40,802 nucleotides of DNA from Dehalococcoidia bacterium. Its GTDB lineage: Bacteria; Chloroflexota; Dehalococcoidia; Bin125. Where the stretch lies: positions 1-40,802 of the forward strand of contig JAJDZG010000116.1 of the NCBI GenBank assembly GCA_022824765.1, given 5' to 3'. Under the pieces are notes generated by a model. It had not been told where the DNA came from. It worked only from the letters and a program-made list of their open reading frames with translations, and did no database searches. Positions 1-40,802 of the stretch are shown here, in pieces; position 1 is the stretch's first letter, and each line of letters begins with the position of its first letter. A program made the translations under genes and the position numbers.

Positions 1-377
1 GCCTCAACCTGTTGCTGGCTCAGCACGGTCGGCAGACGCGACGCGGCCTTCGGAGTCGACGCCAACGCGAGCGGATCGCGTTCAAAGAAACCTGTGTGCG
101 TGAGCTCTCGGCTCAAGGACTTGATCGTCGAGGCTCGCCGGCGCACGGAAGCCTCGGCCGCGCCGTCCGCTTGCAGTCTGGCCAGGTAAGACCGGTAGCC
201 GGCGCGGCTCAAGCTCGTCAGTTCCTGCCCGTCGTTCTCCAGCCAGCGCAGGAACTGCTCAAGGTCAGAGCGATAGTTGCGGATCGTGTGCGGCGAGAGG
301 CCGCGCCCATGCTCGAGCGCGTCCAGGTAGCGGTCGAGCGCCGTGCGGTGTTGTTCGGAGAGCGGTGCAGTGGCCAC
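1..377 (-). CDS. xerC: XerC/XerD-like tyrosine recombinase, N-terminal part (partial)
   Basis: The reverse strand reads from a GTG at 377 without a stop to the window edge, giving about 125 residues. The product looks like the N-terminal SAM-like core-binding domain of Xer recombinases: a helix containing ALDRYLDALEHGRGLS, then SPHTIRNYRSDLEQFLRWL, and later a segment ending NPLALAS-like (here DPLALASTPK). An in-frame TAG lies only three codons upstream of the GTG, so the start is well fixed. The catalytic R-K-H-R-H-Y domain lies outside the window and cannot be checked. Xer proteins resolve chromosome dimers at dif. It follows topA by 36 nt on the same strand, a topA-xer order common in bacteria. 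XerC versus XerD cannot be decided from this part. Confidence 0.85.
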   Translation of the reverse strand, partial: MATAPLSEQHRTALDRYLDALEHGRGLSPHTIRNYRSDLEQFLRWLENDGQELTSLSRAGYRSYLARLQADGAAEASVRRRASTIKSLSRELTHTGFFERDPLALASTPKAASRLPTVLSQQQVE

Positions 378-413
378 ACGTCCACTCTAGGACGATGAGC
401 CAACGACGCGCAG

Positions 414-2912
414 CTAGCGCCGTGCGGTGCGGCGACGCCGTCCGCCGGTTGCGCGGCCTCGTCCGCCTCGTCCGCGCCGTTGCTGCTTTGGTTCCTTCAA
501 CAGCTCGAGGGCGCGTTCGAGGTCAATGGTGTGGAGCTCGTCCGTGTCCTTCAGGTTGCGGCGTTCATCGCCGCAGCTCACGTACGCGCCCCAGCGTCCG
601 GGCCGGACCGTGACGTCCTCGCCCAGCTGCGGATGCTGACCCAACAGCTTGGGCCACTGGAGCCAGTCGATCGCGTGCTCGATGTTGACGTCTACGAGCT
701 CCATCTCTTTGGGCACCGACGCACGGCGCGGCTTCGGCTGCCCCTTCTTCGGGCGGCCCACCTGATTGCCGACCTGCACGAAGGGACCAAACCGACCGTT
801 CATCAGCCAGACGTCGTCGTCATAGTCCGGGTGTCGCCCCAGCAGGCGCGGTAGCTGCATGGTGGTTTCCAGCAACTCGTCCGCCTGGGCGTGGGTGAAG
901 TCCGCCGGCGCGAGATCGTCCGGCAACGGAGCAGTGCGCGCGTCGTCGCCGCTGCCTCGACGGATGAACGATCGTCCGCCGCGTACGCGGACCTGAATCT
1001 CATCCGGCTCGGCCTCGTCGCCGCCGCGGCTGAAGCCGTCCTCGTCGAGCTGCAACGCCCAGAAGGGGATCGTGTCGATCTTCTCAGCAACGCGCCGCTT
1101 GAGTCCGCTCTCGCCGCCGCCGCTGCCGAAGTAGAAGTCGTGCAGGTGCTCCTCCGACTGAGCTTCACCGCGCGCAATCTGGTCGAGCGTGTCCTCCATG
1201 TCCGCCGTGAACTCGGCGTTGACCAGGTCCGCAAAGTGCTCGGTGAGCAGATCGCTCACGCCGAATCCGAGGAATGTCGGAATCAACGTGCGGCCGTTGC
1301 GCGTGGCGTAGTTTCGATTGGTCAGCGTCTGGATGATCGCTGCATAGGTGCTCGGTCGGCCGAGTCCGTCATCTTCGAGCTTCTTCACCAGCGACGCTTC
1401 GGTGTAGCGCGCGGGCGGTTGAGACTCGCTGCCCCGCAGGGTCAGCTCGACCAGCGGCAGCGCATCGCCCTCCGACACGTCGGGCAGCAGCTGCGGGCCG
1501 TCGCCGCGCGGCGGTAGCACGTCGTACCAACCCGCGAACAGCACGACCTGCCCGTTGGCGACCATCACCGCGGGCGAGTCGTCGGGTCGCTCCGTCAGCT
1601 CAGCGGAGATCTCGATGCGGGTGCGCTCGACCCGCGCGTCGGCCATTTGGCTGGCCAGCGTCCGCCGCCAGATCAGGTCGTAGAGGCGAAAGTCGTCGTC
1701 GTCCAACGTGCCGCGCAGCGATTCCGGCGTTCGCGATACGTCGGTCGGACGGATCGCCTCGTGTGCTTCCTGGGCGTTGCGCGACTTGGTCTTGTAGGTC
1801 CGAAACTGGTGCGATTCCTCGCCATAGGTCTTCTGGATGTACTCGGACGCCTGGGCCAGCGCCTGATCTGACAGCGTGACCGAGTCCGTGCGCATGTAGG
1901 TGATCAGCCCGGTTCGCTCCCGTCCGAGATCGACGCCTTGATACAGCCGCTGAGCGGCCGCCATCGCCCGAGCCGAGCCCATCCCGAGTCGATTCGAGGC
2001 CGCCTGCTGCATCGTAGACGTGGTGAACGGCGCGGCCGGACGCATCTTCGCCTCGGTCTTGGCCACCGAGCTCACTCGCCACGGCGCTGCCTGCAGGTGC
2101 GGCTTCAGATCGGTGAGCGAGGCCTCAGTCTCCCAGCGCTTGCCTTCCGCAGAGAGCAGGCCCGTCGCCGGATCAAAGTCCGACGTACCGCTCGCCAGGT
2201 CAGCGCCGCCCAGCGACTGCAGCCTCGCTGAGAGCGGCTGGTCGCCGCTGCGAAACTCGCCTTCGGCGCCCCAGTACTCGGCCGAGACGAAAGCCATACG
2301 CTCCCGCTCGCGGTCGACCAGGAACTTCAGCGCTACGCTCTGTACGCGGCCGGCCGAGGTGCCCTGTCCCAGCTTGCGCCACAGCACCGGGCTCAGCGAG
2401 TACCCGTAGAGACGATCCAGGATGCGGCGCGACTCCTGCGCCTCGACAAGGTGTTCGTCGATCACCCGCGGGGACTCAATCGCCTGCTCTATGGCCGTCG
2501 GCGTGATCTCGTGAAACACGATCCGCTCATACGGCACCTTCGGCTTCAGCACTTCGACGAGGTGCCAGCCGATCGACTCGCCCTCCCGATCTTCATCGGT
2601 CGCGAGCAGCACACGGTCAGCCTGCTTCAGTTCCTTGCGCAAGCGAGTGACGTGCTTCTTCGACTCCGACGGCACGATGTAGTAGGGCTCGAAGCCATGG
2701 TCCACATCAACCGCGAGGTCGGCCCATGGTTTGCCCTTGATCTTCGCTGGACGCTCCGCCGCGCGGCGCGGTAGGTCGCGAATGTGGCCGAAGCAGGCCG
2801 TCACGACATAATCATCGTCGAGGAATCGTGAAATCGTGTCCGCCTTCGCGCCCGACTCGACGATCACCAAGGTCTTCCCCTCGGACGGTCCGGTCCTGTC
2901 AGCGTCGGGCAT
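414..2912 (-). CDS. topA: DNA topoisomerase I (type IA)
   Basis: 832 aa. It relaxes negatively supercoiled DNA by cutting one strand through a 5'-phosphotyrosine. The Toprim domain starts at residue 14 (TLVIVESGAKA) and has the metal-binding acidic cluster TDEDREGE at 105-112. The active-site tyrosine is Y339 in ITYMRTDS. The C-terminal third has several repeats of the LLGRHP / LLGQHP followed by GRxG type, typical of zinc-free Topo C-terminal repeats, and ends in a very basic Arg/Gly-rich tail. No four-cysteine zinc ribbons are seen, unlike E. coli TopA. The ATG lies inside the end of dprA (14 nt overlap), so the two are translationally coupled. Confidence 0.97.
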   Translation of the reverse strand: MPDADRTGPSEGKTLVIVESGAKADTISRFLDDDYVVTACFGHIRDLPRRAAERPAKIKGKPWADLAVDVDHGFEPYYIVPSESKKHVTRLRKELKQADRVLLATDEDREGESIGWHLVEVLKPKVPYERIVFHEITPTAIEQAIESPRVIDEHLVEAQESRRILDRLYGYSLSPVLWRKLGQGTSAGRVQSVALKFLVDRERERMAFVSAEYWGAEGEFRSGDQPLSARLQSLGGADLASGTSDFDPATGLLSAEGKRWETEASLTDLKPHLQAAPWRVSSVAKTEAKMRPAAPFTTSTMQQAASNRLGMGSARAMAAAQRLYQGVDLGRERTGLITYMRTDSVTLSDQALAQASEYIQKTYGEESHQFRTYKTKSRNAQEAHEAIRPTDVSRTPESLRGTLDDDDFRLYDLIWRRTLASQMADARVERTRIEISAELTERPDDSPAVMVANGQVVLFAGWYDVLPPRGDGPQLLPDVSEGDALPLVELTLRGSESQPPARYTEASLVKKLEDDGLGRPSTYAAIIQTLTNRNYATRNGRTLIPTFLGFGVSDLLTEHFADLVNAEFTADMEDTLDQIARGEAQSEEHLHDFYFGSGGGESGLKRRVAEKIDTIPFWALQLDEDGFSRGGDEAEPDEIQVRVRGGRSFIRRGSGDDARTAPLPDDLAPADFTHAQADELLETTMQLPRLLGRHPDYDDDVWLMNGRFGPFVQVGNQVGRPKKGQPKPRRASVPKEMELVDVNIEHAIDWLQWPKLLGQHPQLGEDVTVRPGRWGAYVSCGDERRNLKDTDELHTIDLERALELLKEPKQQRRGRGGRGRATGGRRRRTARR

Positions 2913-4017
2913 AGGTCATCGATCCTACCTGGTGAATCAGTCCCTTGAGTTCAAGTGTGGCCATCGCGGCCGCGGTCTCGTGAACCGGCTGACCGATCAG
3001 CCGCGAGAGCTCGTCGACGTGGATGGGCTCGGCGCCGATGTGCTGCAGGAGCAGCGATTCGACAGGATCCTCGGGCAACTGTTCGACGAGCTCCGCCTGG
3101 CGATCGACCGGGCCGATGTTGAGCTCCTCGAGGATGTCCTCTGCAGTCATCACGAGCTTGCCCAGCCCGCGCTGGATCACACGGTTGGCAGCTGTCGATT
3201 GGGTAGACGTGATCGGTCCGGGCACGGCAAAGACCTCGCGATTCTGGTCGAGCGCTGCCGTGACTGTATGCCAGGTACCCGACTTTTCGCCCGCTTCCGT
3301 CACCAATGTGCCCAGCGATACACCAGCGATGATTCGGTTGCGACGCGGGAAGTACCGCGCGTCTGGCCGAGTGCCGAGCGGATACTCACTGAGGATCGCG
3401 CCGCCGCTGTCAAGAATGCGTTCGACGAGCGACCTGTGATCGCGCGGATAGACGATATCCAGCCCGCTCGCCACCACGGCGACCGTGCGTCCGCCCTGCT
3501 CCAATGCCGTCTCATGCGCAATCCCGTCGACGCCGCGAGCGAGCCCCGACACGATCGTCAGGCCCTGTGCGGACAGCTCGGAGGCCAGCGTTCGCGTGAC
3601 TTGCTTGCCGTACGCCGTCGGCCGACGCGTGCCGACGATGGAGACGGACCATTCATCGCGGTCCTGCAGCTCGCCTTTCAGGTAGAGCAGCGGCGGCGGA
3701 TCGGGAATCTCCCGCAGGCGGCGGGGATAGGCGGGATCATCCACAGTCAGGGCCTGAATGCCTGCCTCGAGATAGCGTTCGTAGGCTTCGGCTGGGTCCA
3801 GCGTGGCGCGAGTCGACTCGAGCTGTTCGATCGAGTTCTTATCCAGCCCGGCGTCGCGCAGCATGCCGCGTTCGGCGCGCCAGGCGGCGGACAGGCTGTC
3901 GAAGAAGCGCTCCAGCCCGGCCATGCGCAGCGGTCCGATGCCCGTCACGTGCGAGAACGCGACGCGGTGGGCGATCTCCTCGGCGGACGCAGGGGTTGGC
4001 GGTTGAATGTCGGACAC
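2899..4017 (-). CDS. dprA: DNA-processing protein DprA (Smf)
   Basis: 372 aa. DprA binds incoming single-stranded DNA and loads RecA during natural transformation; it is also found in many bacteria not known to be competent. The Rossmann-like core shows VSIVGTRRPTAYG (from about 125), SGLARGVDGIAH (157-168), YPRDH, LSEYPLG, FPRRNRIIAG and LVTEAGEKSGT, all family hallmarks. The N-terminal 60 residues fit the SAM/HhH-like region, and the C-terminal 70 residues fit the winged-helix DML1-like domain. The start is GTG, 11 nt after the stop of the CBS-protein gene, with no clear Shine-Dalgarno, so translation is probably coupled. No other competence gene is in the window. Confidence 0.95.
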   Translation of the reverse strand: MSDIQPPTPASAEEIAHRVAFSHVTGIGPLRMAGLERFFDSLSAAWRAERGMLRDAGLDKNSIEQLESTRATLDPAEAYERYLEAGIQALTVDDPAYPRRLREIPDPPPLLYLKGELQDRDEWSVSIVGTRRPTAYGKQVTRTLASELSAQGLTIVSGLARGVDGIAHETALEQGGRTVAVVASGLDIVYPRDHRSLVERILDSGGAILSEYPLGTRPDARYFPRRNRIIAGVSLGTLVTEAGEKSGTWHTVTAALDQNREVFAVPGPITSTQSTAANRVIQRGLGKLVMTAEDILEELNIGPVDRQAELVEQLPEDPVESLLLQHIGAEPIHVDELSRLIGQPVHETAAAMATLELKGLIHQVGSMTYARR

Positions 4018-4028
4018 GAGTGCTTACG

Positions 4029-5315
4029 TTAGTGGGCGGAGACGCTCTGGTCTGTGGCGGCGGGAGCTTCCGCCACAGCGCGCATTTGTATCACACGACG
4101 CCCGTTCATGCGCTCGACAGTGACGGTCAGATTTCCGAACTGCACTTCGTCGCCGACGACCGGGATGCGACCCAGCTTGTCAAAGACCAGCCCCGCGACC
4201 GTGTCGTAGTCGGCCGCCTCGACGTGTCCGCCAATCTGCTCGAGCGCGGCGAGCTGCGCTCGACCATGCAGCACCAGCGCCCCGTCGACCAGCCGCGCTT
4301 CATCATCGTCGGCGCCCGCGGGATCGTACTCGTCGGCAATCTCCCCCACGATCTCTTCCAGGATGTCCTCCAGCGTGATCAAGCCGACCGTGCCGCCGTA
4401 CTCGTCCAGCACCATCGCCATGTGCACGCGCGAGCGGCGCAGCTCGTGCAGCAGGTCGTCGATCAGCATCGACTCGGGCACGAGAATCGGCTCGCGGCTG
4501 ATGTCGTGGACGAGTCGCTCGGCGTCGGTGCCCTTGAGCATTTCGGCCATCACGTCCTTCGCGTACACAATGCCAGTGATGTAATCGATCGACTCCTCGA
4601 AGATCGGCACCCGCGAGTAACCGTGCTCGAGCAGGAAATTCGCAGCGTCCGTCAGGCTGGTGTCGTGCGACAGCGCCGCGATGTCTGGTCGAGGCGTCAT
4701 CGCCTCGCGCACCGAGCGGCCGCCGATGCTCATCACGCCGCGAATCATCTCCCGTTCGTCGTCTTCGATCTGCTGGTCTTCCTCTTCGATCAGGACTTCG
4801 ATGTCGGTCGGCTGCGGTGCGACCTCGGTGTGTCGTCGCCCGACCCCGGTGACGAGGCGCGCGGGCGCCTCGAGGATCGCCGCCGGCCAGAGGAACACGG
4901 CGTCGAGCAGGTCAATCGCCGGCACGAACGCCATCGCGAAGCCTTCCGGCCAGGTCGCCGCCAGTCGGCGCGGCACCGAGTGAATCAATGCTGCCACGAT
5001 CGCTGACACCAGTCCCGTGACGACCATCGTCTCCCACTGGAAACCGGTCTCGCGGACAACGATGTAGAAGATCGCGGTGAATCCAGACGCCACCGCAACG
5101 GTGCGCCCGACGGCGAACGATCCCAACGCACGCTCTCGCTCGGCGGTGATCACCGTCAGGCGGTTGGCGCGCGTCGATTCGGGACGTCGGCTGGCGAGCA
5201 ACCGCGCGCGAGAACGGGAGAGGGAAACCACGCCCGCCTCGGCGATCGCCTCCAGCGTCAGCAGGACGACCGCCAGGATCAGGATCAGCAGCGCGATGAT
5301 CGAGCTATCGCTCAT
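4029..5315 (-). CDS. CNNM-domain / CBS-pair / CorC-HlyC transporter-associated membrane protein
   Basis: 428 aa. The architecture is that of the CorC/YfjD/TlyC group, often labelled hemolysins but linked to Mg2+ or Co2+ export. An N-terminal hydrophobic segment (residues 5-28) and further membrane stretches to about 150 form the CNNM domain. A CBS pair follows (about 200-320, with MTPRPDIAAL and YSRVPIFEESIDYITGIVYAKD). The DEYGGTVGLITLEDILEEIVGEI motif region, a signature of this family, leads into the C-terminal CorC_HlyC domain. The membrane part is more divergent than the CBS part. The ATG overlaps the glmU stop by 4 bp (ATGA). The ion is not deducible from sequence. Confidence 0.9.
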   Translation of the reverse strand: MSDSSIIALLILILAVVLLTLEAIAEAGVVSLSRSRARLLASRRPESTRANRLTVITAERERALGSFAVGRTVAVASGFTAIFYIVVRETGFQWETMVVTGLVSAIVAALIHSVPRRLAATWPEGFAMAFVPAIDLLDAVFLWPAAILEAPARLVTGVGRRHTEVAPQPTDIEVLIEEEDQQIEDDEREMIRGVMSIGGRSVREAMTPRPDIAALSHDTSLTDAANFLLEHGYSRVPIFEESIDYITGIVYAKDVMAEMLKGTDAERLVHDISREPILVPESMLIDDLLHELRRSRVHMAMVLDEYGGTVGLITLEDILEEIVGEIADEYDPAGADDDEARLVDGALVLHGRAQLAALEQIGGHVEAADYDTVAGLVFDKLGRIPVVGDEVQFGNLTVTVERMNGRRVIQMRAVAEAPAATDQSVSAH

Positions 5316-6742
5316 GGACGCTGCTCACCTTCCTGCCGCGCGCGGTGCGATATCAGCCGCGCCGGATGCCCCACGGCGTTGCCGCCGTCCGGCACGTCCT
5401 TGTTGACGACCGACCCTGCCGATGTCCGTGCACGGTCGCCGACGCGCACGGGTGCGATCAGCATCGAGTCCGCACCGATGAATGCGTCCGCTCCGACCAC
5501 GGTCGCGTGCTTCTCTGCGCCGTCGAAGTTGCAGGTCACGGCTCCCGCCCCGATGTTGGTGCGAGGCCCGACCACGGCGTCGCCGACATAACTGAAGTGC
5601 CCGATCTGCACGTCATCACCGAGTTTGGCCGCCTTCAGCTCGGCATGAGTGCCAATGTGCACTCGATCGCCGATCTCACATCCAGGCCGAACAGTGGAGT
5701 ACGGCCCGACCTCAACGCCCGTTCCCAGCCTGGAGCCGCGAACCGTGCAAGATTCCAGTCGGCTCTCTGGGCCGACGCTGGCGTCCTCGATCACGGCGTT
5801 GGGTCCGATCCGTGCGTTGCGGCCGACGATGCTGAATCCGCGGACGTGTGTGCCTGGTTCGATCTCAGCTCCGCTCTCGACTCGCGCGGTCGCGTCGATC
5901 CAAACCGCGCGGCGATCGCGAATGCGGACGCCGTCGTTCAGGAGTGAATCGATGATGCGCCCCTGCATGACCGCCTCAGCGTCGGCGGCGTCGGACAGCG
6001 TCTCGACGTTCAGCCGCCCGTTCGGCGCGCCCACGTCGATCGCCGCGGCGGCATCACGAGCCACCGCAATCGGCACGGCGTCTGTCACATACGCCTCCGC
6101 AGCTGAGCATGAGACGATCCGCTCGAGCGCGCCCCACAGAAAGGCCGTGCGGAATCGGTAGAGTCCCAAGTTCACCTCACGGACGGCAAGTTGCTCGACC
6201 GAGGCATCGGCAAACTCCACGATTCCGCGAAGCTCGCCGTGCGAACCACGAACAATCCGGCCCATCTTGGCAGGATCGTCAACACGCGCCGTGGCGATTA
6301 CGACATCGGCGGGAGGCGCATCAACGATCTGCTCGATCTGGTCCGATGTCAGCAGCGGCAAGTCTCCGTTGACCACAAACACGTACGCGCTGTCCGCCAG
6401 CTGCTCTGCCACCTGCCGGGCAGAGAACACGGCGCCGGCGGTGCCTCGTGGTTCGTCCTGGACGGTGAAGGCAAGGGCCATCGCTGGCGCGTCTGAGCGC
6501 AGCGCTGCCGCGATGTTGGCGCCGCGTTCACCGGGCGGCGTGACGACGACCGCGCGCGGTATGCCCGCCGCGGCAACCGCGTGCAGCACGTGCGAGGTCA
6601 TGGCCCTGCCGCAGATCGGAAACAGCGGCTTCGGCGTCGCCGATCGCAGGCGTTGCCCTCGGCCGGCAGCGAGGACCACAGCCGACACCTGTGCGCTTCG
6701 GGAGATGTAATCGGATTCTGGCGGATCGTCGTCGGAACTCAA
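5312..6742 (-). CDS. glmU: Bifunctional GlmU: GlcNAc-1-P uridylyltransferase / GlcN-1-P acetyltransferase
   Basis: 476 aa. It makes UDP-N-acetylglucosamine for peptidoglycan in two cytosolic steps. The N-terminal pyrophosphorylase domain has LAAGRGQRLRS (24-34) and TPKPL, and VNGDLPLL for the metal site. The C-terminal part is a left-handed beta-helix of hexapeptide repeats with IGHFSYVGDA, TNIGAGAVTCNFDG and a K after it, the acetyltransferase site. The usual CNYDG tyrosine is Phe here. The start is TTG at 6742, with GGAG six bases before it; no ATG or GTG occurs before the conserved LAAGRG. It heads the minus-strand operon glmU-CBS-dprA-topA-xer. Confidence 0.95.
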   Translation of the reverse strand: MSSDDDPPESDYISRSAQVSAVVLAAGRGQRLRSATPKPLFPICGRAMTSHVLHAVAAAGIPRAVVVTPPGERGANIAAALRSDAPAMALAFTVQDEPRGTAGAVFSARQVAEQLADSAYVFVVNGDLPLLTSDQIEQIVDAPPADVVIATARVDDPAKMGRIVRGSHGELRGIVEFADASVEQLAVREVNLGLYRFRTAFLWGALERIVSCSAAEAYVTDAVPIAVARDAAAAIDVGAPNGRLNVETLSDAADAEAVMQGRIIDSLLNDGVRIRDRRAVWIDATARVESGAEIEPGTHVRGFSIVGRNARIGPNAVIEDASVGPESRLESCTVRGSRLGTGVEVGPYSTVRPGCEIGDRVHIGTHAELKAAKLGDDVQIGHFSYVGDAVVGPRTNIGAGAVTCNFDGAEKHATVVGADAFIGADSMLIAPVRVGDRARTSAGSVVNKDVPDGGNAVGHPARLISHRARQEGEQRP

Positions 6743-6781
6743 GCTCGGCTCCGGTTCAGTCGGACTGCTGACTGTGCCGTA

Positions 6782-6811
6782 ACGCTACGTAGGGATTTTG
6801 CGGACTGTCAA
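6782..6811 (-). promoter_or_regulatory. Candidate sigma-70-type promoter for the glmU operon
   Basis: On the minus strand a perfect TTGACA (6811-6806) is followed after 18 bases by TAGCGT (6787-6782). The predicted start of transcription lies about 35 nt upstream of the TTG start of glmU. The -35 box is strong, the -10 box is only partly consensus (T, A and last T). It lies in the 207-bp divergent gap between glmU and alaS. Confidence 0.45.
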
Positions 6812-6949
6812 TACCCGCTGCGTATACGCTGAGTCCGACGACGCGGCCAGCAGCGGCGACGATCGCCCAAGTCGGCCAAGTCGCGCACTTGCAAGCTGCG
6901 TCGTCGCTCATCGGTTGACGAATGAACAGGACATGGCGGTCGCCGAGCT

Positions 6950-9595
6950 ATGGACGCACAGACGATTCGACAGACCTTCACGGATTTTTTCGTACAGCGC
7001 GACCATCTCGCGGTGGCGTCGGCGCCGCTGACCGCGCCCGGCGACCAGACCTTGCTCTTCACCAGCGCGGGCATGGTTCCCTTCAAGCCGTTCTTCCTGG
7101 GCGAAGCGCAACCTCCGCATCACCGCCTCACGAGCATCCAGAAGTGCTTCCGAACCACCGATATCCACGAGGTCGGCGACGCTTCGCACCTGACGATGTT
7201 CGAGATGCTGGGCAACTTCTCGCTGGGCGACTACTTCAAGGCCGACGCGCAGGCCTGGGCGTGGGAGCTGGTCACCGACGTGATCGGCATTCCGCCAGAG
7301 CGGCTCGTCGCGACGGTCTTCACCGACGATGACTTCGCCTACGACCAATGGAAGAAAATCGGCTTGCCCGATTCGAAAATCTACCGCTACGGCGAAGATC
7401 AGGGCAACTTCTGGGCCGCAGGACCGACCGGCCCGTGCGGCCCCTGCTCGGAACTGCACTACGACATGCGCCCGGGCTACCGCGACGACTCGGGACCAGC
7501 AGACGCCGAAGAGAAGTGGCTGGAGATCTGGAACCTGGTCTTCATGCAGTGGACCCGCTTCGACGACGGCCGCCGCGAAGACCTGCCCGCTCAGAGCATT
7601 GATACCGGCGCCGGACTCGAGCGCTGGGCGATGATGCTGCAAGACCAGGACAATCTGTACGACACAGACCTCTTCGCGCCGCTGCTGGACTACATTGGCG
7701 GCCGCTGTCAGCTCGAGTATCACGGGGCCAGCGAGTCGCAGCGGCGCGCGATGCGCGTCGTCGCCGAGCACGGCCGAGCGATGACGTTCCTGATCGCCGA
7801 CGGCACATTGCCAGGCAACGACGGCCGCGGATATGTGCTGCGCCGTCTCATCCGACGCGCCCTCTACATGGCCGATTCGCTGGGCATTGCTGACGACTTG
7901 CTGGCCGACCTCGCCGTCGAAGTGCGCGGCAGGATGGGCGCCTGGTATCCAGAACTGATCGAGCATGCGGCGCTTGTCGCCAACGTGCTGAACCAGGAAG
8001 AACACCGCTTCCGAGGCACACTCTCAACTGGTCGCACCCTGCTTGAGGACCGGCTCGCAGCCTCGGGCGGCGCACTCAGTGGCCAGGACGCATTCGAACT
8101 TTACGAAACCTACGGGCTGCCCTTCGATGTCACGGCGGAAGTCGCACGCGACCGCGGCGCGCTGGTGGATGAGGCGCATCTCCGCGCACAATTCGACAGC
8201 GCGCTGGAAGAACAGCGCCAGCGATCCCGCCAGCAGGCCGTCTTCCGCTACGACGAAGACGCCGCCCCCTACGCCGAGCTTGAGTCGGCGACCGAGTTCA
8301 CCGGATACAACTCGGTTGAGTCGGAGTCGCGCATCGTCGCCATCGTCGCGGGCGGTGAGCGAGTCGCGCGGGCATCGACAGGCGAGGAAGTCAGCGTCGT
8401 GCTGGACCGCACTCCGTTCTATCCCGAAGGCGGCGGCCAGGTCGGCGACGCCGGCCGGCTGCGCGGCGACGATCTGCAAGTGGACATCGAGGACACCCGC
8501 GCCTTCGGCGACGTCATCGCCCACCTGGGCACGGTCGCATCTGGCGGCCTGGCCGTCGGCGATTCGGTGACGGCCAGCGTCAGCAACGGTCGCCGTGACG
8601 ACGCCGCGCGCAATCACACCGCCACGCATCTGCTGCACGCGGCGCTGCGGCAGGTGCTCGGCGATCATGTGCGACAGGCAGGCTCGCTCGTCGCTCCCGA
8701 TCACTTGCGCTTCGATTACACGCAGCCCGAGCCGCCGGCCGCCGCCGACCTGCGAGCCGTGCAACAGCTCGTCCAGCAGCGCATCCGCGACAACATCCCC
8801 GTCTCAACGTCGGAAATGGCGTACGACGACGCGCTCAAGACCGGCGCGATGGCCATCTTCGACGAGAAGTACGAGACCAATGTACGTGTGGTCGAGATCT
8901 GCGATCCCGCGCCGCATGTCCACGACTGCTTCTCCAAAGAGCTGTGCGGCGGAACTCATGTGCCCGCGACAGGCTACGTCGGCGCATTCCAGATCATCTC
9001 CGAAGGCAGCGTGGGGGCCGGCGTGCGCCGCATCGATGCCCTGACCGGCGCCGCCGCGTCAGCCTGGACAGACGCTCGCGTTGATGCGTTGGCCGAGATT
9101 GCCGCGAACGTCCGAGCCACGCCCGACACCGCCGCCGAACGGATCGCGCTGCTGCAGTCGGAGGCCGCCGATCTGCGCCGCCGACTACAAGCGATCGAAG
9201 CGCAGTCGGGCGCGAACGCGGCTGAATCGATCGCCGAGAGCGCGGTCGACGTTGGATCGGTCGCGGTCGCTGTTGGACGCGCTGATGTGGAATCCGCCGA
9301 CATGCTGCGCCGCACGGGCGACGACGTTCGCAAACGCCTGCTCGGCGACGGTCGTGAGGCCGTGGTAGTGCTCGGCGCGATCGCCAATGATCGGCCGTTC
9401 TTCGTGGCGATGGCGACGGACGGGGCGGTTGCGGCCGGCGTCAACGCGGGACAGCTGATCGGCGGTGTCGCTCGTGTCGCGGGCGGCGGCGGCGGCGGCA
9501 AGGCCGATATGGCACAAGCCGGCGGTCGCGACGCCGCAAAGCTCGACGACGCGCTCGCCGCAGCCCTCCCCGCTGTCCAGGAGCAGCTGGGATAG
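6950..9595 (+). CDS. alaS: Alanyl-tRNA synthetase
   Basis: 881 aa, usual full length. It charges tRNA-Ala and edits mischarged Ser/Gly. The class II catalytic domain starts at the N terminus (FTSAGMVPFKPFF, TSIQKCFRTTDI, motif-2-like FEMLGNFSLGDYFK). The editing domain has the zinc-binding HTATH at 556-560 and CGGTH at 666-670. The C-terminal DHHA1/C-Ala domain has the glycine-rich GGGGGGKADMAQAGG. ATG at 6950 puts the family start (MDAQTIRQTFTDFF) in place; the Shine-Dalgarno is weak. It is the first gene of the plus-strand run and is followed by ruvX after 9 nt, as in many bacteria where alaS and yqgF are neighbours. Confidence 0.98.
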   Translation: MDAQTIRQTFTDFFVQRDHLAVASAPLTAPGDQTLLFTSAGMVPFKPFFLGEAQPPHHRLTSIQKCFRTTDIHEVGDASHLTMFEMLGNFSLGDYFKADAQAWAWELVTDVIGIPPERLVATVFTDDDFAYDQWKKIGLPDSKIYRYGEDQGNFWAAGPTGPCGPCSELHYDMRPGYRDDSGPADAEEKWLEIWNLVFMQWTRFDDGRREDLPAQSIDTGAGLERWAMMLQDQDNLYDTDLFAPLLDYIGGRCQLEYHGASESQRRAMRVVAEHGRAMTFLIADGTLPGNDGRGYVLRRLIRRALYMADSLGIADDLLADLAVEVRGRMGAWYPELIEHAALVANVLNQEEHRFRGTLSTGRTLLEDRLAASGGALSGQDAFELYETYGLPFDVTAEVARDRGALVDEAHLRAQFDSALEEQRQRSRQQAVFRYDEDAAPYAELESATEFTGYNSVESESRIVAIVAGGERVARASTGEEVSVVLDRTPFYPEGGGQVGDAGRLRGDDLQVDIEDTRAFGDVIAHLGTVASGGLAVGDSVTASVSNGRRDDAARNHTATHLLHAALRQVLGDHVRQAGSLVAPDHLRFDYTQPEPPAAADLRAVQQLVQQRIRDNIPVSTSEMAYDDALKTGAMAIFDEKYETNVRVVEICDPAPHVHDCFSKELCGGTHVPATGYVGAFQIISEGSVGAGVRRIDALTGAAASAWTDARVDALAEIAANVRATPDTAAERIALLQSEAADLRRRLQAIEAQSGANAAESIAESAVDVGSVAVAVGRADVESADMLRRTGDDVRKRLLGDGREAVVVLGAIANDRPFFVAMATDGAVAAGVNAGQLIGGVARVAGGGGGGKADMAQAGGRDAAKLDDALAAALPAVQEQLG

Positions 9596-9604
9596 GGCCA
9601 GGCG

Positions 9605-10120
9605 GTGCGCACTGCTGCCCAAGGTTGCATCATCGGGATCGATCCCGGTGAACGCTGGATCGGCGTCGCCCGCGCCGGCCCAGGCACGTCATTGGCGCTG
9701 CCCGTCGGTACGCTCGACCGTCGGCAGGGCGACGACTCCTTAGCGCAGATGCTCCACCGACTGCTCGGCGGCGAGGCCGTCGCGACTCTCGTGGTCGGCG
9801 TCCCGCTGCGTCCCGACGGACGCGAAGACGCTCAGGCGTCCGCATTTCGACAGTTCGGAGAGTCGCTCGCAACGTCAATCGGCGCTGAATGCGTCCCGCA
9901 GGATGAGCGGTTCTCGAGCGAGCCCGCGCCGGTGCCGCCATCGCCCCCATTCAGCCGCAAAGCGCGCGCCAGCGGACGCAAGAGCACCCAGCGGCAACGG
10001 CGCGAGCGGGAGCGATCACACGCGGCCGCCGCGGCTCGCATCCTGCAGCGCTGGATCGACATCCGAGACGGCGCTCAGGCCCGTGACGCCGCCGCCACAA
10101 GCAGGGCCCAATGCTGCTGA
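9605..10120 (+). CDS. ruvX: RuvX/YqgF family putative Holliday-junction resolvase-like nuclease
   Basis: 171 aa, RNase H fold family. YqgF acts in 16S rRNA 5'-end maturation and is annotated as a resolvase. Family motifs seen: IGIDPGERWIGVA with catalytic D13, LVVGVPLRPDG, and QDERFSS with E101. The third acidic site, normally Asp at the head of the D-x-A-A-A helix, reads SHAAAAARIL, so His139 stands in its place. A Pro-rich and Arg/Lys-rich insert (about 108-138) precedes it. Both features suggest altered or lost activity. The start is GTG at 9605, 9 nt after alaS; the end overlaps mltG by 10 bp. The family call is fairly sure, the activity is not. Confidence 0.82.
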   Translation: MRTAAQGCIIGIDPGERWIGVARAGPGTSLALPVGTLDRRQGDDSLAQMLHRLLGGEAVATLVVGVPLRPDGREDAQASAFRQFGESLATSIGAECVPQDERFSSEPAPVPPSPPFSRKARASGRKSTQRQRRERERSHAAAAARILQRWIDIRDGAQARDAAATSRAQCC

Positions 10121-11178
10121 CGCCTCGTTCGGTCGTCATGTTTGCCGCGGCAATCGCCGCGATCATCGCGGCCGCGTCCGCCGTCGTCGCAGTCTCGCGA
10201 AGCCCGCAGCAGATCAGCCGCAGCGTGCTCATCGAACCGCCGTCGTCGGGAACCACGCAGGTCTCGACCGTCGTGATCGCTCCGGGCGACAGTGCGGCGA
10301 CCATTGGACGGTTGTTGCACACCCAAGGTGCGATTGATTCCCAGACTCGTTTTGAACTGCTCACGCTGCTGATGGGTTGGGAGCATCGGCTCGAGGCGGG
10401 CGAGTACTCGTTCGAGCCCGCGCTGCCCACGTTTGAAGTGCTCAGACGCATACACTCGGGTGAGACCTCGCCACAGCGCGTGATTATCCCGGAAGGCCTG
10501 AGGATTGAACAGGTGATGGAACGCCTCGCCGCAGCCGAAGTCAGCGATCCAGCGAGCCTCGCCGCCGTCATCTCGGACGGGCGCATCGGCGAGGCCGGCC
10601 GCTACGCGTCGCAGCGGCCCGCAGGCGCGTCGCTGGAGGGTTATCTCTTCCCGGCCGACTATCGTTTTTCGCTTGAGGCCTCGGCGCTGGAGGTGATCGC
10701 CGAGATGCTGCAACGCCTAGACGAGGCAATCTCGCCGGAGATCGCCCGTCAAGCCGCTGCGCGCGGTGCGACGATGCACCAGATCCTCACCATCGCCTCG
10801 ATCATTGAGCGCGAAGCGGCCGTTGACCACGAACGCCGCCTGATCTCGGCCGTGATCTGGAACCGTCTCGCTGCGGGCATGCCCTTGCAGATGAACTCCA
10901 CGGTCCAGTACGCCGTCGGACAACCGTCGAACTGGTGGAAGGCCGAGCTCTCAGATGCGGACCTGATGCTCGACTCGCCCTACAACAGCTATCGCTACAG
11001 CGGTCTGCCGCCGACGCCGATTGCATCGCCCGGTCTGCCATCCATCGAAGCCGCGGCCAATCCCGATGACGCCCCCTACCTCTACTTCGTTGCCAAGGGC
11101 GACGGCACACACGCCTTCTCACTCACGTATGAAGAGCATCTGGACAACGTCGAGCGCTATCTGGGAGGCTCCGAATGA
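10111..11178 (+). CDS. mltG: Endolytic murein transglycosylase MltG (YceG-like)
   Basis: 355 aa. MltG cuts nascent glycan strands and so ends peptidoglycan chain growth at the outer face of the cytoplasmic membrane. A single N-terminal membrane anchor covers about residues 9-28. A LysM-like part follows (VIIPEGLRIEQVMERL), then EGYLFPADYRF and ASIIEREA with catalytic E233, the NSTVQYA segment, and the C-terminal SPYNSYRYSGLPPTPI and YFVAKGDGTHAFS motifs, all typical. It overlaps ruvX at the start and aroE at the end (ATGA), so it is within a continuous transcript with the shikimate genes. The yqgF-mltG-aroE order is seen in other bacteria. Confidence 0.96.
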   Translation: MLLTPRSVVMFAAAIAAIIAAASAVVAVSRSPQQISRSVLIEPPSSGTTQVSTVVIAPGDSAATIGRLLHTQGAIDSQTRFELLTLLMGWEHRLEAGEYSFEPALPTFEVLRRIHSGETSPQRVIIPEGLRIEQVMERLAAAEVSDPASLAAVISDGRIGEAGRYASQRPAGASLEGYLFPADYRFSLEASALEVIAEMLQRLDEAISPEIARQAAARGATMHQILTIASIIEREAAVDHERRLISAVIWNRLAAGMPLQMNSTVQYAVGQPSNWWKAELSDADLMLDSPYNSYRYSGLPPTPIASPGLPSIEAAANPDDAPYLYFVAKGDGTHAFSLTYEEHLDNVERYLGGSE

Positions 11179-12044
11179 GCGCGGCTGCCTGGCGCGTCGG
11201 CGTGATCGGACATCCGGTCGCGCACAGCATTTCTCCGCGCTTCCAACAAGCGGGCTTCGACGCAGCGGGGCTCGACGCGCGCTACGAAGCGTGGGATCTC
11301 GAACCGTCGCAGCTGGAGAGTCATATCGATTCGCTGCGCGAGCAAGGCGCGCTCGGCGCGAACGTCACAATCCCGTACAAGGAGGCCGCGCTGAGGCACA
11401 TGGACGGCCTGCACGAAACGGCTCGCTTCGTCGGCGCGATCAACACCATCGTCAACAACGACGGCCACCTGCAGGGCTACAACACCGACGTGACCGGCTT
11501 CCAGCGTTCGCTGTCGGAGGCGGGAGTCAATCCCGCAGGCGCCAACGCTGTGCTCTGGGGCGCCGGCGGAGCGGCCCGCGCCGTCGCCTGGGCGCTGATC
11601 TGGCGACAAGCGGCCGCGCTGACCATCATCAACCGCACCGCCGTCCGAGCGGGGAGATTGCGGCACGACCTCGCCTCCGCGTCTGCGTCCGCCGCCCTGC
11701 AATCGTTCGGTGCCGACGACGATCGCGTCGCAGATGCGCTGCGCGGCGCCGATCTCGTTGTCCAATGCACGTCTGTCGGTCTGCGCGGCAGCGAAACGGC
11801 CGCTGACCTGCCGTTCGAGCCCAAACTGCTCGGCACTGCCACGTTCGTCGTCGACCTGATCGCGAATCCGCTCGAAACTCCGTTGGTCCAGGCCGTCAAC
11901 GCGTCTGGTCGGCGCGCAATTGGCGGGTTGCCGATGCTCGTCTACCAGGGCGCGGCCGCCTTTGAGTTGTGGACGGAGCAGGAAGCGCCGGTTGCGGTGA
12001 TGATGGACGCGGCTCACGACGCCATGGCGGGGACGGTGACATGA
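11175..12044 (+). CDS. aroE: Shikimate 5-dehydrogenase
   Basis: 289 aa. It reduces 3-dehydroshikimate to shikimate with NADPH. The substrate-binding domain starts with VIGHPVAHSISP and has GANVTIPYKEAA with the catalytic Lys, then AINTIV and GYNTDVTGF with the catalytic Asp. The nucleotide domain has LWGAGGAARAVAWAL and NRTAVRAG, with an Arg after the NRT that fits NADPH preference. The C-terminal PMLVYQGAAAFELWT is the family end motif. ATG at 11175 overlaps mltG by 4 bp and has GGAGG six bases upstream. Confidence 0.97.
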   Translation: MSAAAWRVGVIGHPVAHSISPRFQQAGFDAAGLDARYEAWDLEPSQLESHIDSLREQGALGANVTIPYKEAALRHMDGLHETARFVGAINTIVNNDGHLQGYNTDVTGFQRSLSEAGVNPAGANAVLWGAGGAARAVAWALIWRQAAALTIINRTAVRAGRLRHDLASASASAALQSFGADDDRVADALRGADLVVQCTSVGLRGSETAADLPFEPKLLGTATFVVDLIANPLETPLVQAVNASGRRAIGGLPMLVYQGAAAFELWTEQEAPVAVMMDAAHDAMAGTVT

Positions 12045-12712
12045 ACGAAGGCGTGACCATCGGATTCGCCCTGATCGCCGCGTTCTTCGGTGGCGTCGGC
12101 CTGCTGCTCTTCAAGGAGGCGCGCACGCACCGATTCTGGCGGCAACTCGTCGCGCAGAATGACATGGAGGCCATCCAGGGCATTCTCGACCAGGAGCTGG
12201 AACACTGGCGAACCCAGCGTCCACCGAAGGACGTCAGTGCGGCCGTCTGGTCGGGCGTGCAGGGACTGGACCTGGTCAGCGCCTCGGCCGACCATGTGCG
12301 CGTCAGTACCTCAGCCGACCCCGAGTTCGGCACGATCGACGGGCAACGGCAGCAGATCGCGTCGTCGCTCGACACGGCCTACGCCACTGCGCTTCGCCTG
12401 GTCGAGATGATCTTCTACGACGTGCCAAACTTCCGTCCAACGTTCGTCCGCGTCGACGTGTACACCACGTTCCGCAACGAGGACGGCGTCGCTGAGGCGC
12501 GGCCCATCCTGTGCGTTGAAGCGGATCGCGGATCGGCGATGAGCCTGGATTGGAATCTGCCGCCGCAATCGCTCGCTCGGGAGTTTGAGGTGACCGCGAA
12601 CCGCGCGCCAACTGGCGAGCCGCGTCCGATCACGCTGCCCGATGATCGCTTCATCGATATCGTGGATGATGGAGCATCCGTCGCGTCGACCGACGAGCGG
12701 AAGGACGACTGA
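12041..12712 (+). CDS. Unrecognised membrane-anchored protein inside the aro operon
   Basis: 223 aa, no family recognised. One N-terminal hydrophobic segment (about residues 5-22, IGFALIAAFFGGVGLLLF) followed by KEAR suggests a membrane anchor with the rest in the cytosol. The remainder is soluble, with VRVDVYTTFRNEDG and RPILCVEADRGSAMSLDW as the most ordered-looking parts, and an acidic tail. The open frame extends back to 11969 inside aroE, but ATG at 12041 is preferred because it forms the ATGA overlap with the aroE stop that is used across this operon. Its stop overlaps the aroC start by 1 bp. The packing implies co-translation with shikimate enzymes; the function is unknown. Confidence 0.8.
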   Translation: MNEGVTIGFALIAAFFGGVGLLLFKEARTHRFWRQLVAQNDMEAIQGILDQELEHWRTQRPPKDVSAAVWSGVQGLDLVSASADHVRVSTSADPEFGTIDGQRQQIASSLDTAYATALRLVEMIFYDVPNFRPTFVRVDVYTTFRNEDGVAEARPILCVEADRGSAMSLDWNLPPQSLAREFEVTANRAPTGEPRPITLPDDRFIDIVDDGASVASTDERKDD

Positions 12713-13911
12713 TGGGCAGCTTTCGCTGGCTCACCGCGGGTGAATCGCACGGCCCGGGTCTGACGGTGATCATTGACGGCGTACCGTCGGGCTTGCCGCT
12801 GTCGGAGGCGCAGATTCGAGAACAGCTCGCGCGACGCCAGAAGGGCTACGGACGCGGCGGGCGGATGAAGATCGAGACCGACTACGCGCAGATCCGCGGC
12901 GGCGTCCGCCAGGGACGCACGATCGGCAGCCCGGTCGCACTATGGATTGAGAACCGCGACTTTGATCAGGGTCTCGGCCCCGACAAGCGCGCATGGCGCG
13001 AGACCATGTCGTTGGACCTGGTTGATCCACCGCCGACGCAGGTGACACGCGTGCGTCCCGGCCACGCCGATCTGACCGCGTCGCTGAAGTACAGCTACGA
13101 CGACGTCCGTGACTCACTCGAGCGCGCCTCCGCCAGAGAGAGCGCCGCGCGCGTCGGCGCCGGTGCTGTCGCGCGGCGACTCTGCGAAGAACTGGGTTGC
13201 GAGTTCAACAGCCACGTCGTGCAGATCGGCTCCGTGGCGCTGCCGCCGGGTGTCCCACTCGACTGGCCGGAGGTTGAGGCGTCCCCGGTCCGCTGCGCGG
13301 ACCCGGTTGTCGCCCAAGCGATGATTGACGCGATCAACGCAGCCAAGCAGGACGGCGACACCCTCGGCGGAACGCTCGAGGCACGCGTATCGGGCGTGCC
13401 GTTTGGCCTGGGATCACACGTCCAGTGGGATCGCAAGCTGAGCGGGCGGATTGGCCAAGCCATCCTCTCGATGAACGCGTTCAAGGGCGTCGAAATCGGC
13501 GACGGCTTCAGCGGCGCTGCTCTGACCGGTCGCGGATATCACGACGTCGTCCTGCCCCAGGACGCCTGGGGCGGCCAACCCTGGCGACGCCAGACCAATC
13601 ACGCCGGCGGCATCGAGGGCGGCATCTCCAACGGCGAAGATCTCGTCGTCAGAGTCGCGGTCAAGCCCATCGCGACGCTCGCCCACCCCTTGCCGTCTGC
13701 TGACCTCTCGACCGGCGAGCGAGTCGAGGCGCACTACGAACGGTCCGATGTCTGCGTCGTGCCGGCCGCAGGCGTGATCGTCGAGGCGATGCTCGCCTTG
13801 GTCCTCGCCGACGCCATCCTGGAGAAGTTCGGCGGCGATTCGCTGTCAGAAACCCGTCGCAACATGGACGCGTTCCTGGCCACCGCCGTCCCGCGCCGGG
13901 AGTGGTCATGA
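12712..13911 (+). CDS. aroC: Chorismate synthase
   Basis: 399 aa. It turns EPSP into chorismate with reduced FMN. Family motifs in order: TAGESHGPGLTVIIDGVPSG at the N terminus, RRQKGYGRGGRMKIE, then GVRQGRTIGSPVALWIENRD, RPGHADLTASLKY, ERASARESAARVGAGAVA, the RQTNHAGGIEGGISNGEDL segment and ERSDVCVVPAAGVIVEAM. The start ATG overlaps the preceding stop (TGATG), and the stop overlaps the ATG of the aroK-aroB fusion (ATGA). Confidence 0.98.
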   Translation: MGSFRWLTAGESHGPGLTVIIDGVPSGLPLSEAQIREQLARRQKGYGRGGRMKIETDYAQIRGGVRQGRTIGSPVALWIENRDFDQGLGPDKRAWRETMSLDLVDPPPTQVTRVRPGHADLTASLKYSYDDVRDSLERASARESAARVGAGAVARRLCEELGCEFNSHVVQIGSVALPPGVPLDWPEVEASPVRCADPVVAQAMIDAINAAKQDGDTLGGTLEARVSGVPFGLGSHVQWDRKLSGRIGQAILSMNAFKGVEIGDGFSGAALTGRGYHDVVLPQDAWGGQPWRRQTNHAGGIEGGISNGEDLVVRVAVKPIATLAHPLPSADLSTGERVEAHYERSDVCVVPAAGVIVEAMLALVLADAILEKFGGDSLSETRRNMDAFLATAVPRREWS

Positions 13912-15653
13912 GTGCGCCCAACGATCTCCGCCGCGTCGTGCTGATCGGCTTCAGCGCGACCGGCAAGTCAGTGCTCGTGCCCTTCATCGCGCACAAGCTC
14001 GGCTGGCAGGCCGTCGACCTCGATGTCGAGATTGAGCGCGCGGCGGGACGTCCGATTCCCGAGATCTTCGTCGAGGAGGGCGAGACGGGCTTCCGCGCCC
14101 GCGAACGCGCTGCCGTTCGCGCGGCCTCAGAGCGCGACGGCTGCGTGATCGCCACCGGCGGCGGCGTCTGGCTCGACGCCGATAACCGCTCGTTGCTCGC
14201 CGATGGTGGATTCGTGGTCACCCTGGAAGCGCGGGCCGCCACGATCCTCGCCCGCTACGCCGAAACCGAACAGGGCACGACCGAGGTTCGCCCGATGCTC
14301 GCCGGCGTCGATCCGCGACGCCGAGTCGAGACCCTCAAAGCCGCGCGTCAACCGTTCTACGCCCTCTCAGATTTGACCGTGCACACGGACGAGATTGCCA
14401 TCGTTGAGGCGGTCGACGAGATTGTCGATGCCGTCCAGCGGCGATCCGCGCGAGCGCTCGCATCGGACACCCGACTGCGCGAGATGCAAAGCGGGCCGGG
14501 CGTCGCTGCGCCGCCGCAGAACGACTTCGGGCCAGATGTCGCCTGCATCGTCGAGGCTGGAACCTCCCGCTATCCCGTCTACTGCGCGTGGGGTCTGCTC
14601 CAACGCAGCGGCGACATCATGGATCGATTGGGACTCGGCGGACGTGTCTTCCTGATGGTCGATCAATCAATCGCCGACTCGCACGGCAAGTCAGTGATCG
14701 CGTCACTGGCGGCAGCCGGACGCTCCGTGCAGACCTACCGTGTGCCGTCTGGTGAGTCCAGCAAGTCGCTGGCCCAGCTGGACGCGCTGTATGGGTGGCT
14801 GTCCGAGCATCGCGCGGAGCGGCGAGATGTCATCTTCGCGCTCGGCGGCGGCGTGACCACCGATCTGGCTGGAACGGCCGCGGCGACCTATCTGCGCGGC
14901 ATGCCGCTCGTCCATGCGCCGACGACCGTGCTCGGCATGGTCGATGCAGCGATCGGTGGTAAGGTCGCCATCGATCTGCGATCAGGCAAGAACCTGGTCG
15001 GCGCCTTCTATCAGCCGCGAGCGGTGCTGGCCGACGTCGCGACGCTGGCGACGTTGCCCGCGCGCGAACTGCGCTCGGGCTACGCAGAAGTGATCAAGCA
15101 CGCCTTCATCCGCGACGAGTCGATGCTCGATCTGCTCGAGGCCGAGGCGGACACCCTGCTCAATCCCGGCGCGGCAGCAGAAGATCAGCGCTGTCGGCAG
15201 CTGTTGGTCGACGTGATCACCCGAAATCAGGCGATCAAGGCGGCGGTCGTGTCGGCGGACGAGCGCGAATCAGACCTGCGAGCCATCCTGAACTACGGCC
15301 ACACGCTGGGCCACGCGATCGAGGCGGTCACGGGTTACAGCGCCGTCTTGCACGGTGAGGCGGTGGCGATGGGCATGGTCGCCGTCGCCGAGATCGGCGC
15401 AGCGCTAGGCCTGATCGACGAGGCGGTCGTCAGTCGCCACCGACGCTTGCTCGATCGCTTCGGTCTGCCCACGCAGAGTCCGCCCGGACTCAGCCGCACC
15501 GATCTGCTCGACGCAATGTCACGCGACAAAAAAGTGGTCGGCGGCAAGCAAAACTGGGTGCTGCTCGAGAGCATCGGCTCGCCAATCGTAACCAACAACG
15601 TGCCCACCGAAGTCGTCAGCGAAGCCGTCAACACCGTCATCAATCCGCCCTAG
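13908..15653 (+). CDS. aroKB: Fused shikimate kinase - 3-dehydroquinate synthase
   Basis: 581 aa, two enzymes in one chain. Residues 1 to about 175 form shikimate kinase: P-loop GFSATGKS at 14-21, VDLDVEIER, FRARERAAV and ATGGGVWL. A linker of about 40 residues leads to DHQ synthase (about 215-581), with PSGESSKSLAQ, FALGGGVTTDLAGTAAATYLRG, HAPTTVLGMVDAAIGGKVA, GYAEVIKHAFI, LNYGHTLGHAIE (zinc ligands) and HGEAVAMGM. ATG at 13908 was preferred over GTG at 13902 because it gives the ATGA overlap with aroC. The two steps are not consecutive in the pathway (aroB is step 2, aroK step 5), so the fusion probably serves balanced expression. Last gene before the repeat region. Confidence 0.95.
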   Translation: MSAPNDLRRVVLIGFSATGKSVLVPFIAHKLGWQAVDLDVEIERAAGRPIPEIFVEEGETGFRARERAAVRAASERDGCVIATGGGVWLDADNRSLLADGGFVVTLEARAATILARYAETEQGTTEVRPMLAGVDPRRRVETLKAARQPFYALSDLTVHTDEIAIVEAVDEIVDAVQRRSARALASDTRLREMQSGPGVAAPPQNDFGPDVACIVEAGTSRYPVYCAWGLLQRSGDIMDRLGLGGRVFLMVDQSIADSHGKSVIASLAAAGRSVQTYRVPSGESSKSLAQLDALYGWLSEHRAERRDVIFALGGGVTTDLAGTAAATYLRGMPLVHAPTTVLGMVDAAIGGKVAIDLRSGKNLVGAFYQPRAVLADVATLATLPARELRSGYAEVIKHAFIRDESMLDLLEAEADTLLNPGAAAEDQRCRQLLVDVITRNQAIKAAVVSADERESDLRAILNYGHTLGHAIEAVTGYSAVLHGEAVAMGMVAVAEIGAALGLIDEAVVSRHRRLLDRFGLPTQSPPGLSRTDLLDAMSRDKKVVGGKQNWVLLESIGSPIVTNNVPTEVVSEAVNTVINPP

Positions 15654-15672
15654 CAGCCCTCCGGCGCAGCAC

Positions 15673-15830
15673 CCCTCCGTCATGCCAGCTTGTCTGGCAT
15701 CTCACCTGCGGCAATCGGCGCGCGATGTCCCTCCCTCCCCCTAACAGGGGGAGGTGCCGAAGGCGGAGGGGGTCCCGCTCTACCGCCTGGCCTTTAGCGA
15801 CGCGAGACTCCAGACCATCTGGAATGACGA
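15673..15830 (+). repeat. Hairpin repeat unit, copy A
   Basis: First of three similar units. Left arm 15678-15703 contains ATGCCAG-cttgt-CTGGCAT, a 7-bp hairpin. The core 15734-15754 is CCTCCCCCT-aac-AGGGGGAGG, a 9-bp hairpin, followed by a conserved tgccgaaggcggaggggg tail. The right arm 15804-15829 contains a second hairpin with an accat loop and one mismatch. The right arm is roughly the reverse complement of the left, so the whole unit is an inverted repeat. No transposase is encoded. Confidence 0.88.
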
Positions 15831-15850
15831 TCATCGGTACGTCCTATCAA

Positions 15851-16010
15851 CCCTCCGTCATGCCAGCTTGTCTGGCATCTCGCCTGTCGCAATCGACGCA
15901 TGTTGCACATCCCTCCCCCTGCCAGGGGGAGGTGCCGAAGGCGGAGGGGGTCCCCCTCAACCGCCGCCTAGCCTTTGGCGATACGAGATTCCAGACCAGC
16001 TGGAACGACG
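15851..16010 (+). repeat. Hairpin repeat unit, copy B
   Basis: Second unit, 178 bases after the start of copy A. Left arm 15856-15881 is identical to that of copy A up to the CTC end. The core hairpin at 15912-15932 has the same 9-bp stem with a GCC loop. The right arm 15985-16010 reads ATTCCAG-accag-CTGGAAC, with one mismatch in the stem. Confidence 0.88.
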
Positions 16011-16031
16011 AGCGTCGATCTGTCGTAGCAA

Positions 16032-16189
16032 CCCTCCGTCATGCCAGCTTGTCTAGCATCTCGCCGACGGCCATCGGCGCGTGTTGCCCAGCCCTCCCCC
16101 TGGCAGGGGGAGGTGCCGAAGGCGGAGGGGGGCGCTCTACCGCCACCTAGCCTTTGGCGATACGAGATTCCAGACAAGCTGGAATGACG
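16032..16189 (+). repeat. Hairpin repeat unit, copy C
   Basis: Third unit, 181 bases after the start of copy B. The left arm 16037-16062 carries one change that breaks a pair (CTAGCAT). The core hairpin 16093-16113 keeps the 9-bp stem with a GGC loop. The right arm 16164-16189 is a perfect ATTCCAG-acaag-CTGGAAT hairpin. All three units sit between the convergent aroKB and P450 genes, where the GC-rich hairpins could end transcription from both sides. Confidence 0.88.
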
Positions 16190-16220
16190 GATTGGGTCGC
16201 TGGAATGACGGATTGGGTCG
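16179..16220 (+). repeat. 21-bp tandem duplication at the edge of repeat copy C
   Basis: A 21-bp unit starting CTGGAATGACGG (16179-16199) is repeated exactly at 16200-16220, followed by a partial degenerate third start (CTCGGATGACC). It duplicates the last part of the right arm of copy C plus 10 flanking bases, so it probably arose by slippage. Confidence 0.9.
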
Positions 16221-16238
16221 CTCGGATGACCAAAAGGG

Positions 16239-17570
16239 CTAGTCAGCGGTGACGGCGGCCTGTGCCTGGGCTAACGACGCACTGCTTGAGCGCTCCACAC
16301 GAATGTCGAGGTGCTCGAGCCCGCGCAGCACGATGTTTGGCTTGTAGACCGGAGTGCGCTGACCCAGCTGGATGTCGCTGAAGCGCTCGATCATCGCCTC
16401 GAACGCGATCTTACCTTCCAGTCTGGCAAGCGGCGCACCGAGACAATGGTGAATGCCGCGCCCGAAAGAGATATTGCCCGCATCCTCGCGCGTGATGTCG
16501 AGTCGCTCTGGATCGCTGAACGCGTCCGGATCGCGGTTGGCGCCGCCGATCAACAACGAGACGGGCTTGCCGGGCTTCAAGCTGTGTCGATCGATCTGAA
16601 ACTCGTCGAGCGTGACGCGGCCGTCGACCTGGACGGGCGAGTCGAAGCGCAGCAGCTCCTCAATCGCGTTGTCGATCAGCACCGGCTGCTCGCGCAGTAG
16701 CTCCAGCTGCTCGGGATGCTCCAGCAGCGCCTTAAGCCCGTTACCGATCAGGTTCGTCGTCGTCTCGTTGCCGGCGACGAGCAGCAGGCGCAGGGTGACG
16801 ATCATCTCTTCCTCGCTGAGCTGATCGCCCTCCTCTTCCGCCTCGATCAGCCGCGAGACGAGGTCGTCGCGCGGTTGCTCGCGATGTTGTGCCACGATCT
16901 GCTTGAAGTAGCTGTCGAAGCGCTGGGCCGTGTCGAAGACCTGACCAAGTTCACGCTCGTCGAGGTTCGGTTCGAGGACGCGGGCAAATCGGTCCGACCA
17001 CTGTTTGAACTGCGCTCGATCTTCGGTGGGGACGCCGATCATCTCCGCGATCACGACCGTCGGCAGCAGCGAGGCGAGGTTGGACATCAGGTCGAACTCG
17101 CGCTCGCCCTCGACCTCGTCGAGCAGCGCGTGAGCCGTGGCTCGGATGTGGTCTTCCATCTTCGCGATCTGGCGCGGCGTGAACGCGCGGCTGACCAGTC
17201 CGCGCAGACGCGTGTGATCGGGAGGGTCGAGCGTGAGCATCGACGGCTGGATTTCGCTCTGGATCTGCTCGGCCACGCCGCGACGGACGCGACTGCCGCT
17301 GCTCGCCCGGGCGCGGGCGTTGGAAAAGACCTTGTAGTTGCGCAGAATCTCGTCAACGTCCTCGTACTTGGACAGCACGAGCGCGCCAGTCAACGGGCTC
17401 GGGTGGTACGGGTCCTTCTCGCGCAGCTCCTGGTACGTCGGGTACGGATCGGCGATGAACTTGGGATCCAGCGGGTACCAGGCGACGCCCGATTGCCAGC
17501 GCTCCTGCGCCAGGCGGGCCCTGATGTAGTACGGCGCCACGGCCGAGCGGATCGCGGAGCGGAATGACAT
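16239..17570 (-). CDS. Cytochrome P450
   Basis: 443 aa, soluble bacterial class. P450s insert one oxygen atom into a substrate and need outside electron donors; none is encoded nearby. The I-helix oxygen-activation motif is LLLVAGNETTTNLIGNG, the K-helix ExxR is EELLRFD, and the heme loop is ISFGRGIHHCLGAPLAR with the thiolate ligand C376. The C-helix region reads LDPPDHTRLRGLVSRAFTPR, usual for bacterial CYPs. No signal peptide or membrane anchor is seen. It starts 36 nt downstream of the moeA stop on the same strand, with no clear Shine-Dalgarno, so it may share the transcript. The substrate cannot be told from sequence. Confidence 0.95.
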   Translation of the reverse strand: MSFRSAIRSAVAPYYIRARLAQERWQSGVAWYPLDPKFIADPYPTYQELREKDPYHPSPLTGALVLSKYEDVDEILRNYKVFSNARARASSGSRVRRGVAEQIQSEIQPSMLTLDPPDHTRLRGLVSRAFTPRQIAKMEDHIRATAHALLDEVEGEREFDLMSNLASLLPTVVIAEMIGVPTEDRAQFKQWSDRFARVLEPNLDERELGQVFDTAQRFDSYFKQIVAQHREQPRDDLVSRLIEAEEEGDQLSEEEMIVTLRLLLVAGNETTTNLIGNGLKALLEHPEQLELLREQPVLIDNAIEELLRFDSPVQVDGRVTLDEFQIDRHSLKPGKPVSLLIGGANRDPDAFSDPERLDITREDAGNISFGRGIHHCLGAPLARLEGKIAFEAMIERFSDIQLGQRTPVYKPNIVLRGLEHLDIRVERSSSASLAQAQAAVTAD

Positions 17571-17606
17571 GGTTGGCTCGTTTCGATCTCAAGTCTGTTG
17601 ATGTCG

Positions 17607-18926
17607 TCAGTCGAGTGGATGGTCCCAGTCCACCATGATCACATCGCATTCCTCACCGGCGTGGATGCGTTCCACGTCCTCTGGGCAAACAGCGTATCCA
17701 TTGGCAATCGCCATCGAGGTCAGGACACCGCTGCCCTGCGGCCCAGTCAGACGCGCGTGCCAACGGCCGTCCTCGTCTTGCTGCAGTGTGGCCCGCGCAT
17801 AGACGCGCCGCCAGTCGGTGTTGACGATCTCCTCATCGGCGATCGCGCGCAGGATCGGACGAGGTTGCGGCGCGCGCCCCATCATCTGAAAGATTGCGAG
17901 CCGACCAAACAGCTCAAAGGCCAGCAACGAGGAGACCGGGTTGCCAGGCAGGCCAATATGCGGGACCCGACGACCGTCGGGCGCGGCGAACTCGCCAAAC
18001 GCAAGCGGCTTGCCGGGCTTCATGCGCACGGTCCAGAAATCAATCGCACCCTCGCGCGCGAGCACTTCCTTGACCACGTCGAAGTCGCCGCGTGATACGC
18101 CGGCCGAGGTGATCACCAGATCGCAATCAGCTAGGGCCTCATTGATCTTCGCCGTCAGCGCGGGGATCGTGTCCTGGGCGATCCCAAAGCGTCGCGGGAC
18201 GCCGCCGTACTGCGTCACCAGCGCGCTGAGTCCGTACAAGTTGGAGTCGTAAATCTTGCCCGGCGCCGGCGGATCGCCAGGCGTCAGCAACTCGTCGCCC
18301 GTCGAGAGGATCGCCACGCGCGGACGCCGAACCACTTCGACCTCTGCGACCCCGAGTGAGGCAAGCACCGCGATCTCAGGGCCGCGCAGCACCGTGCCAG
18401 CCGTGAGCACCAACTGGCCTTGTTGCACGTCTTCGCCGCGCCGGCGGATGTTGTTGCCGACACCGGCCGCCTTGAGGATGCCGACATCCTCAATCGTCTC
18501 GTGCTCCTGGCCCGGTGCCCGCAAGCCAAACTCGTCGGTTTCCTCGAACGGAACAATCGTGTCTGCGCCGTTCGGCATCGGCGCGCCCGTCATAATGCGG
18601 ACGGCTTCGCCTGCGCCAACTGCCTGATCGAAGAGATAGCCGGCGGCGAGCTCGCCGATCACTCGCAAGCGGACCGGTGTTGACTCCGTCGCGCCCTCCG
18701 TGCTCGCCGACTGCACGGCGTAACCGTCCATCGCGGTGTTGTCGTGCGGCGGGATGTCGAACGGCGCGCTGATATCGCCAGCGAGCACCTGTCCGACCGC
18801 GTCTTCAATCGACCGTGTCTCGGCGGATAGCTGGCGACAGAACGACAAGATCCGCTCGACCGCGTCCTCAACGGGCAGCATGTCCACTGGAGGCTCGGTC
18901 GCGCGCGCGGAAGCTGGGTTGGTCAT
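17607..18926 (-). CDS. moeA: Molybdopterin molybdenumtransferase MoeA
   Basis: 439 aa. MoeA inserts molybdate into adenylylated molybdopterin to finish Moco. Domain motifs in order: VLAGDISAPFDIPPHDNTAMDGYAV, IMTGAPMPNGADTIVPFEE, then the MogA-like domain with STGDELLTPGDPPAPGKIYDSN, TSAGVSRGDFDVVKEVL and MKPGKPLAFGEF, and IGLPGNPVSSLLAFELF. The C-terminal small domain ends near the stop. The gene lies 12 nt after the RAM-domain gene and upstream of the P450. No other Moco genes or molybdoenzymes are in the window. Confidence 0.96.
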   Translation of the reverse strand: MTNPASARATEPPVDMLPVEDAVERILSFCRQLSAETRSIEDAVGQVLAGDISAPFDIPPHDNTAMDGYAVQSASTEGATESTPVRLRVIGELAAGYLFDQAVGAGEAVRIMTGAPMPNGADTIVPFEETDEFGLRAPGQEHETIEDVGILKAAGVGNNIRRRGEDVQQGQLVLTAGTVLRGPEIAVLASLGVAEVEVVRRPRVAILSTGDELLTPGDPPAPGKIYDSNLYGLSALVTQYGGVPRRFGIAQDTIPALTAKINEALADCDLVITSAGVSRGDFDVVKEVLAREGAIDFWTVRMKPGKPLAFGEFAAPDGRRVPHIGLPGNPVSSLLAFELFGRLAIFQMMGRAPQPRPILRAIADEEIVNTDWRRVYARATLQQDEDGRWHARLTGPQGSGVLTSMAIANGYAVCPEDVERIHAGEECDVIMVDWDHPLD

Positions 18927-18938
18927 GAACGGGCCTGA

Positions 18939-19187
18939 CTAGACCTGAATGGTGAGACAGGTGGTCGTGCGCTTGACACCGGGCACCGTCTGAATCGAGT
19001 CGGTGATGCAGCTGCCCAACCGCTCGAGGTTGTCCGCCTCTACCAGGCAGATGACATCGAACGGACCGGTGACCATCTCGACGCTCTTGATCTCCCCCTC
19101 GCTGCGGGTGATCCCGCCGAGCGACACCGCCACCTGCTTGGCCGTGCCGACATCGGCCTCAATCAGGATGTAACTCTTCACAGCCAT
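18939..19187 (-). CDS. Stand-alone Lrp/AsnC ligand-binding (RAM) domain protein
   Basis: 82 aa. The whole protein matches the RAM domain of Lrp/AsnC regulators: AVKSYILIEADVG, VAVSLGGITRSEGEIKSVEMVTGPFD and VICLVEADNLERLGSCITDSIQTVPGV, ending TTTCLTI. The DNA-binding HTH half is absent. Such short proteins form oligomers and may bind amino acids or other small ligands; some may modulate full-length Lrp proteins. A CAGGAG Shine-Dalgarno lies about 10 bases before the ATG. It is the first gene ahead of moeA (12 nt gap), so it may be a sensor for that operon; this is inference. Confidence 0.88.
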   Translation of the reverse strand: MAVKSYILIEADVGTAKQVAVSLGGITRSEGEIKSVEMVTGPFDVICLVEADNLERLGSCITDSIQTVPGVKRTTTCLTIQV

Positions 19188-19329
19188 CTGCGACGCTCCT
19201 GTCAGGCAGGCAGAGGCGCCTGCGGTTTGCTCGATCTTACTATCTGCCCGTTGGGCGTTGGCAGCGCCTCAGAGGCGGCGCCCGAGTACAGGTACGCTGT
19301 GTGGTGCGGCAGAGAAGGTAGTGGAACCG

Positions 19330-20346
19330 ATGGCGCTCGAAGTCAATCTGGACGCGTTGGAATCCGAGGCGCGGAGCGCGCTGGCCGCGGCCAACGACGC
19401 TGACGCGCTGGAGGATTGGCGCGTGAGCTGGCTCGGCCGCCGCGGCCGCCTGACGACCGTCTTGCGCGGCGTCCGTGATCTGCCAGCGGAGCAGCGCCCC
19501 ACCATCGGTGCCGGCGCCAATCGACTGAAGGGCGAGCTGGAATCCGCTCTTGCCGCTCGGCAGGACGAGTTGGCCGCCGCCGAATCCGACGGCCCGACCA
19601 TCGATGTCACCCTGCCCGGACGCCGCCCACCGCTCGGATCGCTGCATCCCGTCACGCTGACCAGGCGAAAGATGGAGCGTACCTTCCGCGACCTGGGCTT
19701 CGACGTGGTGGAAGGCCCCGACATTGAGCTCGAGGAGTACAACTTCGACCGGCTGCGCATTCCAGCTGGACACCCAGCCCGTGACATGTGGGACACGATC
19801 TGGATCGCCGACGATCACTCGGGCGGCCCGCGTCAACTGCTCCGCACCCACACATCACCAATGCAGATTCGTTACCTGGAGCGTCGTGAGCCGCCGATTC
19901 GCGTGATCGTGCCCGGCGCCTGCTATCGCTACGAAGCCACCGATGCCACGCACGAATGGATGCTGACCCAGATTGAGGGGCTGGTGATCGACCAGGACCT
20001 CTCATTCGCGCACCTGAAGGGCACCCTCGAGGCTTTCGTGCGGCGAATGTTCGGCGGGGAGATCGAGACCCGCTTTCGCTGCGACTACTTCCCGTTCGTC
20101 GAGCCCGGCGCTGAACTCGGCGTCCGCTGGCAGGGCGATTGGCTGGAGGTGCTCGGCTGCGGCATGGTGCACCCCGAAATCATCGAGGACGCGGGGCTCG
20201 ACTCCAGCCGCTACACCGGCTTCGCTTTCGGCATGGGCGTCGAACGCGTCGCGATGCTGCAGTACGGCGTCCGCGACATCCGCCACTTCTACCGCAACGA
20301 CATCCGCTTCCTGCGCGAGTTCGACCGCTTCCGAGGGAGCGCCTGA
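19330..20346 (+). CDS. pheS: Phenylalanyl-tRNA synthetase alpha subunit
   Basis: 338 aa, the catalytic subunit of the alpha2beta2 enzyme that charges tRNA-Phe. An N-terminal coiled-coil arm for tRNA is followed by the class II core: HPVTLTRRKMERTFRDLGFDV, RTHTSPMQIRYLE, the motif-2 region VPGACYRYEATDATHEWMLTQIEG, and motif-3 GFAFGMGVERVAMLQYGVRDIR. ATG at 19330 is preferred over the upstream open frame from 19258, because it matches the family length and has an AGAAGG-type Shine-Dalgarno about 12 bases before. It overlaps pheT by 1 bp. Confidence 0.97.
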   Translation: MALEVNLDALESEARSALAAANDADALEDWRVSWLGRRGRLTTVLRGVRDLPAEQRPTIGAGANRLKGELESALAARQDELAAAESDGPTIDVTLPGRRPPLGSLHPVTLTRRKMERTFRDLGFDVVEGPDIELEEYNFDRLRIPAGHPARDMWDTIWIADDHSGGPRQLLRTHTSPMQIRYLERREPPIRVIVPGACYRYEATDATHEWMLTQIEGLVIDQDLSFAHLKGTLEAFVRRMFGGEIETRFRCDYFPFVEPGAELGVRWQGDWLEVLGCGMVHPEIIEDAGLDSSRYTGFAFGMGVERVAMLQYGVRDIRHFYRNDIRFLREFDRFRGSA

Positions 20347-22751
20347 TGGACGTCCCGCTGAAATGGCTGGCGCAATATGTGGATTGGGACCTGACCGTCG
20401 AAGAGCTGGCGCATCGGCTCAGCATGGCCGGCGCCGAAGTCGAGTCGATCAAGCGCAGCGGCGCTGAATGGAAACACGTCGTCGTGGGCCGCGTGCAAGC
20501 GGTCGAGCCGCACCCAAACGCCGACCGTCTGCGTCTCGCCACGGTCGAATACGGCGGCAGCGAACCGCTGCAGGTCGTCTGCGGCGCGCCCAATCTGGAG
20601 GCCGGCCAGACCATAGCCTTCGCCCAGGTCGGCGCCGCCCTGCTTGACCCGTCGACGCGAGAGCCGCGCAAACTGCGCAAAGGCAAGATTCGCGGCGTCA
20701 CGTCGATGGGCATGATCTGCTCCGAGCGCGAACTCGGCCTCTCGGACGACCACGAAGGCATTCTTGTGCTCGACACCGACGTTGCGCTGGGATCTCCGCT
20801 CTCCGACGTGCTGGGCGACGTCGTACTGGACATCAAGCCGACGCCGAACCGTCCTGACCACTTCTCCATCCTGGGCATCGCCCGCGAAGTCGCCGCGCTG
20901 ACCGACGGCGCGGTCCGCGAGCCGGTCGACAGCTATCCAGAGGCAGACTCATCCGCCAGCGATCGCACCAGCGTGCAGATCGACGACCCCGACGGCTGCC
21001 CGCGCTACACCGCAATCCTGATCGAGGGCGTCCGAGTCGGACCGTCGCCGCAGTGGATGCAAGATGCGCTGTCCTCGGCGGGCATGCGTCCGATCAATAA
21101 CATCGTCGACTCGACCAACTACGTCATGCTCGAGTGGGGTCAACCGCTGCACGCCTTCGACTTCGGCATCCTGCGGGAGAGCCGCATCGTGGTCCGCCGC
21201 GCCCGCGCGAGTGAGCAGCTGGCGCTACTCGACGGCTCGAACATCGAGCTGCAGCCCGACGACCTGGTCATCGCCGACGCCGAGCGCGCCGTCGCCCTGG
21301 CCGGCATCATGGGCGGTGCCGAGTCTGAGATTTCCGACGACACCACGACGATCCTGCTGGAAACTGCCAACTTCCAGGAAGCGTCCATCCGCCGTAGCCG
21401 CGCTCGTCACACGGAGACGGGCACCGAGGCCAGTCGCCGATTCGAGAAATCGCTCAATCCGGAGCTGTGCGAGCTGGCCGCCCGTCGCGCCGCCGCGCTG
21501 ATCATCGAGACCGCCGGCGGACAAGCGCTGAGCGGGATCGTGGACGCCTATCCAGGCAAGAGACATATTCCGCAGGTCGTCGTCGGACAGCCTCGCATCG
21601 AGCAGATCCTCGGTCTGCTGCCGTCGGTCGAGACGACACGCGGCATTCTCACTGCCTTGGGTATCTCCAACCGTTGGCTGCCGCCGAACCGATACTCGGT
21701 CAGCTGCCCGCCCTGGCGCTCGGACATCAACGTGCCGGACGACGTGGTCGAGGAGATTGGCCGCATCATCGGCTACGACAATCTTCCGTCGGAACCGTTG
21801 CCGGGCGCCGTGCCTGAGCACGATATCGATCCGGAGCGGACGCTCAGCGAGCACATCCGCGATGTGCTGAGCGGGCTGGGCCTGCGCGAGATCATCACCT
21901 ACGCAGCCGTCGGCGCCGACGAGCTCGACGCCGTCTCGCCCGACGGCGGCTCTCCATCGATCAAGCTGCAGAATCCGATGAACACCGAGCGCGACCGCAT
22001 GCGCACCAGCCTGCGACCGTGGGGTCTGCGCACCTTTGCGCTCAATCAGCGTGAGTCCCGGGGCGGCCTGGCGCTCTTCGAGGTGGGCAAGGTCTTCTTG
22101 CCAAACCCCGGCGGTCAAGCGACCGAACGGCGCATGTTGCTGGCTCTGATCGGCGGCGCTCTCACCCCGTCCATGCACGGCGGCGAGCTGCGACCGCTGG
22201 ACTTCTACGACGCCAAGGGCGTGCTCGAGCAACTGGGACACGGCATCGGCGCCGAGTTCGCAATCGCCCAGCACACCGACGATGCCGCACTGTCTCGTGG
22301 ACAGTCCGCTGCCCTGACCGTCGCCGGCCAATCCGTCGGCGTGATCGGACGCGTGCAGCCGGCCGTCGCGTCGCTGTTCAACGTTGAGGGTGACGTATTC
22401 GCCATCGAGATCTCGATCAGCGAGCTCGCGCCGCTGATCGATGGAGTGGTGACGGTCGCCTCACCCTCGGTCTATCCGGCGGCCGTCGAGGATTTGGCGC
22501 TGATCGTCGACGAGAGCCTGACCGCCGGCGAGCTGGAAGCGGCCATTCGCGGCAACGGCCTGGTCGAGCATGTCGAGCTGTTCGACGTGTACCGCGGCGA
22601 GCCGATCGCTGACGGCTCGAAGTCGCTCGCCTTCCGGGTGCACTACCGCTCGCCCGATCGGACGCTGTCAGAGCGGGATGTTGAGAAGGCGCGGCGCGGG
22701 ATCGTGCGACGCCTGGCCTCGCAGTTCGGCGCGGAACTGCGCGACTCCTAA
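20346..22751 (+). CDS. pheT: Phenylalanyl-tRNA synthetase beta subunit
   Basis: 801 aa, usual full length. It binds tRNA-Phe and hydrolyses Tyr-tRNA-Phe. The N-terminal core starts MDVPLKWLAQYVDWD. The tRNA-binding OB domain has VVGRVQAVEPHPNADRLRLA, followed by VVCGAPNLEAGQ. The B3/B4 editing domain has NRPDHFSILGIAREVAAL and GILRESRIVVRRA. The B5 domain has PSVETTRGILTALGI, then PPWRSDINVPDDVVEEIGRIIGYDN. The C-terminal FDX-ACB domain has YPAAVEDLALIVDE and LAFRVHYRSPDRTLSERDV. The open frame extends upstream into pheS, but the ATG in TGATG at 20346 is the family start. Confidence 0.97.
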   Translation: MDVPLKWLAQYVDWDLTVEELAHRLSMAGAEVESIKRSGAEWKHVVVGRVQAVEPHPNADRLRLATVEYGGSEPLQVVCGAPNLEAGQTIAFAQVGAALLDPSTREPRKLRKGKIRGVTSMGMICSERELGLSDDHEGILVLDTDVALGSPLSDVLGDVVLDIKPTPNRPDHFSILGIAREVAALTDGAVREPVDSYPEADSSASDRTSVQIDDPDGCPRYTAILIEGVRVGPSPQWMQDALSSAGMRPINNIVDSTNYVMLEWGQPLHAFDFGILRESRIVVRRARASEQLALLDGSNIELQPDDLVIADAERAVALAGIMGGAESEISDDTTTILLETANFQEASIRRSRARHTETGTEASRRFEKSLNPELCELAARRAAALIIETAGGQALSGIVDAYPGKRHIPQVVVGQPRIEQILGLLPSVETTRGILTALGISNRWLPPNRYSVSCPPWRSDINVPDDVVEEIGRIIGYDNLPSEPLPGAVPEHDIDPERTLSEHIRDVLSGLGLREIITYAAVGADELDAVSPDGGSPSIKLQNPMNTERDRMRTSLRPWGLRTFALNQRESRGGLALFEVGKVFLPNPGGQATERRMLLALIGGALTPSMHGGELRPLDFYDAKGVLEQLGHGIGAEFAIAQHTDDAALSRGQSAALTVAGQSVGVIGRVQPAVASLFNVEGDVFAIEISISELAPLIDGVVTVASPSVYPAAVEDLALIVDESLTAGELEAAIRGNGLVEHVELFDVYRGEPIADGSKSLAFRVHYRSPDRTLSERDVEKARRGIVRRLASQFGAELRDS

Positions 22752-22823
22752 CCGTCCGCGCCCCTACTTCGGTGATCTGTGTTGTCTGGTGATCAGAAAC
22801 CCAGCGGGAGCGCCTCGAGCGCG

Positions 22824-22850
22824 TTGGCACTCTCGGCTGAAGAGTGCCAG
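22824..22850 (+). promoter_or_regulatory. CIRCE-like HrcA operator, copy 1
   Basis: TTGGCACTC, nine bases, GAGTGCCAG. The known CIRCE consensus is TTAGCACTC-N9-GAGTGCTAA, bound by the HrcA repressor that controls groE and dnaK operons. This copy has one mismatch on the left and two on the right, and the inner TGGCACTC/GAGTGCCA is a perfect 8-bp palindrome with the right N9 spacing. Confidence 0.85.
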
Positions 22851-22866
22851 AATGAATAGCAGCTGG

Positions 22867-22893
22867 TTAGCACTCTGCTCATCAGAGTGCCAG
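22867..22893 (+). promoter_or_regulatory. CIRCE-like HrcA operator, copy 2
   Basis: TTAGCACTC, nine bases, GAGTGCCAG. The left half matches the CIRCE consensus fully, the right half has two mismatches. Its centre is 43 bp from that of copy 1, about four helical turns, so two HrcA dimers could sit on the same face of DNA. The next start codon is 49 bases downstream. Confidence 0.88.
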
Positions 22894-22942
22894 AGGCCAG
22901 CCGAAGGCCCAACCAGAGGCCCGCGCACGAACGGAATCAGCC

Positions 22943-23458
22943 ATGACCTTCATCCACCCAAACCTCTCGGAACACTACGGCGCCCGCGCAGAACTGGCTG
23001 GCCTCGCAGACCGGATCAACAGCGCTGGCGACCATCTTGAGCTTGCGGCTGCGCTCGACGACGCGACCGCGCTCCCGCCAGTCGAACTGCGCCGAGTCAT
23101 GCGAACCCTGGCCCGTCGCGAAGGCGGCGCATCAATCCATACAGCTCACGAGCTCGCCGCCCGGCGACTGCGCGCCATGTTGCAGTTGGACGTCGAGGCG
23201 GCCCGCGTCATCGCACGAGCCTTCTCCGACGCCTTCGTCGACCTGCCCGACCGTTGGCAGGAGCGCAACCGCGAGATCGATCTGAGCGTGATCAAGAACG
23301 CTCTGCACGCTCGCGAGTTTCTGGCGTTGACCGAGATGCTCCCTCAGCTGAACCAGGCGGAGTCGGCCTCCTGGCTACAGGCGCGGCTGGACAGTGAACG
23401 AGCCGCGGACGCATCGCCGACGAGTGAGCCGACACAGGCGCTCATCGAGCGCATGTAG
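22943..23458 (+). CDS. Unrecognised 171-aa protein behind two CIRCE-like operators
   Basis: 171 aa, no family recognised. It has no signal peptide or membrane segment and no cysteine. It looks all-helical, with charged amphipathic stretches such as LRRVMRTLARREGG, HELAARRLRAMLQLDVEAARVIARAF and HAREFLALTEMLPQLNQAESASWLQARL. The upstream 120 bp hold the two HrcA-type sites, so it is probably repressed by HrcA and induced by heat or protein damage. It is not GroES, GroEL, GrpE, DnaJ, DnaK or an sHSP by motif. It stands alone: pheT ends 191 nt upstream and rplT faces it downstream. Codon use looks like its neighbours. ATG at 22943 has only a weak Shine-Dalgarno. Confidence 0.82.
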   Translation: MTFIHPNLSEHYGARAELAGLADRINSAGDHLELAAALDDATALPPVELRRVMRTLARREGGASIHTAHELAARRLRAMLQLDVEAARVIARAFSDAFVDLPDRWQERNREIDLSVIKNALHAREFLALTEMLPQLNQAESASWLQARLDSERAADASPTSEPTQALIERM

Positions 23459-23505
23459 CGCACCACATGCACATCGCCAGCAAAAGGGGGCAACGAGAGG
23501 TAAGA

Positions 23506-23519
23506 GCGGCCTGAGCCGC
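23506..23519 (-). terminator. Weak hairpin between rplT and the facing gene
   Basis: GCGGC-TCAG-GCCGC (minus strand) directly follows the rplT stop and is followed by a pyrimidine-rich TCTTACCTCTCGTT. The stem is only 5 bp and there is no T run, so it may be a weak or factor-dependent terminator. Confidence 0.3.
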
Positions 23520-23524
23520 GCAGA

Positions 23525-23902
23525 CTAGGCCGCCTGCACGTCTGGCGCTTGTTCGGCCGCCGCGGCCTGCTCCGCCACCGCGCGGAAGCCGTCCGGGTCG
23601 TGCAGCGCCATCTCGGCCAGGACCTTGCGGTCAACCTCGATGCCGGCCAGCTTCATCGCGTGCATCAGGCGGCTGTAAGTCGTGCCGTTGAGCCGCGCCG
23701 CGGCGTTGATTCGTTGAATCCAGATCCGTCGCATATCGCCCTTGCGCTCGCGCCGATGGGCGTATGCGTAGGACAGCGCGTGCAACCGCGACTCCGACGC
23801 CCGACGGTAGAGACGATGGCGTACACCGTGATGCCCCTTCGTCTGCTTGAGGACTTTCTTGTGTCGGCGCCGCTCGCGCGGGCCGCCCTTGACTCGTGGC
23901 AT
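23525..23902 (-). CDS. rplT: 50S ribosomal protein L20
   Basis: 125 aa. L20 binds 23S rRNA early in 50S assembly. It starts PRVKGGPRERRRHKKVLKQTKGHHG and has RRASESRLHALSYAYAHRRERKGDMRRIWI, then INAAARLNGTTYSRLMHAMK and AGIEVDRKVLAEMALHDPDGF, as in all bacterial L20. An Ala/Glu-rich tail of about 15 residues follows. It is the last gene of infC-rpmI-rplT, 55 nt after rpmI. L20 is an autoregulator of this operon in E. coli and B. subtilis; no recognisable L20 mimic site was picked out here. Confidence 0.98.
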   Translation of the reverse strand: MPRVKGGPRERRRHKKVLKQTKGHHGVRHRLYRRASESRLHALSYAYAHRRERKGDMRRIWIQRINAAARLNGTTYSRLMHAMKLAGIEVDRKVLAEMALHDPDGFRAVAEQAAAAEQAPDVQAA

Positions 23903-23957
23903 GGGTCGTCCTGTCTCAGTTCAGCTGGCGCACATCAGGTGACGCACCGCGGCGAGG

Positions 23958-24164
23958 TTACGGCGAGCCGTACGGCAGCAGGCGCTTGACGCGCTTCTGA
24001 TTGCCGACGTTCTTGACGCCGTGCATCCGGCCTTGTTCGCGCAGGGTGCGCTTGTGTTTCTTTTGCTTGTTGTGGCCGCGGTAGCCCTTCATCCGCATCA
24101 CCTTGCCGGTGCGCGTAATCCGGAACCGCTTGGCTGCGCCCTTGTGGGTCTTCATCTTCGGCAT
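23958..24164 (-). CDS. rpmI: 50S ribosomal protein L35
   Basis: 68 aa. It begins MPKMKTHKGAAKRFRITRTGK, with GHNKQKKHKRTLREQG and VKRLLPYG further on, the standard L35 pattern. The open frame runs 7 codons upstream, but ATG at 24164 is the family start and has GGAG about 10 bases before it. The gap to infC is long (149 nt) and holds a possible internal promoter. Confidence 0.97.
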   Translation of the reverse strand: MPKMKTHKGAAKRFRITRTGKVMRMKGYRGHNKQKKHKRTLREQGRMHGVKNVGNQKRVKRLLPYGSP

Positions 24165-24208
24165 CGCAGGCGATCTCCAGCACATCCAACGCGAACGAGC
24201 GTGGCCTC

Positions 24209-24237
24209 AGCTTACGCGACGCACGCGCACTGTCCAA
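24209..24237 (-). promoter_or_regulatory. Candidate internal promoter for rpmI-rplT
   Basis: On the minus strand TTGGAC (24237-24232), 17 bases, then TAAGCT (24214-24209). The predicted transcript start is about 38 nt upstream of rpmI. It lies in the unusually long infC-rpmI gap, which supports a separate ribosomal-protein transcript. Confidence 0.4.
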
Positions 24238-24313
24238 TTGCCGCCGACACACTTCACGGCGGTCGTGCGGAAACGACAGACACTCTCCGAACTCACAGAA
24301 CTGAACGCACAGA

Positions 24314-24940
24314 TCAGCCGGCGGCCTCTGGCGACTCCGCCTGGACCGCCACGGCCTCAGCCGCCGCAGCGGCCTCCGCGGCCTTGGCCATCGACTGAGA
24401 TTTGGCCTTGTCCTCCACCACGATCATCGACATCGACCGACCCTCAATCGAGATCGGCTTCTCCACGGTCGTCGCGACGCCGTTCTCTTCCAGCGTCTCG
24501 ATCATCTCCTGGATGCGCTCGGCCCCGATCTCTCGGTGAGTGATCTCCCGCCCGCGGAACGTGATCGAAATCTTGACCTTGTCCCCGTTGCGCAGCAGAC
24601 GCGCAGCGGTGCGGCCTTTGGCCTCCATGTCGTGGCGGCCGATGTTGGGGCGCATCTTGACCTGATGCAGCGAGGCAGTCTTCTGGCGCTTGCGGCCCTC
24701 GCGCTCGCGCTTGGACTGCTCGTACTTGAAGCGCCCGTAGTCCATCATCCGCGCGACCGGCGGCCGAGCCGTCGGCGCGACCTCCACCAGATCGAGACCT
24801 TGCGCGCTGGCAAGGTCGAGCGCTTGCGGCGTCGGCATCACGCCCAGCTGTTCACCGTCCGCGCCAATCACGCGCAATTCCCGAGTCCGAATCGACTCGT
24901 TGACTCGCTGTTCGTGCTCCCGTTGATCCTTGACGGCCAG
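24314..24940 (-). CDS. infC: Translation initiation factor IF-3, probable CTG start
   Basis: 208 aa from the proposed CTG. IF-3 keeps 30S free and rejects wrong start codons. The N-terminal domain has RVNESIRTRELRVIGADGEQLG, shown here as RVNESIR then ELRVIGADG, and MMDYGRFKYEQSKRERE; the C-terminal domain has QVKMRPNIGRHDMEAK, VKISITFRGREITH and GVATTVEKP. A TTG at 24877 would delete the conserved RVNESIR segment, so the start must be upstream. Between the upstream TGA (24955-24953) and RVNE there is no ATG, GTG or TTG. AAGGAG at 24953-24948 is followed after 7 bases by CTG at 24940-24938. An ATT at 24946 is only 1 base from the SD. A variable Ala/Glu-rich tail ends the protein. Confidence 0.9.
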   Translation of the reverse strand: MAVKDQREHEQRVNESIRTRELRVIGADGEQLGVMPTPQALDLASAQGLDLVEVAPTARPPVARMMDYGRFKYEQSKREREGRKRQKTASLHQVKMRPNIGRHDMEAKGRTAARLLRNGDKVKISITFRGREITHREIGAERIQEMIETLEENGVATTVEKPISIEGRSMSMIVVEDKAKSQSMAKAAEAAAAAEAVAVQAESPEAAG

Positions 24941-24947
24941 TGGAATG

Positions 24948-24953
24948 CTCCTT
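24948..24953 (-). promoter_or_regulatory. Shine-Dalgarno that sets the infC start
   Basis: AAGGAG on the minus strand, 7 bases ahead of the CTG at 24940. It is the strongest Shine-Dalgarno seen in this operon and points to the non-canonical start. Confidence 0.75.
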
Positions 24954-25005
24954 CATTGCCGGCGACGCAGCCCGAGGGCGACACCGCCATCGTTCGGTTG
25001 CGCTG

Positions 25006-25034
25006 ATGCTAAGCGCACCAGCGCTCGATTTCAA
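25006..25034 (-). promoter_or_regulatory. Candidate promoter for infC-rpmI-rplT
   Basis: On the minus strand TTGAAA (25034-25029), exactly 17 bases, then TAGCAT (25011-25006). The predicted start of transcription is about 60 nt upstream of the infC start. It separates the ribosomal operon from the accCB genes upstream. Confidence 0.6.
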
Positions 25035-25094
25035 TGCTCGGTCTCAATCATAGAGGGGAAATATAGCGGGAGAATGGAGCGGATCGATGAGCGG

Positions 25095-25613
25095 CTACTC
25101 GGACGCATCGGTGTCAATCACCAGCATGATGTCGCCCTGGTCGACCGCGTCGCCCGCGGCGACCGAGACTTCCGTCACGCGGCCCGTCGCGGGAGAACGA
25201 ATCTCGTTGTTCATCTTCATCGCAACAATGACCAGCAACGGATCGCCTTCCTCGACGACATCGCCGACTGCGACCAACACTTCCGTGACCTGGCCAGTCA
25301 TCGGCGCCGGCATGCGAACCTCTCCCGCGATGGCCGGACCCGTCGCCGTCAGCGATCCTGCGCTGCGCTCGATCTCCGTGTAGTGGCGATCCGGTCCGAT
25401 GAAGACTTCGGCCGACTTGCCGTCGCGACGGATCGCGATCGGAATGCGGCGGCCATCGACGTACAAACGGAACAGCGTGCTGTCGTCGACCGACTCAAGC
25501 TCGAGCTCGTAGCTGCGATCGCCGAGCTCCGCGCGAAATCGACCGTCGCCCGTCTCGTCGATCGTGACCTCTTGCAGTGCGCCGTTGACGTTCAGCCGGT
25601 AGTTCTTCGCCAT
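25095..25613 (-). CDS. accB: Biotin carboxyl carrier protein with biotin-transfer-like N-terminal domain
   Basis: 172 aa. It carries CO2 on biotin between the carboxylase and carboxyltransferase. The C-terminal lipoyl-like domain (about 98-172) has VAMKMNNEIRSP with the biotinylated K133. The N-terminal part (KNYRLNVNGALQEVTI, SYELELE, FRLYVDGRRIPIAI) looks like the beta-barrel transfer domain of acyl-CoA carboxylase alpha chains, not like the Pro/Ala-rich linker of E. coli BCCP. ATG at 25613 is chosen over an upstream start at 25658, since the family-like region starts there. It lies 22 nt inside the end of accC. The partner carboxyltransferase is not in the window, so acetyl- or propionyl-CoA use is open. 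Confidence 0.9.
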   Translation of the reverse strand: MAKNYRLNVNGALQEVTIDETGDGRFRAELGDRSYELELESVDDSTLFRLYVDGRRIPIAIRRDGKSAEVFIGPDRHYTEIERSAGSLTATGPAIAGEVRMPAPMTGQVTEVLVAVGDVVEEGDPLLVIVAMKMNNEIRSPATGRVTEVSVAAGDAVDQGDIMLVIDTDASE

Positions 25614-27154
25614 CCCTGCTCCACTGGGTATCGTCGCCCGCGCGCCGAGGCGGCCCAACCGCCGCGCCGGGCCGTTCGCCCGCCCCGATCCGACTGGGCA
25701 GCCTCGCCTTGTGTGTGAAAGAAGAGCGCCGCAGCCAGTGTCGCCTCGAGCGAGGTGACCGGCCGCTCCGACTCGTTGAGTATCTCATTCTCCTCCACGT
25801 ACAGCGTGTGGATATCGCCCGAGCGGAAGTGCTCGTCGTCCATCAACGCCTGGTGGAACGGAATCGAGGTGCTGAGCCCAATCACCAGATACTCACCGAG
25901 CGCCCGCTTCATGCGTCGGATGCACTGTTCGCGCGTCTCGCCCCAGGTGATCAGCTTGCTGATCAGCGAGTCGTAATAGGGGCTCACGCCGACACCACGG
26001 GCGAGCATCGAGTCGAGCCGCACGCCAGGCCCGTCGGCCTCGCGAAACCAGGCGATCGGGCCGATGGACGGGGCGAAATCGCGGTATGGATCCTCGGCGG
26101 TGATGCGGCACTCCATCGCCCAGCCGCGAATCGGCCGCTCGGCGGCGGTGTAACCGAGTGGCTGACCACCGGCGATCTTGAGTTGGTCCTGGACCAGATC
26201 CACCCCGCGCACGAGCTCGGTCACCGGGTGCTCCACCTGCAGGCGGGTATTCATCTCGAGGAAGGCAAAGTTCTTGCCGTCAGGTGCCTTCGGATCGTCC
26301 CAGACGAGGAACTCAACCGTGCCGGTCGAGGTGTAGTCGCAAGCGCGCGCCGCGTTCGTCGCCGCTTCTTCCATGCGCGCGCGCAGCTGTGCCGACACGC
26401 CCGGCGCGGGCGCTTCCTCAACCAGCTTCTGACGCCGCCGCTGTGCCGAGCAGTCACGCTCGCCCAGGCAAACGACATTGCCGAAGCTATCGGCGACGAC
26501 CTGAATCTCAATGTGCCGCGCCGGGCGCAGCAACTTCTCGACAAAGACCGCGCCGTCGCCGAAGGCGGTGATCGCCTCCTCCTGAGCCTGCTGGACCGCC
26601 CGCTCGATCTCCTCGGCCGATTCAACGACGCGGATGCCGCGTCCGCCGCCGCCGGCCGAGGCCTTGATCGCGATCGGATACCCAATCTCGTCCGCAATGG
26701 CTTTCGCATCGGCGGGATCGTCAAGCGGATCGATCGTGCCCGGGATGATCGGGACGCCGGCCTGCTTCATCGTGCGGCGCGATTCGATCTTGTCGCCCAT
26801 CAGCTCGATGGCCTCAGGGCTGGGGCCGACGAAGATGATGCCAGCCTCGCGGCAGGCGCGCGAGAAGTCAGTGTTCTCAGAGAGGAAGCCATAACCGGGG
26901 TGAACCGCGTCCGCGCCCGTCTGCCTGGCGGCCTCCAGCACCGCGTCGGCGTTGAGGTAGCTTTCCGCTGGCGTTGGTCCGCCGATCCGAACGGCCTCGT
27001 CGGCCATTCGCACATGGCGGGCGGTGCGGTCAGCGTCGGAGAACACGGCCACCGTTTGAATGCCCAGGTCGCGCGCGCCGCGAATGACGCGCACCGCAAT
27101 CTCGCCCCGATTGGCGATCAACAGCTTGTCGAACGGTCGCTGTTCGTCAGTCAC
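25592..27154 (-). CDS. accC: Biotin carboxylase subunit of acyl-CoA carboxylase
   Basis: 520 aa from GTG. It carboxylates biotin with ATP and bicarbonate. Motifs: FDKLLIANRGEIAVRVIR at the N terminus, HPGYGFLSEN, GDKIESRRTMKQAGVPIIPG, the ATP-grasp loop KASAGGGGRGIRVV, LGERDCSAQRRRQKLVEEAP, and catalytic EMNTRLQVEHPVTE, then DSLISKLITWG. TTG at 27160 is possible, but GTG at 27154 has GGGAG nine bases upstream while TTG has it only three bases away. The last 45 residues are Arg/Gly-rich and not conserved; they overlap accB. A TATGAT -10-like box is at 27214-27209. Confidence 0.95.
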   Translation of the reverse strand: MTDEQRPFDKLLIANRGEIAVRVIRGARDLGIQTVAVFSDADRTARHVRMADEAVRIGGPTPAESYLNADAVLEAARQTGADAVHPGYGFLSENTDFSRACREAGIIFVGPSPEAIELMGDKIESRRTMKQAGVPIIPGTIDPLDDPADAKAIADEIGYPIAIKASAGGGGRGIRVVESAEEIERAVQQAQEEAITAFGDGAVFVEKLLRPARHIEIQVVADSFGNVVCLGERDCSAQRRRQKLVEEAPAPGVSAQLRARMEEAATNAARACDYTSTGTVEFLVWDDPKAPDGKNFAFLEMNTRLQVEHPVTELVRGVDLVQDQLKIAGGQPLGYTAAERPIRGWAMECRITAEDPYRDFAPSIGPIAWFREADGPGVRLDSMLARGVGVSPYYDSLISKLITWGETREQCIRRMKRALGEYLVIGLSTSIPFHQALMDDEHFRSGDIHTLYVEENEILNESERPVTSLEATLAAALFFHTQGEAAQSDRGGRTARRGGWAASARGRRYPVEQGWRRTTG

Positions 27155-27253
27155 AGTCAACGTCTCCCACGGCCGCTCCAGCTGCCCGCATCCTCAGGCA
27201 GCACAGCGATCATAACCGCGCCATCGATGTTGGAGTATCGAGCGCGCCACGAA

Positions 27254-29083
27254 TCAGGCGGGCTCGGCAGCGCGCCGCCGACGTAGGTCGCTCAGCAACG
27301 CACGAATCTCGTCCAAAGATTTGGCTCCCAGATCGTCGCCGCTGCGGACGCGGACGGCCGCCGCTCGAGCGTCCACCTCGCGATCACCGATCACGAGCAG
27401 GTACGGAATCTTGCGCTTCTGGCCGTTGCGAATCTTGGCCTGCATCCGTTCGTTGCCGTCGTCGACGTCCACCCGCAGCCCGGCCGCTCGCAAGTCAGCC
27501 GCCACTTCGCGCGCCCAGTCCAGGTGACGATCCGCAATCGGGATGCAGCGCGCCTGGACCGGCGCCAGCCAGAGCGGGAAGTTGCCCGCGTAATGCTCGA
27601 TCAAGATGCCCAGGAACCGCTCGAACGATCCGTGAATCGCGCGATGAATGACGACCGGCGTGCGGCGCTCCCCGTCCTCTGCGACGTACACGCAGCCCAA
27701 CCGCGCCGGCTGGATCAGGTCGAGTTGGATCGTCGACAACTGCCACTCGCGGCCCATGGCGTCGGAGACGAACAGGTCTGCCTTCGGCCCGTAAAACGCG
27801 GCCTCGCCCTCCTGCTCGACATAATCAATGCCAGCGCTGTCGAGCGCCGACCGCAGCGCCGTCACTGCGGTCTGCCATGCGCCGGGATCATCGACGTACT
27901 TGCCACTCTCGCCCGGCAGCGACAGCTCGTAGCGGAAGTTAGGCATGCCGTATGTCTCGAACAGCGTCTGGACCAACTCCAGCACACGCGAGACCTCGTC
28001 AGAAATCTGCTCAGGCGTGATGAAGATGTGGCAGTCGTCCTGCGTCAGCGAGCGCACTCGCGTCAGCCCCGACAACTGGCCCGACTTCTCGTACCGGTAC
28101 AGCGTCGTGTACTCCGCATAGCGCAGCGGAAACTCCCGGTAGGAGTGCAGCGTGTGGTTGTACAGCGTCATGTGAACCGGGCAGTTCATCGGCTTCAGGT
28201 AGTAGGCCTCCGGGTCCTCGTCGTCGGGGTCTTCGCGCATCGCCGGATACATGACGTCGGCGTAGTTCTCCAGGTGTCCCGAACGCCGGAACAGCTCGCC
28301 GCGCGCGACGTGTCCCGTCCAGACTTCCTGATAGCCGCGCGCCTCCTGCAGCTCGCGGATCAACCTCTCCATCTCCTGCCGAATGATCGCCCCGTCGGGC
28401 AGCAGCAACGGCACGCCCGCGCCGACGAGCTCGGAGAACGCGAACAGCCCCAGGTCGCGGCCGAGCTTGCGGTGGTCCCGCCGCTGCGCTTCTTCAATCC
28501 GCTGGAAGTGCGCGTCAAGTTCTTCCCGCGTGGCAAACAGCGCGCCGTAAACCCGCTGCAGCTGCGGACGCGTCTCGTCGCCGCGCCAATACGCGCCGGC
28601 GACATTGGTCAGACGGAACGGACCGATCTGCCGCGTCGATTCCACGTGCCCACCCTGGCAGAGGTCGGTGAACTCCGCGTGTGTGCAAATGCCCAACTGT
28701 TCGGCATCGGCGCTGAACTGATCGATCAGCTCCTGCTTGAACGGCTGGTCGGCAAACATCTCCCGCGCGTCCGCGACTGGAATCTCGCGCCAGTCGAAGG
28801 CGTGATTCCGACCCATCTCCTTGCGCATCCGCTTCTGGATCGTCGACAAATCCTCCGGCGTCAGCGGACGCGGCAGGTCGAAGTCGTAGTAGAACCCGGT
28901 CTCGATCGGCGGACCAATGGCGAACTTGGCATCCGGGAACATCTGCAGCACGACCTGCGCCAGGACGTGCGCCGCGGAGTGCCGCATCCGCCTCAGCCAC
29001 TCGTCGGCGTCGACCTCGTCCTGCGCGGCAACGCCGCCCGTGCCGACGGCGTCGATGGCTCCGTCGAAGGGATCCTCCGCCAT
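27254..29083 (-). CDS. thrS: Threonyl-tRNA synthetase lacking the TGS domain
   Basis: 609 aa against 642 in E. coli. The N-terminal TGS (N1) domain is missing: after about 30 residues the protein goes straight into the editing domain, RHSAAHVLAQVVLQMFPDAKFAIGP. Its editing residues are kept (HSAAH and TDLCQGGH). The class II core has MNCPVHMTLY, RYAEYTTLYRYEKSGQLSGL, TQDDCHIF and VIHRAIHGSFERF, giving the Cys and two His zinc ligands. The anticodon domain is at the C terminus. tRNA-Val lies 47 nt upstream, so no missed N-terminal extension fits. accC-accB lie between thrS and infC, which are direct neighbours in many bacteria. Confidence 0.96.
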   Translation of the reverse strand: MAEDPFDGAIDAVGTGGVAAQDEVDADEWLRRMRHSAAHVLAQVVLQMFPDAKFAIGPPIETGFYYDFDLPRPLTPEDLSTIQKRMRKEMGRNHAFDWREIPVADAREMFADQPFKQELIDQFSADAEQLGICTHAEFTDLCQGGHVESTRQIGPFRLTNVAGAYWRGDETRPQLQRVYGALFATREELDAHFQRIEEAQRRDHRKLGRDLGLFAFSELVGAGVPLLLPDGAIIRQEMERLIRELQEARGYQEVWTGHVARGELFRRSGHLENYADVMYPAMREDPDDEDPEAYYLKPMNCPVHMTLYNHTLHSYREFPLRYAEYTTLYRYEKSGQLSGLTRVRSLTQDDCHIFITPEQISDEVSRVLELVQTLFETYGMPNFRYELSLPGESGKYVDDPGAWQTAVTALRSALDSAGIDYVEQEGEAAFYGPKADLFVSDAMGREWQLSTIQLDLIQPARLGCVYVAEDGERRTPVVIHRAIHGSFERFLGILIEHYAGNFPLWLAPVQARCIPIADRHLDWAREVAADLRAAGLRVDVDDGNERMQAKIRNGQKRKIPYLLVIGDREVDARAAAVRVRSGDDLGAKSLDEIRALLSDLRRRRAAEPA

Positions 29084-29130
29084 CGCGCTGCTCTCGGGTG
29101 CTCGTGCTGATCAGATGAAACTGTGCGGCG

Positions 29131-29207
29131 TGGTGGGCGATACTGGACTTGAACCAGTGACCTCTGCGATGTCAACGCAGCGCTCTAGCCAACTGAGCTA
29201 ACCGCCC
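29131..29207 (-). tRNA. tRNA-Val (GAC)
   Basis: Minus-strand cloverleaf, 77 nt with encoded CCA (29133-29131). Acceptor GGGCGGT pairs with ATCGCCC. The anticodon stem CTGCG/CGCAG encloses loop TTGACAT with anticodon GAC. T loop GGTTCAAGTCC is standard. It is upstream of thrS on the same strand. Confidence 0.96.
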
Positions 29208-29340
29208 GCACCGTGCTGCCGACGCAGCGTGGACGGACGACGCCGCCTGCATCTCATCGTATGCCTCGCAGTTCCGACTGGTCAACGCGCCGCGCAACCC
29301 ACGCACGCGGTCTGACGAACGCGTCTGCGGTAAGATCAGT

Positions 29341-29354
29341 GTCAACTCGTTGAC
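29341..29354. promoter_or_regulatory. Perfect dyad GTCAACTCGTTGAC over back-to-back -35 boxes
   Basis: Six-base arms with a two-base centre. It contains the -35 TTGACG of the plus-strand promoter, and TTGACA on the minus strand (29345-29340), so it may be either a protein site or simply two divergent -35 boxes face to face. Confidence 0.45.
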
Positions 29355-29378
29355 GTTGTGCGCTGCGTTGGCTAGCTT
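29350..29378 (+). promoter_or_regulatory. Candidate promoter toward tRNA-Lys/tRNA-Leu
   Basis: TTGACG (29350-29355), 17 bases, TAGCTT (29373-29378). The -10 is enclosed by a 7-bp inverted repeat, CGTTGGC at 29366-29372 and GCCAACG at 29381-29387. Confidence 0.55.
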
Positions 29379-29574
29379 GCGCCAACGACGTGACACAGCA
29401 CCGACGATCGGAGTCGAAGTGGGCCAAGGAACTTTCCGATCATCTGCAGAGCGGGGCAGCGTGCAGTCAGAGCGTGCGGCGCATGAGTGGTCGCCTCCGA
29501 CGGCGAGTGTCCGCGCCCGTGTACCATTGGGAGACGCGCCACTGCCGTTGGCACGGCGCGAGACCACCGGTCGC

Positions 29575-29650
<76 letters not shown>

Positions 29651-29724
29651 ACGACAGGTTCGCGAGCGAGGCGGCGCTTCGCTCGGAGCAGATTCTCCAC
29701 GGGCCGCATCGCTCGTCATCCCGC

Positions 29725-29809
29725 GGGGAAGTGTCGGAACTGGCAGACGAGCACGATTTAGGATCGTGTGCCGCAAGGCGTAGGAGTTCGAGTCTCCTCT
29801 TCCCCACCA
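29725..29809 (+). tRNA. tRNA-Leu (TAG)
   Basis: 85 nt with encoded CCA, class II with a long variable arm (TGCCGCAAGGCG). Acceptor GGGGAAG pairs with CTTCCCC. The anticodon stem CACGA/TCGTG encloses TTTAGGA, giving anticodon TAG. It follows tRNA-Lys by 74 nt, probably one transcript. Confidence 0.96.
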
Positions 29810-29881
29810 TCGGCCGCGAGTCTGTCGTTCGCCGACCCGTGCACCATGCGGCGATTTCGGCGTCGCTGAAGGAGTGTTCAC

Positions 29882-30920
<1,039 letters not shown>

Positions 30921-30928
<8 letters not shown>

Positions 30929-32183
30929 GAACGAACAACTGTCTGAGAACAAACAACCCGAAGTCGTCGACACGCCCGAAGAACCGCAAGCAGCCCAGTC
31001 TGAATCCACCGATGAGGCTGCCGCGGGCACGATGACCCCCGAGCAGATGCGCGCCGCTGCCGCATCGTCCGTCGGCCAGGCCGCCGCCGCCGTCGCCGAA
31101 CTCGGTCACGGCGGACGCACCGAGCCGCACGACAACACGCTGCTCGAGGTCGAAGACCTCAAGATGTACTTCCCGGTCACGGCCGGGCTGCTGCTCAAGC
31201 GCAAGGTCGCCGACATCAAGGCGGTCGACGGCATTTCCTTCGCCGTCCGCGAGGGTGAAACCCTCGGCCTGGTCGGAGAGTCAGGCTGTGGCAAGTCGAC
31301 CACCGGCCGCGCGATCCTGCAGCTGTACCGGCCGACCGCTGGCAAGGTCTTCATGTCGCCGCCGCGCTACACATCGCACATCGGCGCCGACGCCAATGGC
31401 GCCGACGCCGTCGACGAGACGCCCGAGGTGATCGCCGACGAGTCAGTCGACTTGACGACGTTGGGCGGCCGCAACCTGCGTGCCTACCGCCGACAGATGC
31501 AGATGATCTTCCAGGACCCGTATGCGTCCCTGAATCCGCGTATGAGCGTCGGCAGCATCGTCTCCGAGCCAATGGTCATTCACGGCCTGCAAAAGGGCCG
31601 CCGCAAGGAACGCGTCCGCGAGCTGCTCGAGACCGTCGGGCTCAACCCCTACTTCGCCAGCCGCTATCCCCACGAGTTCTCGGGCGGACAGCGACAGCGC
31701 ATCGGCATCGCCCGTGCGCTCGCGGTCGAGCCGGCGTTCATCGTCTGCGACGAGCCGGTCTCGGCCCTCGACGTGTCGATTCAGGCGCAGATCATCAACC
31801 TGCTCGAAGACTTGCAGGCGGACTTCGGTCTGACCTACCTCTTCATCGCACACGACCTCTCCGTGGTGCGCCACATCTCGCACCGCATCGCCGTCATGTA
31901 CCTCGGCAAGATTGTGGAATTGGCCCAGTCGGACCGCCTCTACGAGAATCCACTGCACCCGTACACGCAGGCGCTGATCTCAGCGGTGCCGATCCCCGAC
32001 CCCGCGCTGGAACGCCGCCGCGAACGGTTGATCCTCACCGGCGATGTGCCCAACCCGATTGCGCCGCCGCCGGGCTGCAACTTCCACACGCGTTGCCCGA
32101 TCGCGATCGACATCTGCCGCGAGGAGGACCCCGAGTGGCGCGAGATCGTTGACGACCACTTCGTCCGCTGCCACCGCGTCTAG
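30921..32183 (+). CDS. Oligopeptide/dipeptide ABC transporter ATP-binding protein (OppF/DppF type) with N-terminal extension
   Basis: 420 aa. Second ATPase of the pair. The first 70 residues are a low-complexity Glu/Gln/Ala-rich extension not found in typical OppF; it starts with an 18-bp duplication ([12 protein letters not shown]). Walker A GESGCGKS lies at 119-126. An acidic insert of about 30 residues (about 145-178) precedes the Q-loop [17 protein letters not shown]. Signature [15 protein letters not shown], Walker [16 protein letters not shown]-loop [12 protein letters not shown]. The C-terminal domain has [25 protein letters not shown] at 30921 is chosen because the frame upstream only reads through the oppD-like gene. 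Confidence 0.95.
30924..30959 (+). repeat. 18-bp imperfect tandem duplication in the OppF-type gene
   Basis: TCTGAGAACGAACAACTG is followed at once by TCTGAGAACAAACAACCC, giving [12 protein letters not shown] right after the start Met. It is in frame and lies in a probably disordered tail. Confidence 0.8.
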
Positions 32184-32207
32184 CCGGCAACAGCATCGGA
32201 CACTGCC

Positions 32208-32233
32208 AGAGCGGGGCCGCGAGGCCCCGTTCT
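32208..32233 (+). terminator. Hairpin terminator after the ABC ATPase genes
   Basis: AGAGCGGGGCC-GCGA-GGCCCCGTTCT: an 11-bp stem with one G-U pair and a GNRA-type loop, 25 bases after the stop. It is followed by GCGTCTCC, not a real T run, so efficiency may be moderate. Confidence 0.7.
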
Positions 32234-32278
32234 GCGTCTCCGACGGCAGGCGCAGCGGTGGCGGTCCCCTCTGACTGA

Positions 32279-32284
32279 TACGAT
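32279..32284 (+). promoter_or_regulatory. -10-like box directly before lepA
   Basis: TACGAT, 8 bases before the ATG of lepA, with no good -35. If it is used, the mRNA would start at or next to the ATG, that is, nearly leaderless; lepA lacks a clear Shine-Dalgarno, which fits. Confidence 0.35.
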
Positions 32285-32292
32285 CAGGGAAC

Positions 32293-34164
32293 ATGAACGC
32301 CACCGCCGCCTTCGACCCTCAGCGCATCCGCAACTTCTGCATCGTCGCGCATATCGACCACGGCAAGTCGACCCTGTCAGATCGCCTGATGGAGGCGACG
32401 GCCACCGTTGACCGCCGCGACATGTCCGACCAGTTGCTCGACTCAATGGATCTCGAGCGGGAAAAGGGCATCACGATCAAGGCGCGCGCCGTGCGCATGG
32501 ATTACCACGGCCGCGACGAGGACTATCGCCTGCATCTGATTGACACACCGGGCCATGTTGACTTCTCATACGAAGTCTCGCGCAGCCTGGCAGCCGCAGA
32601 AGGCGCCCTGCTCGTCGTCGACGCCGTGGAGGGCATTCAGGCACAGACCCTGGCCAACGTCTACCTCGCGATGGAACAAGACCTCGCCTTGATTCCCGTC
32701 ATCAACAAGATCGACCTCGACGTCGCCCGCCCGGAGGCAATCGCGGCCGAACTGGTCGACGTGATCGGTTTCTCGGACGACGAAATCCTCTACGTCTCGG
32801 CCAAGACCGGGCAAGGCATCGACCAACTGCTCGACGCCATCGTCGAGCGCATTCCGCCGCCCGAGGGAGAGCCGGACCATCCGCTGCGCGCGCTGATCTT
32901 CGACTCCGAGTACGACTCCTACAAGGGCGTGATCGCCCACGTCCGCGTGGTCGACGGCGAGGCCAAGGGGCAGACGCCATTGCGGCTCTGCGCGACGAAC
33001 CGACGCTTCGAGGCGATGGAAGTGGGCAGCTTCTCGCCCGATCTGCTCCGCCAGGCGTCGCTCGCCGTGGGAGACGTCGGCTACGTCGCCACGGGCCTCA
33101 AGGACGTCGCCGATGTCCGCGTCGGCGACACGATGACCATTGGCGGACGTCATCAGCCCGACCCGCTGCCTGGCTATCGCGAGCCCAAAGCGATGGTCTT
33201 TGCCGGCTTGTATCCCGCCAACTCCGCCGATTACCAGGAGCTCTCCGACGCGCTCGACAAGCTGCGCCTCTCGGACAGCGCCATCCAGTATCAACCCGAG
33301 TCGTCGGCCGCGCTCGGCTTCGGATATCGGATGGGATTCCTCGGTCTGCTGCACATGGAGATCGTCCAGGAGCGGTTGGAGCGCGAGTACGGGCTCGAAC
33401 TGGTCTTTACCGCGCCGTCCGTCGAGTACGAGGTTGAGGGCGTTGACGGTCAGGTGCGGCTGATCGAGAACCCGTCCGACCTGCCCGCGCCGAATCACGT
33501 CGCCGAGATCCGTGAACCGTGGGTGCGCATCTCCGTGATCGCGCCGCACGACCACGTCGGCGCGGTGATGGAAACGGTCACCGGCCGACGCGGCGTCTAC
33601 GACCGAATGGAGTATCTCCAGCGTTCCGGCTCAGCCACGGGCGCGAACGGCAACGGCGCAGCACCGACGACCAACGACATTCGCGTGCTGCTCGAGTACG
33701 AGCTACCGCTCTCCGAGATCCTGACCGATTTCTACGATGACCTGAAATCGCGCACACGCGGCTATGCGAGCCTTGATTACTCGCTGATCGGCTATCGAGC
33801 GGCCAAGCTGGTCAAGCTGGACCTGCTGATCAACGGCGAGCCGGTCGACGCGCTCTCGGCGATCGTCCACTCCGACGCGGCCGCCACGCAAGGCCGCGAG
33901 CTGGCCGATCGGCTGCGCAAGCTGATTCCGCGCCAACTCTTCGACGTCCCAATCCAGGCCGCGGTTGGCGGTCGGATCGTGGCCCGCGAAACCGTCCGCG
34001 CGGTCCGCAAGAACGTCACCGCCAAGTGTTACGGCGGCGACATCACTCGCAAGCGCAAGCTGCTCGCGCGTCAAGCCGAAGGCAAGAAGCGGCTCAAGCG
34101 CGTCGGCAACGTCGAAATCCCGCAGGAAGCCTTCCTGGCCGTCCTGCAGCTCGGCAAGAACTGA
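32293..34164 (+). CDS. lepA: Elongation factor 4 (LepA), ribosome back-translocating GTPase
   Basis: 623 aa. A GTPase related to EF-G, thought to help stalled or stressed ribosomes or 30S maturation. G1 AHIDHGKST (19-27), G2 region [11 protein letters not shown]3 [17 protein letters not shown]4 NKID, G5 [10 protein letters not shown]. LepA-specific later parts: [43 protein letters not shown] and the C-terminal [31 protein letters not shown] region. A Gly/Asn/Ala-rich insert of about 18 residues ([18 protein letters not shown]) sits in the later domain and explains the length over the usual 600. Confidence 0.98.
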
Positions 34165-34179
34165 ATCGCAAGAACTCAA

Positions 34180-35574
34180 TCAATCCGCCGACGTCGGCAC
34201 GACCTCGGTGTCGTCCGCCCGCTCGAGTTCCCCCTCTGGCTCACCGGTCGGCTCATCTGCCGCCTCGTCCTCTTGCGACACTTCGAGCACACCGGCGGTG
34301 TCCGCGATGGACTGCCGAATGTCATTCAGCGCCTCCGGATCGTCCGACGCCTCGACGGCGAAGCAAACGAGTTCGTACAGCGCCTCTGCGGGGATCAGCG
34401 CATAACCGAATGTCTCGCAGGCGTTGACCAGCGTCTTGGGGAACGGTTCCCGACGGATGCGCGGGTCAGTCTCGCGGAATCCATTGGCCACGATGATGCC
34501 CCGCGGTCGAGCGTTGCGGCGCAGGAACTGCTCCTCGATCCGCTGCTGCAACGTCAGGTAGAGGCGATCCGTCACCGCTCCCGTCGCCGACGCCAGTTCC
34601 ACCAGCGCGGTGTCCGAACCGTTGCGCAGCTCCAGCCCGGTCTCCGTGCGGTTGATGCCGTAGCCCAGCACGCGGAAGGCGTCCTCGACGACATCGCGGA
34701 AGGAGGCGTTCTGGCTCTGCCAGAGCATCCGTTGGAAGCGCGTCGTGTCGATCAGCATCGACTCAGCCTCAGCCACTCGACGCTGCGCGCTTTTCAGCGC
34801 TTGCTCCGCCTCCGTCAAGTCGTCGCGCGCCGCGGCGCCGTCGACCGTGTCATAACGTCGCACCCAGACAGGCGCCGACACCGCCTCAGGGTCCTCAAGC
34901 AACCGCTCAATCATCTCCAACAGCGACGCCGAGAACTGCTTGCGCTGCGTCGCGGCCAGCTGATCGGGCGGCGGCAACGCGATCACGCGTCCCGCGCCGA
35001 CGCGAAACTCCGCCGCGACCGCCGCGCCGCCTATCGAGCGGCCGATCACCGCTCCATCGCTCTCCGACGGTAGGTCCAGGATCGCGCGGTAGCGGATGCG
35101 TCCCGCGAGATCGTCCAGCAAGCCGCTCGCCGGGTGCTGCGCATCGGTCGGACGAGCGTCTTTGCCGTCGGCCGGTCGCAGCGTCGGCCAGCGGAACGGG
35201 TCGCCCGGCGGGGCAGGGATGATCGAGTAGCGGTCGAGACCGGCAACGGCGGCGACGCCGGAGTGGCGTACGTTCGGATAGAGAAACAGCACCAGCAGGC
35301 CGCCTCGTTCCATCAACCGCGTCAGCTCCCATTGACGCTGCAGCAGCAACTCGCCGAGCCCGAAGTGGAACGCCCCTGATTCGCCCGCGCCGACCGGGCG
35401 CCCGTCTGTCGATTTGGCAGCGAGCGTGCTCGCCGCGATCCCCTCGATCTGCTCCGAAACTTCCTGTGGATCGATGATGCAAGCGTCGTAGTCGAAGATG
35501 GACGGCGCGTTGGCTATCGAGTGATTATCGACGCTCGGACTCGGGACCGGGCATCCGATCGAGATGATGCGCAC
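34180..35574 (-). CDS. Unrecognised 464-aa protein with coiled coil and nuclease-fold-like C-terminal domain
   Basis: 464 aa, family not recognised with certainty. The N-terminal domain (about 1-240) has IFDYDACIIDPQEVSEQI, a Gly-Gly-hydrophobic strand ERGGLLVLFLYP, and later GAGRVIALPPP. A coiled coil covers about 250-275. Residues 285-410 (FRDVVEDAFRVLGYGI, DTALVELASATG, RPRGIIVANGFRETDPRIRREPF, YALIPAEALYEL) resemble the order of elements in some PD-(D/E)XK nuclease-like domains, but the usual E-x-K is E-L-A, so it may be inactive. This is inference from the pattern only. The tail is acidic. The start is GTG with GAAGGAG six bases upstream. It faces lepA with a 15-nt gap. Confidence 0.85.
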   Translation of the reverse strand: MRIISIGCPVPSPSVDNHSIANAPSIFDYDACIIDPQEVSEQIEGIAASTLAAKSTDGRPVGAGESGAFHFGLGELLLQRQWELTRLMERGGLLVLFLYPNVRHSGVAAVAGLDRYSIIPAPPGDPFRWPTLRPADGKDARPTDAQHPASGLLDDLAGRIRYRAILDLPSESDGAVIGRSIGGAAVAAEFRVGAGRVIALPPPDQLAATQRKQFSASLLEMIERLLEDPEAVSAPVWVRRYDTVDGAAARDDLTEAEQALKSAQRRVAEAESMLIDTTRFQRMLWQSQNASFRDVVEDAFRVLGYGINRTETGLELRNGSDTALVELASATGAVTDRLYLTLQQRIEEQFLRRNARPRGIIVANGFRETDPRIRREPFPKTLVNACETFGYALIPAEALYELVCFAVEASDDPEALNDIRQSIADTAGVLEVSQEDEAADEPTGEPEGELERADDTEVVPTSAD

Positions 35575-35684
35575 TGGCCGCTCCTTCTTCGTCCGCGTTG
35601 ATCGGCCCTGTGGACACGATATCGGCTGAGTGTACCTGCCGCGCGGCTGCGCTATGTCAGCACTCGGCCCGTTGCCAGCGGTGA

Positions 35685-35690
35685 TAGCAT
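35685..35690 (+). promoter_or_regulatory. Extended -10 box of the SRP RNA promoter
   Basis: TGATAGCAT contains TG-n-TAGCAT, an extended -10, about 7 bases before the likely RNA 5' end. No good -35 was seen at 16-18 bp. Confidence 0.55.
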
Positions 35691-35696
35691 GAGATC

Positions 35697-35930
35697 GGTC
35701 GTGCTAGATGGGGAGCTAGCGGTGCCCTGTACCCGCAATCCGCTCTAGCGGGGTTGAATTCCCGGGTTGAGGCCGGTGACATGGGAACTACCGACGCCAA
35801 GCAGTATTGAAGTCTGGGTCCCGCGCGGCGGCCCGCCGTGAACCCCGTCAGGTCCGAGAGGAAGCAGCGGTAAGCGGTTGTTAGGTCGGGTGACGCGGGA
35901 GTGCCTGGGTGGAGCCGGCTAGCGAAGGCA
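35697..35930 (+). ncRNA. ffs: Signal recognition particle RNA, long form
   Basis: The conserved helix-8 core is present: CCGTCAGGTCC-GAGA-GGAAGCAGCGG (35846-35872), with a GAGA loop in place of the common GGAA. The 5' part GTGCTAGATGGGGA...TAGCGGTGCCCTG, then ACCCGCAATCCGCTCTAGCGGG, matches the Alu-type domain seen in long SRP RNAs of Firmicutes, Deinococcus and related groups. The 5' GCTAG can pair with CTAGC at 35919-35923, closing the molecule. The ends are estimated to within about 5-10 nt. The RNA binds Ffh and directs membrane protein insertion. Confidence 0.93.
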
Positions 35931-35997
35931 AGCTCATGCCAGCGTTCGATCCCGGGTGCACGGCCGACACCACGCCTCAACGTCACGGACATGCCCG

Positions 35998-36834
35998 ATG
36001 AGCGGCCGACGGCGTCGCGCGCGCCTCGGCCAACACTTCCTGCGCGACGAGCAGGTCACCAACGCGATCATCGATCTGGTGCCCGATGACCCCGCGCCGA
36101 TCCTGGAGATCGGTGCCGGCGCCGGCGTCCTGACAGAGCCGTTGGCCGAGCTGGGGCGACCGCTCGTCTCGGTCGAGCTTGACGAGGGCATGGCGTTCCG
36201 CACGCGCCGGCGACTGCTGGATCACGGACTCGATCAACCAGTGGTAATCGAGCACGACGTGTTGGACATCGATCCGGTCGAGGCGTTGGCGTCGGTCGCG
36301 TCGAGCCCTCCCTACGGCATCGTCGGCAACCTGCCCTTCGCGATCACGGCGCCCATCTTCCGCAAGTTCCTCGAAACGGAGGCCGCGCGCCCCGATTGGA
36401 TGCTGCTGATGATCCAGCACGAAGTCGCGCAACGCGTGACAGCGCGGCCCGGCAAACTATCCCTGCTCGGCGTCTCGGTGCAGTTCTTCGCCGATGCAGA
36501 GCTGTGCTTCAGCGTCGAACGGGAGTCGTTCGATCCGCCGCCGCAGGTGCGATCGGCCGTGGTCATGCTCAACCTGCGCGACGCTCCAGCCGTTGACGTG
36601 CCCAGCTCCGAGCGGTTCTTCGAAGTCGTGCGCGGTGCCTTTCGCAATCCGCGCAAACAGCTGCGCAACGCCCTCGCGCAGGGCGTCTGGCTGCCTCCCG
36701 GAGGAGCATCCGAGTGGCTCGACGCGTGCGGCATCGACCCTACCCGCCGTCCAGGCACCTTGACGCTGGACGAGTGGGCGACACTCACCAGGTGGAGAGA
36801 ACGTCAGATGACGGCGAAGGACGCCGGGTCATGA
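35998..36834 (+). CDS. rsmA: 16S rRNA (adenine1518/1519-N6)-dimethyltransferase RsmA (KsgA)
   Basis: 278 aa. It dimethylates two adjacent adenines in helix 45 of 16S rRNA late in 30S assembly. Motifs: RRARLGQHFLRDEQV near the start, SAM motif ILEIGAGAGVLTEPL (35-49), the VELDEG acid, and catalytic NLPF at 111-114 (NLPY in most), followed by QHEVAQRV and LLGVSVQFF. The C-terminal domain has FDPPPQVRSAVVML and FRNPRKQLRNAL. GTG at 35956 is possible but ATG at 35998 places the family start best and leaves the SRP RNA intact. Its stop overlaps the ispE ATG (ATGA). Confidence 0.97.
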   Translation: MSGRRRRARLGQHFLRDEQVTNAIIDLVPDDPAPILEIGAGAGVLTEPLAELGRPLVSVELDEGMAFRTRRRLLDHGLDQPVVIEHDVLDIDPVEALASVASSPPYGIVGNLPFAITAPIFRKFLETEAARPDWMLLMIQHEVAQRVTARPGKLSLLGVSVQFFADAELCFSVERESFDPPPQVRSAVVMLNLRDAPAVDVPSSERFFEVVRGAFRNPRKQLRNALAQGVWLPPGGASEWLDACGIDPTRRPGTLTLDEWATLTRWRERQMTAKDAGS

Positions 36835-37793
36835 GCAACGACATGAGCCGCAAGGTCTGGGTCACGAACGCAGCGGCCAAGCTCAATCTGACTCTGGAAG
36901 TGCTCGGCAAGCGCTCCGACGGATACCACAATCTGGCCTCGGTGGCGGTGTCGCTCGATTTGGCCGACGAGCTGCGCCTGACGCGGCAGACCGACGGGCG
37001 CGCCGTCTTCTATCGGGACATTGCGGGCCGTCGCGTCTCGATCGAGACCGCAGACGACATCATCCAACGCGCATGGTCGCTGCTCGACGCCCAGATCCCG
37101 CTGCCAGGCGGCGCGACGATTGAGGTGACGAAGCGCATCCCCATCGCCAGCGGACTCGGAGGCGGTTCGACCGACGCTGCTGCGTTTCTTCGGCTGGCGC
37201 GTAACGCGTGGGACCTCCCGCTATCGGATGCAGATCTGATCGCTCTCGGCGCGGATGTGGGCTCTGACGTGCCATGCTGCCTGCTCGGCGGCCCAGCCCG
37301 CATGAGCGGACGCGGCGAGCTTGTCGAGCCGCTCCAGGCCCCGCCGCCGTGGTCGGACGATTGGGCGGTGCTGCTCCATCGGCCGGAGCTGCCCGTGCCG
37401 TCCGAGAAGACCGCGTCGATGTATCGCTCGCTGCGCTCGTCGGATTTCCGCGACGGCGCAGCAACGACTGCCATGGTCGAACTGCTCGCCAGCGGAGCCG
37501 CTCCCTCGCAGGATGACTGCCTCAACTCCTTCGACGCCCCCGCCCGAGAGGTGATCCGGGGGCTCGTCCCCGCCCGGCGGCGGATGGGAATGGCCATCGC
37601 CCGCGCGGCTCACGCGAACGACGCCGACGCCGTGACGCCGATGCTCGCCGGCGCGGGACCCACGCTCTTTGCCGTCCTCCCGCCCGCCATCGCCCGGTCT
37701 GCGTGCGAAGCGCTGCGGCAACAACGCAGCGGCTTCACGGCGGTCACCCGCCCGATCAGCCGCGCTGACGCCACCGCCGTCCAGTCACGCTGA
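36831..37793 (+). CDS. ispE: 4-diphosphocytidyl-2-C-methyl-D-erythritol kinase
   Basis: 320 aa, GHMP kinase of the MEP pathway to isoprenoid precursors. It starts with AAAKLNLTLEVLGKRSDGYHNL, followed by the GHMP loop IASGLGGGSTDAA (105-117), ALGADVGSDVPCCLLGGPARMSGRGE and the C-terminal MLAGAGPTLFAVL. The open frame extends upstream to 36714 through rsmA; ATG at 36831 gives the family start and the ATGA overlap. rsmA-ispE adjacency is common in bacteria. Confidence 0.97.
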   Translation: MSNDMSRKVWVTNAAAKLNLTLEVLGKRSDGYHNLASVAVSLDLADELRLTRQTDGRAVFYRDIAGRRVSIETADDIIQRAWSLLDAQIPLPGGATIEVTKRIPIASGLGGGSTDAAAFLRLARNAWDLPLSDADLIALGADVGSDVPCCLLGGPARMSGRGELVEPLQAPPPWSDDWAVLLHRPELPVPSEKTASMYRSLRSSDFRDGAATTAMVELLASGAAPSQDDCLNSFDAPAREVIRGLVPARRRMGMAIARAAHANDADAVTPMLAGAGPTLFAVLPPAIARSACEALRQQRSGFTAVTRPISRADATAVQSR

Positions 37794-37795
37794 TC

Positions 37796-38212
37796 ATGGA
37801 CACGCTCGCCGCGCTGCTCTCCGGATTCGTCGCCGGCGCCGCCGTCGGCGTGCTGGGACTCGGCATCTTCGGCAGCTTGCTGGTCACCGTGCCCACAACC
37901 AACTGGTTGCGACGGCAGTTTCCCGACCCGTCAAACTGGGTCATGGTCAGCCTCGCCGCGGCGCTCGCCGCTCAAGCGGGCTGTGCGCTGCTGGGCTTGC
38001 TGATGGGCGTGGCGCTCCTCTCTCTGGAGGGTGATTCGTTCGGACTCGGCAGCCCGTCCTGGCGCTTTACGACCGGGATCGTGATCGGCGTAGCGCTGCT
38101 CTGCGTCGGCGGGATCTTCTGGCAACCATCGATCTGGCGGCGTTTCATCCTGATCGGCGTTCTGGCCGCCGGCAGCTTTGGCTGGATGCTGCCACACATG
38201 GCGCTCGGCTAA
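37796..38212 (+). CDS. Small integral membrane protein, unrecognised
   Basis: 138 aa with about four hydrophobic segments: roughly residues 4-32 (AALLSGFVAGAAVGVLGLGI start), 50-75 (MVSLAAALAAQAGCALLGLL), 90-107 (FTTGIVIGVALLCVGGIF) and 114-134. Few charged residues and no known motif. The ATG is 2 nt after the ispE stop, so it is translated from the same mRNA. A role in isoprenoid or lipid handling is possible by neighbourhood only. Confidence 0.75.
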   Translation: MDTLAALLSGFVAGAAVGVLGLGIFGSLLVTVPTTNWLRRQFPDPSNWVMVSLAAALAAQAGCALLGLLMGVALLSLEGDSFGLGSPSWRFTTGIVIGVALLCVGGIFWQPSIWRRFILIGVLAAGSFGWMLPHMALG

Positions 38213-38239
38213 TCGCGCGGACTCTGCGCCGCTGGTGCG

Positions 38240-38245
38240 TATACT
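38240..38245 (+). promoter_or_regulatory. Candidate -10 box before the PHP-domain gene
   Basis: TATACT, about 40 bases before the GTG start, in the 73-nt gap after the membrane protein gene. The -35 at the right distance is poor. Confidence 0.35.
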
Positions 38246-38285
38246 CAACGGTGATAATCCCAACACCGCTAGAGCTGGAGGCCCC

Positions 38286-39032
38286 GTGGACCCTCGATCT
38301 GTGCCGCCTGAGTCGATACCGGGCACGATTATGGATGGTCACATTCACACCGTCCGTGGCGCTGCTGACTCCCAGCTGCAGCCCGGCGAGCTGTTCGACG
38401 AGGCCAGGCGCATCGGCCTGACCGGCGTCAACCTGTCCGAGCATGACCGCGTCTGGGAGCGCTACGACTGGAACAACTACAACGAAGAGATGCGCGAGGC
38501 CGGCATCTATCTGCAGCGCGGCATGGAGGTCTCGACCGACCTCGGGCACATCGTCGTGTTCGGCATCGACCAGTACTACCAGGGCATCCGCAGCGCGAAG
38601 CAGCTCCGCAAGATCTGCGACGAAATCGGCGCCTTCATGTCGGTCGCCCACCCGTTCCGCCACTTCTTCGACCCCGTCACCTTCCGTCGGCGGGGCGAAG
38701 AGCCGTTCTCGATGACGCCCGACGAAGCAGCGCACAAGATGGAAGTGTTCTCGCTCGTGCACGGCATCGAGGTCGGCAACGGCGGCAACACCCGCCGCGA
38801 AAACCTCTTCGCCCTCGAAGTGGCGCGCATCCTCGACAAGCCCATGACCGGCGGCTCCGACGCGCACTCGACCTCCGGCATTGGCAGCTACGCGACGGTC
38901 TTCCCCGAGACCCTCACCTGCAGTGAGCAGACCATCCAGCTGCTGCACGACGGCGCGACGGTCTGCTACGACGGCCTGAACCGCGGCGAGTTCGGCCCCT
39001 TCGGCCCCTGCGCGGACGACGACGCGCTCTGA
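38286..39032 (+). CDS. PHP-domain metal-dependent phosphoesterase-like protein
   Basis: 248 aa from GTG. The PHP fold has a multi-metal site and hydrolyses phosphoesters in several families. Metal-site motifs in order: MDGHIHTVRG (HxH), LSEHDRVW, GMEVSTDLGHIVVFGID (E and H), SVAHPFRH, IEVGNGGNTRREN and GGSDAHST (DxH). All ligands appear present. GTG at 38286 has GGAGG four bases before it; ATG at 38331, right before the HxH motif, is the alternative and would give 233 aa. The substrate is unknown; 5'-3' exonuclease, nucleoside phosphatase and histidinol phosphatase activities are all known in PHP proteins. Confidence 0.88.
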   Translation: MDPRSVPPESIPGTIMDGHIHTVRGAADSQLQPGELFDEARRIGLTGVNLSEHDRVWERYDWNNYNEEMREAGIYLQRGMEVSTDLGHIVVFGIDQYYQGIRSAKQLRKICDEIGAFMSVAHPFRHFFDPVTFRRRGEEPFSMTPDEAAHKMEVFSLVHGIEVGNGGNTRRENLFALEVARILDKPMTGGSDAHSTSGIGSYATVFPETLTCSEQTIQLLHDGATVCYDGLNRGEFGPFGPCADDDAL

Positions 39033-39061
39033 CCCGGCGCCCGCCAAGATCGGCCGCGTCC

Positions 39062-40802
39062 GTGCCAGACCAGATCTACGCCGCAATCGACCTGGAAACG
39101 ACCGGTCTCAAACCCGGCCGCGATGAGATCATCGAGGTCGGCATCGTCCGCTGCACGCCCGACGAAGTGCTGGACACCTTCACCAGCCTCGTCCGTCCGC
39201 TTGCAATGCCAGGACTCCGCGTCCAACGACTGACCGGCATCGAGCCCGACGCATTGGCTGCCGCTCCCCAGTGGCACGAGATCGAGGAACACGTCAGATC
39301 GCTGCTGGACGGCGCCACGCTGATCGGCCACAACGTCGACTTCGATCTGAACTTCCTGCGCGAGGTGGGCGTCAGCACGTCGACGCCCGCGGTCGACACG
39401 CTGGAACTGGCCCGAATCGTCGACCCAATCGCCCCCTCACACCGGCTGGGAGACCTCTGCAAGCGCTACCACATCGAAATCGGCAACGCCCACCGAGCAT
39501 TGGACGACGCCGAAGCCGCCAGACAAGTCCTCATAACGCTCCGCGAGCGCTTCGACGACTTGCCGGTGGACGCGAGAGACGAGATCAGCGAGGTCATCTC
39601 CGCCGCCGACATGTTCTGGACCGCTGGACGGGTCATCAGTCAGTGGATGCTGACGTCAGGCCGCGTCGGCGGACCAAACATTCCGAAGCCCGAACTGCCG
39701 CCACAGCTCGAGCCTGTCGCGTTGCCCAACGGAACGCTGGCCGAGCTGACCGAGCGGGCCTTCGCCAGTCTCGAGGCGGATGGACTCGAACGCCGCGAGG
39801 AGCAGCTCGGCATGGCGCGCGATGTCGCGCAAACGCTCCAGTACGGCGGCACGCTAATCGTCGAAGCCGGGACAGGCACGGGAAAGTCGCTGGCCTATCT
39901 CGTCCCGGCCGCGTTCTGGGCGCTCAAGACGGGAAACACCGTCCTGATCAGCACGCACACCAAGAATCTCCAGCAGCAGCTGGCGGAGAACGACGTAGAG
40001 TTGGCGCGCCACCTTGTCTCCAGCGTCTCGCCGAAGGCGGCTAAGGCGCTGGTCTCGACCGTCGTGAAGGGTCGAGGCAACTACTTGTGTCAGGACGTGC
40101 TGGACAAGGAAGTCGCCCAGGCTGGCAAATGGGAAGAGCCGTCCATGCTCGCCCGCACTGCCGCATGGCGTCACCTGAGCAAGACGGGCGACCAAGAGGA
40201 ACTCCGTCTGCCGCCAGAACACAGCGATCTCTGGCCTCGACTGTCAGCCGCGCGGACCCGCTGCCTAAGCGATGAGAATTGCATCTACAGGAAGAACGGA
40301 AGCTGCTTCATCTTGCGAGTGCAACAACGCGCGGCGCGCTCGCATATCGTGATCGTCAACCACGCGTTGACGGTCATCAACACCATCTACGGGGCGGCAC
40401 TCGTCCCAGATGCGCCAGTTGCGATCATCGATGAGGCGCACAGCCTCGAAGACGTTGCCACTGGCCAACTAACCAACCAAATGACCGAATCGTGGATAAT
40501 GGAGAAACTCTCCGACTTGGCGAACAGGTTCGATCGTCTTGGTGGCCAGGTAGATGGTGCCAACTTTGGTGGGACGGTTCAGGATCTCAACGCCGCAGCC
40601 ATCGAAGCAGAGCACCTGCTGGCCGATTTGTTCGACCGAATTGCGGAGTTCGTTGCGATCTATCGGGGCAATCGGGCCGCACGCGAAGACTCTGTCATTC
40701 TCACGGCCGGTATGCGAAGCACGCCCAAATGGGAAGCGATCGTGGAAGTTTGGGAGCTAGCCAGGGAAGCGATGCTTATGATCACCGCAAGCCTGAGACG
40801 CA
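39062..40802 (+). CDS. dinG: DnaQ-type exonuclease / DinG-type helicase fusion (partial at the right edge)
   Basis: About 580 residues are in the window, open to the edge. The N-terminal 3'-5' exonuclease domain has all three Exo motifs: AIDLETTGL, IGHNVDFDLNFL and HRALDDAEA. The helicase domain has Walker A EAGTGTGKSLAYLVPA, motif Ia ISTHTKNLQQQL, and the XPD-like Fe-S region with cysteines in GNYLCQD and CLSDENCIYRKNGSC, then SHIVIVNHALTV and the DEAH box IIDEAHSLED. The C-terminal motor is outside. The start is GTG at 39062, 29 nt after the PHP gene, since no better start lies before the Exo I motif. DinG helicases unwind DNA-RNA and forked DNA; the fused form is usual in Firmicutes and other phyla. 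Confidence 0.93.
   Translation, partial: MPDQIYAAIDLETTGLKPGRDEIIEVGIVRCTPDEVLDTFTSLVRPLAMPGLRVQRLTGIEPDALAAAPQWHEIEEHVRSLLDGATLIGHNVDFDLNFLREVGVSTSTPAVDTLELARIVDPIAPSHRLGDLCKRYHIEIGNAHRALDDAEAARQVLITLRERFDDLPVDARDEISEVISAADMFWTAGRVISQWMLTSGRVGGPNIPKPELPPQLEPVALPNGTLAELTERAFASLEADGLERREEQLGMARDVAQTLQYGGTLIVEAGTGTGKSLAYLVPAAFWALKTGNTVLISTHTKNLQQQLAENDVELARHLVSSVSPKAAKALVSTVVKGRGNYLCQDVLDKEVAQAGKWEEPSMLARTAAWRHLSKTGDQEELRLPPEHSDLWPRLSAARTRCLSDENCIYRKNGSCFILRVQQRAARSHIVIVNHALTVINTIYGAALVPDAPVAIIDEAHSLEDVATGQLTNQMTESWIMEKLSDLANRFDRLGGQVDGANFGGTVQDLNAAAIEAEHLLADLFDRIAEFVAIYRGNRAAREDSVILTAGMRSTPKWEAIVEVWELAREAMLMITASLRR

Follow-up and report, generated by a model that had tools for sequence, protein, structure and literature searches.

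Why does a gene whose product resembles no known protein family lie behind two copies of an operator best known from chaperone genes? The classical targets of HrcA and its operator, CIRCE, are chaperone operons, and the class I heat-shock genes comprise groESL, the dnaK operon and hrcA. In Bacillus, GroE modulates the activity of HrcA. The window analysed here, a stretch of 40,802 nucleotides from a Dehalococcoidia bacterium, contains a gene for a protein of 171 amino acids preceded by two CIRCE-type sites, which had been taken to mark a new member of the HrcA regulon. We consider it probable (about 0.6) that the gene encodes an HrcA-repressed, heat-inducible protein working beside GroE; the evidence for the operator is strong, and the remainder of this reading is drawn from it.

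Operators and putative promoter of the 171-residue gene

The two sites were present where the original prediction had placed them (Table 1), in the gap between pheT, which stops at 22751 (+ strand; identity confirmed by Pfam), and the ATG of the 171-residue reading frame, beyond which the gene for ribosomal protein L20 (rplT) lies on the opposite strand. Each operator has a spacer of 9 bases, the two are 43 bp apart centre to centre, and their ends lie 92 (operator 1) and 49 (operator 2) bases from the ATG. The published CIRCE consensus is TTAGCACTC-N9-GAGTGCTAA (PMC8762339), from which operator 1 departs at three positions and operator 2 at two. A search with this consensus at up to three mismatches returned only these two sites within the window, and no match at the same threshold was obtained when the window was shuffled 100 times. 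The emphasis on a pair of well-spaced sites does not extend to the genus at large, since 13 of its 15 genomes have one site. The possibility that CIRCE acts as a hairpin in the mRNA was considered and set aside: the segment 22858-22945 folds at -30.9 kcal/mol, yet z reaches no more than -1.57, and an equally good fold arose in 14 of 200 shuffles.

Table 1. Coordinates of the operators, the gene and the putative promoter elements in the window
Feature	Position	Strand	Basis
CIRCE operator 1, TTGGCACTC-N9-GAGTGCCAG	22824..22850	+	pattern search, source genome and genus comparison
CIRCE operator 2, TTAGCACTC-N9-GAGTGCCAG	22867..22893	+	pattern search, genus comparison
Putative -35 element TTGGCA, inside left arm of operator 1	22824..22829	+	hexamer scores
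Putative -10 element CAGAAT, overlapping right arm of operator 1, 18-base spacer	22848..22853	+	hexamer scores
Gene for 171-aa all-helical protein, no family match, proposed HrcA-regulon member	22943..23458	+	

The position of the operator relative to the promoter may differ between this gene and the chaperonin genes. Most regions upstream of hrcA, groES and groEL carry a TACGAT- or CACAAT-like -10 element 13-14 bases before CIRCE, an arrangement that would place the operator over the start of transcription. Ahead of the 171-residue gene no comparable box is seen repeatedly, the upstream scores (out of 12) being 5-7 for 14 genus genomes and 9 for the remaining one. Instead, TTGGCA in the left arm and a CANNNT hexamer at the right arm, separated by 18 bases, reach 8-9 of 12 at site 1 of all 15, 8 in the three sites scored in family f2, and 6 in family f50. 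When the same hexamer test was applied to the other regulon genes, hrcA and groES scored 5-7 and groEL 6-9; because of the groEL scores, we put forward only as an inference that operator 1 overlaps the promoter of the 171-residue gene.

HrcA and CIRCE in the source genome and its relatives

HrcA is encoded in the source genome (PF01628, E 2.1e-34, 119.5 bits against a cut-off of 22.2), its gene adjoining a perfect CIRCE. A scan of the whole genome with the strict core GCACTC-N9-GAGTGC found five places, one each at hrcA, groES and groEL and two at the 171-residue gene, and the reversed control pattern found none. The hrcA, groES and groEL neighbours were confirmed by Pfam as HrcA, Cpn10 and Cpn60; two of their three sites fit the consensus perfectly, and the third departs from it at 2 positions. 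A degenerate 27-base pattern, allowed up to three mismatches, recovered the same five sites and two further places with three mismatches each, which we regard as chance level because the reversed control of this pattern returned 4 matches on one strand and 7 on the other. Proposed membership of the HrcA regulon is thus supported by an hrcA gene with a perfect CIRCE and by retention of the site in orthologues (see below), and by every sequence feature that could be tested the 171-residue gene belongs to it. One expectation failed: the right half of the operators at hrcA and groE was to be of the same CCAG type as at the 171-residue gene, but is GAGTGCTAA at hrcA and groES and GAGTGCTAG at groEL.

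The strict-core survey was extended to 20 genomes of the family of the source genome (f1; 76 places) and six genomes of f2 and f50 (22 places). Cores were assigned to hrcA, groES, groEL or the 171-residue gene by tblastn with source-genome proteins and relatives of the 171-residue protein, and 97 of the 98 were examined, a third site in G019 being left out. Across these 26 genomes, 95 of the 97 cores lay at hrcA, groES, groEL or the 171-residue gene. In the family, 56 of the 75 examined were beside hrcA, groES or groEL, 17 preceded the 171-residue gene and 2 were elsewhere; the 22 cores in f2 and f50 were distributed among hrcA (6), groES (6), groEL without groES (5) and the 171-residue gene (5). 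HrcA itself was found in all 16 further genomes tested beyond the source genome. Since the strict core misses variant operators, such as those before the 171-residue gene in G015 and G061, further variant CIRCE targets are possible. Most of the relatives (loci L093-L147 in the family, L154-L171 in f2 and f50) possess a CIRCE-led groES-groEL pair together with a second groEL that has a CIRCE of its own.

Conservation of the operator with the gene

The 171-residue protein was found in 16 of the 20 family genomes, namely all 15 of the genus, the source included, and G015 of another genus. A CIRCE with up to three mismatches lies upstream of the gene in each of the 16, 38-92 bases before the start codon. 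Thirteen of the 15 genus genomes have a single site at 38-40 bases; the double site is confined to the source genome and its sister G005 (82 and 39 bases), whose protein is 83% identical to that of the window. In G015 the gene is preceded by two variants of the operator, TTGGCACTC...GAGTGATAA and ...GAGTGATGA, at a distance of 82 bp from each other. CIRCE as such is kept with the gene in 16 of 16 family orthologues, in five of five strong relatives in f2 and f50 and in the broken copy of G184, and the doublet in 2 of the 15 genus genomes. The dN/dS ratio, computed for 7 of the 105 genus pairs, was 0.04-0.23, indicating purifying selection on the protein. A scan of genome contigs, which reached close relatives, gave one locus, in the Dehalococcoidia metagenome-assembled genome contig JAJEBU010000126.1.

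In an alignment of the 15 genus sequences anchored at the first site, only the last base of the arms changed, and the spacers varied. The bases following the site, A, A, T, T and G, were held in 13, 13, 15, 13 and 12 of the 15 genomes, and in the upstream flank the commonest base was held in only 5-8 of the 15 at 26 of 30 positions. In its left arm (TTGG) and following bases (CCAGAAT), operator 1 is like the lone site of the other genus members. On these grounds we lean towards operator 1 as the older of the two. Operator 2 in its TTAGCACTC form is common only to the source genome and G005. Distance speaks the other way: operator 1 is farther from the ATG than the single site of the relatives (92 against 38-40 bases), and the 49 bases of operator 2 are nearer to it, which favours operator 2.

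Four members of the family (G016-G019; 79-92% complete) have no detectable orthologue of the gene and keep HrcA and CIRCE at their groE and hrcA genes. The 171-residue gene therefore seems dispensable for a CIRCE regulon.

A wider search was made among 393 genomes of the class. A first profile matched in 23 of these and a broader one in 37, of which 21 were strong matches (E < 1e-40) and 16 weaker. Five strong matches fell outside f1, four in f2 and one in f50, and these proteins share 25-27% identity with that of the window over the aligned part. All five genes have a CIRCE 69-88 bases upstream, perfect in G214, G309 and G374 and with one mismatch in G087; in that of G061, TTAGCAGTC/GACTGCTAA, a change in one arm is matched by one in the other. 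A sixth copy, in G184 of f2, is broken and is preceded by a one-mismatch CIRCE; this genome, which also holds a weak paralogue, was counted among the 16 weaker ones. At this locus (G184:C4; L046 and L188) both the gene and its PAC2-family neighbour are in pieces in different frames, through assembly error or decay.

The weaker matches served as a control. Apart from the broken copy in G184 there were 17, of which the one in G379 was dropped as an unlikely relative, and none of the 16 remaining paralogue loci has a CIRCE upstream at up to five mismatches; at L087 just 204 bases upstream were available, and at L081 a five-mismatch match lies downstream of the gene. Because these paralogues have no upstream site, CIRCE appears tied to one branch of the family. 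The window protein has a CIRCE and is without the tryptophan-rich tail of the paralogues, and so does not belong to the CIRCE-less group. The paralogues (L079-L087, L190-L195, L197) share the same helical core and mostly end in a tryptophan-rich C-terminus, such as PWWKFW, a tail that has the look of a docking motif. Among 400 genomes sampled from the phylum, not broken down by class, five matched, all in Dehalococcoidia, and the family appears, so far as seen, to be confined to that class.

These comparisons bear on whether the sites could be chance palindromes or relics that do not serve the gene. Strict cores do occur by themselves, in G006:C7 (L108) and G014:C21 (L133), with neither TTA flanks nor any regulon gene within the 3 kb examined, and are probably due to chance there; the reversed control pattern also gave up to three matches in some relatives. 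Against such an origin stand the absence of matches in the 100 shuffled windows and of strict-core control matches in the source genome, the constancy of the arms beside varying spacers in 15 genomes, and the retention of the site with the gene in three families. We consider chance or relic sites highly improbable.

The surroundings of the gene change while CIRCE stays, which argues that the operator goes with the gene and not with the neighbourhood. The window context is pheT, the gene and rplT, and pheT likewise adjoins the gene in G015; in f50 the contig terminates just past it. In f2 the gene next after the CIRCE-led one matches the PAC2 family (PF09754) in all five carriers; for the four with intact copies Pfam confirms this with E values no higher than 7e-36. 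The PAC2 gene is on the same strand at each of these loci (L040, L041, L042, L043 and, in pieces, L046), and the arrangement suggests a CIRCE-controlled operon of the gene and PAC2 in f2. In G061 (L042, 1966-2472), a same-strand reading frame past these two genes matches the FKBP-type prolyl isomerases (PF00254, E 3.1e-25), another folding-related gene. In the source genome, unlike f2, neither of the two PAC2 genes adjoins the 171-residue gene or has a CIRCE. We make no claim of a link to the proteasome through PAC2: PF00227 has no match in the source genome (91.6% complete) and matches in four of nine genomes tested, three of them over the cut-off and the genus relative G010 included.

In f1 the gene adjoins translation genes, which could hint at a different role. 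The gene might be controlled by HrcA and yet encode no folding factor, the product being a translation or ribosome stress protein or a protease adaptor that gains by sharing the signal. The position of the window gene between pheT and the L20 gene would suit this, as would the HrcA targets outside the chaperones in Chlamydiae (PMC4989314, PMC8762339). However, the translation neighbourhood is not preserved in f2, where a PAC2-family gene comes next, and the other strict cores in the f1, f2 and f50 genomes surveyed are, with two exceptions, at hrcA and groE. We judge a role outside folding unlikely, if by no means negligible.

The product and its likely place beside GroE

The protein has a computed mass of 19.0 kDa, a pI of 5.5 and no cysteine. 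Two AlphaFold2 models (pLDDT 79.0 and 82.7; pTM 0.71 and 0.73) contain helices only, eight of them plus one of four residues, so the expected cysteine-free and all-helical product is borne out by the reading frame and by the predicted fold. Its placement outside the known heat-shock families also stood: no significant match was obtained in Pfam, NCBIfam or the PDB. For the window protein Pfam gave no family at E <= 1, and over the 16 family members the best row was a sub-threshold 0.011 (Ovate); the best values were 0.013 among 26 rows in NCBIfam and 0.34 in a PDB sequence search, and a PADLOC scan gave sub-threshold matches only. A Foldseek search of the PDB with both models, which are of moderate confidence, returned no match at E <= 0.001. 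CSN4 was the top row both times and was rejected as a fold relative, an E of 0.11 and a TM score of about 0.3 not being meaningful. None of the Pfam, NCBIfam and PDB comparisons yielded a significant sequence or fold match to a chaperone, cochaperone or adaptor, and a search of an open library of papers found no publication on this gene or on a CIRCE regulon in Dehalococcoidia. With CIRCE upstream and no family match, the product may be an undescribed heat-shock protein.

In three families CIRCE is kept with this gene and its strict sites otherwise keep company with hrcA and groE; a role beside the chaperonin is therefore the most likely one. During normal growth HrcA would occupy site 1, over the likely promoter, and block transcription; in the source species it would also occupy site 2, which lies some four turns of the helix further on. 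On heating or under unfolded-protein stress HrcA activity would be lost and the gene derepressed jointly with hrcA, groES-groEL and the second groEL. The product would then be a small, soluble, helical protein in GroE-linked proteostasis, holding or delivering clients for the chaperonin. Binding and repression by HrcA, the response to heat, the promoter overlap and the biochemical role are all deduced from the DNA. A more specific version, in which these proteins form a new heat-shock family of all-helical GroE partners, holdases or client adaptors, within the HrcA regulon and accompanied by PAC2 in one branch, is offered tentatively. Should the protein prove to be a partner of the chaperonin, one of the most thoroughly studied folding machines would gain a component.

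A product under the same control as hrcA and groE could instead tune the regulator: it would be a small helical protein that partners HrcA or GroEL and acts in feedback on the activity of HrcA. There is a parallel in Myxococcus, where MXAN_4468 binds HrcA and strengthens its binding to CIRCE (PMC9040617); but MXAN_4468 belongs to the response regulators, whose domain Pfam did not find in the window protein, and G016-G019 have CIRCE-led hrcA or groE genes without the protein. This alternative is improbable, well behind a role outside folding.

The locus of the window, which we read as encoding a probable co-worker of GroE, resembles the known HrcA/CIRCE regulon in its consensus-type operators (two to three mismatches), in the presence of HrcA and in the CIRCE before hrcA, groES and groEL, and differs from it in that the product of the gene is neither a known chaperone nor significantly matched by any family. 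Chlamydiae, too, are reported to have HrcA targets beyond the classical chaperones: the phoH promoter of Waddlia is among those shifted by HrcA, beside wcw_1080 and others (PMC4989314), and 13 further candidate target genes are given for C. trachomatis (PMC8762339). Since HrcA has such accessory targets, roles other than that beside the chaperonin are possible for the 171-residue protein. The chlamydial targets differ in having the looser motif TAGCA-N15-TGCTAA, and those of Waddlia are for the most part confined to this one species; in Dehalococcoidia, a full CIRCE accompanies a single gene across three families. In Myxococcus, CIRCE lies over the start site in one of the groEL1 and groEL2 promoters and over the -35 region in the other (PMC9040617), placements which parallel those proposed here for hrcA and groE on the one hand and the 171-residue gene on the other. 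The difference from Myxococcus is that the -35-overlapping type, proposed here from sequence, would precede a gene of an uncharacterised family.
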